Assembly (NCBI RefSeq): GCF_003634695.1
Contig: NZ_RBWV01000013.1
Coordinates: forward strand, 248,001-312,000
Direction: 5' to 3'
DNA from: Motilibacter peucedani
GTDB lineage: Bacteria > Actinomycetota > Actinomycetes > Motilibacterales > Motilibacteraceae
Length of the DNA stretch: 64,000 nt
Shown here: positions 1 to 64,000 of the stretch, one piece after another
Position numbering within the stretch: the stretch's first letter is position 1
Layout of the letters: each line of letters starts with the position of its first letter
Program-made: the position numbers and the translations under genes
The notes under the pieces: model-generated
Seen by the model: only the letters and a program-made list of their open reading frames with translations
Told to the model about the DNA's origin: nothing
The model's database searches: none

Positions 1-924
1 GCCCCCGACGACGGCCTGGTAGAACGCCAGGACGTCGCTCGGCGTCGCGATGAGCTCACCCGCGGCCCAGCCGATCGAGGGCTCGAAGGCGGTGATGTCC
101 TGCCACGGATCCCCTGGTGCTGCGGCGAAGTAGCCCTGCGGGTGCGGTGCCCGGATGCGCAGGTTGCCGGTGGCTGGCCAGTAGGTGCGGGTCAGGTGGA
201 GCGGGCGCAGGATGCGGTCCGTGATCTGCTCGTTGATCGGGCGGCCGGTCACCTGCTCGACGACGAGCCCGGCGAGCAGGTAGTTGGTGTTGCTGTACTC
301 CCACGTGGTGCCGGGCGCGAAGTGGCTGCGGTGCGACAGGGCGTGGTCGAGCAGCGTACGCGGCTGCTGGTAGGTCCTCGCCGCCCTCGACAGCGGCGTG
401 GGGAGGTCGTCGTCGTAGTCGGGCAGCCCGCTGGTCTGCTGCAGCAGCTGGCGGACCGTGATGCGCCGACCGTCGTTGCCGTTGTGCCGCACCAGGCCCG
501 GGAGGTAGGTCTCGACCGGCGCGTCGAGGTCGACGAGGCCTTCGCCGACGAGCTGGAGGACGACGACGGCGGTGTAGGTCTTGGTGTTGCTGGCGATGCG
601 GACGTAGCCGTCGGTCGGCACCTTCGCACCGGTGGCGAGGTTGCCGACGCCGGCGGTGTAGTTGCGGACCTCGCCGCCGCGGGTGCTCACCGAGGCGAGG
701 ACGCCGGGTACGCGGTCCGTGCCGACCAGCGCGGCCAGCCGTCGCGACGTGGCGTCGGGGTGGGCGGTGGCGGCGGTGCGCGCCGTCGCGGTGCTCGCCG
801 TGGAGGTGCTGGCACCTGCCGTGCTCGCGCCGAGCAGTGCGGTGCCGGCGAGGGTGCCGGCGGCCGCGACGAGCGCCAGCCGACGGCGTGCGCCGGTGCG
901 GCGGAAGGGGTGCGGGGGAGTCAT
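1..924 (-). CDS. Secreted serine hydrolase (class C beta-lactamase / D-Ala-D-Ala carboxypeptidase fold), 3' end outside window
   Basis: The protein begins MTPPHPFRR and has an Ala-rich secretion signal over about residues 12-35, ending near an Ala-Gly-Ala region. The serine-hydrolase signatures are visible: an SxxK motif (ASNTKT, about residue 113) whose serine should be the nucleophile, and a YxN motif (YSNTNY, about residue 204). Family members cleave or transpeptidate D-alanyl peptides or act as esterases outside the membrane; the substrate here cannot be read from the sequence. The frame stays open for 308 codons to position 1, so the C-terminus, including any KTG-like motif, is missing. 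It is divergently oriented from the YCII gene but shares no clear operon with its neighbours. Confidence 0.9.
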   Translation of the reverse strand, partial: MTPPHPFRRTGARRRLALVAAAGTLAGTALLGASTAGASTSTASTATARTAATAHPDATSRRLAALVGTDRVPGVLASVSTRGGEVRNYTAGVGNLATGAKVPTDGYVRIASNTKTYTAVVVLQLVGEGLVDLDAPVETYLPGLVRHNGNDGRRITVRQLLQQTSGLPDYDDDLPTPLSRAARTYQQPRTLLDHALSHRSHFAPGTTWEYSNTNYLLAGLVVEQVTGRPINEQITDRILRPLHLTRTYWPATGNLRIRAPHPQGYFAAAPGDPWQDITAFEPSIGWAAGELIATPSDVLAFYQAVVGG

Positions 925-1025
925 GCTCGCTCCTCGGATCGGGGTTCTGCTGACCTGGTCAACACAACCCCGCGAGCGTTCCCGGCACGATCCTGCGGGC
1001 CGGTGTCCTCCTGGTGGGGTCTGCC

Positions 1026-1250
1026 CTACTTCGCGCCGGATGCGGCGCGCACGCGCCAGGCCCGCCAGCCCTCGAGCCCGAGGTCGCCCACGAACGACAC
1101 ACCGCCGAAGACCAGCGCCGTGCCGAGCGACTGGGCCGCGGAGGCGTGGTGCACCAGCAGGTCGAGCAGGCCGAAGCCGAGTGCCATCGCCGCCCCGCCC
1201 GCGGTGGCCGCTTGGAGCGCCTGGGGCAGCGGGAGCGGCGGGCGGCTCAC
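1026..1250 (-). CDS. Small membrane protein of unknown function (74 aa)
   Basis: I chose the GTG start at 1250 because it overlaps the stop codon of the upstream VOC gene (GTGA), which implies translational coupling. The predicted protein has two hydrophobic stretches (about residues 15-35 and 40-56) and a short basic tail. I do not recognise the family. Coupling suggests it is made together with the VOC protein, but nothing in the sequence indicates a shared job. Confidence 0.65.
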   Translation of the reverse strand: MSRPPLPLPQALQAATAGGAAMALGFGLLDLLVHHASAAQSLGTALVFGGVSFVGDLGLEGWRAWRVRAASGAK

Positions 1251-1636
1251 GCGTCCTCCTCCGGCTCGCGGCACAGGCAGAACGGATGGCCGGCGGGGTC
1301 GAGCAGCACGCGTACGTGCTCCTGCGGCTGGTGCTCCGCGAGCGTCGCGCCGAGCGCGACGGCGTCTTCGACCGCCGAGTCCAGGTCGCCGACCTGGAAG
1401 TCGAAGTGCATCATCGGCCGCTGGCTGCCGTCGACCGGCGGCCACACCGGCGCCGAGTAGTCGTCCGCCTGCTGGAAGACCACGAAGGGGCCCTCGGGAG
1501 CCCCGAGGATCGCGGTCCCGGGCTCCTCGTGCCCGACCGGCCAGCCGAGCAGCTCCGAGTAGAACCGGGCCAGGGCGCTGGGGTCCGGCGCCTCGATGGC
1601 GGTGCCCCACCACATGCCGGCGGTCCGCGATCTCAT
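1247..1636 (-). CDS. VOC (glyoxalase/bleomycin-resistance) family protein
   Basis: 129 residues, the length of a single-chain VOC protein with two beta-alpha-beta-beta-beta repeats. The N-terminus (TAIEAPDPSALARFYSELLG) and the C-terminal segment (VLLDPAGHPFCLC) are typical of actinobacterial VOC proteins related to glyoxalase I. The His in HFDF and the acidic C-terminus could contribute to a metal site, but the full ligand set is not obvious, so a catalytic function is uncertain. The start at 1636 (MRSRTAG) gives the canonical length; an internal ATG seven codons downstream is an alternative. It is translationally coupled to the small membrane protein gene downstream. Confidence 0.85.
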   Translation of the reverse strand: MRSRTAGMWWGTAIEAPDPSALARFYSELLGWPVGHEEPGTAILGAPEGPFVVFQQADDYSAPVWPPVDGSQRPMMHFDFQVGDLDSAVEDAVALGATLAEHQPQEHVRVLLDPAGHPFCLCREPEEDA

Positions 1637-1753
1637 GGGTCCGACTGTGCCGGAGTCCAGGTCACGGTGTCCAGGGCATGTCGAGAACGCCGCGCCAGCT
1701 CCGACCAGAGGGTGCAGCGCGGCCACAGAGGCGGCGCGGGAGAGGATGGCGAG

Positions 1754-2158
1754 ATGCGCTACATGCTGATGCAGGCCTACGGTCCGGTCGAGCTCCAGGA
1801 CTGCCCGCCGATGACCGAGTGGGCGCCGGAGGACGTGCGGGCCCACATCGAGTTCCAGCACACGCTCAACGCCGAGCTGCTGGCGAGCGGCGAGCTGGTC
1901 GACGCGCAGGGGCTGGCGGGTCCCGACGTCGCGAAGTTCGTCGTCTCCGACGGCGTGAACCCGCCCAAGGTGGTCGACGGGCCCTACCCCGAGTCCAAGG
2001 AGCTGCTCGCGGGCTACCGGCTGGTCGACGTCGACAGCGTCGAGCGCGCCCTCGAGATCGCGGCCCGCTCGTCCGCGGCCCCTGGCCCCGGCGGAGCGCC
2101 GCTGCGCATGCCCATCGAGGTGCGCCAGGTGCTCGGCGCGCCCGACCCGGAGGTCTGA
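1754..2158 (+). CDS. YCII/DGPF-domain protein, partner of the downstream ECF sigma factor
   Basis: 134 residues beginning MRYMLMQAYG, with the hallmark DGP(F/Y) motif (VVDGPYPESKELLAGY, about residues 74-90) followed by the conserved segment on residues that ends in a basic C-terminal region. YCII/DGPF proteins are small alpha-beta barrels whose genes are consistently found beside ECF42-type sigma factors; their biochemical role is not established. Here the stop codon overlaps the first codon of the sigma-factor frame, so the two are almost certainly co-transcribed and translationally coupled. Confidence 0.9.
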   Translation: MRYMLMQAYGPVELQDCPPMTEWAPEDVRAHIEFQHTLNAELLASGELVDAQGLAGPDVAKFVVSDGVNPPKVVDGPYPESKELLAGYRLVDVDSVERALEIAARSSAAPGPGGAPLRMPIEVRQVLGAPDPEV

Positions 2159-3348
2159 CCACGGCCGAGCTCGAGGGCCTGCTGCGCGAGCTCGCGCCGC
2201 AGGCCCTCGCCGCGGTGGCGCGGAGGTACGGCGACTTCTCCGACGCCGAGGACGCCGTGCAGGAGGCGCTCGCCACCGCCGCCGTGGAGTGGCAGGACGC
2301 GCTGCCCGAGCGCCCGCTGGGCTGGCTGGTCACGGTGGCCTCGCGCCGGCTCGTCGACGAGTACCGCCGCAACGACGCCCGCCGGCGGCGAGAGGACCTG
2401 GCCGCGTCGTTGTCGATCCACCCCGACCAGCCGGCGCCCGCCTCGGACGACTCGCTGCTGCTGCTCTTCCTGTGCTGCAACGACGCGCTGTCGCCCGCGC
2501 TCGCAGTGCCGCTGACCCTGAGGGCCGTTGCGGGTCTGACCACCCGCGAGATCGCCGCGGCCTACCTGGTGCCAGTGGCCACCATGGCCCAGCGCATCAG
2601 CCGGGCGAAGGCGGCGCTACGCGGGCGACGGGTCGAGATGCCCGCCGACTCCCGTCAGCGGCTGCGGCCGGTGTGCGAGGTGCTCTACGTGCTCTTCACC
2701 GAGGGCTACACCTCCTCCAGCGGCCCCGACCTCGCCCGGGTCGACCTGTCGGGCGAGGCGATCCGGCTGGCCCGGATGCTGCAGGCCGCGTTCCCGGACG
2801 AGCCGGAGGTCGCCGGCCTGCTCGCCCTCATGCTGCTGACCGACGCGCGCCGCCCCGCCCGCACGGCGCCCGACGGCGCGCTGGTGCCGCTCGCCGAGCA
2901 GGACCGCTCGCTGTGGGACCGCCGCCTCGTCGCCGAGGGCATGGTGCTGCTCAACCGGACGCTGGCCACCGGCCGCATCGGGGAGTACCAGCTGCTCGCC
3001 TCGGTCGCGGCGCTGCACGACGAGGCGCCCAGCGCTGAGGAGACCCGCTGGGACCAGGTCGCCGCCGTCTACGCCCGCCTGGAGGCGCTGACCGGCAACC
3101 CCGTGGTCCGGCTCAACCGCGCGGTGGCCGTCGCGATGGTCGAGGGACCTGTCGCCGGGCTCGCGCTGCTCGACGGGCTCGAGCTGCGCGACTCGCACCG
3201 GCTGCACGCCGTGCGCGCGCACCTGCACGAGCAGGCCGGCGACCGGAGCGCCGCGGCGGAGGGGTACGCAGCGGCCGCCGCCCGCACGGACAACGCTCGC
3301 GAGCGCGACTACCTGGTGGCGTGCGCGGCGCGCGTCGGCGGTCACTGA
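2155..3348 (+). CDS. ECF42-type RNA polymerase sigma factor with C-terminal TPR-like extension
   Basis: About 397 residues. The N-terminal half carries sigma region 2 (YGDFSDAEDAVQEA and the GWLVTVASRRLVDEYRR helix) and region 4 (LTTREIAAAYLVPVATMAQR, an HTH that reads the -35 element). The C-terminal half is the long helical extension (about 200 residues) characteristic of ECF42 factors linked to DGPF proteins; these lack a classical anti-sigma factor. No ATG, GTG or TTG starts the conserved part of the frame. The first plausible initiator is CTG at 2155, which overlaps the upstream TGA (CTGA); an ACG at 2161 lies at better spacing from the GGAGG at 2149-2153. The start is therefore uncertain. 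The stop overlaps the convergent nuclease gene by seven bases. Confidence 0.88.
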   Translation: MTTAELEGLLRELAPQALAAVARRYGDFSDAEDAVQEALATAAVEWQDALPERPLGWLVTVASRRLVDEYRRNDARRRREDLAASLSIHPDQPAPASDDSLLLLFLCCNDALSPALAVPLTLRAVAGLTTREIAAAYLVPVATMAQRISRAKAALRGRRVEMPADSRQRLRPVCEVLYVLFTEGYTSSSGPDLARVDLSGEAIRLARMLQAAFPDEPEVAGLLALMLLTDARRPARTAPDGALVPLAEQDRSLWDRRLVAEGMVLLNRTLATGRIGEYQLLASVAALHDEAPSAEETRWDQVAAVYARLEALTGNPVVRLNRAVAVAMVEGPVAGLALLDGLELRDSHRLHAVRAHLHEQAGDRSAAAEGYAAAAARTDNARERDYLVACAARVGGH

Positions 3349-4070
3349 CGGGGCACCGCCGCATCCGCTGGTCCCGGCAGCCCTTCGCCGGGGCACCCCT
3401 CGAGCACGTGCTGCATCGCCACCCGCTCGCGCGCGGTGACGGCGAGCAGGTAGCGCCTCTTCACAGCGACCTGCCTGGCGACGTAGGTGCACCGCGCGGC
3501 CGGCTCGGGCGGCAGCCACCGGGCGGCGTCCTTCGAGCTCTTCGCCTGGTTGAGGGGCCCGTCGACCGCCAGCAGCTCGAGCGGGTCGTTGGCGAACTGT
3601 TCCCGTTCGACGTCGGTCCACGAGCTCGCGCCGGTGCGCCACGCGTCGGCGAGGGCGACGACGTGGTCGATCTGCACGTCGTCGCTGGTGCTCGGTCCGT
3701 AGCGGAAGCGGATCTGCTCGCCGGAGTACGGGTCGTCCAGCACTCCGCTCTCCACCGTGCACCCGGCGGTGCCGGCCCGGAACCGCACGTCGCGCAGGTC
3801 GCGCCGCAGCACCTCCTGCCGCGTGCCGCAGCCGTCGTGGTCTAGGTCGGCCCAGCCGTCGCCGAAGCGGTCGCGCCGGTAGGTCGGCACCACTGCGTCG
3901 GCCCGGGCGGTCGCGAGAGCAGCCAGTGCCCCGAGCGCCGAGCCGCCCGACGTCTGCGGTGGCTGCGGCGCGGTCGCGGCGCGCGGGTCGCAGCCGCCCA
4001 GGAGCAGCGCGACGCCGGACGCGAGCGCGACGGCGAGCGCGCGACGGCGCAGGAGGGGCACAGGAGGCAT
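3342..4070 (-). CDS. Secreted lipoprotein HNH nuclease (DUF1524-like)
   Basis: 242 residues. The N-terminus is a lipoprotein signal (basic MPPVPLLRRR, hydrophobic core, then LLLGGC with the lipidated Cys at about residue 26). The C-terminal domain has the actinobacterial extracellular HNH signature: QIDHVVALADAW (the DH pair is the expected metal/nucleophile-activating site), then NDPLELLAVDGPLNQAKSSK with the Asn of the HNH fold, and DAARWLPP. Family members hydrolyse DNA or RNA outside the cell. The gene is divergent from the membrane protein gene at 4120, with only 49 bases between starts, and converges on the sigma-factor gene. Confidence 0.9.
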   Translation of the reverse strand: MPPVPLLRRRALAVALASGVALLLGGCDPRAATAPQPPQTSGGSALGALAALATARADAVVPTYRRDRFGDGWADLDHDGCGTRQEVLRRDLRDVRFRAGTAGCTVESGVLDDPYSGEQIRFRYGPSTSDDVQIDHVVALADAWRTGASSWTDVEREQFANDPLELLAVDGPLNQAKSSKDAARWLPPEPAARCTYVARQVAVKRRYLLAVTARERVAMQHVLEGCPGEGLPGPADAAVPRQ

Positions 4071-4119
4071 GGTGCCGGAAGGCACCGACAACGCCGCTCC
4101 GGCGGTCCTACGATCGGCC

Positions 4120-4848
4120 ATGGCCTTGCTACGTGCGGTCGCACTCGCGCTCGGCGTCGGAGCCCTCGTCACGGGCGCCGTCGCCGTCTTCGTGTCCGAG
4201 AACGAGACGGGCACGGCCGCGCTCGTCGTCTCGGGCGTCGCCCTGGTCGGCTTCGCACTACTCGGTGACCGCATCGACTCCATCGAGGGGGCGGGCGTGA
4301 AGGTGCTGCTGCGCAAGGCGGACTCGAAGTTCGCCCAGGCCGCGCTGGCCGAGCGGGCGGGTCGGTCCGAGGACGCGTCACGGCTGCGCGGCGAGGGCCA
4401 GCAACTGCTTGCGGCGGCGCATTCGTTGGGCAGCGAGTACGAACGGGTCCGCGGCGCGCACGAGTCGGGCGCCACGCGTACCCAGCTCATGGAGACGCTG
4501 ATGAGCCAGGGCCGTGCGCTCGCGCCGCAGCTGACAGACGTCCAGCAAGTGCGCTCGGCGTTCAGCGCCGGCGGCGACGGCGACCGGATCTCCGCCATCG
4601 CCATGATGCAGGGGCGACCGGAGCTCGCCGACCTCGACTGCCTCCTCGACGCAGTCGAGCACTCCCGGTCGGCCTTCGAGCAGTACCAGGCGTTGAAGGC
4701 GGTCCGGATGCTGCTCGACGGCGGGCTGGACGCACGCCAGCAGCGCTCGGTCCTCGACGTGCTGGAGCGCAGCAGCTTCGACGGTCACGACCGCAGGTGG
4801 TTCGCCGACGACATCCGCACCCGGCTGTCCGGCGTCGAGGGCCATTGA
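4120..4848 (+). CDS. Membrane-anchored protein of unknown function (242 aa)
   Basis: Two N-terminal membrane segments (about residues 3-25 and 32-49) are followed by a roughly 190-residue, largely helical cytoplasmic part rich in Ala, Glu and Arg. The last third (from about residue 160) reads as short helical repeats resembling HEAT-like units. I chose ATG 4120, immediately before the first membrane segment; an in-frame ATG at 4069 would add an unconvincing 17-residue leader that overlaps the divergent nuclease start. I do not recognise the family. Confidence 0.7.
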   Translation: MALLRAVALALGVGALVTGAVAVFVSENETGTAALVVSGVALVGFALLGDRIDSIEGAGVKVLLRKADSKFAQAALAERAGRSEDASRLRGEGQQLLAAAHSLGSEYERVRGAHESGATRTQLMETLMSQGRALAPQLTDVQQVRSAFSAGGDGDRISAIAMMQGRPELADLDCLLDAVEHSRSAFEQYQALKAVRMLLDGGLDARQQRSVLDVLERSSFDGHDRRWFADDIRTRLSGVEGH

Positions 4849-4918
4849 CGCTGCTGCGTCTCGCGAGCACGCTGAGGACCCGCCACCGGGGGCCCCGGCG
4901 CGGCGGAGGGCGCAGCCC

Positions 4919-5863
4919 ATGGCGAACATCGCTCCTCAGCAACAACCCCAGCAACAGCAACCCGTGGAGCAGCACGTCGGCCGCATGACGGTTCACGACC
5001 GGGTCCTGCTCGCCCTGCTGGTCCTGGTCGTGCTGTGCCTGGCCCTCCCGCAGCTCGACTTCGGCTGGACCGCGAAGGTGCTTCCGACGACGGCGCGGCT
5101 GCACCCGTACCCCGCGACGAGCAGGGTCTGCACCGACCCGGGCACCCGTCCGACCGCTCCGCGCGCACCCGCGGCGCCCGTCAACGTGGCCGCCTTCACC
5201 GGCGGCACCGGAGGCGCGACCGGCCCGACGTTCGAGCTGCGCGTCGGCCGCGACGGTCGCATGGTCGTCGAGCGGCTGCTGGGCATGGAGATCCGCGGCG
5301 GTGGGAGGCTGCCGGCGACGGCCCGGCTGCGCGCGATCGTGGGTCCTTTGCACCACGACGGTGACCGGCTGCAGTTCCCGCCCGAGCTGGTGTCGGCGTG
5401 GTACACCGGCACGCCGAGCGGCAGCAGCGTGAACTTCTCGTTCTGCGCCAGCCCGCAGAACGTCACCACACGGCTTCCTGCAGGCCGCTACACCGGGACC
5501 GTGCGCATCGAGGACCCCCGCGCCACCGGCGGCACGGTGCCCGTCACGGTGCTGGTGGTCTACCCCCGGCTCGCGCTCGTGGCGGCGGCCGGGCTGCTGG
5601 CGGCGGGTGCTGGTGTGACGTGGGCCTGGCTGGTCCGGCTCGGAGGAGGGACCACGCAGGAGCGCCAGCACCCGTGGGTCCTCGTCGTCGTGCGCCTGGC
5701 CGCGATGCTGGTGAGCTTCGGGGTCATGGACCGGCTGGTGCTGCAGGACGCCGGCTGGGACGGCAGCTGGACGGCCTACGGCACCCTCATGGGCGCGGTC
5801 TTCACCGCCGTGGTCGCGGCCGTGCCGACGCTGCGGGCGATCGGCACCCGCGTCACCAAGTGA
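4919..5863 (+). CDS. Membrane protein of unknown function with Gln-rich N-terminus and extracytoplasmic domain
   Basis: 314 residues. The first 20 residues are a Gln/Pro-rich tail (PQQQPQQQQP), followed by a membrane segment at about 28-46, a beta-rich extracytoplasmic domain of about 170 residues containing a Cys pair, and three C-terminal membrane segments (about 218-240, 252-272 and 283-307). The topology suggests a surface-exposed domain flanked by membrane anchors. The gene starts 70 bases after the preceding unknown membrane protein and ends directly at a strong terminator. The family is not recognised. Confidence 0.7.
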   Translation: MANIAPQQQPQQQQPVEQHVGRMTVHDRVLLALLVLVVLCLALPQLDFGWTAKVLPTTARLHPYPATSRVCTDPGTRPTAPRAPAAPVNVAAFTGGTGGATGPTFELRVGRDGRMVVERLLGMEIRGGGRLPATARLRAIVGPLHHDGDRLQFPPELVSAWYTGTPSGSSVNFSFCASPQNVTTRLPAGRYTGTVRIEDPRATGGTVPVTVLVVYPRLALVAAAGLLAAGAGVTWAWLVRLGGGTTQERQHPWVLVVVRLAAMLVSFGVMDRLVLQDAGWDGSWTAYGTLMGAVFTAVVAAVPTLRAIGTRVTK

Positions 5864-5906
5864 GAGGCCCCGTCCCGTCCGCGGTGCGCGGACGGGACGG
5901 GGCCTC
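5864..5906. terminator. Strong bidirectional terminator hairpin
   Basis: A perfect 19-bp GC-rich inverted repeat (arms 5864-5882 and 5888-5906, loop ggtgc) starts on the base after the stop of the membrane protein gene and lies 15 bases from the convergent GH92 stop. There is no long T-run on either side, as is common in GC-rich actinobacteria. It probably ends both transcripts. Confidence 0.85.
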
Positions 5907-5920
5907 CGTCGAGAGCTGCC

Positions 5921-8900
5921 TCAGTGCTGCGTGGCAGCCCCGCCGTCGTAGGCGATGGAGAACACCTTGATGCGCGAGTTCGTCGGCAGCGTGATGCTCA
6001 CCAGCGTCTTGCCCGCGGCCAGCGCCTCGGGCGCGGTCGCGAACAGCCACGGCTTGGCCGGGTCGTTCGTCTGCGTGAAGCGGTCGCGGTACTCCGCCCG
6101 CGCGATCCCGATGTTGCCGAACCTCGGCGTCGCCGACAGGTCGCCGCCGAGGCTCCAGTCGCCGAACGCCAGCGCGACCTTCGCGGTCGAGCCGTCCGAG
6201 TAGGTCAGGGTCGCCTGCTCCTGCGCGTCACCGTTGTTCGCCGCCCCCACGAAGGAGATGTGCTTCGCGGTGGCGGGCAGGCCGGCCATGTCGAGCGTCT
6301 GGCCGTTGGCCGCGACGCTGTCGGGGTCGCCAGGAGCGAACTTCGGCAGCACGTAGGTCAACGACGTCCCGGGGACGGTCAGCCGCGTACCCTGCACGAC
6401 GCCCTTGGCCGCGAGCGCCTGCCGCGAGTAGTAGAACCCCTCGGCGAAGTCGGCGTTGCCGACGCCGTCGTCACCGATCGACGTCGTGGTGACGTAGGCC
6501 CGCAGGTTGTCCGGGCCCGGCAGCACGAGCAGGTCGTCGATCAGGGGCAGCAGCACGTCCTTGGCGTGCGCGCTGACCTTCGACGCCTTGGCGACCGCGA
6601 CCGCGGAGCGCAGGGACGTCAGGGCGGTACGCATCGCCGCCCCGTCGCCCGCGGCCTCCGCCTGCTCGGCCGAGGTCACCAGCGCCTGCAGGTCCTTGCT
6701 CGTGCTCGAGGCGATGTCGCCGCTCGTGGTGAGGTGGGCGACCGCGTCGCGGACCCCGCTCACCCCGGACGCCGGCGCCACCCACTGCGACACCACGAGC
6801 AGCACCGCGTCGCGGGCGGCGGGCGTCAGCTTCGACGCCGATGCCGTCTGCAGCCGCGAGCTCAGCCGGCGCAGGGCCGCGAGGACCGCTGCGTCGTCGC
6901 CCTTGTCCTCCGCCGACTGCGCCGCGGCCACGTCGGCCTGGGCGTCGCGACCGAGGCTCGCGCTCATGCCGCCGCTCGCGACCGCCGCCGCGACGGCGTC
7001 ACGGACCTCGCTCACCTTCGGCTTGCCGGTCAGCAGCTCCACCTCGGCGAGCGAGACGGTGTCGCCGGAGCCCGCCGTGACCCGCAGCCGGTAGGTGCGG
7101 AACACCTGCGGCGAGGCGATGCTGAAGGCGCGTGTCTGCAGCCGCCACGGGAACGACTGGTCTGCCCTGGTGTCGAGCGTCGTCCAGGTGGCCCCGTCGT
7201 TGGAGCCCTCGAGCACCCAGCTCTTGGGGTCGCCGGCGGTGCTGCCCGAGGTCAGCGTGTACATCGAGGCGCGTGCCGACGTGCCCGACAGTGCGAACTG
7301 CACCGTGGGAGTGGCCGTCGGGAACGTGACCCGCGTGTCCGAGCTGTTGTCGAACAGCAGGGTCGCGTTGGCACCTGCGCTGGTGGTGCTGGCCATGCCC
7401 TTGCGCGGGCCGGTGGCGTCGGCCAGCGGCGCGGGCGCCTGGCCCGGCGGTGTGATCGACGGCGGGGCGTCGTCGGCACCGGTGCCCCACGCCGAGGGCG
7501 TCGAGCCCATCGTGAAGTCGATGGTGGCGCCGTTGGCGAGCTCGTCCTGCGTGAAGTACGTCTTGCTGTGCTCGGCGCCGTTGACCTTGACGTCCTGCAC
7601 GTAGACGTTCGACGTGCTGTTCTGCGGGGCGTTCAGGACGATGTCCTTGCCGTTCTCCAGGTGGATCGTGGCCTTCTGGTAGAGCGGCGAGCCGATCGCG
7701 TAGGTCGGGTTGCCCATCTGCAGCGGGTAGAACCCGAGCGAGCTGAAGATCTGCCACGCCGACAGCTCGCCGTTGTCCTCGTCGCCCGGGTAGCCCTGGC
7801 CGATCTCGCTGCCGGTGAAGGCGCGGGACAGCGCCTCGCGGACGACGGACGCCGCCTTCGAGGGCTCGCCGGCGTAGTCGTACATGTAGGGGATGTGGTG
7901 CGAGAGCTGGTTGCTCAGGCCCCACTGGCCGAGACGCACGTCGCGCGCCTCGAGCATCTCGTGGATGGTGCCGCCGTAGGAGCCGGGGAAGCCGGCCGTC
8001 TCGGGCGTGCTGAAGAACGTGTCGAGCTTGTCGCCGAGCTTGTCCTTGCCCCCGAGCAGGTTGGCCAGGCCCTGGCCGTCCTGCACGGCGTGGAAGGCGA
8101 AGTTCCAGCCGTCGCTCTCGGTGAACTCGTTGCCCCAGACGCGGGGGTCGAAGTCGGCGGTCGACTGCCGCCAGTCACCCGCTGCCGTGCGCCCCTCGAA
8201 GAAGCCGACCGCGGGGTTGAACAGGTTGACGTAGTCGAGCGAGCGGTTGAGGAAGTACTGGTAGTTCTGCAGGTACTCCGCGTGCCGCGGGTCGCTCGAG
8301 GTGGTCGTGTCGTAGAGCCGCTTCGACAGGTTGGCGATGCCGTAGTCGTTGAGGTAGCCCTCCAGCGCCCACGACGCGCTCTCGCCGGTGCTCGTCGGCG
8401 TGTAGCCGAGGAAGATCGACTGGTTGAGGCCCTTGCGCCCGACGTTCTGGTTCGGCGGCGCGACCGTCGCGTTCTTGAGAGCCGCGTCGTACATCGACTG
8501 CACGTCGATGCCCGGCACGCCCTTGAGGTAGGCGTCGGCGAAGGCGACGTCGGAGCTGGTGCCGGTCATGATGTCCGCGTAGCCCGGCGACGACCAGCGC
8601 GAGACCCAGCCGCCGTCCTTGTACTGCTGCACGAACCCGTCGACCATCTCGCCGGCCTCGCTCGGGTAGAGCAGCGAGTAGGCGGGCCAGGTCGTGCGAT
8701 AGGTGTCCCAGAGCCCGTTGTTGACGTAGACCTTGCCGTCCTTGACCGGTGCGCCGGTGTGGTCAGCAGTGGTCCCGGCGGGCGCCGGGTTGCTCGACGT
8801 CGACGACTGGACGACGTGGCGGTAGACCGGCGCCGCGGCGGACCCGGTGTTCTCGAACGCCGAGTTCGGGTAGAGGTTGAGCCGGTAGAGGTTGGAGTAG

Positions 8901-10954
8901 AGCGTCGTCAGCTGGTCCTCGGTGGCGCCCTGCACCTCGATCACACCGAGCTGCTCGTCCCACGCCGCCTGGGCGCGGGCCTCGACGGCGTCGAAGGTGT
9001 CGGACGGCGAGATCTCGAGGTCGAGGTTGTGCTTTGCCTGGTCCACGCTGATGAGCGAGGTGGCGATGCGCATGCCGACCGTCCGCGAGCTGCCGGCGTC
9101 GAAGCGCAGGTAGCCGCCGACGTCGGCCCGGCCACCGCCGTTGAGCCTGCCGCCCGCGGTCACCGGCCGGTCGAAGGTCGCGTAGACGAACATCCGCGTC
9201 ATGCCGACGGAGTTGCCGCCGCTGCTGACGTCGGTGTAGCCGGACAGCGCGCCGTGCTCGGCGTCCAGGGTGAGCCCGCCGTCGTTGGTGATGTTGTCGA
9301 ACAGCAGGCTGGCGCTGTCGCCGGGGAACGTGAAGCGGAACATCGCCGCGTGGTCCGTGGGCGTGAGCTCCGCCTTCAGACCGTTGTCGAAGGTGACGCC
9401 GTAGTAGTGCGCCCGGGCCGTCTCGTTGCTGTGCGAGAACGTCAGCTCGCGGTCCTGGCGGTCGAGGCTCGGGGTGCCGGTCGCGACTGACGGCATGACC
9501 TGGAAGGTCTGGCGGTCACCCATCCACGGACTGGGCTCGTGGCTGAGCGAGAACGCCTGCAGGCTCGGGCGGTTCTGCTCGTCGTTGGCCTTCTGGTACT
9601 CGTAGAGCCAGCTGGTGCTGCCGGCGTCGGTCACCGGCGTCCAGAAGTTGAAGCCGTGCGGCAAGGCAGTCGCCGGGAAGTTGTTGCCCCGCGAGAAGCT
9701 GCCGCTCGCGTTCGTGCCGCGGGTGGTCAGCACGTGGTCCGACGGGCGGGGTGAGGTGTTGTGCACCGCGTGCTGCGTGAGCGTGATGTCGTCGATCCAG
9801 CCGCCGAAGTCGGCGGGCCCGGCCGGGTTGTCGTAGCCGACGAGGATGCGGTCGACGGTCTTGCCGGCAGCGACGTCGCCGATGCGCGAGCTCTCGGCGT
9901 TCCACTGGTTGGTGTAGAGGACCTTCGACTCGCCCTGCCCGCGCGGGCTCAGCGGCTTGCCGTGCTGGTCGACGGCGCCCAGCGAGCTGAGCAGCGTGCC
10001 GTCGGTGAACGCGAGGTCGACCGCAGCGTAGGTGCTGGGGTTGCGGAGGTCCGTGCCCTCCTGGTCAGGGAAGATCTTGTAGGAGAGCTCGGTCGCCGCG
10101 GTGACGGGGATGTCGACGTCGAGCACCTTGTTGTAGGAGTACGCGCGCCCGTCCGTGACGTGCTGGCCGGCGTAGCGCAGCGAGTGCGTGCCGGTCCAGC
10201 CGACCTCCGGGGCGCTGTTGTAGCCGCCGCGCGGGCCGGTGCCGGCCTCGGTCGTCATGGACCCGGCCGGCGGGGGAGCGTCGTCGCCGTTGGACAGCCG
10301 CCACTCCGAGAGCTGCACGAGGTCGGCGCCGTTGGTGGCGCTGATGTCCAGCCGGTAGTAGGGGTAGGCGGTGGTGTTGCTGAAGTCGAAGACGCGCTGG
10401 GCGAAGCGGTCGGCGAAGGTCTGGCCGGTGCGCGAGTCGAGCGTCGTCCACGTCTTGCCGTCGGGCGAGCCCTGGAAGCGCCAGTCGCGCGGGTCGCGGC
10501 CAGGCTCGTCGTTGGCCGTCGTCAGCGCGTAGCGGGACACCGCGGTGGGCTTCGACAGGTGGTAGTCGATGGTGCCCTTCGAGTCGAAGGCCAGCCACTT
10601 GCTGTTGACGTCGCCGTCGGGCAGGTTCTTGGCCACCTCGTTGGGCGGGTTCTCCGCGCTCGCGGTGACGGAGTCGACGAGGTCGGTCACGTCGCCCGGG
10701 ATGCTGCCCTTGCGCGGCGCGTGCACGCCGTCGGCGCGCGCGGTGCCGTCGGGCGCGGTGTCGACCGTGCTGGTCCACGTGGGTGCCGGGTCGGCGGTCT
10801 CGAACGACGTGGCGAACTCGCCAGGACCCGCGGGCGCTGCGGACGCGGCAGGCGCCGCGGCCAGGGTGCCCGCGCCCAGCAACAGGGCAGTGGTGATGGA
10901 TAACGTTATCTTCGCGCGGATCCGGACAGGCCGGATCGGAGAGCGGAGCAGCAC
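5921..10954 (-). CDS. Giant secreted GH92 alpha-mannosidase with F5/8C and helical repeat domains
   Basis: About 1677 residues. Visible in order: a signal peptide (to about residue 38, ending in PAASA), an F5/8-type C carbohydrate-binding domain (about 60-215), a beta-sandwich linker, the GH92 catalytic region (about 395-1160), a second F5/8C domain (about 1185-1305), two similar helical modules resembling FIMAH domains (about 1310-1475), and a C-terminal beta domain. GH92 hallmarks are GLWDTYRTTWPAY, SHHIPYMYDYAG and GDEDNGELSAW; the acidic cluster of the last should hold the catalytic base. GH92 enzymes are Ca-dependent inverting exo-alpha-mannosidases. I chose GTG 10954 because GAGAGG lies five bases upstream; GTG 10972 is an alternative. 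The likely substrate is alpha-mannan or N-glycan mannose; the linkage cannot be read. Confidence 0.92.
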   Translation of the reverse strand: MLLRSPIRPVRIRAKITLSITTALLLGAGTLAAAPAASAAPAGPGEFATSFETADPAPTWTSTVDTAPDGTARADGVHAPRKGSIPGDVTDLVDSVTASAENPPNEVAKNLPDGDVNSKWLAFDSKGTIDYHLSKPTAVSRYALTTANDEPGRDPRDWRFQGSPDGKTWTTLDSRTGQTFADRFAQRVFDFSNTTAYPYYRLDISATNGADLVQLSEWRLSNGDDAPPPAGSMTTEAGTGPRGGYNSAPEVGWTGTHSLRYAGQHVTDGRAYSYNKVLDVDIPVTAATELSYKIFPDQEGTDLRNPSTYAAVDLAFTDGTLLSSLGAVDQHGKPLSPRGQGESKVLYTNQWNAESSRIGDVAAGKTVDRILVGYDNPAGPADFGGWIDDITLTQHAVHNTSPRPSDHVLTTRGTNASGSFSRGNNFPATALPHGFNFWTPVTDAGSTSWLYEYQKANDEQNRPSLQAFSLSHEPSPWMGDRQTFQVMPSVATGTPSLDRQDRELTFSHSNETARAHYYGVTFDNGLKAELTPTDHAAMFRFTFPGDSASLLFDNITNDGGLTLDAEHGALSGYTDVSSGGNSVGMTRMFVYATFDRPVTAGGRLNGGGRADVGGYLRFDAGSSRTVGMRIATSLISVDQAKHNLDLEISPSDTFDAVEARAQAAWDEQLGVIEVQGATEDQLTTLYSNLYRLNLYPNSAFENTGSAAAPVYRHVVQSSTSSNPAPAGTTADHTGAPVKDGKVYVNNGLWDTYRTTWPAYSLLYPSEAGEMVDGFVQQYKDGGWVSRWSSPGYADIMTGTSSDVAFADAYLKGVPGIDVQSMYDAALKNATVAPPNQNVGRKGLNQSIFLGYTPTSTGESASWALEGYLNDYGIANLSKRLYDTTTSSDPRHAEYLQNYQYFLNRSLDYVNLFNPAVGFFEGRTAAGDWRQSTADFDPRVWGNEFTESDGWNFAFHAVQDGQGLANLLGGKDKLGDKLDTFFSTPETAGFPGSYGGTIHEMLEARDVRLGQWGLSNQLSHHIPYMYDYAGEPSKAASVVREALSRAFTGSEIGQGYPGDEDNGELSAWQIFSSLGFYPLQMGNPTYAIGSPLYQKATIHLENGKDIVLNAPQNSTSNVYVQDVKVNGAEHSKTYFTQDELANGATIDFTMGSTPSAWGTGADDAPPSITPPGQAPAPLADATGPRKGMASTTSAGANATLLFDNSSDTRVTFPTATPTVQFALSGTSARASMYTLTSGSTAGDPKSWVLEGSNDGATWTTLDTRADQSFPWRLQTRAFSIASPQVFRTYRLRVTAGSGDTVSLAEVELLTGKPKVSEVRDAVAAAVASGGMSASLGRDAQADVAAAQSAEDKGDDAAVLAALRRLSSRLQTASASKLTPAARDAVLLVVSQWVAPASGVSGVRDAVAHLTTSGDIASSTSKDLQALVTSAEQAEAAGDGAAMRTALTSLRSAVAVAKASKVSAHAKDVLLPLIDDLLVLPGPDNLRAYVTTTSIGDDGVGNADFAEGFYYSRQALAAKGVVQGTRLTVPGTSLTYVLPKFAPGDPDSVAANGQTLDMAGLPATAKHISFVGAANNGDAQEQATLTYSDGSTAKVALAFGDWSLGGDLSATPRFGNIGIARAEYRDRFTQTNDPAKPWLFATAPEALAAGKTLVSITLPTNSRIKVFSIAYDGGAATQH
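10899..10910. promoter_or_regulatory. GATAACGTTATC palindrome, possible LacI-type operator inside the GH92 signal-peptide codons
   Basis: A perfect 12-bp palindrome with a central CG, the architecture of LacI-family operators, covers codons 15-19 of the GH92 gene. It forces a TTA leucine codon (codon 18), unusual in this GC-rich sequence. It could act as a roadblock operator. The sequence differs from the TGAACGTTCA boxes at the local LacI gene, so a different regulator may be involved. Confidence 0.4.
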
Positions 10955-11077
10955 GGCGTCCTCTCGTGTCACAGGTGGGTCCGCGGGGTCGCGGGGGTGA
11001 CAACGGGCGCGACGAGCCGTGCAGGCGAGTGCGACGTCGTTGTCGATCCGCACCAAACCAGACGTTCTCAGCACATG

Positions 11078-13132
11078 TCAACAGGTGGTCCGGACCTCGA
11101 GACCGTCCGCCTGCGCGACCACCACGGAGCCCTCCCGGTCGACCTCGACGCGCAGCTCGGCGCCCCCTGCGCGCAGGCCCGAGACGTGCAGCGCGCCGAA
11201 CGGTGCGGGGCGAGCGGGACGCACCGACACGTACCCCTCCGGCACGTGCGCCTCGAGGCCCAGCGCCGAGGTGAGCAGCACGACGGCGGCGGCGGCGGAC
11301 CACGCCTGCGGCCGGCACGCCGCCGGGTAGGGGACGGTCCTCGGCACCTCGTCGCGCGGCAGGCCGGCGAAGAGCTCGGGCATGCGGTCGTCGAAGTCCA
11401 CCGCGGCGGCGAGGAGTCCCGCCATCAGCGGCTCGGCCGTCGTCGAGAGACCGGCGCGCGCCAGGCCCGCCACGGCGATGGCGGTGTCGTGGGGCCAGAC
11501 CGAGCCGCAGTGGTAGCTCAGCGGTGAGTAGCCCCCCATGCGTGTCGACATCGTGCGCAGCCCGGACCCGCTGCTCATGTCGGTGCCCACCAACCGGTCC
11601 GCGACGAGAGCGGTCTCCTCCTCGTCGAGCAGCCCGGTGCCGAGCAGGTGTCCCAGGTTGCTCGTGACCGAGTCGACGAGCCGGCCGTCGCCGTCCAGCG
11701 CGAGGGCGGGGAAGCGACCCTGGCCGTCCGAGGTCCAGAACCGCTCGCGGAACCGCGCGGCCATGTCCGCGGCGTAGGAGCGCCAGCGCTCGGCGCCCGG
11801 CCGCCCGAACGCGTCGAGGAGCGCGGCACCGGACAGCGCCGCCTCGCACGCGTACGCCTGTGCCTCGCACAGCGCCACCGGACCGGCCGCGCGTGTGCCG
11901 TCTGCGAAGCGGATGCTGTCGCCCGAGTCCTTCCAGCCCTGGTTGGCGAGGCCGGACCCGGTCTCGTCGACGTACTCGAGGAACCCGTCGCCGTCGGGGT
12001 CGCCGTGGGCCGGCATCCACTCGAGCGCCCGCTCCATCGCCGGCAGCAGCGCGCGCACCTCGTCCTCGGGCAGCCCCCACCGCCACGCGTCGTGGAGCAG
12101 GCAGACCCACAGCGGGGTGGCGTCGACCGTGCCGAAGTAGAGCGGCGGCAGCTGCATGCGCTCGGCGTCGTGCACGGTCGCCACGCGGCGTAGCTCGTGG
12201 GGGATCTTCCCCGGCGCCTCGGCGGTGCGCGGGTCGACCGTCGTGCCCTGCCGCGCGGCGAGCGCCCGCAGGGTGCCGCCGGCCAGACGGGTGCCGAGCG
12301 GCAGCAGCATCCGCGCGGCCCAGATGCCGTCGCGCCCGAAGAGGGTGAAGAACCACGGCGCACCAGCGGCGAGGAAGACGTCGTCCGGGGAGTCGGCCGG
12401 AGCCATGCGCAGGGCGTCGAGGTCGTCGAGGGCGCGCGCGACGAAGGCCCGGAGCCGCCGGTCGTCGGCGGTGACCTCAGGGGTGCTCCACGTCGGTGCC
12501 GCCGGTGCCGACACCACCGGGGCGTCGGCGGTCAAGGCCCGCACCTGCCACCGCACGGCGGTCGACGCTCTCGGCCCGACCGACAGCTCCCACGTGAGGT
12601 ACGCGGTGGTGCCCTCCACCCGCACGTCGGCGCCCGGAGCCGAGACGCGTACGACTGTGGTGCCGTCGCTCCACTCCAGGCCACTGGCGCCCGTGCTCGG
12701 GGCGAGCGGTGCAGCAGTGCCGCCGGACTTCACCACCTCCATGGCCGCCAGGTCGACCTCTACCGCGACCGACAGCGACGTCGCGACCGGCGCCGCAGCG
12801 GTGGACACCAGTCGCAGCTCCTCGTCGCTGCCGTCGACGACCGCGTGGCGCTCGCGCTCGAGCCGCACCGTCGGGTCGGGCCCGGGGTCGCCGAGGGCGC
12901 GGGTGAGCCCGACGAAGAGCGCGTGGTCGGCGCCCAGCGGACCGCCCGCCACCGGCTCGGGTGGCTCGCCGCCGACACGCACCTCCGCCCGGGAGACGAC
13001 GCGGACGTCGCCGGCGAAGACGCCCTGCACGCCGCCGGGCAGCACTTGCCCGGACGGGGCGGACAGCGCCGCGCTCGGTGCGCGCAGGGTGGCGACGAGG
13101 TCGTGGAGCAGAGGCTGTCGTGCGACGTCCAC
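11078..13132 (-). CDS. Glycogen-debranching-enzyme-like (amylo-alpha-1,6-glucosidase / MGH1-like) glycosidase
   Basis: 684 residues. The N-terminal third (about residues 1-250) is a beta-rich domain like the glycogen debranching N-terminal domain; the C-terminal part is an (alpha/alpha)6 barrel of the amylo-alpha-1,6-glucosidase type, with FFTLFGRDGIWAARMLLPLG, NQGWKDSGDSIRFADG and YHCGSVWPHDTAIAV. The Asp of WKDSGD and conserved acids in the barrel are the expected catalytic residues. Substrate specificity within this family is wide (alpha-glucosides, mannosylglycerate). GTG 13132 is preferred: it has GGGAGA five bases upstream and gives a family-like N-terminus. It lies downstream of the divergent LacI operators and upstream of the mannosidase gene, about 120 bases away. 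Confidence 0.88.
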   Translation of the reverse strand: MDVARQPLLHDLVATLRAPSAALSAPSGQVLPGGVQGVFAGDVRVVSRAEVRVGGEPPEPVAGGPLGADHALFVGLTRALGDPGPDPTVRLERERHAVVDGSDEELRLVSTAAAPVATSLSVAVEVDLAAMEVVKSGGTAAPLAPSTGASGLEWSDGTTVVRVSAPGADVRVEGTTAYLTWELSVGPRASTAVRWQVRALTADAPVVSAPAAPTWSTPEVTADDRRLRAFVARALDDLDALRMAPADSPDDVFLAAGAPWFFTLFGRDGIWAARMLLPLGTRLAGGTLRALAARQGTTVDPRTAEAPGKIPHELRRVATVHDAERMQLPPLYFGTVDATPLWVCLLHDAWRWGLPEDEVRALLPAMERALEWMPAHGDPDGDGFLEYVDETGSGLANQGWKDSGDSIRFADGTRAAGPVALCEAQAYACEAALSGAALLDAFGRPGAERWRSYAADMAARFRERFWTSDGQGRFPALALDGDGRLVDSVTSNLGHLLGTGLLDEEETALVADRLVGTDMSSGSGLRTMSTRMGGYSPLSYHCGSVWPHDTAIAVAGLARAGLSTTAEPLMAGLLAAAVDFDDRMPELFAGLPRDEVPRTVPYPAACRPQAWSAAAAVVLLTSALGLEAHVPEGYVSVRPARPAPFGALHVSGLRAGGAELRVEVDREGSVVVAQADGLEVRTTC

Positions 13133-13230
13133 GGCGGTCTCCCGGGGTGACTGGCCGGCTCGGCGGCGACGGTGTCGCCGGAGCTGTGGGCTTGACAGGT
13201 CGGTGGTCGCGAGGAACGCTACTCCCATCT

Positions 13231-13244
13231 TTTGAGCGTTCAAA
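13231..13244. promoter_or_regulatory. LacI-family operator 1
   Basis: TTTGAGCGTTCAAA is a 14-bp near-palindrome with a central CG; only one symmetric base pair (positions 6 and 9) departs from symmetry. It lies in the intergenic space between the divergent glucosidase and LacI genes, 30 bp from a second copy. Central-CG palindromes of this kind are the known operators of LacI-family repressors. Confidence 0.8.
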
Positions 13245-13260
13245 CGCGGCCGATGCGGCT

Positions 13261-13274
13261 TTTGAACGTTCATA
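13261..13274. promoter_or_regulatory. LacI-family operator 2
   Basis: TTTGAACGTTCATA contains the perfect 10-bp palindrome TGAACGTTCA. Its centre is 30 bp from that of operator 1, about three helical turns, so two dimers would sit on the same DNA face. It lies 27-40 bp before the LacI start and probably supports both autoregulation and control of the divergent glycosidase gene. Confidence 0.82.
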
Positions 13275-13300
13275 CCGAGCCCACGAGGAGGTGTGCTGGC

Positions 13301-14344
13301 ATGGCGGACCGCTTCCCCGACGACGCTTCCGCGTCGGCACGCCCCACGCTCGAGAGCGTGGCCCGCCATGCCGGGGTCTCCCGCCAGACCGTCTCCAACG
13401 TCCTGCACGCGCCCGACCGCGTGAGCCCCGACACCGCCGAGCGCGTGCAGCAGGCGGTGGCCGAGCTCGGCTACCGGCCGGTGCGCGCGGCCCAGCAGTT
13501 GCGTACCGGCCGCTCCCGGGTGCTCGGCCTGCGCATCGACCCGCAGGGCGGCGACGGCGTGAGCGGCGCGGTCCTCGACCGCTTCCTGCACGCCCTGACC
13601 GAGCGCGCCCAGGCCGACGGCTACCGGGTGATGCTGTTCGCGGCCGAGGACGACGCCGGCGAGATCGCCGCCTACGACGACCTGCTCGGCACGCTCGACA
13701 TCGACGGCTTCCTGCTGACCAGCACCCACTACGGCGACGTGCGGACCGCGTGGCTGCGCGAGCGCGGCGTGCCCTTCGTGACCTTCGGCCGGCCGTGGGG
13801 CGCCGAGGAGGACCACGCGTGGGTCGACGTCGACGGCGCTGCGGGCACCTCCGCGGCGGTCGCGCACCTGGTCGCCGAGGGCCACGAGCGGCTCGGGTTC
13901 CTCGGGTGGCCAGCAGGCTCCGGCGTGGGTGACGACCGCCTCCGCGGCTGGCGTGCCGGCCTCGCCGCCGCCGGCCTGACGGAGGGCCCGGTGCTCGCCG
14001 CCTACGCGGAGGAGGAGCGCCTGCGCGCCGCGGAGCTGCTCGACGAGGGCGAGGTGACCGGCGTCGTGTGCGCGAGCGACTCGCTCGCGGTCGCCCTGCG
14101 CGCTGCGGCGGAGGAGCGCGGCCTCGTGCTCGGCCGCGACCTCGCTGTGGTCGGCTTCGACGACTCCTCGGCGGCCTCGGTGCTGGGGCTGTCGAGCGTG
14201 GCCCAGCCCGTGCGCGAGGTGGCCGCCGAGTGCGTACGCCTGCTGCGCCGCGCGATCGAGGAGGGGCCGCGGCCCTCGGCCGCCGACCGCGTCCTGCTCG
14301 AGCCGCACCTCGTGCCGCGCGCCTCCAGCGTCAAGCACGACTGA
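13301..14344 (+). CDS. LacI-family transcriptional regulator of the glycan-use cluster
   Basis: 347 residues. The N-terminal LacI HTH with hinge is clear (TLESVARHAGVSRQTVSNVL, about residues 16-35, then VSPDTAERVQQAV and the hinge helix RPVRAAQQLRTG). The remainder is a periplasmic-binding-protein-like effector domain (about 65-345) ending in the usual dimer region. ATG 13301 has a GAGGAGG ribosome site nine bases upstream. LacI proteins normally repress sugar catabolism and release DNA on binding the sugar. The two operators just upstream, the divergent glycosidase and the sugar importer downstream define the likely regulon. The inducer is probably a mannose- or glucose-containing oligosaccharide (inference). 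Confidence 0.93.
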   Translation: MADRFPDDASASARPTLESVARHAGVSRQTVSNVLHAPDRVSPDTAERVQQAVAELGYRPVRAAQQLRTGRSRVLGLRIDPQGGDGVSGAVLDRFLHALTERAQADGYRVMLFAAEDDAGEIAAYDDLLGTLDIDGFLLTSTHYGDVRTAWLRERGVPFVTFGRPWGAEEDHAWVDVDGAAGTSAAVAHLVAEGHERLGFLGWPAGSGVGDDRLRGWRAGLAAAGLTEGPVLAAYAEEERLRAAELLDEGEVTGVVCASDSLAVALRAAAEERGLVLGRDLAVVGFDDSSAASVLGLSSVAQPVREVAAECVRLLRRAIEEGPRPSAADRVLLEPHLVPRASSVKHD

Positions 14345-14392
14345 TCCCCGACAGACCCGCGGACCCACCGCGTACGTACGAAGGAGTACCCG

Positions 14393-15679
14393 ATGTCACC
14401 GACCGTCCGCAGGACCGTCCTCGCCGCCCTGGCGTGCGGCAGCCTGGCGATGACCGCAGCGTGCGGGGGGAGCGGGTTCAGCGACGGCGGCGGCTCGGCC
14501 GCCGCGCCGTCCTCGTCCTCCGGTGGCAGCGCCGGCGGCTCCACCGCCCCGGTGTCCGGAGCGAGCCTTCAGGTGCTGATCGCCTCGAGCGGTGCGCCCG
14601 AGACGAAGGCCGTCACCGACGCAGCCAACGCCTGGGCGTCCACGAGCGGCAACAAGGTCACCGTCACGCCGGCGCAGGACCAGGCGCAGCAGCTGAGCCA
14701 GGGCTTCGCGAGCGGCAACCCGCCGGACGTCTTCTACGTCGACGCGTCGAAGATCGGCGACTACGCCAAGGCCGGCAACCTCGAGCCCTACGGCGACTCG
14801 TTCCCCGGCAAGGACTCCTTCACCAAGTCGCTGCTCGACGCCTTCACCTACGAGGGCAAGCTCTACTGCATCCCCAAGGACGCCTCGACGCTCGCCCTCG
14901 AGATCAACACCGACCTGTGGAAGAAGGCGGGCCTCGCCGACGCCGACATCCCGACCACCTGGGACCAGCTCGAGACCGTGGCGAAGAAGCTCACCGCCGG
15001 CAAGGTGGTCGGTCTGGCCATCGGCGACACCCGCGACCGCATCGGTGCGCTGATGCAGGAGGCCGGCGGCTGGATCGTGGGTGACGACGGCAAGACGGTG
15101 ACCGCCGACTCGCCCGAGAACCTGCAGGCGCTGCAGTACCTGCAGAAGCTGCTCAAGGAGGGCGTGGCGAAGTACCCGAAGCAGCTCAGCGCAGGTTGGG
15201 CCGGCGAGGCCTTCGGCAAGCAGACCGCCGCCATGACCATCGAGGGCAACTGGATCGTCGGTGGCCTCAAGTCCGACTACCCCGGCGTGAAGTACCAGGT
15301 GGCCGAGCTGCCCGCCGGCGCGAAGGGCAAGGGCACGCTGACGTTCACCAACTGCTGGGGCATCGCCGCGCAGAGCAAGAACAAGGCCGCGGCCCAGCAG
15401 CTGGTGCAGGCGCTGACCACCAGCGACCAGCAGATGAAGTTCGCCGACGCCTTCGGCGTCATGCCCTCGCGGGACGACGCACTGCCGATGTACGAGCAGA
15501 AGTTCCCGGCGCAGGCGGCCTTCGTGGCCGGTGCGAAGTACGGCAAGGGCCCGGTCAACGCGCCCGGCATGACGCCGGTCCTCGCCGACTTCGACACCCA
15601 GCTGCAGAAGCTCCCGGGGGCAGACCCGAAGCAGATCCTGTCGTCGCTGCAGAAGAACGCCTCCGCGGCGCTGAAGTAG
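14393..15679 (+). CDS. Sugar ABC transporter substrate-binding lipoprotein (CUT1-like)
   Basis: 428 residues. A lipoprotein signal ends in MTAACGGSG with lipidated Cys near residue 23, followed by a Ser/Gly-rich tether to about residue 60 and a family-1 extracellular solute-binding fold. Typical signatures are GNPPDVFYVDA, YEGKLYCIPKDAS and GKQTAAMTIEGNW. It captures an oligosaccharide outside the membrane and delivers it to the two permeases that follow. AAGGAG lies 7 bases before ATG 14393. It starts 48 bases after the LacI gene, so it may be co-transcribed with it. No ATPase gene is present in the cluster, so a shared MsiK-type ATPase elsewhere is likely. Confidence 0.92.
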   Translation: MSPTVRRTVLAALACGSLAMTAACGGSGFSDGGGSAAAPSSSSGGSAGGSTAPVSGASLQVLIASSGAPETKAVTDAANAWASTSGNKVTVTPAQDQAQQLSQGFASGNPPDVFYVDASKIGDYAKAGNLEPYGDSFPGKDSFTKSLLDAFTYEGKLYCIPKDASTLALEINTDLWKKAGLADADIPTTWDQLETVAKKLTAGKVVGLAIGDTRDRIGALMQEAGGWIVGDDGKTVTADSPENLQALQYLQKLLKEGVAKYPKQLSAGWAGEAFGKQTAAMTIEGNWIVGGLKSDYPGVKYQVAELPAGAKGKGTLTFTNCWGIAAQSKNKAAAQQLVQALTTSDQQMKFADAFGVMPSRDDALPMYEQKFPAQAAFVAGAKYGKGPVNAPGMTPVLADFDTQLQKLPGADPKQILSSLQKNASAALK

Positions 15680-15681
15680 CA

Positions 15682-16791
15682 GTGGCCACCGCAACGGTGC
15701 AGCTGCGCCCTCGCGTCCGCAGAGGGGGGATCCGCGGGCGCGAGGGCACGGCGGGATGGGTCTTCGTCGCGCCTGTCGTGGTCGTGCTCGGGCTCTTCCT
15801 GGTCATCCCGATCCTCATGGCCGCGTGGGTCAGCCTGAGCGACTGGACGGGCAAGGGCAGTCCGCTGTCGTCGAAGGTGGGCTTCGTCGGGCTCGACAAC
15901 TACAAGGCGATCCTCACGACCGACGGGCTCGCCCGGTCTGACTTCATGACCAGCATCCGCAACAACTTCTACTACGTGCTGCTGGTCGTGCCGCTGCAGA
16001 CCCTCCTGGCCCTCGGGCTGGCCCTCACGCTCAACCGGCAGCGGCTGCGGGCGAAGTCCTTCTTCCGCACCGCCTACTACTTCCCGTCGGTGACGAGCTC
16101 GGTCGCGGTCTCGATCGTGTTCCTGTTCGTTTTCAGCAGCTCCGGCGTCGTCAACGCCGCGCTCGCCAAGATCGGCGTCAACGGACCGCAGTGGTTCGCC
16201 GACCCGCGCGGCATCCTCCAGCTGCTGCTCGGCAAGCTCGGCATCGTCGACGCGAACTCACCCCCGGGGGCGTTGACCAACCACTCGGTGCTCGGCCTGT
16301 CGTGGTGGGACTGGCTGTCGGGCCCGAGCGTGGCGATGTGCGCGATCATCGCGCTGGTCGTCTGGACCACCGCGGGGACGTTCATGCTGATGTTCCTCGC
16401 GGCGCTCCAGGACATCCCGGTCGAGGTCGAGGAGTCCGCCGAGCTCGACGGTGCGACCGGCTGGCAGCGTCTCCGCTTCGTCACGCTGCCGATGCTGCGG
16501 CCGACGATGTTCCTGGTGCTGACCCTCGGCCTCATCGGCACCTGGCAGGTGTTCGACCAGATCTACATCATGAGCCAGGGCGACCCAGGCAAGACCACGC
16601 TGACCCCTGCGTACCTCTCCTTCACGACCTCCTTCAAGTCCTTCCAGTGGGGGCAGGGGACCGCGATGTCCTTCATCCTGTTCGCGATCATCGTGGCGCT
16701 CACGCTGCTCCAGCGGTGGTTCCTCCGCGACCGGAGCGACGAGGCGCCGCGCCGGCGACGGCGGACGCTGGCCCGGGGAGGTACGTCGTGA
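15682..16791 (+). CDS. Sugar ABC transporter permease (MalF-like)
   Basis: 369 residues with about seven membrane segments. The cytoplasmic EAA loop, which docks the ATPase, reads EVEESAELDGATGWQRLRFVTLPMLRP at about residues 250-276. The GTG start at 15682 is two bases after the stop of the binding-protein gene. Relative to typical MalF-like permeases it has a longer periplasmic loop between segments three and four (about residues 155-205). It pairs with the next gene to form the membrane channel. Confidence 0.92.
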   Translation: MATATVQLRPRVRRGGIRGREGTAGWVFVAPVVVVLGLFLVIPILMAAWVSLSDWTGKGSPLSSKVGFVGLDNYKAILTTDGLARSDFMTSIRNNFYYVLLVVPLQTLLALGLALTLNRQRLRAKSFFRTAYYFPSVTSSVAVSIVFLFVFSSSGVVNAALAKIGVNGPQWFADPRGILQLLLGKLGIVDANSPPGALTNHSVLGLSWWDWLSGPSVAMCAIIALVVWTTAGTFMLMFLAALQDIPVEVEESAELDGATGWQRLRFVTLPMLRPTMFLVLTLGLIGTWQVFDQIYIMSQGDPGKTTLTPAYLSFTTSFKSFQWGQGTAMSFILFAIIVALTLLQRWFLRDRSDEAPRRRRRTLARGGTS

Positions 16792-17675
16792 CGACCACCA
16801 CGCGTACCCCGCCCGTGCCGGCCACAGAGGCACCGCGCCGCCCCCGGCGCGGGACCTCACGCGGCACCGTGCTCTTCTACGCCGTCCTGCTGCTGTTCGC
16901 GGTGCTCTACATCTACCCGTTCGTCATCCAGCTCGGCACCGCCTTCAAGACCAACGTCGACTCCACGGCGCACCCGCTCAACCCGTGGCCGTCGCACTGG
17001 TCCACGGCCGCCTTCCGCCAGCTCGCGGACGCCGACTTCCCTCGGTGGTTCGCCAACTCGGTCTTCGTGACGCTGTGCGTCACCGCCGGCCGGGTCTTCT
17101 TCGACTCGCTGGCGGGGTACGCGTTGGCGCGGCTGCACTTCTTCGGCCGCGACATGCTCTTCGATGCGGTGCTGGCGGTGATGGCCGTGCCGGGCGTGGT
17201 GCTGCTCATCCCGAAGTTCCTCGTGCTCAACCAGCTCGGCATGTACAACTCCTACAGCGGGATGATCGTCCCGCTGCTGGTCGACGCGGCCGGCGTCTTC
17301 ATCATGCGCCAGTTCTTCCTCTCGGTGCCGCTCTCGGTCGAGGAGGCGGCGCGCGTCGACGGTGCGAGCACCTTCCGCACGTTCTGGTCGGTGGTGCTGC
17401 CGATGGCGCGACCAGCGCTGATCACGCTGACGATCCTGTCGTTCCAGGGCTCCTGGAACGAGTTGCCGCACTTCATCGTGTCGAGGCAGGACCCGAAGCT
17501 GAACACGCTCACCACAGGGGTCGCCTCCCTGGTGACCGGGCAGTACGGCAGCGGCAACCAGTACCCGCTCAAGCTGGCGGCCGCGCTGCTCATGACGATC
17601 CCGGTGGCGCTCGTGTTCTTCACGTTCCAGCGGCACTTCACCCGAGGGGGCACCGAGGGGGCGGTGAAGGGGTGA
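16788..17675 (+). CDS. Sugar ABC transporter permease (MalG-like)
   Basis: 295 residues, six membrane segments, with the EAA motif VEEAARVDGASTFRTFWSVVLPMARP at about residues 183-208. The GTG start overlaps the previous stop (GTGA), giving tight coupling with the MalF-like partner. A Pro/Arg-rich N-terminal tail of about 25 residues precedes the first membrane segment. Together the three genes encode the solute receptor and channel of a CUT1 sugar importer. Confidence 0.93.
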   Translation: MTTTTRTPPVPATEAPRRPRRGTSRGTVLFYAVLLLFAVLYIYPFVIQLGTAFKTNVDSTAHPLNPWPSHWSTAAFRQLADADFPRWFANSVFVTLCVTAGRVFFDSLAGYALARLHFFGRDMLFDAVLAVMAVPGVVLLIPKFLVLNQLGMYNSYSGMIVPLLVDAAGVFIMRQFFLSVPLSVEEAARVDGASTFRTFWSVVLPMARPALITLTILSFQGSWNELPHFIVSRQDPKLNTLTTGVASLVTGQYGSGNQYPLKLAAALLMTIPVALVFFTFQRHFTRGGTEGAVKG

Positions 17676-17700
17676 GCGGGCGGCCTGCGACGATGCCGGG

Positions 17701-18141
17701 ATGACGTGGGACGTGTACGCGCTGAGGGCACCCGGGGTCCGGTCGGTCGAGGCGCTGCCCGAGGGCTACGAGCCGCCGGCGGTCGGTCCGTTCGACGAGG
17801 TGCTCGCGCTCGTGCGCGAGGCTCTGCCCGACGTCGATGCGAGCAACGAGAGCTGGCTGACCCTGCGCCGGCCGGGGTTCTCGCTCGAGATCGGGCTGGG
17901 CAAGAGCGTCTCGGTGCACGACGTCTACTTCTACGTGACGGTCGAGGACGAGGACGCGCACTCCGCGGTCAGCGCGGTCCTCGACGTGTGCCGGGCGCTG
18001 CGGATCACGCCCTACGACACCGAGACCGGCGAGGTCCTCACCACGGAGTCAGGCCCGCCGGCCTACCGCCCGCCCACGCCCGACGAGGACGAGGACGAGC
18101 CGCGCGGCCTGCGACGGCTGTTCGGGCGGCGCAAGGGCTGA
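17701..18141 (+). CDS. Conserved soluble protein of unknown function (146 aa)
   Basis: Begins MTWDVYALRAPGV and has a mixed alpha/beta character, followed by an acidic stretch (PDEDEDEP) and a basic C-terminus (RRLFGRRKG). No signal peptide or membrane segment is visible. The start lies 25 bases after the permease stop, on the same strand, so it could be at the end of the sugar-transport transcript. I do not recognise a function. Confidence 0.7.
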   Translation: MTWDVYALRAPGVRSVEALPEGYEPPAVGPFDEVLALVREALPDVDASNESWLTLRRPGFSLEIGLGKSVSVHDVYFYVTVEDEDAHSAVSAVLDVCRALRITPYDTETGEVLTTESGPPAYRPPTPDEDEDEPRGLRRLFGRRKG

Positions 18142-18156
18142 CCGCTCGACACCTGC

Positions 18157-18918
18157 TCAGCGGGTGACGAAGTCCCACACGGCCTCGGTGAGCAGGTCAG
18201 GCGTCTCGACCTGCGGCAGGTGGCCGGTGCAGGGCAGCAGCCGGAACTCCGCGCCGGGAACCGCTGCCGCATACGCGCGTCCGTAGTCCGGCGTCACGAT
18301 GCGGTCCGCCTCGCCCCACACCACCAGAGTGGGGGCGGTGACCCCGCTGAGTCGCCCGGCCAGCGTCGCGTCGGTCATCGCGCGCCCGGCGTAGTCCTCG
18401 ATCACCGGCCGGTTGGCCGCCATGCGAGCGCGGGCCTCGGGCGGCAGGGCGGCCGGGTCGATGCCGTAGCGCTGGGGGTCGGCGTAGCTGAGCTGGGCCA
18501 GCTCCGCCGGGGTCAGCGCGAAGAAGTCGGCGACCGGCTGCCCCGGCACCTCGAGGCCGACGGCGTCGACCAGCACGAACCGCGTCGTCCGCGGCGAGCC
18601 GAGCAGGGCCAGCTCGGCCGCCACCCACCCGCCGATCGAGTTGCCGACCACCGTGACGTCGTGCAGGTCGCGGGCGTCGAGCAGCTCGGCGTACGCGGTG
18701 GCGAGCCCCGCGATGGTGCTGGTCTCCTCGGGCCGCGGGGTGCCGTCCCAGCCCGGGTGGGTCGGCGTCAGGACGTGCGCGGGCCTGGTGGCGGCCAGGC
18801 GCTCGGCCCAGGGGAGGACCGTGGCCGGCCCGCCGCCGCCGTGGAGGAGCAGGACCGGCCGGTCGCCCGGGGTGCCGTGCTCGGTCAGCTGGATCTCAGG
18901 AGTGACGATGGGTTTCAT
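18157..18918 (-). CDS. Alpha/beta hydrolase
   Basis: 253 residues with a complete alpha/beta-hydrolase signature: oxyanion-hole LLLHGGGGPA, nucleophile elbow VVGNSIGGW (Ser about residue 96), acid residue in VVWGEADRIV (Asp about 205) and catalytic His in CTGHLPQVE (about 232). The HGGGG form and the small size suggest an esterase or a C-C bond hydrolase; the substrate is unknown. ATG 18918 is chosen because it lies at the divergent promoter shared with the MarR gene; an upstream alternative would overlap the repeat elements. Regulation by the divergent MarR protein is likely. Confidence 0.9.
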   Translation of the reverse strand: MKPIVTPEIQLTEHGTPGDRPVLLLHGGGGPATVLPWAERLAATRPAHVLTPTHPGWDGTPRPEETSTIAGLATAYAELLDARDLHDVTVVGNSIGGWVAAELALLGSPRTTRFVLVDAVGLEVPGQPVADFFALTPAELAQLSYADPQRYGIDPAALPPEARARMAANRPVIEDYAGRAMTDATLAGRLSGVTAPTLVVWGEADRIVTPDYGRAYAAAVPGAEFRLLPCTGHLPQVETPDLLTEAVWDFVTR

Positions 18919-18959
18919 ATAAGGAACCTTAGGACAGGACCCTGATATCAGCAACCTTG
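18917..18959. promoter_or_regulatory. Pair of 15-bp direct repeats, likely MarR binding sites
   Basis: ATATAAGGAACCTTA (18917-18931) and ATATCAGCAACCTTG (18945-18959) match at 12 of 15 positions and are offset by 28 bp. The first contains the inverted repeat TAAGG-AA-CCTTA and overlaps the hydrolase start codon; between them lies the palindrome CTGATATCAG (18942-18951). Position and symmetry fit a MarR operator controlling both divergent genes. Confidence 0.6.
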
Positions 18960-18979
18960 CCCGGCGCTAGGATGGATGC

Positions 18980-19396
18980 ATGGCTCCCTCGCTGCAGCAG
19001 GTCGGTCTGGCGGTCAAGCGCCTGCAGTGGCGCCACCACCGCGAGGCGAACCGCCGCCTCGCCGAGCTCGGCCTCTCGCTCGTGCAGTGGGACGTCCTGC
19101 GCCACCTGCACGACCAGCCCGACGCCTCGCTGCACGCCATCGCGGTGCTGACCTTCCAGACCGACCAGTCGATGGGCGAGCTGGCCAGGCGCATGGTCGT
19201 CCGTGGCCTGGTGGAGCGCGTGCCGGGCCCTGGGCGGCAGGTGCGTCACCGGCTCACCGAGGCGGGGGAGGAGCTGCGTACGCGTGGCGGTGCCGTCCTC
19301 GACGGCGTCATGGAAGCCTCGCTCGGCCGGCTCTCGGAGGAGGAGCTGACGACGCTGCACGAGCTGCTCGTCCGTGCCGCGGCGCCCGGCGGCTAG
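18980..19396 (+). CDS. MarR-family transcriptional regulator
   Basis: 138 residues, the usual MarR length. The winged HTH spans about residues 30-100: the recognition helix region TFQTDQSMGELARRMVVRGLVER, then the wing VPGPGRQVRHRLTEAG. N- and C-terminal helices should form the dimer interface. MarR proteins commonly repress a divergently transcribed gene and respond to small aromatic or hydrophobic ligands, so the alpha/beta hydrolase is the obvious target. Confidence 0.92.
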   Translation: MAPSLQQVGLAVKRLQWRHHREANRRLAELGLSLVQWDVLRHLHDQPDASLHAIAVLTFQTDQSMGELARRMVVRGLVERVPGPGRQVRHRLTEAGEELRTRGGAVLDGVMEASLGRLSEEELTTLHELLVRAAAPGG

Positions 19397-19397
19397 C

Positions 19398-20852
19398 ATG
19401 CGCCGGGTGGGACAGGCCTCGCGGCGCCCGGTCGCCCCGGCGGTCGGTGCGACCGCACTGGCCGTGTTCGTCGTCCTCCTGGCGGTCGCTGGCCGCTACG
19501 GCTACCACCGTGACGAGCTCTACTTCCTCCAGGCCGGCCGCCACCTCGCGTGGGGCTACCCCGACCAGCCGCCGCTCGTGCCCGCGCTGGCTCGGCTCGC
19601 CAGCTGGATCGACGCCGACTCGCTGACGGTCCTGCGCGTGCCGTCGGCCCTGTGCGCCGCTGCCGTCGTGGTCGTCGCCGCCCTGACGGCCCGCGACCTC
19701 GGAGCTCGCACCTCCGGCCAAGTGCTCGCCGCGTGCGCAGCTGCCCTCGACGGGACGGCGCTCGGCACCGGTCACCTGCTCAGCACCGCCACCACCAACC
19801 TCCTCGGCTGGACGGTCGTCACCTGGCTCGTCGTGCGGCTGGTGAAAGGCGCAGGGCTCGCGACGTGGCTGGCGCTCGGCGCCGCTGCGGGCATCTCGAT
19901 GCTCGCTCACCCGCTGGCCGCCGTGCTCCTGGTCGGGTGCGCCGCGAGCGTCCTCGCAGTGGGACCCCGTTCGCTGCTCGCGCCACCGGGACCGGTGCTG
20001 GCGGCGGGCGTCGCTGCAGTCCTGGCGCTGCCCTACGTGGTGTGGCAGGCGCGGCACGGCTTCCCGCAGCTCGACGTGGCGAGCAGCGTCTCCGGTGGCG
20101 GCTCGACCTCGTCCGAGCCGCGCGCGCTGTTCCTGCCGCTGCAGGTGCTGCAGACCGGCCCGTTCCTCGCACCCGTGTGGATCGCCGGACTGGTCGCGCT
20201 CTGGCGCGACCGGTCGCTGCGCTTCCTCGCCGTCACGTACGCGCTGCTGGCCGCCGCCTTCCTCGTCCTCGGCGGGAAGCCCTACTACCTCTCGGGCATG
20301 TACCCCCTGCTCTTCGCCGCGGGCGCGCAGCCGCTGCTGGACGCGGTCCGCCGCCGCTGGGTGGTGCCCGCCCTGCTCGTCCTGTCGCTCCCCGTCGTCT
20401 ACCTGACGCTGCCGGTCGTGCCGTTCGGTGCTGCCGGGGTGCCGCTGGCGGTGAACCCTGATGCTGCGGAGACGATCGGCTGGCCGGGCTACGTGCGGGA
20501 GGTCGCGGAGGCGTACCACGCCGCGCCACCCGGCACCGTCGTGCTGACGCAGAACTACGGCGAGGCCGGCGCGGTCGACCGCTACGGTGCGGCGCTCGGC
20601 CTGCCGCGCGCCTACAGCGGCCACAACGGCTACTGGTACTGGGGTTCGCCTCCCGAGTCGACGTCGTCGGTGCTGGCAGTGGGGTTCGACGCTCCTACGC
20701 TGCAGCGCTGGTTCGGCACCGTCCGGCAGGTGGGCGAGCTGCACAACCGGTGGGACGTCGACGGCGAGGAGCAGGGCAAGCCGCTCTGGGTGTGCTCGTC
20801 ACCGCGGGAGGACTGGCCGTCGCTCTGGCCGCAGATGGCGAGGCTGGCGTAG
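19398..20852 (+). CDS. Polytopic membrane glycosyltransferase (PMT/GT39-like)
   Basis: 484 residues with about ten membrane segments. The first extracytoplasmic loop has the GT-C acidic signature RYGYHRDELYFLQAGRHLAWGYPDQPPLVP (Asp-Glu at about residues 39-40), typical of PMT_2/dolichyl-phosphate-sugar-dependent transferases. These use polyprenyl-phosphate sugars to glycosylate lipids or proteins on the outer face of the membrane. ATG 19398 is one base after the MarR stop, so the two are probably co-transcribed. The acceptor is unknown. Confidence 0.88.
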   Translation: MRRVGQASRRPVAPAVGATALAVFVVLLAVAGRYGYHRDELYFLQAGRHLAWGYPDQPPLVPALARLASWIDADSLTVLRVPSALCAAAVVVVAALTARDLGARTSGQVLAACAAALDGTALGTGHLLSTATTNLLGWTVVTWLVVRLVKGAGLATWLALGAAAGISMLAHPLAAVLLVGCAASVLAVGPRSLLAPPGPVLAAGVAAVLALPYVVWQARHGFPQLDVASSVSGGGSTSSEPRALFLPLQVLQTGPFLAPVWIAGLVALWRDRSLRFLAVTYALLAAAFLVLGGKPYYLSGMYPLLFAAGAQPLLDAVRRRWVVPALLVLSLPVVYLTLPVVPFGAAGVPLAVNPDAAETIGWPGYVREVAEAYHAAPPGTVVLTQNYGEAGAVDRYGAALGLPRAYSGHNGYWYWGSPPESTSSVLAVGFDAPTLQRWFGTVRQVGELHNRWDVDGEEQGKPLWVCSSPREDWPSLWPQMARLA

Positions 20853-20857
20853 GCCGC

Positions 20858-21343
20858 TCAGGCCTTGCCCTCGTAGCGCAGACGGGCGTCGTGCTCGAGG
20901 CCGAACTCCCTGCGCAGCGAGGAGAACAGCAGGAAGACGAACCAACCGAACCCGAGCGCCACACCGATGACGAGAAGGCCCGGTGCCCAGCCGACCCCTC
21001 CGTAGGCCAGGGACCCGAGGGCCCCGCCGCCGTGTGCCCGCCGTCGGGGCGAGGTCGGTGCCTCAGGGCGCAGCGGCAGCCCCGCACGACGGCGACGCTC
21101 GGACTCCCGGAACCTGCGGTGGGGCTGGACGAAGCTGCCCACGAGGGTGACAGAGAGCAGCGTGATGAAGAAGGCCTAGCCCGCGGGCGGGAGGTCGGAG
21201 TCGAAGCAACCGGCGTACAGCCCGACCTCGATGCCGACGGCGACAGCGAGCACCATCAGCAGCAGCAGGAAGATGACCGCCCGGCGCGCCCAGTACGAGA
21301 GGCCCCGGTCCACCCAGGTCGTGCCCAGGATGCCGAGCGACTC
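20858..21343 (-). pseudogene. Degenerate tandem copy of the small T7SS-linked membrane protein
   Basis: Reading this frame gives a colinear paralogue of the adjacent 21361-21894 protein: ESLGILGTTWVDRG matches ESLPLLGTSWVERG, and both end EHDARLRYEGKA. The frame has an internal TAG at 21176-21178, exactly where the intact copy has an AAG Lys codon, with no change in length around it. The copy also lacks the first ~20 residues and any ATG or GTG before the homology; it begins just after the stop of the intact gene. A truncated product from GTG 21142 is conceivable. Confidence 0.85.
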
Positions 21344-21360
21344 TGCCTGAGCCCGCCGGG

Positions 21361-21894
21361 TCAGGCTTTCCCCTCATAACGCAGGCGGGCGTCGTGCTCG
21401 ACGCCGTACTCGCGCTGCAGTGCGAAGAACAGCATGAAGACGAACCAGCCGAAGCCTAGGACCACGGCTAGAGCGAAGAAGCCCTGAGCCAGCCCCACGC
21501 CTCCGTAGGCCATTGCCCCGAGCGCTCCACCGCCCGCGCCTCGGGTTCGGTTCTTGCGGTAGTCGGGCCGCAGGGGATCGCCGTCCCTGCGTCGCCGCTC
21601 CGCCTCGCGGGTGCGACGGTAGGGCTGGACGAAGCTGCCGATGAGGCACACAGTGACCAGGCCCACGAACACGACCTTGGCCAAGCCGGGCAGGTCCGAC
21701 GTGAGGAAGGCGTAGTAGACGCCGAACTCGACACCTACGGCGACCGCGAGGGGAACGAGCACGAGGAAGAGGATCAAGGCCCGCCGGAGCCAGTACGACG
21801 GACCCCGTTCCACCCACGACGTCCCCAGGAGGGGAAGCGACTCCGGCGCTGGCCGAGAGTCCGAGGGGCGTCGTGGCCGTGGACTGGGGGTCAC
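21361..21894 (-). CDS. Small membrane protein adjacent to T7SS effector, candidate immunity protein
   Basis: 177 residues. Three or four membrane segments: about 35-57, 65-88 and 137-160, separated by a basic cytoplasmic loop (TREAERRRRDGD). The GTG start overlaps the stop of the upstream effector gene (GTGA), so it is translated with it. A tandem, degraded copy follows. The combination of a WXG-domain effector with glycine-rich hydrophobic C-terminus, a coupled polytopic membrane protein and extra copies of it is the layout of type VII toxin-immunity pairs such as staphylococcal TspA/TsaI. That role is inference; no sequence homology to TsaI is claimed. Confidence 0.72.
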   Translation of the reverse strand: MTPSPRPRRPSDSRPAPESLPLLGTSWVERGPSYWLRRALILFLVLVPLAVAVGVEFGVYYAFLTSDLPGLAKVVFVGLVTVCLIGSFVQPYRRTREAERRRRDGDPLRPDYRKNRTRGAGGGALGAMAYGGVGLAQGFFALAVVLGFGWFVFMLFFALQREYGVEHDARLRYEGKA

Positions 21895-23219
21895 CCGAAC
21901 ACGCTGTGCCACAGATGTTCTCCCGCGTGTGCGACACCCTTGCCCATCTTGGCGATGTCGTCGCCGACCCGGGCGCCGGTGTGACCGATGCCGTCGAGCG
22001 TACCCATGACGACGCCGTCCTTGTGGATGTCCTCGCTCCAGTGCTCGTGGAAGGCCTGGTAGGCGAAGTCGCCGACGCCGATCACCGCCGCGCCAGCCAC
22101 CAACGTCACTGCGGCCACCGGCACCTCCACGGGAGCCGCCGCGATCGCGGCCACGGTGCCCGCCCCTGCCAGGAGTCCCACAGCAGCCGAGCCGTAGTCG
22201 GCACCGATCGCGTGAGCGGGTGACCAGCCCTTGTCGATGTCGTCGTTCACCTGCACCTGCGCGACGAAGGCGGAGGCCGCGATGTCGATGACCGGGATCT
22301 CCTTGGCGAACCCGAGGAAGTCAGGCAGCTCGGCCAGCCGGCCGACCCGGGCCAGCTCGGCGGCGTCGCCGAGCTTGTAGTTGAGCGCCTTGCTCAGCGG
22401 CAGCTCGCCCTCGTGTGCCTCGGCGGACGCGAGGCTGGTCCTCAGGTCCTTGATCTCGTTCGCGACCCGGCTGTGGGCCACCCGTGCGGGGTCGGACTTC
22501 GGCAGGTTCATGCCGCGCGCCTGGTAGGCGGCGCGCGCCGCCTTGAAGTCGGCTCTCGCGCGCTTCATGTCGTCGTGCAGCCTCTGGATCTTGCCGGGGA
22601 GCGCCTTGGCCGCCTGGCTGTTGGCCTCGTGCGGGACGACGTAGAGACCCTTGAGGTAGTCGCCCATCGTCGTCCAGTCGGCGGGGTTCGGGTCGGCACC
22701 GCCGTCGCTCACGACCTCGAGCACCTTCTGCAGGCCGTCCTCGGCGACCAGCCGAAAGCCCTGCGCCGTCTGCAGGGCGTCGTCGTACTCGCTGGTGTAG
22801 GTCCGCAGCGCCGACAGGGCCTTCTGGTCCTCCTCGGAGGGCTCCGACCCTGGTGGCCCCACGAAGGTCAGCGTGCCGGGTACGCCTTCGGCCCCGACCG
22901 GCGCGCCGGCGTCCCGGGCGACCGCAGCCGCCTCGTGCAGGGTGTTCTCGACCTTCTGCAGCTGCGAGGCCAGTGTCGTCAGGATGCCGGAGACGTTGGC
23001 GACGACCTCGCTCAGCACACCGGCGGTCAGCGAGTCGGCGGTCCAGGCCTTCTCGAAGGACTCCGCCGCCTCGCCCTTCCAGCCGGCGTGCCCGACCAGG
23101 CCCTCGACGTCGGCGCTGAGCGCTGAGACGACGCCCTTCATCTTCTCCGGCGCCCGCCCGAGGGTGGTGCCCATGTCGGCGATCCCGGACATGTCGCCGC
23201 CGACCCAGCTCTCGGCCAC
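21891..23219 (-). CDS. Large WXG-domain T7SS substrate / effector candidate
   Basis: 442 residues starting at GTG 23219. The N-terminal ~110 residues form a WXG100-like helical hairpin with the turn HAGWKGEAAESF (about residues 45-56). A helical middle region (about 130-290) follows, then a hydrophobic, Gly/Ala-rich segment (about 345-385: GSAAVGLLAGAGTVAAIAAA, then VTLVAGAAVIGVG) and a His/Asp/Gly-rich tail ending HLWHSVFG. The WXG domain marks it as a type VII export substrate. The glycine-zipper-like C-terminus could insert into membranes. It starts one base after the stop of the small EspC-like gene and is coupled to the membrane protein downstream. Confidence 0.85.
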   Translation of the reverse strand: MAESWVGGDMSGIADMGTTLGRAPEKMKGVVSALSADVEGLVGHAGWKGEAAESFEKAWTADSLTAGVLSEVVANVSGILTTLASQLQKVENTLHEAAAVARDAGAPVGAEGVPGTLTFVGPPGSEPSEEDQKALSALRTYTSEYDDALQTAQGFRLVAEDGLQKVLEVVSDGGADPNPADWTTMGDYLKGLYVVPHEANSQAAKALPGKIQRLHDDMKRARADFKAARAAYQARGMNLPKSDPARVAHSRVANEIKDLRTSLASAEAHEGELPLSKALNYKLGDAAELARVGRLAELPDFLGFAKEIPVIDIAASAFVAQVQVNDDIDKGWSPAHAIGADYGSAAVGLLAGAGTVAAIAAAPVEVPVAAVTLVAGAAVIGVGDFAYQAFHEHWSEDIHKDGVVMGTLDGIGHTGARVGDDIAKMGKGVAHAGEHLWHSVFG

Positions 23220-23220
23220 C

Positions 23221-23517
23221 TCAACCCTCCATCAGGTCGTCGAACAGCCCGTGGACGTCGACGTCGTGCCGCTCGTAGGACTCGCGCGCTGCCTTCAGCT
23301 TCTCGCCGTGCTCGCGGATCGTCTCGCCCATCGACGTGTGGAGGATGTCGAGGGCCTCCATCACCGCACGCAGCGTCCCGTCCAGGGAGCCGTCGCCCGT
23401 CGCCGCCTGCGCCGGGGTGACGTCGGAGTGGCTCGCGTCGTAGACGTCGGCCTCCTTGGCGAAGCGGCCCGACATGCTCTGCAGGTCGGCGAGCACGAGC
23501 TCGAAGCTGTCAGCCAC
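23221..23517 (-). CDS. Small EspC/WXG-like T7SS secretion partner
   Basis: 98 residues, entirely helical in appearance, beginning ADSFELVLADLQSMSGRFA. It lacks a strict WXG turn but has the size and helical-hairpin pattern of EspC/WXG-like substrates, and a C-terminal YxxxD export motif (YERHD, about residue 83). It overlaps the upstream SseB-like gene by eight bases and is followed after one base by the large effector gene, so it is probably the heterodimer partner or chaperone of that effector. Confidence 0.82.
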   Translation of the reverse strand: MADSFELVLADLQSMSGRFAKEADVYDASHSDVTPAQAATGDGSLDGTLRAVMEALDILHTSMGETIREHGEKLKAARESYERHDVDVHGLFDDLMEG

Positions 23518-23839
23518 GGCGGTTCCCTCCCAGTCGTTCGAGGTCGTCCTCGGTCCACCCGGGAGAGCCCGGCGGGACGACCGGGTCGACGAGCACTCCG
23601 CGCAGGCCAGCGGCCCGAGCCAGCTCAGGCAGCCGGTCGCCAGGCACGGCCACCCACGGCTGCGCCGGGCCCAGCGCCTCGACGAGCCGGGCCGTGCTCG
23701 TGAACGCGACCAGCACGGCGGCTCCGGTGCCGTCGAGGCGCGGCTCGATGCGTACGCGGCCCGGCTCCCCGGGATGCGCGGGCACGAGGAGCAGGCCGTC
23801 CGGCACTGCGCCCAGCTCCTCGACCTTCGTCTCAGGCAC
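23510..23839 (-). CDS. SseB-like domain protein in the T7SS operon
   Basis: 109 residues. The core (LLLVPAHPGEP, AVLVAFTSTARLVEALG, WVAVPGDRLPELARAAGLRGVLVDPV) matches the pattern of SseB-like proteins, which are frequent neighbours of actinobacterial type VII genes. GTG 23839 overlaps the mycosin stop region by eight bases and the end overlaps the next gene by eight, so it is firmly inside the operon. Its molecular role is not known; a chaperone or adaptor role is only a guess. Confidence 0.75.
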   Translation of the reverse strand: MPETKVEELGAVPDGLLLVPAHPGEPGRVRIEPRLDGTGAAVLVAFTSTARLVEALGPAQPWVAVPGDRLPELARAAGLRGVLVDPVVPPGSPGWTEDDLERLGGNRRG

Positions 23840-25085
23840 GCCTGCTCCGCCGGAGCAGGAGCGCCGCGCCCAGCGCGGCGAGCACCACGACGGCCCCGCC
23901 ACCCAGAGCCCAGGCAGGAGCCGACGAGGATCCGTCGGCCGCGCCGCCCGCCGTCGCGCCCGCCGACGCGGCGGCGCCGGGCGGCTGGGTGGCGGCGACC
24001 GCTGCGGCAGCGGCCGCTGCTGCGGCGGACGCGGCTGCCACGTCGCTGGCCGGCGCCGCACCCGAGTCGTCCGACGGGCTGGCGGAGGCGCTCGAGGACG
24101 GAGCGGGGGAGGCGGACGGTGTCGCGGGTGCCGCAGGCAGCAGCGGGTTGGTGGTGACCGCCGGCACGGTGGCCGTGAGCGCGCGCACCGGGTCGACGAT
24201 GCCGAAGCCGTACTCCGGGTCGCGCCCCTTCGGCCCCTTGTCGTCCGCGGTCGTGATGAGCCGGTTGATCACACCAGCGGCGTCGAGCTTCGGGTAACGG
24301 GCGCGGACGAGCGCGGCGGTCGCCGACACGAGGGCGGTCGACGCGCTCGTGCCGGAGCCCTTGAGGTAGCCCGTGCCCTTGCCCGGCCCGATGATGTCGA
24401 CGCCAGGAGCGGAGAGCACGACGGCCTTCCCGCTGACGGACACCTTCGGTGGGAAGGCGCCCTTCTCGTCGACGGCTGACACGGCGACCACGCCCGGCAA
24501 CGAGGCGGGGCTCGTCACCTCGTTCTCGCCCTCGTTGGTGTTGCCGGCCGCTGCCACGACGACGACGTCCTTGCTCTGCGCGTAGGCGACGGCCTGGGCG
24601 AGGCTGCGCAGCTCGATGGCGTCGCCGAAGGAGAGGTTGATGACACGGGCGCCGTGGTCGGCCGCCCACCGGACGCCGTCAGCCGCCTCGGCGATGTCGA
24701 AGTAGGTGCGACCCCCACGGACCGGGAGGATCTTCGCGCCGGGCGCCAGTCCGCGCACCGAGCGGACGCCGTCGCCCGTCCCGGCGATGAGGCCCGCCAT
24801 CAGTGAGCCGTGGCCGGTGATGTCGCGCTGCCCGTGCGTGCCTGCGGGCGGGAAGTCCGTGCCGTTGAGCACCTGCCCGGCGAGATCAGGGTGGGCGGCG
24901 TTCACGCCGGAGTCGACGAGCCCGACCACCACTCCGCGCCCGGTGCTGAGCCGGTTCGCCTGCGCGGCATGGAGGAAGGCCAGCTGCCACCCAGGCCGGC
25001 TCGGGCTCGCCGCCTGCGCCGGAGGCGCCGTCAGCGGCAGCAGCCCGAGCAGGGCGGCGCCGACGACCACCGGCCACCGGCGCAC
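23832..25085 (-). CDS. mycP: Mycosin-type subtilisin protease of the T7SS (MycP, copy 1)
   Basis: 417 residues: signal peptide (to about residue 27, APPAQA), S8 protease domain and a C-terminal Ala/Ser/Pro-rich linker leading to a membrane anchor (about 385-407, then RRSRRA). The catalytic triad is visible: Asp in VVVGLVDSGVN, His in DITGHGSLMAG, and Ser in GSGTSASTALVSA. Mycosins sit on the outer side of ESX machines, stabilise the complex and cleave substrates. GTG 25085, nine bases after the stop of the PPE-like gene, is used because it directly precedes the signal peptide. Confidence 0.94.
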   Translation of the reverse strand: MRRWPVVVGAALLGLLPLTAPPAQAASPSRPGWQLAFLHAAQANRLSTGRGVVVGLVDSGVNAAHPDLAGQVLNGTDFPPAGTHGQRDITGHGSLMAGLIAGTGDGVRSVRGLAPGAKILPVRGGRTYFDIAEAADGVRWAADHGARVINLSFGDAIELRSLAQAVAYAQSKDVVVVAAAGNTNEGENEVTSPASLPGVVAVSAVDEKGAFPPKVSVSGKAVVLSAPGVDIIGPGKGTGYLKGSGTSASTALVSATAALVRARYPKLDAAGVINRLITTADDKGPKGRDPEYGFGIVDPVRALTATVPAVTTNPLLPAAPATPSASPAPSSSASASPSDDSGAAPASDVAAASAAAAAAAAAVAATQPPGAAASAGATAGGAADGSSSAPAWALGGGAVVVLAALGAALLLRRSRRA

Positions 25086-25093
25086 CGAGCGCG

Positions 25094-27349
25094 TCAGCTC
25101 CCCGAGAGCGGGCTGGTGCCCGCTCCCTCCGGGCCGAAGACGTCGCGGTCCTCGACCAGCCACGTCGTGCGGCCGCCGGCCTCCTGCCCGCGCCGGCGCT
25201 GCTGTCGCCCTGCGACGCGCGAGGTCGCGCCGCCCTGCGCCGCGCCGCTGCGGCCGGCGCCCTGCTGGGCGCCGCCCTGGGCCGAGCTGCGCCGCCCGCT
25301 CGTCTGCTCGACGCCGTCCTGCGGCGCTCCGGAAGCAGGGCTGCGGGTCGCGGCTTCCGCCGCCTCGCTCGCGCCGTCGGCGCGGCCGCGCAGGAGCCGG
25401 CTCAGCCGACCGGTGCTGCGCCCGGAACCGCCGCCGCTGGAGCCGCCGCGCGTGCTGCCTGTCGCCCGTCCCGCGGAGCTGCGGATGGCGGAGGTGCGGC
25501 CCTGCGCCTCGTCTGCGCCCTCGGCCGGGGCGCCCGTCCTGGCGTGCGCCGCCTCCTCCTCGGAGACGCCCGTGCCGCGGACCGCTCGCCGCTGCGACGT
25601 CGCGGTGCTGCGGCCGCGGGCCTCGCGCGACAGCGCGCTGCGCGACAGGGAGCCTCCCGCGGAGGGCCGCCCGACGCCGGCGCCGCGCAGCCCCCCGGCG
25701 CGCGGCTGACCGTCCTGCGCGACCGGCTCCTCGACGAGCTGCTCGGACGCTGCGCCACGACCGAGCCGCGCGCGGGTGCTGCTCTCGTGGTCGACGGCGC
25801 TCGCGACGGAGCCGCGGGAGACGGCACCCCGCCCGAGGGAACCGGCCGTCGGGCGCAGGGTGCCGTCACCGCCGACGACCCCGCCGGCGCGGACGGCGCC
25901 GCTGCCGCGGGAGAGCGGCTCCTCGCCACCGAGCACCCCGCGGCCGGTGCCGACGCTTCGCGCCGAGACGTTCTCGTCGGGGCTCCGCAGGACGCCGTCG
26001 CGCCCGAGCGCCGCGCTCGTCGTGCCCGCGCGCACGCCGCCGGGCTCGCCCTCGACCAGCGCCCCGCCGGGGGTGCGGATGGAACCGGCGCGGCCGACGG
26101 GCTCCTCCACCGGCGTGCCGCCAGGGCGCGCCGGCGCCTCGGCCAGCGAGCTGCCGCTACGCGCACCGCGGACCGGCTCTTCCGGCACGGTGCCGCCCCC
26201 GCGCACGCCGCGGACGCCGCGGACGGGCTCGTCGAGCCCGGCCGCCGCACGGGGGCCGGTCGTCGCTGCAGGCGTCGCCCTGCTCCCGCCGGCCGCGCCG
26301 CCGAGCAGGCTCGAGACGGCGCCGGGGCGGACCGTCGCGACCAGTCCGGCGGCGACCCCGGCGACCACCGCTGCCGCGGTCGACGACGTCGTGGCGGCCG
26401 TCGGTGCCTGGAGGGTGCCCGCCGCCGACGGCGTCGCGGCTGCAGGCTGCGTTGGTGCGGACCCGGGCCCGGTGATGGTGCCGGCCGGCGTGGTCGGAGG
26501 CTGCGCCACCGGCGCACCGGCAGGAGCGCCGGGCGCCGTGCCCGTCGGACCGGACCCCGTGCTGGGCGTGGGGGCAGTGGAGGTGGAGCCGTGGGACCCA
26601 GGGTGACCGGACCCCGGCGTGCCGGCTGCACCTGGATGGCCGGGGTGAGAAGGCGTCGCGTGGTGGCCACCAGTGCCGGTGCCTGTCCCCGGCACAGCGG
26701 GACCGGTGTCCGAGGCGCCACTGCCCGGTGAGCCGGGGGAACCGCCGTAGCCGGGAGCGCCAGCGCCGCTGCCGTCGGGGCCGTACGAGTCCATCGGCAT
26801 GCTGAGGTCTGCCGGCGGCGGGCCGTAGTAGGCCGGCGCGTCCTGCAGGCTGGATGCCGAGCCCTGGTAGGAGCTGCCGAGGTCGTCCATGACCTTGACG
26901 GCCTTCTGCCGCTCCTGCTCCTCGCGGTGGTCGTAGTAGACGTCCGCCGCCTTCTGGGCGGCGAGCACGCCGGCCGGACCGCCGGACGCTCCGGCCGCGC
27001 TCGCCGCGGCCTGCCAGTGCGCGGGCCGCTCGTAGGGCGGCGGCATCGTGGACTTGGCCGTCTGCGCCGCGTCGGCGGCGTCGTTCATGGCGTCCTCGTT
27101 GGCCTGCGCGGCCTTCGAGGCGCGGGCGCTGGTGTCGGCGAGGTCGCGCATCTGGGCGATGTAGGCGTCGGCCGCCGGGCCCTCCCAGACCTCCGCCAGC
27201 TGGCTCGAGGAGTCGTTGAGCGAGTAGCTCCGGTCGGAGGTGGAGCGGTGCACGGCGCCCCAGGCGTCAGCGGTCGCGCGCACGGACTCAGGGTCCAGCG
27301 CGTCGGCCATGGCCTTGAGCTGCGGGTGGGAGTAGCCCTCGAAGCCCAT
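25094..27349 (-). CDS. PPE-like/WXG large T7SS protein with long low-complexity region
   Basis: 751 residues. The N-terminal ~180 residues are a helical WXG/PPE-like domain (EVWEGPAADAYIAQM at about residue 54) ending in a YxxxE export motif (YDHRE, about residue 140). The rest is disordered: Pro/Gly/Ser/Thr-rich to about 350, then a Arg/Gly/Glu-rich stretch with recurring EEPVRG- and GGVL-like units. The last residues (TTWLVEDRDVFGPEG) form a short conserved-looking tail, which I have the impression recurs in actinobacterial T7SS-linked PPE-like proteins. ATG 27349 overlaps the upstream stop by one base (TGATG). Confidence 0.82.
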   Translation of the reverse strand: MGFEGYSHPQLKAMADALDPESVRATADAWGAVHRSTSDRSYSLNDSSSQLAEVWEGPAADAYIAQMRDLADTSARASKAAQANEDAMNDAADAAQTAKSTMPPPYERPAHWQAAASAAGASGGPAGVLAAQKAADVYYDHREEQERQKAVKVMDDLGSSYQGSASSLQDAPAYYGPPPADLSMPMDSYGPDGSGAGAPGYGGSPGSPGSGASDTGPAVPGTGTGTGGHHATPSHPGHPGAAGTPGSGHPGSHGSTSTAPTPSTGSGPTGTAPGAPAGAPVAQPPTTPAGTITGPGSAPTQPAAATPSAAGTLQAPTAATTSSTAAAVVAGVAAGLVATVRPGAVSSLLGGAAGGSRATPAATTGPRAAAGLDEPVRGVRGVRGGGTVPEEPVRGARSGSSLAEAPARPGGTPVEEPVGRAGSIRTPGGALVEGEPGGVRAGTTSAALGRDGVLRSPDENVSARSVGTGRGVLGGEEPLSRGSGAVRAGGVVGGDGTLRPTAGSLGRGAVSRGSVASAVDHESSTRARLGRGAASEQLVEEPVAQDGQPRAGGLRGAGVGRPSAGGSLSRSALSREARGRSTATSQRRAVRGTGVSEEEAAHARTGAPAEGADEAQGRTSAIRSSAGRATGSTRGGSSGGGSGRSTGRLSRLLRGRADGASEAAEAATRSPASGAPQDGVEQTSGRRSSAQGGAQQGAGRSGAAQGGATSRVAGRQQRRRGQEAGGRTTWLVEDRDVFGPEGAGTSPLSGS

Positions 27350-27699
27350 CAGCGCACGTCCGCGGGGTGCTCGACGGGCTCGCCCATCAGGTTGGTGACC
27401 ACGCTGAGCCGGACCTTCGACGCCTGGTCGGCCGTCGTGTAGTTCTGCGCGATCTGCTCGGCCGCGGCCTGGGCCGTCTTGATGCCGCCGCGGATCTTGG
27501 TCAGCAGCTCGACCATGCCCTGCAGGACCTCGTCGTGGCGGGTGCGCAGGGCGCTGGCCTCGGCGAAGGTGCCGAAGTCGGGGCTGACGTCGAGCCAGGT
27601 CGAGGTGTCCTTGACCGCCGCGATGTCCGCCTCGAGCTCACTGGCGTACTGCTGCAGGTCCTCTATCTGCACTCTGACGATCGTGCCGGCGTCGAGCAC
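27349..27699 (-). CDS. WXG100-like T7SS protein with YxxxD signal
   Basis: 116 residues, helical, beginning LDAGTIVRVQIEDLQQYA with a canonical export motif NYTTAD (YxxxD, about residue 89) near the end of the second helix. There is no strict WXG; the turn region reads STWLDVSP. GTG 27699 is supported by an AGGGGG ribosome site six bases upstream. Coupled by a one-base overlap to the PPE-like gene, so it is its probable PE-like heterodimer partner. Confidence 0.8.
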   Translation of the reverse strand: MLDAGTIVRVQIEDLQQYASELEADIAAVKDTSTWLDVSPDFGTFAEASALRTRHDEVLQGMVELLTKIRGGIKTAQAAAEQIAQNYTTADQASKVRLSVVTNLMGEPVEHPADVR

Positions 27700-27802
27700 C
27701 GCAAGCCCCCTTCGGAGTCCTTCTTCGACTGGTCGGCCGGCGCTCGGCTGCGCCGGCCACCGCGCGTCCGGCTCCCCGGAGGGAGCCGGACGCCGCGGCG
27801 GG

Positions 27803-28090
27803 TCAGGCCCAGATGCTGGCGTTCGAGTTCTCCGCCGCCTGGAACTCCTGCCCGGCGTCGCCGAGCGCCTTGCCGATCTGCGCGAGGATCGCGTTGAGCT
27901 CGGCAGCGGCTTCGTCCCACTGCTTCTGCTTCGCCTGGTAGTTCTCCGACGCCGCGCCGGTCCAGGTCGACACCATCGGAGCGAGGTAGCTCTTGAGGTC
28001 GTCGAGCTGGCCGTTGATGTTCTGCGAGGTCGCGGCGACATCTCCCTCTGCGCCCTGGATGGCGGAGAAGGTCACGAGGATCTCGGACAT
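27803..28090 (-). CDS. WXG100 protein (Esx substrate)
   Basis: 95 residues, a helix-turn-helix hairpin with the turn STWTGAASENY (WTG, about residue 43). ATG 28090 follows GAGGGGG by seven bases. It lies 11 bases after the stop of the partner WXG100 gene. The C-terminal position where Esx proteins may carry YxxxD/E holds FQAAE, i.e. Phe instead of Tyr, so the export signal is probably carried by the partner. Confidence 0.93.
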   Translation of the reverse strand: MSEILVTFSAIQGAEGDVAATSQNINGQLDDLKSYLAPMVSTWTGAASENYQAKQKQWDEAAAELNAILAQIGKALGDAGQEFQAAENSNASIWA

Positions 28091-28101
28091 GGAATACCCC
28101 C

Positions 28102-28413
28102 TCAACCCAGCACGCTGGTGATGTTCGAGAACGACTGGTGCTGGTTCTGGTCGGACGTGTCGTAGGTCGTCCGCGACTCGGCGATGGCTCCGCTGATGGC
28201 CAGGAGCGCCTCGTTGAGCTTGGTGGCGTTCTCGTTCCAGCGCTGGTGCAGCACCTGGAAGCTGGTCGCGGACTGACCCTTCCAGGTCGAGGCCAGGGGC
28301 TCGAGCTTGGACATCAGGGAGCTGAGCTGCGCCTGGACCTGCTGGTTCACGTCGGCCACGTGGCGCGACGCGGTCTGCATCGTCTCGAGTTGGGTGCCGT
28401 ACGAGTCAGCCAC
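28102..28413 (-). CDS. WXG100 protein with YxxxD export signal (Esx substrate)
   Basis: 103 residues, WXG turn STWKGQSATSF (about residue 44) and a C-terminal YxxxD motif (YDTSD, about residue 84). In ESX systems such pairs form a heterodimer exported together, with the YxxxD-bearing member contacting EccC. This is the first gene of the leftward cargo operon; the 137 bases before it, after the eccC stop, should hold a promoter, though I see no convincing -10/-35 pair. Confidence 0.93.
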   Translation of the reverse strand: MADSYGTQLETMQTASRHVADVNQQVQAQLSSLMSKLEPLASTWKGQSATSFQVLHQRWNENATKLNEALLAISGAIAESRTTYDTSDQNQHQSFSNITSVLG

Positions 28414-28550
28414 GGCTTCACCTGCTTTCGTCTCGGCCGCTCTCGCGGGATGGGTCGGCCCTCGACACCTAACCCCTGGGCAACGACCTCAAACAGGTCT
28501 CGCGGAACCCGACCGGGTGGTGCTCGTCCGGGCAGGCACTGCGACAGGTG

Positions 28551-31500
28551 TCAGGCCGACGGCGGACGCCACGCCACCTGCACCAGCTCGGCCCCGGCCC
28601 GGCGGCTCACGAGGACTCCCCGGCCGGGCGGCCGCGGCGCAGGGCGCACGTCGCCCAGCAGCGCGCCCTCGTCGCGGCTGCCCGAGAGCACGAGACCCGG
28701 GGTGCCCGCCTCGCGCAGCCGGGCGAGCACGGGCTCGAACAGCGCGCGGCCCGCTCCGCCCGTGCGCCGCGCCAGCACGAGGTGCAGGCCCAGGTCGCGC
28801 GCCTGGGGCAGCAGGTCGGCCAGCGGCGCGAGGGGGTTGTCGGTCGCGGTCGCCACGAGGTCGTAGTCGTCGACGACGACGAACAGCTCGGGACCGCTCC
28901 ACCAGGAGCGGTCGCGCAGCTGGTCGGGGCGCACGTCGGGTCCGGGCAGGCGGCGCTCCATGGACGCGCGCACGTCAGCCACCATCGGGCGCAGGGCGGC
29001 CGCCGACGTGGCGTAGGACAGCAGGTGCTCGCCCTCGGCCACGTCGAGCAGGCTGCGGCGGTAGTCGACCAGCAGGACGCGCGCCTCGTCGGGCGTGTAG
29101 CGCTCCTCGACCCCCTCGAGGAACACCCGCAGCACGTCGGTCTTGCCGCTCTCGACGTCGCCGAAGCACAGGAAGTGCGGGTCGGCGTCCGGGTCGACCG
29201 TGACCAGCCCGAGGTCCGCCTCGCGCACGCCCAACCGGATGGCACGCACCGGCGACGCCGGCGCCGGCGGGAGGTCGGCCAGCGGCACCAGCCGGGGGAG
29301 CAGGCGCACGGGCGGCGCGACGGGGCCGGACCACGCCTGCGCGACCGCCTCCACGGTGTGGGCAGCAGCCTCGGCGAGCCCGGCGTCGGACGTCTCGCCG
29401 TCGGTGCGCGGGAGCGCGGCCAGGAAGGCGAAGCCGTCACGGGTGAGACCGCGCCCCGGCGACGCCGGCACCTGCATCGCCGTGCGGCGGTCGACCTCCG
29501 ACTCGGAGGGGTCGCCGAGCCGCAGCTCGAACCGGGTGCCGATCAGGTCGCGCATCGCGGGGCGGATGTCGGCCCACCGGGTGGCAGCCAGCACGACGTG
29601 GATGCCGAAGCTCAGCCCCCGCGTGGCGAGGTTGGTCACCAGCAGGTCGAGCCCCTCGAAGTCCTGGCGCAGGGCTCCCCAGCCGTCGACGACGAGGAAG
29701 ACGTCGCCGTGCTCCTCGCCCGCCAGCTCGCCCGCCGCGCGCCGGGCCCGGAACTCGGCGACCGAGGAGATGCCGCGGTCGGTGAAGAGCTGCTCGCGCG
29801 CAGCGAGCAGCGAGGTGACCTCGGCGACCGTGCGGCGCACGCGCTCGTCCTCGAGCCGGGGGGCGACGCCGCCGACGTGGGGCAGCCCCGCGATCGCGCT
29901 GAGCGCGCCACCGCCGAGGTCGAGCGCGTAGACCTGCACCTCCTGCGGGGTGTGAGTCAGCGCCAGGCTGGTGACGAGGGTGCGCAGGAGCGTGCTCTTG
30001 CCCGACTGCGGGCCGCCGACGACCGCGACGTGGCCGGCCGAGCCGGCCAGGTCGGCGACGAGCAGGTCGCGGCGCTGCTCGAGGGGGCGGTCGACGACCC
30101 CGACGGGCACGCGCAGCGCACCCGCGTCCTCCCACGCCACCGGCGTCAGGCCCCGATCGGGGTCGACCCCGATCGAGGGCAGCAGGTCGTCGAGGGGGAC
30201 CGGCTCGGTCAGCGGCGGCAGCCACACCTGGTGGGCCGGCGGGCCCGCCTCGTGCAGCCGCTCGACCACGACGTCGAGCAGGGTCTCGCTGAGCACGTCG
30301 CTGGTCTCGGGCTCCTGCGCGACCGGCTCGGCCTCGCTCGCCGGCTCGACCCGGTCGAGCCCCCAGGGCAGCACCGCGCGACCCGAGCCCGTGCCCACGG
30401 CGCTGCGCTGCGGCCGCGCGCGCACGGGCCCCGAGACGTAGGCGGCCTTGAAGCGCACGAGCGTGTTCGTGTCGACCTTGAGGTAGCCCGAGCCCGGGAC
30501 GGAGGGCAGCGTGTAGGCGTCGGGGACGCCGAGCACGACCCGGCTCTCGGCGACCGAGAACGTGCGCAGCGCGATGCGGTAGGACAGGTGGCTGTCGAGC
30601 CCGCGCAGGCGGCCCTCCTCGAGCCGCTGCGACGCGAGCAGCAGGTGGATGCCGAGGCTGCGGCCGAGCCGGCCGATGGCGACGAACAGGTCGATGAAGT
30701 CGGGCTTGGCCGAGAGCAGCTCGCTGAACTCGTCGCACACGACGAGCAGCGAGGGCAGCGGCGCGAGCGGAGCGCCGGCCTCGCGGGCCCGCTCGTAGTC
30801 GCGCACGCTGGCGTAGCGCCCGGCGGTGCGCAGCAGCTCCTGCCGGCGCACCATCTCGCCCTGCAGCGCGTCGCGCATGCGGTCGACCATCGTGAGGTCG
30901 TCGGCCAGGTTGGTGATGACCGCGCTGGTGTGCGGCAGGTCGGCCATGCCGGCGAAGGTCGCGCCGCCCTTGAAGTCGATCAGGACGAAGTTCAGCGTCT
31001 CCGACGAGTGCGTGATCGCCAGACCCAGCACCAGCGTGCGCAGCAGCTCGCTCTTGCCCGAGCCGGTGGCGCCGATGAGCAGGCCGTGCGGCCCCATGCC
31101 CTCGAGGGCCGACTCCTTGAGGTCGAGGTCGACCGGGAGCCGGCTCTCGTCGATGCCGAGGGGCACGCGCAGCCGCTCGCGCACCGCGCGCGGGCGCCAG
31201 GTGCGCGACACGTCGACCTGCTCCGGGTCGCCGATGCCCAGCAGCTCGGTGAGCCCCAGGTCGGAGGCGAGCGGCTCCACCTCCTCGGAGCTCGAGGCGA
31301 GGCGTACGGGTGCGAGCACCCTGGCGAGGGCCTCTGCCTCCGCGACGCTGAGCGAGTCGGCGCTGCCGAGGCTGTCGACGACCCCGCCGTAGCCGAGGAC
31401 GCCCAGCGCCACCGGTCCCTCGGGCGCCTCGGTGCGGTCGGCCGGGAGCGGCCCGCCCAGGCGGCGCGACCCGCCGGCGCGCCGCGGCGCCCGCCGGGTC

Positions 31501-32621
31501 GGGCCCTCGGGCGAGCCGACCACGATGCGCAGCCGCGAGCGGTCGGACTCGACCGAGCGGGCGGCGCCGACGAGGTCGGCCCGGGGCCGCAGCTCCACCA
31601 CGGTCACGCCCAGCACCCCGTCGAGCGACGCGGTCAGCGCCTCCGCGCCGGTGGCGCCGCCGTCGAGGACGACCACGATGTGCGGCTCGTCCGGGGGGAG
31701 CGCGGCGTCGGGGGTGAAGCGGGGCCGCTCGGCCAGCGCCTCGGGCAGCAGCGCCTCGAGCTCGGGCAGGCTGTCGCCCACCATGCGGACCGGCCCGACG
31801 GCGTCGACCAGCGTGGGGTGGTGCGCGTGCGGGAGCCACTTGACCCAGTCCCAGTCGCTGCGGCGCTCCGGGGCGGCGCACACCCAGACCGCGAGGTCGT
31901 GCGGCGAGTGGAAGGTCGCGAGCTGCGCCACCAGCGCCCGCGCGACCGCGGCGGTCCGGTCGCGCTCCCCGACGAGGTCGACCCGGGTGAAGGCGCGCAG
32001 CGCCACCGAGAGCGGGAGGTCCGGCACCTCGGAGTGGGCGCGCACGAAGCGGCGCAGGGCGCTCGACGACAGCGGCTCGAGGTCCTCGAAGGGGGCCGTC
32101 TCGGCCGGCACGAGCGGGGTCGAGAGCCGTTGGGGACCCAGCCCCAGGCGTACGACCGCGAAGTCCTCGTCGCCGACCCGGCGCTCCCAGAGCCGCGTCC
32201 CGCCGGCGACGGTCCACAGCGTGGACGGGTCGGGGTGGCGCCAGGCGAGGGCCTCGCGCTGGCGCTCGGCCGTGGAGCGCGCCTGGCGGCGCACCTGCGC
32301 GAGGTAGCGCATGTAGTCGCGCCGCTCGTCGTCGAGCTCGGCGCGCTTGCCGGCGCCCGGGCGCCCGACGCTGGTGGCGACCATGCCGAGCATGGACACT
32401 CCGAACATCCCGCCGACGACGTAGGTCAGCGGGCCGCCGCCGCGCCCGGCGTACATGAACGCCATGGCTCCGGCCCCGGCGAGCAGGGGCAGCATCCCGA
32501 GCAGGTGGCCGAAGCCCTGGCGCGCGGCAGGGACCTGCGGCGGCGGCACGAGCGCCACGTCGCCCTGCGGCAAGGAGGGGGCCTCCTGCCGCGGCGGGCG
32601 GCGGAACACGGTGGTCGTCAT
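28551..32621 (-). CDS. eccC: T7SS FtsK/SpoIIIE-type ATPase EccC (fused EccCa-EccCb)
   Basis: 1356 residues as a single chain. Two membrane segments at about 35-80 are followed by a linker and three P-loop ATPase domains with Walker A motifs at about residues 515 (GATGSGKSELLR), 868 (GGPQSGKSTLL) and 1152 (GDVESGKTDVL). Walker B of the first domain is LLVVCDEFSEL. EccC is the motor and substrate receptor at the cytoplasmic base of ESX machines. ATG 32621 (MTTTVFRRPPRQ) is the family-like start. It is divergent from eccD. Confidence 0.97.
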   Translation of the reverse strand: MTTTVFRRPPRQEAPSLPQGDVALVPPPQVPAARQGFGHLLGMLPLLAGAGAMAFMYAGRGGGPLTYVVGGMFGVSMLGMVATSVGRPGAGKRAELDDERRDYMRYLAQVRRQARSTAERQREALAWRHPDPSTLWTVAGGTRLWERRVGDEDFAVVRLGLGPQRLSTPLVPAETAPFEDLEPLSSSALRRFVRAHSEVPDLPLSVALRAFTRVDLVGERDRTAAVARALVAQLATFHSPHDLAVWVCAAPERRSDWDWVKWLPHAHHPTLVDAVGPVRMVGDSLPELEALLPEALAERPRFTPDAALPPDEPHIVVVLDGGATGAEALTASLDGVLGVTVVELRPRADLVGAARSVESDRSRLRIVVGSPEGPTRRAPRRAGGSRRLGGPLPADRTEAPEGPVALGVLGYGGVVDSLGSADSLSVAEAEALARVLAPVRLASSSEEVEPLASDLGLTELLGIGDPEQVDVSRTWRPRAVRERLRVPLGIDESRLPVDLDLKESALEGMGPHGLLIGATGSGKSELLRTLVLGLAITHSSETLNFVLIDFKGGATFAGMADLPHTSAVITNLADDLTMVDRMRDALQGEMVRRQELLRTAGRYASVRDYERAREAGAPLAPLPSLLVVCDEFSELLSAKPDFIDLFVAIGRLGRSLGIHLLLASQRLEEGRLRGLDSHLSYRIALRTFSVAESRVVLGVPDAYTLPSVPGSGYLKVDTNTLVRFKAAYVSGPVRARPQRSAVGTGSGRAVLPWGLDRVEPASEAEPVAQEPETSDVLSETLLDVVVERLHEAGPPAHQVWLPPLTEPVPLDDLLPSIGVDPDRGLTPVAWEDAGALRVPVGVVDRPLEQRRDLLVADLAGSAGHVAVVGGPQSGKSTLLRTLVTSLALTHTPQEVQVYALDLGGGALSAIAGLPHVGGVAPRLEDERVRRTVAEVTSLLAAREQLFTDRGISSVAEFRARRAAGELAGEEHGDVFLVVDGWGALRQDFEGLDLLVTNLATRGLSFGIHVVLAATRWADIRPAMRDLIGTRFELRLGDPSESEVDRRTAMQVPASPGRGLTRDGFAFLAALPRTDGETSDAGLAEAAAHTVEAVAQAWSGPVAPPVRLLPRLVPLADLPPAPASPVRAIRLGVREADLGLVTVDPDADPHFLCFGDVESGKTDVLRVFLEGVEERYTPDEARVLLVDYRRSLLDVAEGEHLLSYATSAAALRPMVADVRASMERRLPGPDVRPDQLRDRSWWSGPELFVVVDDYDLVATATDNPLAPLADLLPQARDLGLHLVLARRTGGAGRALFEPVLARLREAGTPGLVLSGSRDEGALLGDVRPAPRPPGRGVLVSRRAGAELVQVAWRPPSA

Positions 32622-32802
32622 CCTCGGGTCCCCTCCTCGCGCGCCGCCCCGCACGGGGACCGGCCGCACGATCCTGCCCCATGGGACCTACAGGGTGCCG
32701 TCGCGGCCGGTCGGCGTCACCCGTCGGGCCCGTCAGTCACAATGTCGCCGCGCGGCCCGTCGGGTCGTGCTGCGCGACGGCGGACGAGCGGACGGAGCTC
32801 CG

Positions 32803-34215
32803 GTGGCGGCGACACAGCAGGCGGGCCTGGCACGGGTGACGGTCGTCGCCCCCCACACCCGGGTGGACCTCGCGCTGCCGCACGCGGCGACGATCGCCGA
32901 GCTGCTCTCCTCCCTGCTGCGGGTGACGGGCGAGGAGGCGGCGGGGCCCTACGACGCCGACGGCGGCTGGGTGCTGAGCCGGTTCGCCGCGCCGCCCCTG
33001 GACGCCGGCCGCACCGTGGAGTCGCTGGCGATCCGTGACGGCGAGGTGCTCTACCTCTCGCCGAGGGAGCGCGCCCAGCCCTCGCCGGTCTTCGACGACA
33101 TCGTCGACGCGGTGGCGACGACGGCCGGCGACCCGCAGCGCCGCTGGACCCCCGCCACGACGCGCACCGCCGGCCTGCTCGCCGGCCTGCTGGGCCTGCT
33201 CGCCGCCACGGCGGCTGCCGGCTCCGCCCTCGACGCTGCCGGGGTGTCCCGCACCACCGCCGTCGCGGTGCTCGCGGCGACCGGCGGCAGCGCCCTGGCC
33301 CTGGTGGCGGTCGCGGGCGTGCTGTCCCGGGCGTTCGGCGACGCGGTCGCCGGCGCCGTCGCCGCGGCAGGCGCCGTCGCGCTGGCGACCGTCGCCGGTG
33401 TCGCCGCCGTGGTCGTGTCCGGCTCCTCCGCCACTGGGCGGGAGGCCCTGGCGGCTGCCGGCGGCACGGGCCTCGTCGCGGTCCTGCTGGGACTGCTCGC
33501 GGTGGGGGACTTCCTGCCGGTGTTCGTCGGAGCCGGCTCCTCTGCGCTGGTGGCGGCGCTGGCCGGGCTGGGCGCCAGCGCCACCGGCTGCCAGCCGCAG
33601 AACCTCGCCGCGGTGACCGGCGCGCTGGCTCTCGGGCTCCAGGCAGCGCTCCCGGTGCTCTCCCTGCGGCTCGCCCGGATGCCGCTGCCGCGGCTCCCCG
33701 CGGACCTCACCGGTCAGGCGCGCGACGACGAGGCGCTCGCCGGCGTCGACACGCTGCGCCGGGGCCGGGCGGCGGCCGACGTGCTGACCGCCCTGCTCGC
33801 GGCGGACGCGCTGGTGGTCGCTGCCTCGGGCGTCGTCCTCGCGGTGGCCGGCGGCACCGCGGCGCGCTGGCTCGCCGGGATCCTGGCGCTCGCCCTCGTC
33901 ATGCGCGCGCGCACGCACCCCGCCCGCGGCGAGCGCGGCGTCCTGCTCCTGGCGGGGCTGACCGTGGCCGGCGTGCTCGTCGCGGTCCTGACCGCGGACG
34001 CCGGGGCGCCAGGGCGTGCAGCAGCCGCCTTCCCCGCTCTCGCGATCGCCGGTCTGGTGGTGCTGCTCGCGACGGTGGCGGGCGTGGGCAGGGAGCCCTC
34101 CCCCTACTGGTGGCGCCTGCTCGACCTGGTCGAGATCGCCGCGCTCGTCGCGGTGGTGCCGGTCGCGCTGGCGGTGCCCGGCGCCTACGGCTACATGCAC
34201 GGGCTGGGCGGCTGA
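32803..34215 (+). CDS. eccD: T7SS membrane channel protein EccD
   Basis: 470 residues. The N-terminal ~90 residues have a ubiquitin-like fold pattern (ARVTVVAPHTRVDLALPH, LSRFAAPPLDAGRTVESLAIRDGEVLYL), followed by 11 hydrophobic segments. Both are diagnostic of EccD, which dimerises and forms most of the membrane vestibule of the ESX complex. GTG 32803 is preceded by GGAG at five bases spacing. It is divergent from eccC across 181 bases that must hold both promoters. Confidence 0.94.
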   Translation: MAATQQAGLARVTVVAPHTRVDLALPHAATIAELLSSLLRVTGEEAAGPYDADGGWVLSRFAAPPLDAGRTVESLAIRDGEVLYLSPRERAQPSPVFDDIVDAVATTAGDPQRRWTPATTRTAGLLAGLLGLLAATAAAGSALDAAGVSRTTAVAVLAATGGSALALVAVAGVLSRAFGDAVAGAVAAAGAVALATVAGVAAVVVSGSSATGREALAAAGGTGLVAVLLGLLAVGDFLPVFVGAGSSALVAALAGLGASATGCQPQNLAAVTGALALGLQAALPVLSLRLARMPLPRLPADLTGQARDDEALAGVDTLRRGRAAADVLTALLAADALVVAASGVVLAVAGGTAARWLAGILALALVMRARTHPARGERGVLLLAGLTVAGVLVAVLTADAGAPGRAAAAFPALAIAGLVVLLATVAGVGREPSPYWWRLLDLVEIAALVAVVPVALAVPGAYGYMHGLGG

Positions 34216-34247
34216 TGCCCCGGAGCCCAGCGGGTCGGTGACGGCCC

Positions 34248-35009
34248 TCAGCGCATCCTTCGCTCGATCTCGGTCGGCGCCACCTGCACCCGGGTGACCG
34301 GCCCGCGCCGGGCCAGCAGCAGATGCGTGTGGGCCGGCCCCTCGTCCTGCCCGGCCACAGCGGCGGCCGGCTCGGGAAGCATCCGCCGAGCCGCCGCCGG
34401 GTCGAGCCCGAGCCCGTCGCAGAACGCCTCCAGCAGCGGGGTGGAGCCGTTCGCCAACAGGGCGACGTGGGCCCGACCGAGCGCCAGCGACGCCGCCGGG
34501 TCGACCGCGCTCACCGACCGGGTGACGGTGACGAGGCAGCGCCACGGCCCGGCGGCCGCCGCCTCGACGGCGATGAGGTCGTTCTGGGCCTGGCGGGCAC
34601 CCGGCACCCGGCGGGGGTCGCTGATGCGGTCGCGCACGAGCAGCACCGGCGACTGCGCGGAGGCGAGGCCGCTGCCGCGCGAGATGCCCTCGCCGACGGT
34701 GATGCGGTGGGCCGCCTCGCCAGCGACGCGCACCAGCGGCTGCCAGGCCGCCGGTCGCGTGGTGCCGACCGCCACCCGGGCGCCGAGGGCCAGCGCCCGC
34801 AGCGCGATGATCCGCCCGAGCTCGACGTCGTCGACCACCAGGCGGGTCGGCGTCCAGCTGAAGGCGCTGATCGCCACTGGCGCGCTCCCGGACTCCGAGC
34901 GGGTCGTGCCGAGCAGCAGCCCGCCGGCGGCCGTCGGGACGACCGCCCGGGCCATCGCCTCGGGAGTGGCGGGGAACACGGGCGCTTCGAGCGGTGCACG
35001 CGCGCTCAC
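34248..35009 (-). CDS. T7SS-locus protein of unknown function
   Basis: 253 residues, no signal peptide or membrane segment. The GTG start overlaps the eccE stop (GTGA), so the two are made together, which suggests a role in assembling or regulating the ESX complex. The sequence is alpha/beta in character, with LLLGTTRSESGSAPVAISAF and RLVVDDVELGRIIALRALALG near the N-terminus and an Arg-rich C-terminus. I do not recognise a catalytic motif. It converges on eccD with 32 bases between stops. Confidence 0.75.
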   Translation of the reverse strand: MSARAPLEAPVFPATPEAMARAVVPTAAGGLLLGTTRSESGSAPVAISAFSWTPTRLVVDDVELGRIIALRALALGARVAVGTTRPAAWQPLVRVAGEAAHRITVGEGISRGSGLASAQSPVLLVRDRISDPRRVPGARQAQNDLIAVEAAAAGPWRCLVTVTRSVSAVDPAASLALGRAHVALLANGSTPLLEAFCDGLGLDPAAARRMLPEPAAAVAGQDEGPAHTHLLLARRGPVTRVQVAPTEIERRMR

Positions 35010-36298
35010 GACGCACCGCCGGGCGCGAGCGGCAGGGTCGCCAGCACAGCGGGCGCCTGCGCCCCGTCGAGCCGCCTCAGGCGGATGCCCGCCTGGCCGG
35101 CAGTGGCTGCCACCTGGGCCAGGGCGTCGGTCAGGACGGGCAGCGGGGCGGCCACGCGGACGAACGCGCGCACGAGCACCTCCGAGGTCTCCGTGGGCAG
35201 GAAGGTCACCGAGTGCGCGACGACGGAGGCCCGGGTGGCCTGCACGTCGGCGAGCCGCTGGGCCGACGCGTCGCCCGGCCGGCCGAACTGGCGGACCGCC
35301 CAGCTCACGTGGGCGACGCCGCCGGACTCCCAGTGGTCCCACCGCTCCTCGCCGGACTCCGGCGGTGTGGGCACGGCGTCCTGGCCGGGCGTCTCCCGCG
35401 ACGTTCCTTCGGCCGCAGCCGCCTCGAGCAGAGCGGCGACGACGGCGGGCGCGTCGAGGGCCGAGGTCGCCACGCCGGCCGCGTCGAGGCGCGCGACGAG
35501 CTGGGCGGTGGCGCCGAGCAGGGTGCGCCGGGCTCCCTCCGCACCCCCGCCGCGACGTTCCACGGCCTCGGGACAGCGCTGGGGCTCCAGCCGGAGCGCG
35601 ACCCAGGTGCCGCGGTGGGAGACGAGGCCGGTGGCGTCGGCGTCGGCGAGCAGGGAGGCGTAGGAGAAGGCCGCGGGGTCCTCGGACACCGGCAGCCTGG
35701 CGGCGGGCGACGGGACGGCCACGGTGACCAGCTGCACGGCCGCGACCCGCTGCTCGGGGTCGTCGAGGACCCCGCGCAGCAGCTCCACCGGCACCCCGGC
35801 GTCCGCCGCCTCGGCGCCGACGACGACACCCGTCGGCTCCACCGCGATCACCGTGCTCCAGGCGCGACCGTCGAAGAGCACGGCGATCCGGGCACCCGAG
35901 CGGTCGAGCGCCTCCTGCACCTCGACCTCCGGGAGCAGGCCTGCGAGGCCGGCCAACCGCTGGTCCCGGACCTCGCCGGTGCGCGAGGCGGAGCGGCGGC
36001 GGAAGCGCCGACGCGTACGCAGGTGCAGGTAGGCCCAGCTGCCCGACACGCGACCGAGGCTGAGCAGGACCACCACGAGGGCGAGCAGCGCGACGACGGC
36101 ACCCAGCCAGACCGAGCGCACGAACGCGAGCAGCGCGGCAGCCACGGCGACCTCGACAGCCACGAGCTGGGCGGCTCCGAGGCCGAGCGGGCTGGCACCC
36201 CTCGGGCGGACCGAGGTGCGCGGCGCACGGCGTGCCCCGAGCGCCCGGCGTCGCCGCGAGGACTCCGACCGGCGTACGCGCTCCGTCCTGGTCGCCAC
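35006..36298 (-). CDS. eccE: T7SS membrane component EccE
   Basis: 430 residues. A strongly basic N-terminus (ATRTERVRRSESSRRRR) precedes two membrane segments (about 40-60 and 62-85) and a soluble domain of about 340 residues, the EccE layout. GTG 36298 gives a start 121 bases from the divergent eccB start. EccE lies at the periphery of the ESX complex. The sequence is diverged, so identification rests on topology plus position between eccD and eccB. Confidence 0.85.
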   Translation of the reverse strand: MATRTERVRRSESSRRRRALGARRAPRTSVRPRGASPLGLGAAQLVAVEVAVAAALLAFVRSVWLGAVVALLALVVVLLSLGRVSGSWAYLHLRTRRRFRRRSASRTGEVRDQRLAGLAGLLPEVEVQEALDRSGARIAVLFDGRAWSTVIAVEPTGVVVGAEAADAGVPVELLRGVLDDPEQRVAAVQLVTVAVPSPAARLPVSEDPAAFSYASLLADADATGLVSHRGTWVALRLEPQRCPEAVERRGGGAEGARRTLLGATAQLVARLDAAGVATSALDAPAVVAALLEAAAAEGTSRETPGQDAVPTPPESGEERWDHWESGGVAHVSWAVRQFGRPGDASAQRLADVQATRASVVAHSVTFLPTETSEVLVRAFVRVAAPLPVLTDALAQVAATAGQAGIRLRRLDGAQAPAVLATLPLAPGGAS

Positions 36299-36419
36299 TG
36301 CTACCGCACCCCCGGGACCTGGCCGCCGCGGTGCGGCTGGCAGAGCGTGGCCACCGCGGGAGCGGCAGCGCGGACCGCGCTTATGCTAGGCCCCGCTCTG
36401 GGCCGGCAAGGAGGTACGC

Positions 36420-37838
36420 ATGCGCTCGCGGCGCGACCAGTTGCAGGCCTACCAGTTCCTCGCCCGGCGCACGACCGACGCCCTGGTGGCAGGCAGCGCC
36501 GACCCCGTCGGCCCGCACGTGGCACGCGTGACGCGCACAGCCCTGGCCGGGACGATGGTCGGCGTGCTCGCGCTCGCCGGCTTCGGCGTGGCCGGCCTGG
36601 TGAGCCCGGGCAGCGCCAAGGGCTGGAAGCGCAGCGACACCGTGGTGATCGAGAAGGACACGGGAGCGCGATACGCGTGGTACGCCGGCGCCCTCCACCC
36701 GGCGCTCAACTACACCTCCGCGCGGCTCGCCGTCGGCGGCCAGGCGGGCACGTCGAAGGTCTCGCGCGCCTCGCTGCACGGCGTGCCCCGCGTTCCTTCG
36801 ACGATGGGCATCCAGGACGCGCCGGACTCGCTGCCCAGCGCCAAGAAGCTCACGACCGGGCCCTGGTCGGTGTGCACGGCGCCCGTGCTCGACGTCGCCG
36901 GCCGGGTGCAGCAGCAGCGCCGGACCGTGGTGCTGGCGGGGCAGGCGCCGACGGGGACAGCGGCCACCGAGGACCAGGGCCTGCTCGTCAGCGCCGGCGG
37001 GCGCGACACCTCGCTGTGGGTCGTGTGGGCGGGCGCCCGGCACCGCATCGCCGACCTGCGCGCCGCTGCGGCGCTGGGGCTGGCCGACGAGCCGGCCCGC
37101 GTGGTCGGGGCCGCGTGGCTCGACAGCGTGCCGCAGGGCGCCGACCTGGTCTTCCCGGCGCTGGCCCGGCGCGGTGCGCCCGGCCCGGCGGTCGCCGGTG
37201 CGGCCACCGTCGTCGGTGACGTGGTCGTCGCGCAGCTCGCCGACGGCGCCCAGTACGCCGTGGTGACCTCCAGCGGGCTGGCCCTCGTCTCGCCCGTCGC
37301 CGCCGAGCTCGCCCTGAGCCGCAGCGCCGGCGCCCGGGCCCGGTCGATACCGGCCTCGGCCTTGCCGTCGGTGGCGCGCTCGGCGACGGTGCCCGGGATC
37401 GACGCGCTGCCCGCGCAACGGCTGCACCCCGCCGACGCCTCGCCGAGCCACCGGGTGGTGTGCGTCGTGCGCCGGGTGCAGGCCTCCGGCGCGGGGCCGG
37501 CGGTCTTGCGGCTCACCGGGTCGGTGCCGGCCGGCCAGCCCCTGGCCGCCCCTGCCGGGAGCGCCACGCCCACGGGCGACGCGCTGGTGATGTCGCCCGG
37601 AGCGGTCGCCTACGTGCGCGCCGAGCCGGCCGCAGGAGTGTCGTCCGGCACCCGCTACCTGGTCACCGACCGAGGCCTGCGCTACCCCCTGGCCGACGAC
37701 GAGGCCGTGGCCGCCCTCGGCTACTCCTCGGTCCAGCCGCTGCGGGTGCCGCCGCTGGTGCTGGGCCTCATCCCGGCGGGGCCGCTGCTCAGCCGCGCGG
37801 CGGCCCTGACGACTGCTGGGTCGACCACCGGACAGTAG
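36420..37838 (+). CDS. eccB: T7SS extracytoplasmic component EccB
   Basis: 472 residues. The EccB N-terminus is unmistakable: MRSRRDQLQAYQFLARRTTDALVAG, a short cytoplasmic basic helix, one membrane segment (about 41-62) and a large extracytoplasmic domain with the repeated segment structure of EccB and conserved Cys pairs. It spans the membrane and projects into the cell envelope. A strong AAGGAGG site lies six bases before ATG. A TATGCT at 36382 may be its -10 element. Confidence 0.95.
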   Translation: MRSRRDQLQAYQFLARRTTDALVAGSADPVGPHVARVTRTALAGTMVGVLALAGFGVAGLVSPGSAKGWKRSDTVVIEKDTGARYAWYAGALHPALNYTSARLAVGGQAGTSKVSRASLHGVPRVPSTMGIQDAPDSLPSAKKLTTGPWSVCTAPVLDVAGRVQQQRRTVVLAGQAPTGTAATEDQGLLVSAGGRDTSLWVVWAGARHRIADLRAAAALGLADEPARVVGAAWLDSVPQGADLVFPALARRGAPGPAVAGAATVVGDVVVAQLADGAQYAVVTSSGLALVSPVAAELALSRSAGARARSIPASALPSVARSATVPGIDALPAQRLHPADASPSHRVVCVVRRVQASGAGPAVLRLTGSVPAGQPLAAPAGSATPTGDALVMSPGAVAYVRAEPAAGVSSGTRYLVTDRGLRYPLADDEAVAALGYSSVQPLRVPPLVLGLIPAGPLLSRAAALTTAGSTTGQ

Positions 37839-37857
37839 ACGTCCGCGCGCGTCAGCC

Positions 37858-38535
37858 TCAGCCCGCTGAGGCGGACGGGCTCGCAGTCGCGCTGCCGAAG
37901 ACCGGGATGTCGAACGAGAAGCTGTAGGTGGCCGACGCGGACCCGGCCTCCGCGCCCTCGCGCACGTCGACGTCGAGGATCAGCACTCCCTCGTGGAGCC
38001 CCTTCACGACTCCGAGCGCGGTGGCGGGGGCCGCGCTGTCGGTCGACCCGGGCTTCGGTCCGACCGTTCGGGTCAGATCGTCGGTCGACAGGCGCAGCAC
38101 GCCCTGCTGGTCCCAGAGGGCCTCCGAGAGCTTCTCGACCGAGGGGTACTTGACGTTCACGTAGACGACGCTCGGGGGGGACTCGGGGTCGCTCGTCTGA
38201 GTTGAGGTCGCGACCCGGTAGGCCGTGATGTGCGTGGAGGCGCCGCCGGGCAGCAGCACGGTGACGTCGATGCCCTTCTTGTCGTCCTTGGCCGCGAACC
38301 CTGAGCCACCGGCTCCCTCGGGGATGTGCAGGGTCGCCCGTGTCGGCGTCTGCCTGAGGTCGAGGGTGGTCTTGTCGTCCTTGACCAGGGGGTCCTTGTC
38401 GGCGGTGCTGCTGCCGACGCTGATGGTGCAGGCGCCGGTGGTGACGACGACGAGCGCGTACGCGGCGGCGGTGCACACCTGGCGGCGAAGGGTCCGGCGC
38501 CACCTGGGGGACCTCACGTCCTTGATGACCGCCAC
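37858..38535 (-). CDS. T7SS-linked lipoprotein, copy A
   Basis: 225 residues. Lipoprotein-type signal (VVVTTGAC, Cys about residue 36) then SVGSSTADKDPLVKDDK, a mixed beta domain, and a Ser/Ala-rich C-terminus. It is paralogous to the 39860-40495 protein along its whole length, with long matches at the same positions (GIDVTVLLPGG, DVDVREGAE versus DVDVRDGAE). Its GTG start is two bases after the mycosin stop. Export to the outer face of the membrane is predicted; a scaffold, immunity or adaptor role is possible. Confidence 0.8.
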   Translation of the reverse strand: MAVIKDVRSPRWRRTLRRQVCTAAAYALVVVTTGACTISVGSSTADKDPLVKDDKTTLDLRQTPTRATLHIPEGAGGSGFAAKDDKKGIDVTVLLPGGASTHITAYRVATSTQTSDPESPPSVVYVNVKYPSVEKLSEALWDQQGVLRLSTDDLTRTVGPKPGSTDSAAPATALGVVKGLHEGVLILDVDVREGAEAGSASATYSFSFDIPVFGSATASPSASAG

Positions 38536-38537
38536 TC

Positions 38538-39833
38538 CTACCGCGGTCCCTGCGAGGTGCGGATCCCGGCGAGCACGTCGGCGCCCTCGGCCCGAGGCGC
38601 CGCGAGCGTGCCGGCGGCGCTCGGAGCGGTCACCCGGCCCGGCGCCCAGCCGCGACGGCGACCGCGCGGCAGGACCAGCGCCACCACTGCCAGCAGGGCC
38701 GCTGCGCCCAGGCCGGCGGCGGCGAGCACCACGCCGATCAGCGACGTGCGGTGTGCGTGCCTCGGGACGGGCAGTGCAGCGGCGGCCACCGGGGGAGCAC
38801 TGTGCACCCCCGCCGCGCCCTCGGCGGGCAGGACCGCGGTCACCGCCGCGTACGGGTCGACGACGCCGGCGCCCACCCCGGCGTCCCGGCCCGCGGGCGG
38901 TGCGTCGGCGGTCGCCTCGATGCGGGCGACGACCTGGGCCGCGGTGAGCTGCGGGAGGTAGGCGCGCACGAGGGCGACGGTGCCGGCGACCAGGGGAGTC
39001 GCGAAGCTCGTCCCGGTCACGACGGCGTAGCGGCCGGGACCGTTCGCGCCCGCCACCACGACCTGCTGGCCCGGCGCCGCGACGTCGACGTAGTCCGCGG
39101 CGTGCGAGGTGTCGGCCCGCGCGTCCGCTGAGTCGGTCGCGGCGACGGCCAGGACCTCGGGGTAGGCCGCCGGGTAGTAGGTCGGGGGCGTCGAGCCGTC
39201 GTCGCCCGCCGGGCGGGTGCCGTCGTCGTTGCCGGCCGCCGCGACCACCACGACGTCGTGCGCGACGGCGTAGTCGACGGCGGCCTTCAGCGCCGGAGTG
39301 CTGCCTTCCGCGGTCGCGGAGATGTTGATGACCCGAGCTCCGGCGGCGACCGCCGCCCGGATCGCGGTCGCCATGCCGTTGGTCGTGCCGCGCGGCTGGC
39401 CCTGCTCCAGCCGCTCGGTCTGGCGGATCGAGAGCACGCGGGCCTCGGGCGCGATGCCGGCGAACGGCGTACCGGCCAGGACCCGGCCGGCGACCAGGCT
39501 CGCGACCTCGGTGCCGTGCCCGCTGCAGTCGACGCCGGACCCGCCACCGGGACGGCCGAGCACGTCAGGTCCGACGTCGACGGCGCCCCGCAGGTGGGGC
39601 GACGTGGCGTCGACGCCGCTGTCGATCACCGCCACCGTCACGCCCGCTCCGCGCGTCAGCGGCCACACCCGCCCGGGCTGGAGGCGGCTCTGCTGCCAGG
39701 GGCGCGCGACCTGCTGGTCCGGCGTGGTGGCGCACCTGCTGGTGGCGGCTCGTGCGGGAGCGAGAGGCACGCCGCCTACCACGGGCACTGCGGCCGCCGC
39801 CAGCAGTGCAGCAGCGCGGAGCAGGGCTCGCAC
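38538..39833 (-). CDS. Second mycosin-type subtilisin protease (copy 2)
   Basis: 431 residues: signal peptide to about residue 30 (LAPARA), S8 domain and a C-terminal membrane anchor (about 360-385) with a cytoplasmic tail of about 45 residues. Catalytic residues: Asp in VTVAVIDSGVD, His in DCSGHGTEVAS, Ser in VTGTSFATPLVAG. It is as complete as copy 1 but only distantly similar to it. GTG 39833, with GGAGG ten bases upstream, is used. It sits between two paralogous lipoprotein genes in the effector operon, so it probably processes that operon's substrates. Confidence 0.92.
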   Translation of the reverse strand: MRALLRAAALLAAAAVPVVGGVPLAPARAATSRCATTPDQQVARPWQQSRLQPGRVWPLTRGAGVTVAVIDSGVDATSPHLRGAVDVGPDVLGRPGGGSGVDCSGHGTEVASLVAGRVLAGTPFAGIAPEARVLSIRQTERLEQGQPRGTTNGMATAIRAAVAAGARVINISATAEGSTPALKAAVDYAVAHDVVVVAAAGNDDGTRPAGDDGSTPPTYYPAAYPEVLAVAATDSADARADTSHAADYVDVAAPGQQVVVAGANGPGRYAVVTGTSFATPLVAGTVALVRAYLPQLTAAQVVARIEATADAPPAGRDAGVGAGVVDPYAAVTAVLPAEGAAGVHSAPPVAAAALPVPRHAHRTSLIGVVLAAAGLGAAALLAVVALVLPRGRRRGWAPGRVTAPSAAGTLAAPRAEGADVLAGIRTSQGPR

Positions 39834-39859
39834 GGGAACTCGTCCTCCGGCCAGGGTGC

Positions 39860-40495
39860 TCAACCCGTCGAGGCGGACGGGGTCGCGCTGCCGGAGAGGG
39901 GCAGGTCGAAGGCGAAGTCGTAGTTCGCCAGGATCGTGCCGCTCTCGGCGCCGTCGCGCACGTCGACGTCCAGGGTGAGGAAGTCCTGCTGGAGACCTTG
40001 CACGACCCCGAGCCCAGAGCCGGGGCCGGCGCCGTCCGTCGATCCGGGCTCCGGTCCGGCGGTCCGCGTCAGGGCGTCCTGGTCCAGGCGCAGCACTGAC
40101 TGCTGCGCCCACAGTGCCTTGCCGAGCTCTTCCCGAGAGTGGAACTTGGCGTTCACGACGAGCTCGCTGGGCTCGGCTTTGGGCCCGCCGGCCGCGAGGA
40201 TGGCCAGCCGGTACGCCGTGATGCGGGTCGACCCCCCGCCAGGCAGCAGGACCGTGACGTCGATGCCCTTGCTCGAGTCGGCCGCCGCGGCGCTCGAGCC
40301 CTGCTCGCCGTCACGCAGGTGCAGGCTCGCCCGTGTAGGCCGCTGCGTGAGGTCGAGGGTCACCTTGTCGTCCTTGACCAGGGGATCCTTGTCGGCGGTG
40401 CTGCTACCCACGCTCACGCTGCATGCTCCAGTGGTGACGACGACGGCGGACAAGGCTGCCGCGCACAGCGCGCGGCGGGAGGTGTGGCGACTCAT
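39860..40495 (-). CDS. T7SS-linked lipoprotein, copy B
   Basis: 211 residues with signal VVVTTGACSVSVGSS (Cys about residue 25). Paralogue of the 37858-38535 protein. ATG 40495 overlaps the stop of the large effector gene (ATGA), giving translational coupling with it, as expected for an immunity protein or an effector-specific receptor. The -3 residue of the lipobox is Thr, slightly atypical, in both copies. The function is not known. Confidence 0.8.
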   Translation of the reverse strand: MSRHTSRRALCAAALSAVVVTTGACSVSVGSSTADKDPLVKDDKVTLDLTQRPTRASLHLRDGEQGSSAAAADSSKGIDVTVLLPGGGSTRITAYRLAILAAGGPKAEPSELVVNAKFHSREELGKALWAQQSVLRLDQDALTRTAGPEPGSTDGAGPGSGLGVVQGLQQDFLTLDVDVRDGAESGTILANYDFAFDLPLSGSATPSASTG

Positions 40496-42186
40496 CCGAT
40501 GGTCACGTCGAAGCCGCCGTGCAGGTGCCAGTCGGTGAAGAACCTACGCAGGATGTCGTCCCACTGCGACGCGAGCCGCTGCTGGTCGACACGGGTGCCG
40601 ACGTCAGAGGCCACCAGGTCCCTCACCTCCTGCGGGTGCTCGCGGAGCAGAGTCGTGTAGGCCGGCAGCGTATCGTTGATGATCATGTCCCAGCGCGGGT
40701 CCTTCGACGAGATGTTGAAGTCGGGCAGCGGGGTGTCGAGGGTGACGGTCGCGTCTGCGTGCCCGACGAACGGGATGTCGATGACCGGCACCTTGGCGCT
40801 GACCGACAGCGGGCTCACCTCGGCAGGCGTGTGGGCCCCCGGGATCGAGGGCGCCCCGACCATCGTGAGCAGGTAGGTGAAGGCCTGCCCGGTGACCGGG
40901 TGGTTGCGCATCGCGTCGTACTGGTCCGGGATGATGATGTTCTGCTCGCGGCTCAGCAGCGTCGTGTTGCCGGCGTCGAGCAGGGCGGTGTTGCCGGTCG
41001 CGGCACCGTCGTGGATCTGCTGCCACGCGTTGGTCGTGGCACGGTCGGTGATGCCGGCGTCCTGGAGCTCCTTGATGGCGTCCATGCCGCCGTCGAGGTA
41101 GGCCTCGTGCATGCCGCCCTGGTCGAAGAAGATCTTCTTCTGCATGGCCAGGAAGGTGTTCTCGTAGAACGCCACCTCGTCACCGCCGGCGTTCGCCAGC
41201 GCGGCCATCTGCTTGAGCTCCTCGGGCAGGGCGTCGCGCACCGGGCCGGGCAGCTTGTCGATGCGCTTCTGCAGCTCGCGGGCGAGGTTCTGCACCATGT
41301 CGAGGTCGAGGAACCCGCCGGCGAACGACGGCCCGATGAGGTTGGCCATCCCCGCCCACTGCAGCTCGGGGTGCTGCAGGAACAGGTTGCCGTAGTAGCG
41401 GTAGACCGCCAGGATCGCGTCGGGGTTGCCGGACGCGCCCTTCGTCGGGTCCCAGGCCTCGAGGTCGATGCCGGCTTTCTGCGCCGCGACCGCTGCCCAG
41501 TACTGCCGCAGCAGCCCGGAGTAGTCCGCCGGCGACATCCCGGACGAGCGGGCGAGGTCGAGGAGCCGCTTGAGAGCCGCGGGGTCGGTGGGGAGGTCGG
41601 GCACCGGGCCGCCCGCCTTGGCGCCGTCGCCGTTGGTGACGGCGTCGTTGCCGAAGGGTGAGGACGGCACCTGCATGACAGCGGAGGTCGGCGCGACCTC
41701 GGCTGCGGCGCGTACGGCTGTGGCGGCGTTCGCGCCCGCTTGCTCCACCGCGTCGCGGGCGGAGGAGAGCGACGAGAGGGCCGCGGTGCGCTTCCCCTCG
41801 CCAGGGTCGGTGAAGGGTCCGGTCTGGGTGCCGGCGCTGACCGCCGAGTTGTAGTCGTTGACCGCCTTGTTGGTGTCGGCGACGGCGTCGTTGTAGCTCG
41901 ACAGGGCCGTGGCGGCCTTCTTCTGGGCCGACTCGAGCGCGTCGGCGTAGTGGTCCACCGCGGTCGAGGCCTTCGACATCGCGGAGCTGGCGTCCTCCCA
42001 CGCGGTGGCGATCCGCTGCTGGGTGGCGCGCCACGCCTGCTCGGCCGCGCCCTCCCACGGGCCGGTCGACGCCTTGCGCACCGCGGCCGCGGTGTCGCCC
42101 ATGGCGGTGCCGGCGCCGCGGAGCTCCTGCGCGTAGCCGCGGAGGGCGCCGGGGTCGCCGGGGACCGAGAAGTCAGGACCGCTCAC
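40492..42186 (-). CDS. Large WXG-domain T7SS effector candidate
   Basis: 564 residues, no signal peptide. The N-terminal ~100 residues form a WXG100-like helical hairpin (TGPWEGAAEQAW, about residue 42). A helical linker precedes a globular region (about 250-564) with motifs FLQHPELQWAGMANLIG, YENTFLAMQKKIFFDQGG and HEAYLDGG; the overall spacing reminded me of DUF2515, a family of unknown function, but that needs a profile search. GTG 42186 overlaps the preceding stop (GTGA). The gene is coupled at both ends, between a small WXG-like protein and a lipoprotein. Confidence 0.82.
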   Translation of the reverse strand: MSGPDFSVPGDPGALRGYAQELRGAGTAMGDTAAAVRKASTGPWEGAAEQAWRATQQRIATAWEDASSAMSKASTAVDHYADALESAQKKAATALSSYNDAVADTNKAVNDYNSAVSAGTQTGPFTDPGEGKRTAALSSLSSARDAVEQAGANAATAVRAAAEVAPTSAVMQVPSSPFGNDAVTNGDGAKAGGPVPDLPTDPAALKRLLDLARSSGMSPADYSGLLRQYWAAVAAQKAGIDLEAWDPTKGASGNPDAILAVYRYYGNLFLQHPELQWAGMANLIGPSFAGGFLDLDMVQNLARELQKRIDKLPGPVRDALPEELKQMAALANAGGDEVAFYENTFLAMQKKIFFDQGGMHEAYLDGGMDAIKELQDAGITDRATTNAWQQIHDGAATGNTALLDAGNTTLLSREQNIIIPDQYDAMRNHPVTGQAFTYLLTMVGAPSIPGAHTPAEVSPLSVSAKVPVIDIPFVGHADATVTLDTPLPDFNISSKDPRWDMIINDTLPAYTTLLREHPQEVRDLVASDVGTRVDQQRLASQWDDILRRFFTDWHLHGGFDVTIG

Positions 42187-42485
42187 TCGGGCAGCCCCCG
42201 CCGGATCCGGTCGACCTGCTCCTGCAGCTTGAGGTCGGTCTCGACGTAGCGCAGCGCGTTGGCGCGCAGCCCGTCGCCGGCGCGGGTCGTGTCGGTGTCG
42301 AGGGCCGTCACGCCCTGCTTCCAGGCCGCGGACATCGCGGACAGCGCCCCAGCCAGGTCGGCGTGCCCGACCGCGCCCTCTCCCGGCGCCGCGCCGCCCG
42401 CTGCCTGCACGCCTGGTGCGGGCGCGTCGCGCACGGCGCTGGCGGCGTCGAGGAGCACGTCGCTGTCGACACGAAGATCAGACAC
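42183..42485 (-). CDS. Small WXG/EspC-like T7SS partner
   Basis: 100 residues; helical, starting SDLRVDSDVLLDAASAVRDAP with a C-terminal YxxxD signal (YVETD, about residue 79). First gene of the leftward five-gene effector operon, coupled to the large effector by a GTGA overlap. Probable heterodimer partner that provides the export signal for the effector, which lacks its own YxxxD motif. Confidence 0.82.
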   Translation of the reverse strand: MSDLRVDSDVLLDAASAVRDAPAPGVQAAGGAAPGEGAVGHADLAGALSAMSAAWKQGVTALDTDTTRAGDGLRANALRYVETDLKLQEQVDRIRRGLPE

Positions 42486-42556
42486 GACGGCTCCCTACCC
42501 ACTCGCCGGCCGGTGACTCCGCCCGTTCGTGGCAACCCCAATCGAGCCGGACGCTG

Positions 42557-43864
42557 TCAGGCCGGCACCGGGCTGGGCCGGCGCAGGCTCGCCACCGCGC
42601 CCAGGGCCAGGCCGACGGCGACGAGAATCAGACCGCGTACCCACACCTCGCCCTCGATCTGCGTGAACAGCACGATGCACGAGGCGATGGCCAGGAAGGG
42701 GAGCACCGTCGGCGTGCGGTAGTGGTCCGCAACGGCGTCGGGCCCGGGCTTGCGGCGCAGCACGAGCACGGCCGAGTTCACGGCGACGAAGACGATGAGC
42801 AGCATCAGCACGAGCGTGGAGGCGAGCGTGCCGACGTCACCCGTCACGGCGAGGATGATCGAGAGTCCGCTCGTCGCCGCGATGGCGACCCACGGCGTAC
42901 CCCGACCGGGCAACACCCGCGCCAGGGGCGAGGGCAGCAGGCCGTCGCGCGCCATGCCGTAGGTCAGCCGGGAGGACATGATCCCCGTGAGCAGCGCGCC
43001 GTTGGCGACGGCGACCAGGGCGATCGCGCTGAAGAGCTTGTCGGGCACGCCGCCGGCCTCGCGCACGACCTCGAGCAGCGGCCCGCTGGACTTGACCAGG
43101 GTGTCGGTCGGCACGACGGAGCTGGCGGCCAGGCCGACGAGCAGGTAGATGACGCCCGCCACCACCAGGGCGCCGAAGAGCGCCCGCGGGTAGGAGCGCC
43201 GCGGGTCCTTGGTCTCCTCCGCGATGTTGACCGAGGTCTCGAAGCCGACGAAGGAGTAGAACGCGAGCACCGAGCCGCTCAGCAGCGCGGCCGCCGCGCC
43301 GTGCTGGGGCGTGCCCACGTCGGTGAGTCGGCTGTAGTCGGCGTCGCCGCGCAGCGCGACCCAGGCGCCGAGGACGACCACGAGGACGAGACCGCTCACC
43401 TCGATCAGGGTGGCGACGGTGTTGGCGCGCAGCGACTCCTTGATGCCGCGCGCGTTGAGCAGCGCCAGGAGGAGCAGGAAGACCACGGCGACCGCTGCCA
43501 CCGGGAGGTCGACGAACTCGTTGAGGTAGTCGCCGCCGAAGCCGCGCGCGAGCGCCGCGACCGACACGATGCCCGCGGCGAGCATGCAGAAGCCGACGAC
43601 GAAGCCGGCGAAGGAGCCGTAGGCGAGGTTCGCGTAGTGGGAGGCCCCGCCGGCTCGCGGGTACTTCGTCGCCAGCTCGGCGTAGGAGCTGGCTGTGAGC
43701 AGCGCGAGGAGCAGGGCGATGACCAGCGGGAGCCACACCGCCCCGCCGGACTCCTGGGCGATCTGACCGACCAGCACGTAGACGCCGGCGCCGAGGACGT
43801 CCCCGAGGATGAACAGGAAGAGCAACGGGGTCGTCACCGCGCGCTTGAGGCTGGGCTGGCTCAT
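42557..43864 (-). CDS. APC-family amino acid permease
   Basis: 435 residues with 12 membrane segments. The first segment has the APC signature GDVLGAGVYVLVGQIA and later YSFVGFETSVNIAEETKDPRRSYPRAL is the typical amino-acid permease segment. Likely imports an amino acid or polyamine with H+; the substrate cannot be inferred. ATG 43864. It is unlinked in function to the T7SS operon that follows it 71 bases downstream. Confidence 0.93.
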   Translation of the reverse strand: MSQPSLKRAVTTPLLFLFILGDVLGAGVYVLVGQIAQESGGAVWLPLVIALLLALLTASSYAELATKYPRAGGASHYANLAYGSFAGFVVGFCMLAAGIVSVAALARGFGGDYLNEFVDLPVAAVAVVFLLLLALLNARGIKESLRANTVATLIEVSGLVLVVVLGAWVALRGDADYSRLTDVGTPQHGAAAALLSGSVLAFYSFVGFETSVNIAEETKDPRRSYPRALFGALVVAGVIYLLVGLAASSVVPTDTLVKSSGPLLEVVREAGGVPDKLFSAIALVAVANGALLTGIMSSRLTYGMARDGLLPSPLARVLPGRGTPWVAIAATSGLSIILAVTGDVGTLASTLVLMLLIVFVAVNSAVLVLRRKPGPDAVADHYRTPTVLPFLAIASCIVLFTQIEGEVWVRGLILVAVGLALGAVASLRRPSPVPA

Positions 43865-43936
43865 GGATCGAGGTGTGCCTCCCGGGCGCTGCCGCGAAAC
43901 TGTGCCGTCGGCGTGGAGGCCGGCCGGTGGCGGCGC

Positions 43937-44662
43937 TCAGCGCAGGTTGGTGAGGGTCGCCTGCGCCACTGCCAGCAGGGCTGTGGTGCCCTCGGGTGTC
44001 ACATCGACCTTGGCGGCGGGCCAGTGGAACTCACGGATGAAGCCGTTGAGATGGCTGATCTCGGCCTTGACGTTGTCACGGGACTCGTCGCGCTGCATCT
44101 GGCTGACGCGGTGGCGCAGGGCGAGCAGGGTCCCTCCTGACGCATGCCCGGCCGCCACCTGGGAGGCGAGGGCGTTGTGCAGCGCCGCTGCCGCGCCGGG
44201 TACGACATGCCCTCGGGAGGCCGTCTCGGTGCAGGCGGTGCCTGACAGGGTCACGGAGCGCGGACTGCCGTCGACGCCGGAAGCGACGAACCCGATGGTC
44301 AGCTGCTTGCCTGCCGCGATGGTGCGGTTGGCTGCGGTCGGGTGGACGGTCACCCGGTGGCCGAGCTGGCTGAAGGTCCCGTCCCAGAGGCGGGTGACGC
44401 GCTGACCGGCCCCGGAGAAGGTGAACACGAGCGTCCAGTCGGTCACGGACGCCGTGGTGGTGTTGTAGACGCGCAGGGTCGACGTGAAGCCGGTGGCTCG
44501 GCCCGTCCACGTCCCGTTCAGCGAGTAGACGGCCTTGCACGACTCGACGGTCGTCGTCGGCGCAGGCCTCGACGAAGCGCTGGCCGGAGTTCCGACTGGC
44601 GTAGCGATGCTCGCGGTCAGGGTGGCGACGGCCAGGACGGCGGGGCCGGTCTTCACGCGCAC
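43937..44662 (-). CDS. Secreted CBM2 (cellulose/chitin-binding) protein with FIMAH-like C-terminal domain, no catalytic domain
   Basis: 241 residues. Signal peptide to about residue 31 (GTPASAS), then a CBM2 of about 100 residues with the expected Trp residues (NGTWTGRATGF, SVTDWTLVF, RLWDGTF) and the two Cys that close the fold (CKAV and GTAC). The last ~80 residues (LALRHRVSQMQRDES, then HLNGFI, LLAVAQATL) resemble the helical modules in the GH92 enzyme. GTG 44662 has AGGAG five bases upstream. It may anchor to plant polysaccharide. Confidence 0.85.
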   Translation of the reverse strand: MRVKTGPAVLAVATLTASIATPVGTPASASSRPAPTTTVESCKAVYSLNGTWTGRATGFTSTLRVYNTTTASVTDWTLVFTFSGAGQRVTRLWDGTFSQLGHRVTVHPTAANRTIAAGKQLTIGFVASGVDGSPRSVTLSGTACTETASRGHVVPGAAAALHNALASQVAAGHASGGTLLALRHRVSQMQRDESRDNVKAEISHLNGFIREFHWPAAKVDVTPEGTTALLAVAQATLTNLR

Positions 44663-44880
44663 TGGGTCTCCTGGGCTCGATGACTGGAGGCGACCTGCAC
44701 TTCCTGACCGACGCCGACGGCGCCGTCGACAGACCCTCCCCACGGCCATCGGACTGGTCCCTCTGTTTCGACCGACGACGAAAGGCGTGCAGTCGGGTCA
44801 CCCTTGCTGTGACCGTCTGGTGCGCCACGGGGGTGCCGTGGTCGGTCGCTCCGCCGACCGACCACGACCCGGTGCATCCG

Positions 44881-45878
44881 TCAAGTCCCGGACAAGACGC
44901 CGCCGCTCGCGGCCACCAGCGCGTGCCCCGTGGGAGTGCGGTGGTACGTGACGGACCGGCCGTCGCGCCGGCCCTCGACCAGGCCCGCCGCCCGCAGACG
45001 CGACAGGTGGCCGCCGACGCTCCCGAGCGGGAGGCCGAGCGCCTGGACGAGCTCGCTCGTCGAGGCGGGGGAGGCGAGCTCGACGAGCAGCCTCGCGCGC
45101 GTCGCGCCCATGAGCCGTGCGAGCGCCTGCGAAGGGCCCGGTGGCCTGCCGAGCAGCAGTGCAGCCGCACCGCGCGCCGGGTAGGCGAGGGTGGGTGCCC
45201 AGGCCGGCTCCATGTAGGCGGCCACGCCGGGGTGGACGAAGATCGAGGGCACGAAGAGGATGCCCTCGCCGTTCAGCTCCCGCGTCTGGGTGACGCCGCG
45301 CGTGATCTCCACGGCTCCCGCCCGCCACCGCACGGTGTCGTGCATCTGGTCGAGGACGCCGGCCCATCCGCGGTCGGCGAGCAGCGCGGACCTGTGGTGG
45401 ATGTCGAGCTCCAGCAGCAGTCGCAGGTGCGGCCAGTGCTGGGCCAGCAGCGCTTGCCAGGCGGCCTCGAGGGTGTGGCGAGCACCTGCACGACGTCTCG
45501 GCGCTGGAGCATGTCGCGCACGGCAGGATGGACGACAGGCTCGAGCTCGAGGGCACGGCGGATCTCCTGCCGGGCGAGTCGCGTGGGCGTCTCGCGCACC
45601 GCGGCGATGTCGTCCTCGATCGTCTGCTGAGCACCGCGTGGCGGTGGCGCGATGAAGTTGGCGCTCATGGCCATGTGCTGCAGAGCGAGCACCGCATCCA
45701 CGGGCACCCGCGTGCGCAGCTCGACGAACGCGGGCCGCAGCTCGCTCACCCAGGGCTGGCCGAGACGGCGGCGGGTGCGGCCTGACAGCAGGCGCAGCAG
45801 GTTGTCGAGCTCGAAGACGGGGGAGATGGCCAACCTGCTCGACAGGACGTCGCGCTCCCCGACGACGAAGCGCATCAC
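44881..45878 (-). pseudogene. ArsR-type winged-helix regulator (DUF5937-like N-terminal domain) with a frameshift
   Basis: Two overlapping frames together encode one conserved protein of about 330 residues. Frame one (from GTG 45878, MRFVVGERD) carries the N-terminal domain through RDVVQVLA; the second (HTLEAAWQALLAQHW onward) carries the rest, including YPARGAAALLL, a winged HTH (PASTSELVQALGLPLGSVGGHLSRLRAAGLV) and the wing. Continuity is restored by one extra base near 45480 (GCC CAC instead of GCCAC). Either a true one-base deletion or an assembly error; the HTH itself is intact. Confidence 0.82.
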
Positions 45879-46092
45879 CGACGTGGACTCCTTCGCACGC
45901 CGCCGAAACTACCGCGCAGCCCGGCGCGTAGCCGTTGGTCGACGCTCCGTGCCGATCTTCGCGCAGGTGGAGGTCATCCACAGTTCGATCGGGTGAGCGC
46001 CCACGCGTACCGGCTTTCGGCCTACTTTCTCCACCGCACCCTGTACGTCGTCCGGGGAGCCCCGGTGTCCGTTCGGCTGGAGGGTGGGTCAG

Positions 46093-47316
46093 GTGCACGC
46101 GTCGAGCGTCGTCGAGGACGAGGTCCGCGAGCTGGTCCGCCGCCGCGGCATCGACCCGGCGAGCGAGCAGGCGGCCGTTCGCCGCCTGGTCGACGACGTG
46201 ATCGCCGACTACGACGAGCGCAGCCTCGACGGCTCGCTGCCGGCCCTCCTCGACGCCCGCGGCACCGCACGGGACGTGTTCGACGCGGTGGCGGGGCTCG
46301 GCCCGATCCAGCGCTACCTCGACGACCCGACGGTCGAGGAGATCTGGATCAACGAGCCGAACAAGGTGTTCATCGCCCGGCACGGGGTGGCGGAGCTGAC
46401 CACGACGATCCTGACCGCCGAGGACGTGCGTGACCTGGTCGAGCGGATGCTCAAGCCGTCGGGCAGGCGCATCGACGTGAGCTCCCCGTTCGTCGACGCA
46501 TCGCTGCCCTCGGGCGCCCGCGTGCACGTCGCGATCCCCGACATCACGCGGGCGCACTGGTCGGTCAACATCCGCAAGTTCGTGGTGCGCGCGACGCACC
46601 TCGACGACCTGGTGGGCCTCGGCTCGTTGACCGCGCCGGCCGCGCGGTTCCTGGAGGCGGCGGTCGCGAGCGGGCTCAACATCCTGGTCGCGGGCGGCAC
46701 GCAGGCGGGCAAGACGACGCTGCTGAACTGCTTGCTGGCAGCGGTCCCTCCGCGCGAGCGGGTCATCACCTGCGAGGAGACCTTCGAGCTGAAGGCTCCG
46801 TTGAACGACATCGTGGCGATGCAGTGCCGGCAGCCGAGTCTCGAGGGCACCGGCGAGATCAAGCTGCGCCGCCTGGTCAAGGAGGCGCTGCGCATGCGCC
46901 CGAGCCGCATCGTCGTGGGCGAGGTGCGCCAGGAGGAGAGCCTCGACCTGCTCATCGCCCTCAACAGCGGCCTTCCCGGCATGTGCACGATCCACGCGAA
47001 CAGCGCCCGCGAGGCCGTGCAGAAGCTGTGCACCCTGCCGCTGCTCGCCGGCGAGAACGTGACCCACCAGTTCGTCGTCCCCACGGTCGCGTCCTGCGTC
47101 GACCTCGTCGTGCACGCGGCCACCGAGGCCGACGGCACCCGGCGGGTGCGGGAGATCGTCGCGGTGCCTGGCCGGGTCGAGGGCGACGTCGTCGAGACGG
47201 CCGACATCTTCACGACCCGCGACGGCCGGCTCGTGCGTGCCGAGGGCTGGCCGCCGCACCAGGAGCGATTCGCCCGCAGCGGCTTCGACCTCGCCCGACT
47301 ACTGCAGGCGGCCTGA
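46093..47316 (+). CDS. Tad/Flp pilus secretion ATPase (TadA/CpaF)
   Basis: 407 residues, T2SSE-family ATPase. Walker A GGTQAGKTTLL (about residue 203), the Asp box and Walker B VVGEVRQEESLDLL with MCTIHANSA are the CpaF pattern. Typically drives both assembly and retraction of Flp pili. GTG 46093 is chosen because GGAGG at 46079-46083 sits nine bases upstream; the in-frame GTG at 46084 would have no spacer at all. First gene of the Tad operon. Confidence 0.93.
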   Translation: MHASSVVEDEVRELVRRRGIDPASEQAAVRRLVDDVIADYDERSLDGSLPALLDARGTARDVFDAVAGLGPIQRYLDDPTVEEIWINEPNKVFIARHGVAELTTTILTAEDVRDLVERMLKPSGRRIDVSSPFVDASLPSGARVHVAIPDITRAHWSVNIRKFVVRATHLDDLVGLGSLTAPAARFLEAAVASGLNILVAGGTQAGKTTLLNCLLAAVPPRERVITCEETFELKAPLNDIVAMQCRQPSLEGTGEIKLRRLVKEALRMRPSRIVVGEVRQEESLDLLIALNSGLPGMCTIHANSAREAVQKLCTLPLLAGENVTHQFVVPTVASCVDLVVHAATEADGTRRVREIVAVPGRVEGDVVETADIFTTRDGRLVRAEGWPPHQERFARSGFDLARLLQAA

Positions 47317-47319
47317 GCC

Positions 47320-48180
47320 ATGGGTGCCCTGATCGGTCTCGCGTTCGGCGCGGGCCTGCTGCTGGTGTGGCTGTCGTTCGGCCCGCCCCGGGAGCCGAAG
47401 CCGCGCACGACCCCGCGCCTGTCCGAGCGGATGTCCGACATGCTCGCCCAGGCGGGCGTCGAGTCGGTGACGCCGCTCGCCCTGGTCGGCGCGTGCGCCG
47501 GCACCGGCGTCGTCGTCCTGCTGGTGATGGCGCTGGTGTCGCACTCACCCGTGGTGGCGACCGCGTTCGCCAGCATGGCCGCCTACGCGCCGCTCGGGCT
47601 CGTCCGGATGCGCCAGCGCAAGCGCCGTGCCGACCTGCGCGAGCTGTGGCCCGAGGTCGTCGACAATCTGGCCAGCGGCGTACGCGCCGGGCTCTCGCTG
47701 CCCGAAGCCCTGACCCAGGTGGGCGCGCGAGGCCCGGAGCAGCTGCGCAGCCACTTCGTACGCTTCGGCGAGGACTACCGCGCCACCGGGCGCTTCGGCC
47801 CGTGCCTCGACCGGCTCAAGGCCTCGCTGGCCGACCCGGTCGGCGACCGCATCGTCGAGTCGCTGCGCCTCGCGCGCGAGGTCGGCGGCTCGGACCTCGG
47901 GCGGCTGCTGCGTACGCTGTCCGGCTTCCTGCGCGAGGAGGCGCGGGCCCGCGCCGAGCTGCAGGCCCGCCAGAGCTGGACCGTCAACGGTGCCCGGCTC
48001 GCCGTTGCAGCACCCTGGCTCGTCCTCGGCCTGCTCGCCTTCAACCCCGACGGTGTCGCGGCGTTCAACTCGGCGGCCGGGGCGGTCGTGCTGCTCGTGG
48101 GCGGTGGCGTCTGCCTGCTGGCCTACCGGCTGATGCTGCAGATCGCACGCCTGCCCGAAGAAGAGCGGGTGCTGCGATGA
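47320..48180 (+). CDS. Tad pilus inner-membrane assembly protein (TadB)
   Basis: 286 residues with a membrane segment at each end (about 2-18 and three later) and a central T2SSF domain (LRELWPEVVDNLASGVRAGLSLPEAL). Follows the ATPase gene by three bases. TadB and TadC form the inner-membrane platform for the pilus. Confidence 0.9.
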   Translation: MGALIGLAFGAGLLLVWLSFGPPREPKPRTTPRLSERMSDMLAQAGVESVTPLALVGACAGTGVVVLLVMALVSHSPVVATAFASMAAYAPLGLVRMRQRKRRADLRELWPEVVDNLASGVRAGLSLPEALTQVGARGPEQLRSHFVRFGEDYRATGRFGPCLDRLKASLADPVGDRIVESLRLAREVGGSDLGRLLRTLSGFLREEARARAELQARQSWTVNGARLAVAAPWLVLGLLAFNPDGVAAFNSAAGAVVLLVGGGVCLLAYRLMLQIARLPEEERVLR

Positions 48181-49112
48181 GCCGCAGCCTGCTCGGGGCA
48201 CTGCTCGGCCTGGTCGCCGGCTTCGGCGCGGTGACCGCGTTCTGGCGGCTGCCGGTGTTCCGCCGTCCGCGGCTGGACGACCGGCTCGCCCCCTACCTGC
48301 GCGACACGCCACGGGTGTCCCGGCTGCTGCAGGAGTCGCGCTCTCTCACGCCGTTCCCGACTCTCGAGCGCATCGTCGGTCCGGCGGTGCGCGACGCCGC
48401 TCGCGTGCTCGAGAACGTGCTCGGTGGCAGTGCTTCCGTGCGCCGCAAGCTCGAGCAGTCGGCGAGTCCGCTGAGCCTCGAGCAGTTCCGTGCCGAGCAG
48501 GTGCTGTGGGGTGCCGCCGGTCTGGGTGGCGGGCTCGCTCTCTCGCTCGCGATGCTCAGCAGCGGCAAGGGTCGACCTGTCCCGCTGGCGCTGCTCTGCC
48601 TCGTCGCAGCAGCCGGGGGAGTGCTCGCGCGCGACTACTGGCTCGGGGCCCAGGTGACCAAGCGCGAGCAGCGCATGGTGCAGGAGTTCCCGACCGTCGC
48701 AGAGATGCTGGCGCTCGCCGTCAGCGCCGGTGAAGGGGCGGCCGGAGCGCTCGAGCGCGTCTGCGGCCTGAGCTCCGGCGAGCTGACCCGCGAGCTCTCG
48801 CGTGCGCTCGCCGACGCGCGAGCCGGCGCGTCGCTCGTGACCGCGCTGCAGGGCGTCGCTGCCCGCACGTCGCTCGCCCCGCTCGCCCGCTTCGTCGACG
48901 GCGTCGCCGTCGCCGTCGACCGGGGAACGCCGCTGGCCGACGTGCTGCGCGCGCAGGCCACGGACGTGCGCGAGCTCGGCAAGCGCGACCTGCTCGAAGC
49001 CGGTGGCCGCAAGGAGATCGGGATGATGATGCCTGTCGTCTTCCTCGTGCTCCCGGTCACGATCGTCTTCGCCCTCTACCCCGGCGTCGTCTCGCTCGAC
49101 ATCGCCGGCTGA
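48177..49112 (+). CDS. Tad pilus inner-membrane assembly protein (TadC)
   Basis: 311 residues, T2SSF domain (EFPTVAEMLALAVSAGEGAAGALERV) with an N-terminal membrane segment and three C-terminal ones. ATG 48177 overlaps the tadB stop (ATGA). Paralogue and partner of the preceding gene product. Confidence 0.9.
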   Translation: MSRSLLGALLGLVAGFGAVTAFWRLPVFRRPRLDDRLAPYLRDTPRVSRLLQESRSLTPFPTLERIVGPAVRDAARVLENVLGGSASVRRKLEQSASPLSLEQFRAEQVLWGAAGLGGGLALSLAMLSSGKGRPVPLALLCLVAAAGGVLARDYWLGAQVTKREQRMVQEFPTVAEMLALAVSAGEGAAGALERVCGLSSGELTRELSRALADARAGASLVTALQGVAARTSLAPLARFVDGVAVAVDRGTPLADVLRAQATDVRELGKRDLLEAGGRKEIGMMMPVVFLVLPVTIVFALYPGVVSLDIAG

Positions 49113-49148
49113 TCACCGCAAACCGCAACCACGAAGGAAGACCTCTTC

Positions 49149-49361
49149 ATGTCCGCCTCCCTCGCCCTGACCAGGGCAGTCCACTCGCTCGCCGCCCGAG
49201 CGGCTGCGGCCGCCGACTCCGACGACCGCGGCGACGTCCCGGCCTGGGTCTTGATCACCGTCATGACCGCGGGCATCGTCGGCGTGCTGTGGACCTTCGC
49301 CCAGGACCAGCTCCACGACCTCCTGGACGACGCCTTCACCTCGGCCACCTCGAAGCACTGA
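49149..49361 (+). CDS. Flp-type pilin
   Basis: 70 residues. Short N-terminal leader followed by a hydrophobic stretch (DRGDVPAWVLITVMTAGIVGVLWTF, residues 26-50) then a short acidic tail, the pattern of actinobacterial Flp pilins. The prepilin processing site should lie before the hydrophobic helix. AAGGAAG lies about eight bases before ATG. It is the expected main structural subunit. Confidence 0.88.
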   Translation: MSASLALTRAVHSLAARAAAAADSDDRGDVPAWVLITVMTAGIVGVLWTFAQDQLHDLLDDAFTSATSKH

Positions 49362-49364
49362 CCC

Positions 49365-49769
49365 GTGCGGCCGCCGGCACTGCGACGCGCGCTCCACGAC
49401 GACTCGGGCGCGGCGGTCGTCGAGTTCTGCCTGGTCGTCGCGGTGGTCGTGCCGATGGTGCTGGCGATCCTGCAGTTCGGCCTCGTCCTGCACGTGCGCA
49501 ACACGCTGCAGGCCGAGGCGGCCGAGGGCGCGCGCGTGGCCGCGGCCGCTGACCGCACGCCGGTCGACGGCCGCGTCGCCACCGCCTCGCTGGTGAGCGG
49601 CTCCTTCGGCAGCGGGCTCGGCCAGCACGTCACCGCGGGCACCTCGTCCGACGACGGGCTGCCGACGGTCTGGGTGCGGGTGCAGGCCGACCTGCCGCTG
49701 GTCGGCTGGCTCGCCGGCGTCGACGGCGGCATCGACGTCACGGCGCACGCCGTGGACGAGGGTGCATGA
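49365..49769 (+). CDS. TadE-like pilus pseudopilin
   Basis: 134 residues: basic N-terminus then a TadE signature DDSGAAVVEFCLVVAVVVPMVLAILQ (glutamate after the processing region, followed by a membrane helix), then an exported beta domain. GTG 49365, three bases after the pilin stop. TadE-like proteins are processed by the prepilin peptidase and join the pilus. Confidence 0.9.
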   Translation: MRPPALRRALHDDSGAAVVEFCLVVAVVVPMVLAILQFGLVLHVRNTLQAEAAEGARVAAAADRTPVDGRVATASLVSGSFGSGLGQHVTAGTSSDDGLPTVWVRVQADLPLVGWLAGVDGGIDVTAHAVDEGA

Positions 49770-50191
49770 CCCCCGTCGACGAGCCGGTGACCACCGACGG
49801 CGGCAGCGCGCTGATCGAGACGGTGTTCCTGGCCGTGCTGCTGCTGGTGCCGCTGACGTGGGTGATGCTGGCGGCGTTCTCGGCGCAGAACGCCTCCTAC
49901 GCGGCGGCCGCCGCCGCTCGCGAGGGCAGTCGCGCCTACGTCACGACGCAGGGCGACGCGGACGCCGCCGCTGAAGCCCGGGCACGCGCCGCTGCCCACC
50001 TCGTCATGACGGACTTCGACGCCTCGTCGAGCCGCGAGCGCATCGCCGTCTCGGGCAGCCTGGCGCCCGGCAGCTTCGTCACCGTCACCGTCCGCACCCG
50101 CGTGCCGCTGCCGTTCCTGCCGGGCTTCCTCTCCCACGCCGCCGTGCCCGTGCGTGCACAGGCGCTCGCCGTCGTGGACGAGTACCGGTGA
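49766..50191 (+). CDS. TadE-family pilus assembly protein
   Basis: 141 residues, again TadE-like: GGSALIETVFLAVLLLVPLTWVML near the N-terminus, then an exported domain. ATG 49766 overlaps the previous stop (ATGA). It is distinct from the preceding TadE-like protein, so the operon has at least two minor pseudopilins. Confidence 0.88.
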   Translation: MTPVDEPVTTDGGSALIETVFLAVLLLVPLTWVMLAAFSAQNASYAAAAAAREGSRAYVTTQGDADAAAEARARAAAHLVMTDFDASSSRERIAVSGSLAPGSFVTVTVRTRVPLPFLPGFLSHAAVPVRAQALAVVDEYR

Positions 50192-50631
50192 GGCGGCTGC
50201 GCGGCGACGACGGCTCGATCACGCCGCTGCTCCTGGGCTTCGTCGCCATCCTCGTGGGGCTGGTCGCGGTGATCACCGACTCGTCGGCCGCCTTCCTGGC
50301 CCGTCGCTCGCTGGTCGCCGCCAGCGACGGCGCGGCGCTCTACGCTGCCGGCGCCCTCGACCGCGACCGCCTCTACGACGAGTCGCTGACCCGGCTGCCG
50401 ATCGAGGCGAGGAGCGCGCGGTCGCGCGCCACCGCGTACCTCGCCCGCACCGACCTCGACGAGCACTACCGCTCCGTACGCGTGCGCTCCGTCGACCTGG
50501 ACCCGGGCGCCACCAGCGTCACGGTCGAGCTCACGGCTACCGTCGCGCTGCCGTTCGTCGGCCGCATCAGCGGCGGGCGCCGCACCCTACGCATCACTGC
50601 GTCGTCGACCGCGCACTCACCGCTGCGCTGA
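50188..50631 (+). CDS. TadG-like membrane-anchored pilus protein
   Basis: 147 residues: short basic N-terminus, DDGSITPLLLGFVAILVGLVAVITDSS membrane anchor, then an extracytoplasmic domain. GTG 50188 overlaps the previous stop (GTGA). This layout is that of the Rv3660c-adjacent TadE/G-like proteins at the end of actinobacterial Tad operons. Confidence 0.85.
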   Translation: MRRLRGDDGSITPLLLGFVAILVGLVAVITDSSAAFLARRSLVAASDGAALYAAGALDRDRLYDESLTRLPIEARSARSRATAYLARTDLDEHYRSVRVRSVDLDPGATSVTVELTATVALPFVGRISGGRRTLRITASSTAHSPLR

Positions 50632-50648
50632 CGCCCCCGCAGGGCGTC
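50630..50648. terminator. Weak hairpin after the Tad operon
   Basis: GACGCCC - ccgca - GGGCGTC is a perfect 7-bp stem at the end of the last Tad gene. There is no T-tract, so its strength is uncertain. It precedes the flavin reductase gene. Confidence 0.4.
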
Positions 50649-50676
50649 CGGCACGGGCCTGAGGGAGGATCGGGAG

Positions 50677-51183
50677 GTGAACCTGGACCCGGTCGACGCA
50701 GCCACCTTCCGGGCGGCCTTCCGTCGCCACCCGGCCGGCGTGGTCGTCGTCACGGCCGACGCGGGCGACGGGCCCGCCGGGCTCACCGCCACCTCCCTGG
50801 CCTCCGTCTCGCTCGAGCCGCCGATGGTCTCGTTCGCCCTCGCGTCCGGCGCGTCGACGGCGCCGACGCTGCTGAGCGCCTCGACCTTCGTCGTCAACCT
50901 GCTCGCCGACGAGCACGCCGCCGTGGCCCAGCGCTTCGCCACCACGGGCGTGGACCGGTTCGCGCCTCCCACGCGGTGGACCCGGCTGCCCACGGGCGAG
51001 CCGCTGCTGCTCGACGCGGCGTCGTGGCTGCGCTGCGAGACGGCCCAGCGGGTGCCCGTCGGCGACCACACCCTGCTGGTCGGGCGCGTGCTCGAGGCCC
51101 GCGTCGACGGCGACGCCGCACCGCTCGTCTACCACGACCGCCGCTACCACGGGCTCGGGGACCACACAGCGCTCGAACCGTGA
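50677..51183 (+). CDS. Flavin reductase family protein
   Basis: 168 residues with the split-barrel flavin-binding pattern: AAFRRHPAGVVVVTADAGDGPAGLTATSLASVSLEPPMVSFAL at the N-terminus and ADEHAAVAQRFA. Members reduce FMN/FAD with NAD(P)H to supply reduced flavin to a monooxygenase. No oxygenase gene lies next to it, so the partner is unknown. GTG 50677 follows GGGAGG closely. Confidence 0.9.
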   Translation: MNLDPVDAATFRAAFRRHPAGVVVVTADAGDGPAGLTATSLASVSLEPPMVSFALASGASTAPTLLSASTFVVNLLADEHAAVAQRFATTGVDRFAPPTRWTRLPTGEPLLLDAASWLRCETAQRVPVGDHTLLVGRVLEARVDGDAAPLVYHDRRYHGLGDHTALEP

Positions 51184-51193
51184 TCTTCCGCGT

Positions 51194-51220
51194 TCAAGTC
51201 CGCGTCGCAGGTGCCGAAGA
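51194..51220 (+). promoter_or_regulatory. Sigma-28 (FliA/SigD/WhiG)-type promoter of the chemotaxis pair
   Basis: TCAA (51194-51197), 15 bases, then GCCGAAGA (51213-51220) closely match the motility sigma consensus TAAA-N15-GCCGATAT. It lies about 48 bases before the GTG of the sugar-binding gene, in a gap with no other promoter that I can see. This fits coordinated expression of a chemoreceptor with the flagellar regulon. Confidence 0.7.
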
Positions 51221-51268
51221 GAACTCCGCGTCCCCGGTAGGCGGGGTCCGTGGTTCCTGGAGGATCTC

Positions 51269-52354
51269 GTGCGGTCTAGTTCACTTCGGTACGCGGTGGC
51301 GGGCGTCGCCCTCGCGTGCAGCCTCGCCGGCTGCTCCGGCTCAGGGTCCGGCGCGGCCGCCGAGGCGCCCGCCGTCACCGTCGGCGTCGCCATGCCGCAG
51401 GGCGACTCGCGCTGGGCGAGCGACGCGGACAACATGGTCAAGCAGCTCACCGCGCTGGGCTACAAGACCGAGGTGACCAACGCCGACAAGGCGCCGGCGA
51501 CCCAGGTGACGCAGATCCAGGCCATGATCGACCACGGGGACAAGGCGCTCATCGTCGGCTCCGTCGACGGCGGTGCCCTCAAGGACGTCCTCGCCAAGGC
51601 TGCGGCGAAGAAGATCCCGGTCATCGCGTACGACCGCCTCATCACCGGCACCAGCGACGTCGACTACTACGCGACCTTCGACAACGCGAAGGTCGGCGTC
51701 CTGCAGGGCCAGGCGCTGCTCGACGGGCTGAACGTGGCGAAGGCGACGCGCCCGCTCAACATCGAGGTCTTCGCAGGCGACCCCAAGGACAACAACGCCG
51801 GCTTCTTCTTCGACGGCGCGATGAGCGTGCTCAAGCCTTACATCGCCTCCGGCAAGATCAAGGTCGTCAGCGGCGAGACCGAGTTCGCCAAGGTCGCGAC
51901 GCCCAACTGGGACGGCAAGACTGCCCAGGCCCGCATGGAGAAGCTGCTCGCCGGCCCTGACGCGGGCGTGACGCTCGACGGCGTGCTGGCCCCCAACGAC
52001 GGCCTGGCCCGCGGCATCCTCGCGGCGCTCGGCGAGAAGGGCTACGGCGCCGCCGGCAAGCCGTGGCCCGCGATCACCGGCCAGGACTCCGAGCTCGAGT
52101 CGGTCAAGCTGGTCGCCTCCGGCGAGCAGACCGAGACCATCTTCAAGGACACCCGTGAGCTGGCCAAGGTCGCCGTGCAGATGACCAACGCCGTCCTCGA
52201 CGGCGACACCGCGCGCGTCAACGACACCAAGCAGTACAACAACGGCGTCAAGGTCGTGCCGACCTTCCTCCTCCAGCCGGTGAGCGTCACGAAGGCCAAC
52301 TACCAGGGCGTCCTGGTCGACAGCGGCTACTACAAGAGCAGCGACCTCTCCTGA
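51269..52354 (+). CDS. ChvE-like sugar-binding lipoprotein, probably for chemotaxis
   Basis: 361 residues. Lipoprotein signal ending [10 protein letters not shown] (Cys about residue 22), then a type-I periplasmic binding fold ([59 protein letters not shown]). This sequence style is that of ChvE/XylF-type binding proteins for aldose monosaccharides. There are no permease or ATPase genes alongside; the next gene is a chemoreceptor. GTG 51269 has GGAGG six bases upstream. Confidence 0.9.
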
Positions 52355-52427
52355 GGCTGCGCACGTCCTGACCACCCCGCATCCCCTCAGGTCCGCGCGC
52401 GCGGACGCAGAACCAGGAGCCAGTCGC

Positions 52428-54032
52428 ATGGGTACCACGCCCGCCCCCCTCCCGAGCCGCCTCGCCGGCTCGTTCCTCGACCGTCCCGTACGCGTCAAGC
52501 TCGTCGCCCTCGTCGTCGCCAGCCTCCTGGCGCTCGCTTCGTGCGTCGCCGTGACCGCGAAGACCAACCGCACGGCTGCCCAGACCTCCGAGCAGCTGCG
52601 CAACCTCAACTCCGCCGCGGCGCTGGTCCTCCAGCTCGACCGGCTCGCCAGCGAGCTCAAGGTGGACGGGCTGCAGGCGATCGTCCGACCTGACCCGGCC
52701 GCGCAGGTCCAGGTGCTGCAGGACCAGATCACGCGCACCAACACCACCCTGGACCAGTTGACCGCCGCCGAGCTGCCGAAGGCGCAGAAGGCCGGCGTGC
52801 AGACGCTGAAGGACGTCTACACCGACTACGAGGGCGTCATCACCCGCTTCGTGAAGAACGCCGGTGCCGACCCGGAGACCGCTCGCCTGTCGTGGGAGCA
52901 GATCGACGTCGACAACTACCTCGTCAGCGCCGTGCTGAAGAACAACCGCGACAGCTTCTCGAAGGCCGTCGCCCACGCGGAGAAGGCCGCCGCCGCGCAG
53001 CGCAGCAGCGCGACGCACCTGCTGTGGTTCGTCGTGGTCCTCGCGGCCTTCGTGGTCTGCCTCATCGCGTACGTCGTGGTCGTCTCGATCACCCGCCCGC
53101 TGCGCAAGGTTCGGGCCTCGCTCGAGGCGATGGCCAAGGGCGACCTGACCGTCTCGGCCGACGTGCCGCACCAGGACGAGATGGGCCAGATGGCCCGCGC
53201 GCTCGACCAGGCGCTCGCCGGCATCCGCGAGGTCGTCGGCTCGGTGTCGGGCTCCGCCCACGCCGTCGCCGCCGCTGCCGAGGAGATGTCCTCCACCGCC
53301 GCCGCGATGAGCTCGTCCGTCAACGAGTCGGGGGAGCAGGCCCGCCGCGTGTCCGACTCCGCCGCCGAGGTCTCCTCCAACGTCCAGACTGTCGCCACCG
53401 GCGCCGAGGAGATGCGCGTCTCGATCGACGAGATCGCCCACAACACCAACGAGGCCGCCCGCGTCGCCAGCCAGGCCGTGCAGCTCGCCGAGTCGACCAC
53501 GGCGCAGATCGGCAAGCTCGGAGCCTCCAGCACCGAGATCGCCACCGTCGTCAAGGTCATCACCACGATCGCCGAGCAGACCAACCTGCTGGCGCTCAAC
53601 GCGACGATCGAGGCCGCTCGGGCCGGCGAGTCGGGCAAGGGCTTCGCCGTCGTCGCCAACGAGGTCAAGGAGCTGGCGCAGGAGACCGCGCGGGCCACCG
53701 AGGACATCGCCAAGCGCGTCATGGCGATCCAGAGCGACACCGAGGGCGCCGTGTCGGCGATCGGCGAGATCAGCGCCGTCATCAGCCAGATCAACGACTT
53801 CCAGACCACGATCGCCAGCGCGGTCGAGGAGCAGACGGCCACCACCGCCGAGATGAACCGCAGCGTCGCGGCCGCCGCCGCCGGCGCCGCGGGCATCGCC
53901 GACAACATCGCCGGCCTGGCCGACGCCTCGCACGTCACCACCGCCGGTGTCGCCCAGTCCAAGGAGGCCGTCAGCGAGCTCAGCACCATGGCCCACGAGC
54001 TGCAGACGATGGTGTCGCACTTCCGCTACTGA
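52428..54032 (+). CDS. Methyl-accepting chemotaxis protein (chemoreceptor)
   Basis: 534 residues. TM1 at about 22-42, an extracytoplasmic four-helix sensor of about 150 residues, TM2 at about 200-222, a HAMP domain (about 223-275, [21 protein letters not shown]), then the signalling helical hairpin with the conserved tip [35 protein letters not shown]. It should control CheA. Probably co-transcribed with the preceding binding protein, which would dock on its sensor domain. Confidence 0.95.
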
Positions 54033-54049
54033 GGTCGCTGTCCGTCGGG

Positions 54050-54072
54050 ACGTTGATCACGTACGTTGATCA
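54050..54072. repeat. Two direct copies of ACGTTGATCA
   Basis: ACGTTGATCA occurs at 54050-54059 and 54063-54072, 13 bp apart, directly before the terminator stem. The second copy overlaps a GTTGATCAAC palindrome. Their role is unknown; a regulatory site is possible. Confidence 0.45.
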
Positions 54073-54075
54073 ACA

Positions 54076-54113
54076 GGGCGCCAGCCGTAGGAGATCTCCT
54101 ACGGCTGGCGCCC
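54076..54113. terminator. 38-bp perfect palindrome, terminator
   Basis: A perfect inverted repeat of 19+19 bases centred on GATC, with no unpaired loop beyond the central bases, followed on the + strand by CCTTTGC. It lies 43 bases after the chemoreceptor stop and 33 bases before the convergent ABC ATPase stop, so it may terminate both. The self-complementary centre also allows cruciform formation. Confidence 0.85.
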
Positions 54114-54146
54114 CTTTGCTGTGCCTGGTCGCGCGGCGGCGCGACG

Positions 54147-54884
54147 TCAGCCCGTGACGCGGCGCAGGAAGCGCTGCGTACGCGGGTCGGCCGCCCGCTC
54201 GAAGACGTCGGCCGCGGTGCCGCGCTCGGCCACGACGCCGGACTCGAGGAAGCACACCTGGTCGGCCACCTGGCGGGCGAACGACATCTCGTGCGTGGCC
54301 AGCACCATCGTCATGCCCTCGTCCTTGAGCTCGCGGACGACGTCGAGCACCTCGCCGACGAGCTCTGGGTCGAGCGCGCTGGTCACCTCGTCGAGCAGCA
54401 GCAGCTTGGGCCGCATGGCCAGGGCGCGGGCGATCGCGGCGCGCTGCTGCTGGCCGCCGGAGAGCCGGTCGGGGTAGTCCTTCGCCTTGTCGGCCAGCCC
54501 GAACCGCTCGAGGAGCCGGCGAGCCTCGGTCTCGGCCTCGGCGCGCCCGTTACGCCGCACCTTGCGCGGAGCGAGCGTGACGTTGTCGAGCACCGAGAGG
54601 TGCGGGAACAGGTTGTAGGCCTGGAACACGATGCCGATCTGCTGGCGCACCGAGTCGACGTCGACGCGCGGGTCGGAGATGTCGCTGCCCTCCAGCCACA
54701 CCACGCCGTCGTCGACGACCTCGAGCAGGTTGACGCAGCGCAGCAGCGTCGACTTGCCCGACCCGCTCGCGCCGATGAGCGCGGTGACCGAGTGGGCCGG
54801 CACCTCGAGGTCGATGCCCCGCAGCACCTGGGTGGCGCCGAAGCTCTTGCGCACCTGCTCGAGGCGCAGGAGCGGCTCGCTCAC
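54147..54884 (-). CDS. Polar amino acid ABC transporter ATPase (GlnQ-like)
   Basis: 245 residues. Walker A GASGSGKSTLL (about residue 38), Q-loop, signature LSGGQQQRAAIARALAMRPKLLLLDEVTSALDP and the H-loop THEMSFARQVAD are complete. The GTG start overlaps the permease stop (GTGA). Powers uptake through the two neighbouring components. Confidence 0.95.
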   Translation of the reverse strand: MSEPLLRLEQVRKSFGATQVLRGIDLEVPAHSVTALIGASGSGKSTLLRCVNLLEVVDDGVVWLEGSDISDPRVDVDSVRQQIGIVFQAYNLFPHLSVLDNVTLAPRKVRRNGRAEAETEARRLLERFGLADKAKDYPDRLSGGQQQRAAIARALAMRPKLLLLDEVTSALDPELVGEVLDVVRELKDEGMTMVLATHEMSFARQVADQVCFLESGVVAERGTAADVFERAADPRTQRFLRRVTG

Positions 54885-55735
54885 AGGACGTTCCCGTGCA
54901 CCGGCAGGCCGCCCGAGCGGGCCGCGACGTAGTCGGTGAGCCGCGTCATGGGGATCGTGAGGGCGACGAACACCAGCCCGGCGACCATGTAGGGCGTGAA
55001 GTTGAACGAGCGCCCGGTGATGATGGCTGCCGCCTGGATCGCGTCGGTCGCCCCGAGGATCGAGACCAGGCCCGAGTCCTTCTGCAGCGAGACGAGGTCG
55101 TTGAGCAGCGGGGGCACCACGCGCCGGACCGCCTGCGGCAGCACGACGTGGCGCATCGACTGGCCGTAGCTGAGCCCCAGCGACCGGGCAGCGGCCCGCT
55201 GCGAGGGGTGCACCGACTCGATGCCGGCCCGGAAGACCTCGGCGACGTAGGCGGAGTAGGTCAGCACCAGTGCGGCGCCGCCCCAGAACACCACGCTGTC
55301 GGTGACGCCCGTCAGCCGCAGCGCCGGCACCCCCAGGCCCAGCAGCAGCAGCACCAGCAGCAGCGGGATCCCGCGGAACAGGTCGGTGTAGACCGCCGCG
55401 AACAGCCGCAGCGGGAACGCGACCGGGCCACGCAGCGTACGCATCACCGCCAGCGTCAGCCCGAGCGCCAGGATGCACACCTCGCAGACCACCATGAGCC
55501 GCAGGTTGAGCCACAGCCCGCGCAGGACGTCGGGCAGCGCCTCCTTCGCGTAGTGGGCGCTGAGGAACGACTCGCGGAACGGCGGCCACCCCGGCGCGCT
55601 GGTGACCAGCGCCACCACGACCGCGAGCAGGACCAGCGTCGTCAGCGCGGCGACGGCCGTCGAGCGGCGCGAGCGCGCGCGCCGGTAGCGCTCGCGCTCG
55701 AGCTGGCGGGCGGAGGGGGTGTAGGCCTCGCTCAC
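54881..55735 (-). CDS. Polar amino acid ABC transporter permease
   Basis: 284 residues; an N-terminal membrane segment (about 27-47) and a HisM/GlnP-type permease core with the EAA-like loop (SVHPSQRAAARSLGLSYGQSMRHVVLPQA). One permease gene serves as a homodimer in this family. The start overlaps the binding-protein stop. Substrate class: polar or charged amino acids. Confidence 0.94.
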   Translation of the reverse strand: MSEAYTPSARQLERERYRRARSRRSTAVAALTTLVLLAVVVALVTSAPGWPPFRESFLSAHYAKEALPDVLRGLWLNLRLMVVCEVCILALGLTLAVMRTLRGPVAFPLRLFAAVYTDLFRGIPLLLVLLLLGLGVPALRLTGVTDSVVFWGGAALVLTYSAYVAEVFRAGIESVHPSQRAAARSLGLSYGQSMRHVVLPQAVRRVVPPLLNDLVSLQKDSGLVSILGATDAIQAAAIITGRSFNFTPYMVAGLVFVALTIPMTRLTDYVAARSGGLPVHGNVL

Positions 55736-56682
55736 TCTCCGAACACCGGCGCGCCGACCGTCTTGGCGAGCCACTGCGACTGCAGGTCGGCGAGGGTGCC
55801 GTCGGTACGCAGCGAGTCGACCGCCGCGGTGACGCACGAGGTGAGCGCGCTGCCCTTCTCGAGCACCATGCCGAACTGCTCGCCGCCCGACTCGGCCGGG
55901 AACTGGCCCACGATCTTCGCGTCGGGGATCTCGGCCGCGGTGATGTAGAAGGCGGTGGGGAGGTCGACGGCGAGGCCGTCGATCTGGCCGTTCTTGAGCG
56001 CCGCCTTCGCGATGTCGTTGGTGCGGTAGGCCGCCACCTTGTGCGTGGGCTTCACGACGTCGGTCAGCGTCTGGTAGCTCGTGGTGCCGATCTGCCCGCC
56101 GAGCTTCGCGGACTTGAGCTGGGCGACCGTGGTGGCGCCGGCGATGGGGGAGTCCTTGCGCGCGATGACCGCCTGGGCGACGTCGTAGTAGCCCGAGCTG
56201 AAGTCGACGACCTTCTTGCGCTCGTCGGTGATCGACACCTGGTTGATGTCGACGTCGAACTTCTTGCGGCCCGGGGTGGCCACGCTGTTGAAGGGCGCGA
56301 CGATCCACTTCACGTCGGTCTTGGCGAAGCCGAGGCGGTCGGCGACGGCGTAGGCGACCGCGGACTCGTAGCCCTGGCCGTTGCTCGGGTCGTCCTTGGC
56401 GAACCAGGGGTCGTAGGCCGGCTTGTCGGTGCCGACGGTCAGCGTGCCCTTGGTGCGGGTGGCGAGCGAGTCCTTGGTGCACGAGGCCGGCAGGGCGGCG
56501 GAGCTGTCGCTGGGTGCGGCGCTGGCGGCGCCCGTGTCGGCCGGCGAGGGGGAGGTGAGGACCGGCGAGGACGCGGCCGGAGCGCTCGAGGAGGACGGCG
56601 CTGTCGAGTCGTCCTTCTCCTGGGCGCAGGCGGTGACGGCCGAGGCGAGGGCGGCGATGGCGACGAGCGAGCGGAGCTTCAT
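55732..56682 (-). CDS. Amino acid ABC transporter substrate-binding lipoprotein
   Basis: 316 residues. Signal ending [11 protein letters not shown] (Cys about residue 19), a Ser/Pro/Ala-rich tether to about 68, then a family-3 bacterial solute-binding domain ([49 protein letters not shown]). ATG 56682. The three genes are one leftward operon with a -10/-35 promoter upstream. Confidence 0.94.
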
Positions 56683-56730
56683 GCAGGGTTCCTCGAGGAC
56701 GTGCGCGAGCGCGACGGGCGGTGCCCGCAG

Positions 56731-56760
56731 ATTATCAAGGTCATCTTCCGAACCGGTCAG
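56731..56760 (-). promoter_or_regulatory. Putative housekeeping promoter of the amino acid ABC operon
   Basis: On the minus strand CTGACC (56760-56755), 18 bases, then GATAAT (56736-56731) match the -35 and -10 consensus at 4/6 and 5/6. It lies about 50 bases before the binding-protein ATG, and is the only AT-rich hexamer in the divergent gap with prfB. Confidence 0.6.
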
Positions 56761-56822
56761 GAAGCGCGCAGGTGCGTTCCGCGTCGTCCGGCCCTGAGCC
56801 CGAGCCCGTAGGCTTGACCCTC

Positions 56823-57923
56823 GTGGCCGGCCCTGAGTTCTCCGACGAGCTGAAGTCCCTCGACGCGACCATGACCAGCGTGGAGAAGGTCCTCGACCTG
56901 CCCGCGCTGCGTGCGCAGGCCGCCGACCTCGAGGAGCAGTCCGGCGCGCCCGACCTCTGGAACGACCCCGAGGCGGCGCAGAAGGTCACCAGCAGGCTCT
57001 CCCACCTGCAGGGCAGCCTGCGCCGGGTCGAGGGCATCCGCTCGCGCATCGACGACCTCGCCGTGCTGTGGGAGCTCGCCGAGGGCGAGGAGGACCAGGA
57101 CACCCGCGACGAGGCGCTCGCCGAGCTCGACAAGCTGAAGAAGGACGTCGAGGCGCTCGAGGTCCAGACCCTGCTCAACGGCGAGTACGACGCCCGCGAG
57201 GCCCTGGTCACGGTCCGGGCGGAGGCCGGGGGCGTGGACGCCGCCGACTTCACCGAGATGCTCATGCGGATGTACCTGCGCTGGGCCGAGCGACACGGCT
57301 ACAAGACCGAGGTCTACGACACCTCCTACGCCGAGGAGGCGGGCATCAAGTCGGCGACCTTCAAGGTGGCCGCGCCCTACGCCTACGGCACCCTGTCGAT
57401 CGAGCAGGGCACCCACCGGCTCGTCCGCATCTCGCCCTTCGACAACCAGGGCCGGCGCCAGACCAGCTTCGCCGGCGTCGAGGTGCTGCCCGTCGTCGAG
57501 TCCGACGACCACGTCGAGATCCCCGACGACGACATCCGCGTCGACGTCTTCCGGTCGAGCGGCCCCGGCGGCCAGGGCGTCAACACGACCGACTCGGCGG
57601 TGCGCATCACGCACCTGCCGACCGGCATCGTCGTCTCCTGCCAGAACGAGCGCTCGCAGATCCAGAACCGCGCCTCGGCGATGGCCGTCCTCCAGGCCAA
57701 GCTGCTCGAGCGGCGCCGCCAGGAGGAGCAGGCGCGCATGGACGCGCTCAAGGGCGACTCGTCCGGCTCGTGGGGCAACCAGATGCGCTCCTACGTGCTG
57801 CACCCCTACCAGATGGTCAAGGACCTGCGCACCGACTACGAGACCGGCAACACCCAGTCCGTGCTCGACGGCGAGATCGACGACTTCATCGAGGCCGGGA
57901 TCCGCTGGCGCAAGAGCGCCTGA
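56823..57923 (+). CDS. prfB: Peptide chain release factor 2
   Basis: 366 residues. Hallmarks are SPF (in [15 protein letters not shown]), the tripeptide anticodon that reads UGA/UAA, and GGQ ([17 protein letters not shown]), the hydrolysis loop. There is no in-frame UGA programmed-frameshift site near codon 25; the frame is continuous, as in other actinobacteria. The GTG start sits nine bases after a TAGGCT element, so the mRNA may be leaderless. Confidence 0.97.
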
Positions 57924-58012
57924 TCCTGCTTGCGCGTCGCCTCGGCGGCGCGGGACGCTGCCCTCAGCGGGTCGGCGCGCCGCCGTCCCCACGGGGGTCG
58001 AGGGAGACCGCT

Positions 58013-58987
58013 ATGGCGCGTGCCCGTGCAGTGGTGGTGGCTGCAGCGCTCGGCGCGGCCCTCGGCTCGGCCGGCCTCCTGCCGGCGCAGGCTGGCGAGC
58101 CTGCGACCAGGGTGCTCGGCGGCCCGGGGTTCGTCCCGGTCGCGGTGAACGCGCACCGTGTCGTGCTGGGGCGCGTCGAGCCGACGGGGGAGGCGCAGGT
58201 CGTCACCCGGGACGGCGGGCTGCGTACCCTGCGCGACCCCGCGGGCACCACCGGCTCGAGCGTGGCCGGGCTCGACGACTCGGGGACGGTCACCGGCGGC
58301 GCCACCGGTGCCGACGGCGCTCCTCGCGTGGTGCAGTGGCGGTCGCCCGACTACCAGCCTGAGCTGCTGGACCTCTCGCCGGGCGCCTGGTACGTCGCTG
58401 ACGTCGACCGCGGCGGCCGGGTCCTGCTGCGCCGGGGCGACGACAGGTCGTACGTCTGGCGCGCCGGCTCGCTGGCGGCCGTCGCCGACCTCACGTCGGG
58501 CGCGCTGCAGCGCGCCACGCTGCTCGACCCCGCCGGGGACCTGGTGGACGCGCTGGCGACCCCGCCGGTGCTCTGGACCGGCGGCCGGGCCGTCGCCCTC
58601 GAGGCGCCGGCCGGACTGGCCGTGGCGGTGTCGGACGTGGAGGACGGGGCCGTCTACGGCACGGTGTCGGACTACGCCGCCGGAGGCATCCCCGCTCGTG
58701 CGGTGCGGTGGGACGCCTCCGGCCGGCTGCACCGGCTGCCGCTGCCAGCAGGGACCGGAGGCCCGGCGTACGCCTCTGTCACGGGCACGGCCGGCGCGCA
58801 CGACCGCGCGGCGGGCACCGTCTGCAGGACGGCGACGGGTGCCTGCCTCGCGCTGACCTGGCGGCGCGACCGCCTGACCGTGGTCGGTCCGGGCACGGCG
58901 CGCGCGGTCGACGGCAAGGGCGGGGTGGTCGGCACGGCGCCGGTCGACGGCGGCGTACGCGGGGTGCTGTGGAAGCGGCACGCCTGA
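58013..58987 (+). CDS. Secreted protein of unknown function with HAF-like beta repeats
   Basis: 324 residues with a signal peptide (to about residue 27, AQAGEP). The mature part is almost all beta, with several Gly-rich repeats of the kind [15 protein letters not shown] followed by a Trp/Arg segment. The repeats recall extracellular HAF-type propellers, a family of unknown function. ATG 58013. No operon link to prfB. Confidence 0.7.
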
Positions 58988-58997
58988 CGCGCGACGG

Positions 58998-59195
58998 CTA
59001 GCCCACCAGCAGCAGGACCACCCACAGCGCCAGCAGGCCGGCGGCCACGGCCAGCAGGACGCTGCCGGAGGGGCCGCCACCCTCGGGCGGACCGGTGCGG
59101 TAGCCGCGGCACGTCGGGCAGCTGCCCTCGTCCGCCGGCCGGTTGCACGCCGCGCACACAGGGCGGAGCGCACCACGGTCGTACGCGTCGACCAC
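58998..59195 (-). CDS. Small zinc-ribbon membrane protein (65 aa)
   Basis: A CxxC-x8-CxxC zinc ribbon ([16 protein letters not shown], residues 13-28) is followed by a Gly/Pro linker and a C-terminal membrane segment. GTG 59195 has AAGGGGG about six bases upstream. Function unknown. It converges on the preceding gene with ten bases between stops. Confidence 0.7.
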
Positions 59196-59426
59196 GGCCG
59201 ACCCCCTTCCCTCGCCCCAGTGCGGGCCTCGTGCTGGCTCTCGGCTCGTCCAACGCGCGGCTGGAGTCCAGGGTGCCCAGAACTCGGGCATCTCGCACCT
59301 AGACTGGCTGGCGTCGTCGGGGCCGCAGCGGCGACAACGCGTCGCCCGGCGCGCGTAGTCCCCGGCGTGCCGTGGCCCCGAGCACACCGTCCCCCGACGC
59401 AACGTCCCCGAGCAGATGGTCGACCT

Positions 59427-60116
<690 letters not shown>

Positions 60117-60132
60117 GAAGGAGCTCCTGCCC

Positions 60133-61047
60133 GTGCGCCTGCGCGTCATCGCGTCCGACGTCCTCATCGGCCTGCGCCGCAACCTGACCATGACGATCTC
60201 GGTCGTCATCACGACCTGGATCGCGCTCGGCTTCTTCGCTGCCGGCCTGCTCTTCAGCCAGCAGGTCCACACGATGAAGGGCTACTGGTACGACAAGATC
60301 GAGGTCTCGGTCTACCTGTGCACCAAGGACGACGCCGACACCACCGCGGCGGGCTGCGCGTCGGGCGAGGTGACCGAGGCGCAGCGCGAGGGCATCCGCT
60401 CGGAGCTCCAGGCGATGCCCGAGGTGCAGACCGTCTACTACGAGTCGCGCGACCAGGCCTACAAGCGGTTCAAGGAGATCTACAAGGACCAGTCGATCAG
60501 CCAGGACGTCGACCCCTCGGCGCTGCCCGAGTCCTTCCGGGTCAAGCTGAAGAACCCCGAGCAGTTCGACGTGATCGCCTCGAGGTTCGAGAACCAGCCG
60601 GGCGTCTCGACCGTCGAGGACAGCCGCCAGGTGCTCGAGAAGTTCTTCACGATCCTGTCGCGGCTCCAGCTGGCCGCGTTCCTGGTGGCGGGCCTCACCG
60701 TGCTCTCGGCGGCCCTGCTGATCGCCAACACGATCCGCGTCGCAGCCTACGGGCGGCGGCGCGAGACCGGGATCATGCGGCTGGTCGGCGCGTCGAACTT
60801 CTACATCCAGCTGCCGTTCCTGCTCGAGGGGGCGCTCGCCGGCCTGCTCGGCGCGGGCCTGACCGTGGCCTCGATGGCCGCCTTCGAGAAGTTCATCATC
60901 CTCGACCAGGCCGCTGAGAAGATCCCCGCCGTGCCCTTCATCAACTGGGGTGACGTCTGGGCGACGGCTCCGTGGGTGGTCGCGCTCGGCGTCGGGCTGG
61001 CCTCCTTCGCCGCCCTGCTCACCCTGCGCCGCCACCTCCGCGTCTGA
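60133..61047 (+). CDS. ftsX: Cell-division membrane protein FtsX
   Basis: 304 residues; four membrane segments (about 20-42, then three in the C-terminal third) and a large extracytoplasmic loop (about 45-170) that should contact the peptidoglycan hydrolase. Starts 16 bases after ftsE, with AGAAGGAG upstream of the GTG. Family FtsX: RRRETGIMRLVGASNFYIQLPFLLEG. Confidence 0.95.
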   Translation: MRLRVIASDVLIGLRRNLTMTISVVITTWIALGFFAAGLLFSQQVHTMKGYWYDKIEVSVYLCTKDDADTTAAGCASGEVTEAQREGIRSELQAMPEVQTVYYESRDQAYKRFKEIYKDQSISQDVDPSALPESFRVKLKNPEQFDVIASRFENQPGVSTVEDSRQVLEKFFTILSRLQLAAFLVAGLTVLSAALLIANTIRVAAYGRRRETGIMRLVGASNFYIQLPFLLEGALAGLLGAGLTVASMAAFEKFIILDQAAEKIPAVPFINWGDVWATAPWVVALGVGLASFAALLTLRRHLRV

Positions 61048-61091
61048 CCCCGCCTGAGCCGTCATCGCGAGGGTGGGGAGAGCGGGTGGGG

Positions 61092-61928
61092 TCAGTCGGC
61101 GCTGCCGGAGAAGATCCCGCCCATGCCGAGCCCGGTCTTCTTGTCCCCGGCTCCGGCGTTCTTCTCCAGCGCCTTGGCCAGCCCGTCGAGCGTGAGCGAC
61201 TGCAGGATCACCCGGCCGTTGCCCTCGACGGTGGCGAGCGACATGCCCTCGCCGCCGAACAGCGCGTTCATGGCGCCCTGGCGGTTCATCGCGCCGACCC
61301 GCTGCACGCCGTAGCGGATGCTCGAGTCCCACGCCACGATGCAGCCGGTGTCGACCCGGATGCGGCCCCCGTAGTCGGCCGGGTTGATGTCGATGAAGTC
61401 GCCCGCGCCCGCGATCAGCAGGGTGCCGACGCCGGTGAACTTCTCGAGCACGAACCCCTCGCCGCCCGACATGCCCTGGCGCAGCCCCGAGAAGGCGATG
61501 TCGAAGTTGACCCCCGCTTCGGCGGCGACGAAGGCGTCCTTCTCCGCGAACCAGGTGGTCGCCCCGTCGAGCTCCAGCGCGCGCATCTCGCCGGGGATGA
61601 CGCCGGCCAGCCCGAGCAGCCCGTCGCCGCCGGTCGTGTGGAAGTGGGTGAAGGCGAACGACTCGCCGGCGAGCATGCGCTTGCCGGCGTCCATCGCGCC
61701 GCGCAGCAGCCCGCCGAAGGCGCCGCCGGCCCCCGCGGGAGCGGCGGCGGGCTGGCCGGGCGCGCTCGGCGCCGACAGCTTGGTCTCCATCACCACGTCG
61801 TCGGAGGCGAACAGGAACTTGCCCGCCTCGCTGTAGACGACCTGTCCGGGCTTGAGGTTGAGCACGGCGATCTTGGTGGTCGTGCCGACCAGGGTCACGT
61901 CGAGGGTCACGTCCTGATCCTCGCGCAC
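61092..61928 (-). CDS. AIM24/TIGR00266-like protein
   Basis: 278 residues, no signal peptide; beta-rich repeats characteristic of AIM24: GATTWFAEKDAFVAAEAGVNFD, GEGFVLEKFTGVGTLLIAGAGDFIDI, DTGCIVAWDSSIRYGVQRV. Poorly understood family often near membrane stress genes. It is oriented opposite to the flanking division genes, interrupting the ftsX - M23 order. GTG 61928. Confidence 0.88.
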   Translation of the reverse strand: MREDQDVTLDVTLVGTTTKIAVLNLKPGQVVYSEAGKFLFASDDVVMETKLSAPSAPGQPAAAPAGAGGAFGGLLRGAMDAGKRMLAGESFAFTHFHTTGGDGLLGLAGVIPGEMRALELDGATTWFAEKDAFVAAEAGVNFDIAFSGLRQGMSGGEGFVLEKFTGVGTLLIAGAGDFIDINPADYGGRIRVDTGCIVAWDSSIRYGVQRVGAMNRQGAMNALFGGEGMSLATVEGNGRVILQSLTLDGLAKALEKNAGAGDKKTGLGMGGIFSGSAD

Positions 61929-61984
61929 CCCTGCCTCGGCGCGCCTGCGGGGCTGGGCGCCCGGGCGGTGGTGGACTAGCGACC

Positions 61985-63367
61985 GTGCGTCTGCGCCCCC
62001 TCCTGGTCACCCTCCTGCTCGCCGCGCTCACGTGCGGCCTGCTGGGGCCGGCGCAGGCAGACGACAAGCTGCACCAGCAGAAGCGCGCCGCCGACGAGGC
62101 AGCCGCCGCGCTGCGCAACTCGCTGGCCGACGTGCAGCAGGACGTGGCCGCCGCGGTCGTCGCGCAGAAGCAGGCCGCCGACCGGCTCGACGCCGCGCGC
62201 CAGCGCGAGAGCGCGGCCGAGTACGCGCTCGACACCGCCCGCCAGAAGGACGCGGCGCTCGCCGCCCGCCTCCACCTCGCCGAGGGCGAGCAGGCTCAGG
62301 CCGAGAAGGACGTCGCCGAGACGGCCAGCCAGCTCGACGCCGGCCGCCGCCAGGTCGGGTCTCTCGCGCGGCAGGCCTACACCAGCGGGCGCTCGGGAAC
62401 CCTCGACGTCTTCCTCGACGCCACCAGCCCGCAGGACTTCGCCGACCGCATCCAGATGGTCCAGGGCGCGCTGCGCAGCCAGGGCTCGGTGGTCCGCCAG
62501 CTCAACGCGCTGCGGGCCGACCTGCGCTCGCGGCAGGCGGCCGTCACCGCCAAGAAGCAGCAGATCGCCGGTCTCAAGGCCCAGGCCGCGGCCAACGTCG
62601 TGGTCCGCGAGGACGCCGAGGCGGCCGCCGCGAGCGCGCGGCAGTCCGCCTCCTCGGCCTCCGCGGAGGCCGCGTCCGCCACGGCCACCCTCAAGGGCAA
62701 GGAGGCCGACGAGCGCGCCCGCCTCGCCGCCCAGGAGGCGGAGGGCCGGCGCCTCGCCGGGCTCATCCGCCAGCGGGCGATCGAGGCGGCCGCCCGCGAG
62801 CGGGCGCGCATCGCGGCGGAGGAGCGGGCAGCCGCCAAGAGGGCCGCCGCGGCCCGCGCGGCGGCCCAGGCGCGCGACAGCGCCGGCTCAGGGAGCTCGG
62901 GCGGCTCCAGCGGCTCCGACGACAGCGGCTCGAGCGGCGGGAGCTCGGGCGGCGGCACCACCACCATCGGCGGCGGCACCCTCTCGCGTCCCAACAGCGG
63001 GCCGATCACCTCGCCCTACGGCATGCGCCTGCACCCGGTGCTCCACGTCTGGAAGCTGCACGACGGCACCGACTTCGGCGCCGCCTGCGGCACCCCGATC
63101 CACGCGGCGGCCGACGGCACGGTGATCTGGGCTCAGAACCTCAACGGCTACGGCAACCAGCTCGCCATCGACCACGGCATCATCAACGGCGTACCTGTCG
63201 TCACCTCCTACAGCCACCAGGAGCGGTTCGCGGTCGGCGTCGGCACGCACGTGAGCCGCGGCCAGGTCATCGGCTACACCGGCCAGACCGGCTATGCCAC
63301 CGGCTGCCACGTCCACTTCATGGTCTACGTGAACGGCGCCACCGTGAACCCCGTCGGCTGGCTCTAG
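61985..63367 (+). CDS. Secreted M23 peptidoglycan endopeptidase with coiled coil (RipC/EnvC-like)
   Basis: 460 residues: signal peptide to about 25 (GPAQA), two long coiled-coil segments (about 26-120 and 160-300), a Ser/Gly linker, and a LytM/M23 domain (about 335-460) with metal ligands in HDGTDFG and CHVHFMV and an upstream YGMRLHPVL His. The coiled coils are the expected FtsX-binding, autoinhibitory element, so it is the probable FtsEX-controlled septal hydrolase. GTG 61985. Confidence 0.92.
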   Translation: MRLRPLLVTLLLAALTCGLLGPAQADDKLHQQKRAADEAAAALRNSLADVQQDVAAAVVAQKQAADRLDAARQRESAAEYALDTARQKDAALAARLHLAEGEQAQAEKDVAETASQLDAGRRQVGSLARQAYTSGRSGTLDVFLDATSPQDFADRIQMVQGALRSQGSVVRQLNALRADLRSRQAAVTAKKQQIAGLKAQAAANVVVREDAEAAAASARQSASSASAEAASATATLKGKEADERARLAAQEAEGRRLAGLIRQRAIEAAARERARIAAEERAAAKRAAAARAAAQARDSAGSGSSGGSSGSDDSGSSGGSSGGGTTTIGGGTLSRPNSGPITSPYGMRLHPVLHVWKLHDGTDFGAACGTPIHAAADGTVIWAQNLNGYGNQLAIDHGIINGVPVVTSYSHQERFAVGVGTHVSRGQVIGYTGQTGYATGCHVHFMVYVNGATVNPVGWL

Positions 63368-63375
63368 CAGCGGCC

Positions 63376-64000
63376 GTGGCCCAGGCCCGCATCGGCATCT
63401 CCGGCTGGACCTACAAGCCGTGGCGCGGCGAGTTCTACCCCAAGGGGCTGCGCCAGAAGGACGAGCTGTCCTGGGCCTCGCGCCAGCTGACCTCGATCGA
63501 GGTCAACGGCTCGTTCTACGCGCTGCAGAAGCCGGAGTCCTACCGCGCGTGGGCGGCCGCGACCCCCGACGACTTCGTCTTCAGCGTGAAGGGCTCGCGC
63601 TTCATCACCCACATGAAGAAGCTGGCCGGCGTCGAGCAGGCGCTCACCACGTTCTTCGAGAGCGGGGTCTACGAGCTCGGACCCAAGCTCGGCCCGGTGC
63701 TCTGGCAGCTGCCGCCCAACCTCGGCTTCGACGCCGACCGGCTCAGCGCGTTCTTCGACCTGCTCCCGCGCACCGTGCCGGCGACCGGCGCGCCGCTGCG
63801 CCACGCGATGGAGGTGCGGCACGACTCGTTCAAGGTCCCGGCGTTCCCCGAGCTGCTCCGTCAGCACGAGATCGCACTGGTCACGGCCGACACGGCCGGC
63901 AAGTGGCCGTTCTTCGACGAGCTCACCGCCGACTTCGCCTACGCCCGGCTGCACGGCTCGGAGGAGCTCTACGTCAGCGGCTACGACCCGCCGGCGATCC
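63376..64000 (+). CDS. DUF72 family protein, 3' end outside window
   Basis: First 208 residues of a DUF72 TIM-barrel protein (ARIGISGWTYKPWRGEFYPKG, SIEVNGSFYALQKPESYRAW, GPVLWQLPPN, MEVRHDSF). GTG 63376, eight bases after the peptidase stop. The molecular role of DUF72 is not firmly established. The frame is open to the window edge. Confidence 0.93.
   Translation, partial: MAQARIGISGWTYKPWRGEFYPKGLRQKDELSWASRQLTSIEVNGSFYALQKPESYRAWAAATPDDFVFSVKGSRFITHMKKLAGVEQALTTFFESGVYELGPKLGPVLWQLPPNLGFDADRLSAFFDLLPRTVPATGAPLRHAMEVRHDSFKVPAFPELLRQHEIALVTADTAGKWPFFDELTADFAYARLHGSEELYVSGYDPPAI

Follow-up and report, generated by a model that had tools for sequence, protein, structure and literature searches.

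A ChvE-type sugar-binding lipoprotein and a chemoreceptor without a transporter, behind a motility-sigma-type promoter box in Motilibacter peucedani

Binding-protein-driven sensors and the locus

Chemoreception driven by a binding protein is already known from E. coli Trg and Agrobacterium ChvE. The Trg partners MglB and RbsB also work for importers, with genes not linked to trg, and Agrobacterium ChvE also serves the GguAB importer. Trg is an MCP (methyl-accepting chemotaxis protein) with a periplasmic sensor domain to which these sugar-binding proteins are presented, and it is cited for ribose and galactose in PMC6321045. Agrobacterium ChvE docks on a sensor and underlies the chemotaxis of this bacterium towards galactose, glucose, arabinose, fucose and xylose (PMC4086400). 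Gram-positive bacteria also have sensors of this kind, XylFII-LytS and GlnH-GlnX (PMC6321045, PMC9769921). In the Clostridium system XylFII-LytS (5xsj/5xsd), a sugar-binding protein docks on a four-helix-bundle sensor, with XylFII associating with helices H3 and H4 of LytS (PMC9769921). GlnH-GlnX of Corynebacterium is an actinobacterial case, in which a binding lipoprotein acts via a membrane protein that contains a four-helix-bundle module (PMC9769921).

The window analysed here is a 64,000-nucleotide stretch of the Motilibacter peucedani genome (contig NZ_RBWV01000013.1, positions 248,001 to 312,000). An earlier note, made from the letters alone, had described in it a TCAA-N15-GCCGAAGA box of motility-sigma type ahead of a ChvE-like binding protein, followed by an MCP and a terminator, with neither permease nor ATPase. 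All of these elements were recovered (Table 1). The box lies exactly where it had been placed, the MCP gene with HAMP and MCP signalling domains follows the lipoprotein gene after an intergenic gap of 73 bp, and a hairpin of 17 pairs stands just past the end of the MCP gene at 54032. The unit contains neither permease nor ATPase, the nearby convergent importer being of another class.

Table 1. Features of the pair and its immediate surroundings (positions in the window)
Feature	Position	Strand	Remarks
Sigma28/FliA/WhiG-type promoter-like box	51194..51220	+	-35 TCAA 51194-51197, N15, -10 GCCGAAGA 51213-51220
ChvE-type sugar-binding lipoprotein, receptor-linked (putative sensory) paralogue	51269..52354	+	361 aa, GTG start, lipobox LAGC, Cys22
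Methyl-accepting chemotaxis protein	52428..54032	+	534 aa: TM1, sensor ~44-197, TM2, HAMP 220-267, MCP signalling domain
Distal helix-4 motif WEQx3DNYLx2AVx2NxRx2F, candidate docking site	52893..52958	+	MCP codons 156-177
Terminator-like hairpin between convergent units	54076..54113		17-bp stem
Amino-acid-type ABC importer, convergent	54147-56682	-	ATPase 54147-54887, BPD_transp_1 permease, SBP_bac_3 binding protein

Compared with these systems, the locus is best read as following the module logic of Trg/MglB and ChvE, but uncoupled from uptake. Whereas Trg borrows its partners, the window has a dedicated binding-protein paralogue co-encoded with the receptor; and whereas Agrobacterium ChvE is periplasmic, its counterpart here is a predicted lipoprotein beside a presumed receptor, with GguAB not found in the genome. 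XylFII-LytS ends in a histidine kinase, in contrast to the chemotaxis output proposed here, and GlnH-GlnX differs in its amino-acid ligand, its PknG kinase output, an unrelated binding-protein family and the lack of chemotaxis. The variant seen here, in motile actinobacteria, is a sensing paralogue that is tethered to the membrane, free of transport and encoded together with a receptor of its own; the partial literature searched yielded no account of such a pair. The statement that such units are rarely described in Gram-positive bacteria fits that partial literature, but binding-protein-driven sensor domains as such are known there from XylFII-LytS and GlnH-GlnX.

We consider it roughly 75% probable that the pair is a dedicated sugar chemotaxis module that depends on the binding protein and is under sigma28 control, as had been proposed, and the occurrence of the pair without a transporter in five other genomes, together with a receptor-linked ChvE clade, supports this. 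The motility sigma factor would transcribe both genes; the lipoprotein, held at the outer face of the membrane, would close on an aldose-type monosaccharide; and the closed form would dock on the adjacent receptor's four-helix bundle, at the distal part of its helix-3/helix-4 face, a step suggested by the XylFII-LytS analogy and the distal helix-4 motif. Docking may then alter CheA activity via the HAMP and signalling domains, as expected from what is known of the MCP family. The binding protein, presumably a split-off copy of a ChvE that belonged to a ChvE-GguA-GguB importer, would now serve sensing only. Sequence evidence backs the pair, its linkage, the promoter class, the lipoprotein signal, the receptor architecture, the lack of a cognate permease in the assembly and the sensory clade. 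The proposal is physiologically plausible, since Agrobacterium ChvE mediates sugar chemotaxis (PMC4086400) and sugars attract the zoospores of Actinoplanes (PMC3569393). The literature searched gave no receptor for the Actinoplanes response; the pair, with only two genes and a defined sensor motif, is a compact candidate.

The binding protein and its missing transporter

The lipoprotein gene has a GGAGG ribosome site ahead of its GTG start. Its product falls in the CUT2 sugar-binding protein class (Peripla_BP_4, PF13407, 3.2e-60) and has Agrobacterium ChvE as its closest solved family, matching 3urm at 1.6e-106 in a sequence search; XylFII is not among the sequence matches listed for it. The predicted structure (mean pLDDT 88) superposes on 3urm with a Z of 43.9 and an rmsd of 2.2 over 328 residues at 54% identity. 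On the NCBIfam ChvE equivalog NF040907 it scores 453 bits, 7 short of the cut-off of 460, and the paired orthologues score 458-506 bits. The family has a GguA/GguB importer as its partner, and no GguB was found in the genome. We therefore file the protein as ChvE-like, outside NF040907, which describes an ABC transporter binding protein. The positions RW, DR, DNN, QD and KD, which from general family knowledge we take to be sugar contacts, are invariant among 14 relatives as a candidate pocket; together with the ChvE homology, this points to an aldose-type monosaccharide as the probable ligand. The sequence also supports a lipoprotein tethered outside the membrane.

No ChvE-type permease GguB was found genome-wide in an assembly of 17 contigs reported to be 100% complete, the best candidate reaching 157 bits where the cut-off is 450. 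The genome has 12 CUT2 permease (BPD_transp_2) hits, none of them a ChvE-type GguB, and the best pairwise permease scores stay below 80 bits, compared with 410-434 between true MmsB/GguB of different phyla. All five relatives with the pair do have GguB, at 501-534 bits. Because no such permease was found, the binding protein is, as far as the assembly tells, an orphan for transport.

Seven ChvE-MCP pairs were identified in six genomes, with constant gene order and no adjoining transporter genes: one each in the window's own genome, in G001 and G002 of the same family, in Kineosporia mesophila and in G404, and two in G215. The pairs of G002, Kineosporia and G215 sit in differing gene contexts. 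Most other ChvE relatives fetched belong to ChvE-ATPase-permease loci, and each of the five other pair genomes carries, elsewhere, a canonical ChvE-GguA-GguB operon with its own ChvE. A 23-protein tree places the seven receptor-linked ChvEs in one clade with support of 100/99, and the transporter copies of these genomes fall outside it; support was only 74/84 in a first tree without those transporter copies. In a set of ten receptors the paired MCPs likewise group together (100/100). Since their clade excludes the transporter copies, the receptor-linked ChvEs are best read as a probable sensory paralogue split from the importer ChvE. Residues E84, N85 and E286 are strictly kept in transporter ChvEs (T88 and E316 nearly so) but lost in the sensory ones, and such positions may face the permease. 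Having transport and sensing copies in one genome gives a natural comparison that separates permease-docking from receptor-docking surfaces.

These comparisons bear on the objection, raised in the earlier note itself, that the binding protein might partner with a distant permease; this could be an ABC permease of XylFGH-like or other CUT2 type, fed besides or instead of the receptor. The objection loses its most direct form with the absence of the cognate GguB, although one of the 12 other CUT2 permeases could in principle serve. A XylF-type system does lie at C10:376-380 kb, and Agrobacterium ChvE does both, uptake being general knowledge and sensing being described in PMC4086400. However, the closest permease adjoins its own binding protein, the sensory clade has lost residues that transporter ChvEs strictly keep, and that clade is receptor-linked in six genomes, so we regard a role in uptake as unlikely.

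For a binding protein dedicated to sensing, we lean, with some reserve, towards a history in which an ancient ChvE duplication gave rise to a membrane-tethered, sensing-only clade, now a cassette with a four-helix-bundle chemoreceptor across motile actinobacterial families, with sensing uncoupled from uptake. The importer would since have gone in the window's lineage, leaving the sensing copy alone. The separate uptake and sensing copies in the relatives suggest how such swimming actinobacteria might smell sugars. The two pairs of G215 have near-identical MCPs and clearly different ChvEs, as if two sugar catchers of differing range served one receptor type.

The receptor and a candidate docking face

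The receptor scores above the cut-offs for both HAMP (43.5 bits) and MCPsignal (110.5 bits), which places it among the MCPs. Pfam gave no sensor-domain match in the four LBDs scanned, and a sensor profile run against the sequences of solved structures found nothing meaningful. AlphaFold2 predicts the sensor as a four-helix bundle with helices at 21-86, 90-113, 118-145 and 149-236 (mean pLDDT 77, a single-chain prediction from a two-sequence alignment). Its fold matches include the sensors of Tar, Tsr, PcaY and MCP2201, and the LytS sensor bound to XylFII (5xsj, Z 15.8). Z is 15-17 to known four-helix-bundle sensors versus ~13 for unrelated helical bundles; as helical bundles match easily, these matches support the fold and not the function.

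The best-conserved stretch of the sensor is distal helix 4, where 14 of 29 residues are invariant in six receptors. The motif in this stretch is intact in six of the seven paired receptors, the seventh (G404) reading W-Q-Q instead of W-E-Q, and it is absent from all nine unpaired relatives. Because XylFII binds LytS on H3/H4 (PMC9769921), the distal helix-4 stretch is a candidate docking face for the binding protein. Strong sensor-domain matches are scarce, with 18 of 394 genomes of the class at E 1e-8 (mostly distant), two of 299 genomes of G215's family at 1e-25, and the window's own genome alone among 396 genomes of the phylum at 1e-20. The idea that the distant sensor relatives are also ChvE-paired was rejected, as none of those inspected adjoins a ChvE gene and several lie in che clusters.

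The receptor might instead sense a small ligand of its own directly, as the four-helix-bundle sensors Tar, Tsr and PcaY do, in which case the adjacency of the binding protein would reflect co-regulation only. This seems to us quite improbable: the adjacency is kept at seven loci in differing gene contexts, the sensor motif is confined to paired receptors, and co-regulation alone does not need a ChvE-type partner each time.

The promoter box and the surroundings

The sugar chemotaxis module that we favour also calls for transcription with the motility genes. The box, with a -10 reading GCCGAA, lies 75 bp 5' of the lipoprotein GTG. TCAAG-N14-GCCGAW, which has the same spacing as TCAA-N15, occurs once in the window against 0.02 expected from shuffles, and TCAA-N15-GCCGAW has ~23 matches across the 4.19 Mb genome. 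Besides the window's own, five boxes stand at most ~150 bp ahead of the genes for flagellin, CheA and three further MCPs, whereas ~0.008 such coincidences are expected in twenty 150-bp upstream windows, a number that we set to cover 14 MCP genes, 5 flagellin-like genes and cheA. A sigma70 promoter scan gave no match. The genome has two FliA/WhiG-class candidate sigma genes (C9:276733 and C10:27896), one of them within a flagellar gene region. Since the box is common to flagellin, cheA and other MCP genes, both genes of the pair are probably transcribed by the motility sigma factor along with these, as the promoter assignment had implied. The box starts 10 bp past the stop codon of a flavin reductase gene on the same strand, so read-through into the pair is possible.

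Related boxes precede other pairs, TCAA-N15-GCCGAC in G001 and TCAG-N15-G[CT]CGAT in G404 and at both copies of G215. A relaxed TCA[AG]-N15-G[CT]CGA thus lies upstream of five of the seven sensory chvE genes against a background of 0.011 per 200 nt, a count that is suggestive only, as the relaxed -35/-10 letters were picked after inspecting the sequences. A clear, strict box was looked for upstream of the G002 and Kineosporia pairs (two of the seven promoters) and none was found. An intergenic TCAAG-N14-GCCGAT at C10:492942-492966, 81 bp ahead of the gene for a 414-aa protein, marks a candidate member of the motility regulon.

It is very unlikely that the receptor drives another CheA-linked output, such as type IV or Tad pili, rather than swimming: Tad-like genes at 46-50.6 kb and a boxed PilM-like gene would favour this, but the promoter box is common to flagellin and cheA, and the pairs of G002, Kineosporia and G215 occur in other gene contexts.

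Downstream, the region flanking the terminator-like hairpin folds 7.7 sd below shuffles (z-score -7.7), and a second small hairpin, GTTGATCACGTACGTTGATCAAC, at 54053-54075 directly precedes it. The amino-acid-type importer beyond is separate from the sensing unit, since it is of a different class, has its own binding protein, is convergent and has the hairpin in between.

The Tad/Flp-pilus-like cluster just upstream of the pair, recognised by eye, spans 46084-50631 (+) and includes a CpaF-like ATPase, TadB/C-like and TadE-like genes; Tad-like pilus genes are also found near the pair in G001. The PilM-like gene has a TCAA-N16-GCCGAT box just ahead of it at C10:501858, a hint that the motility sigma factor may also act on pilus genes. 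At 38538-42485 (-), a subtilisin/mycosin-like protease beside WXG100-like proteins resembles, by eye, part of a type VII secretion locus.
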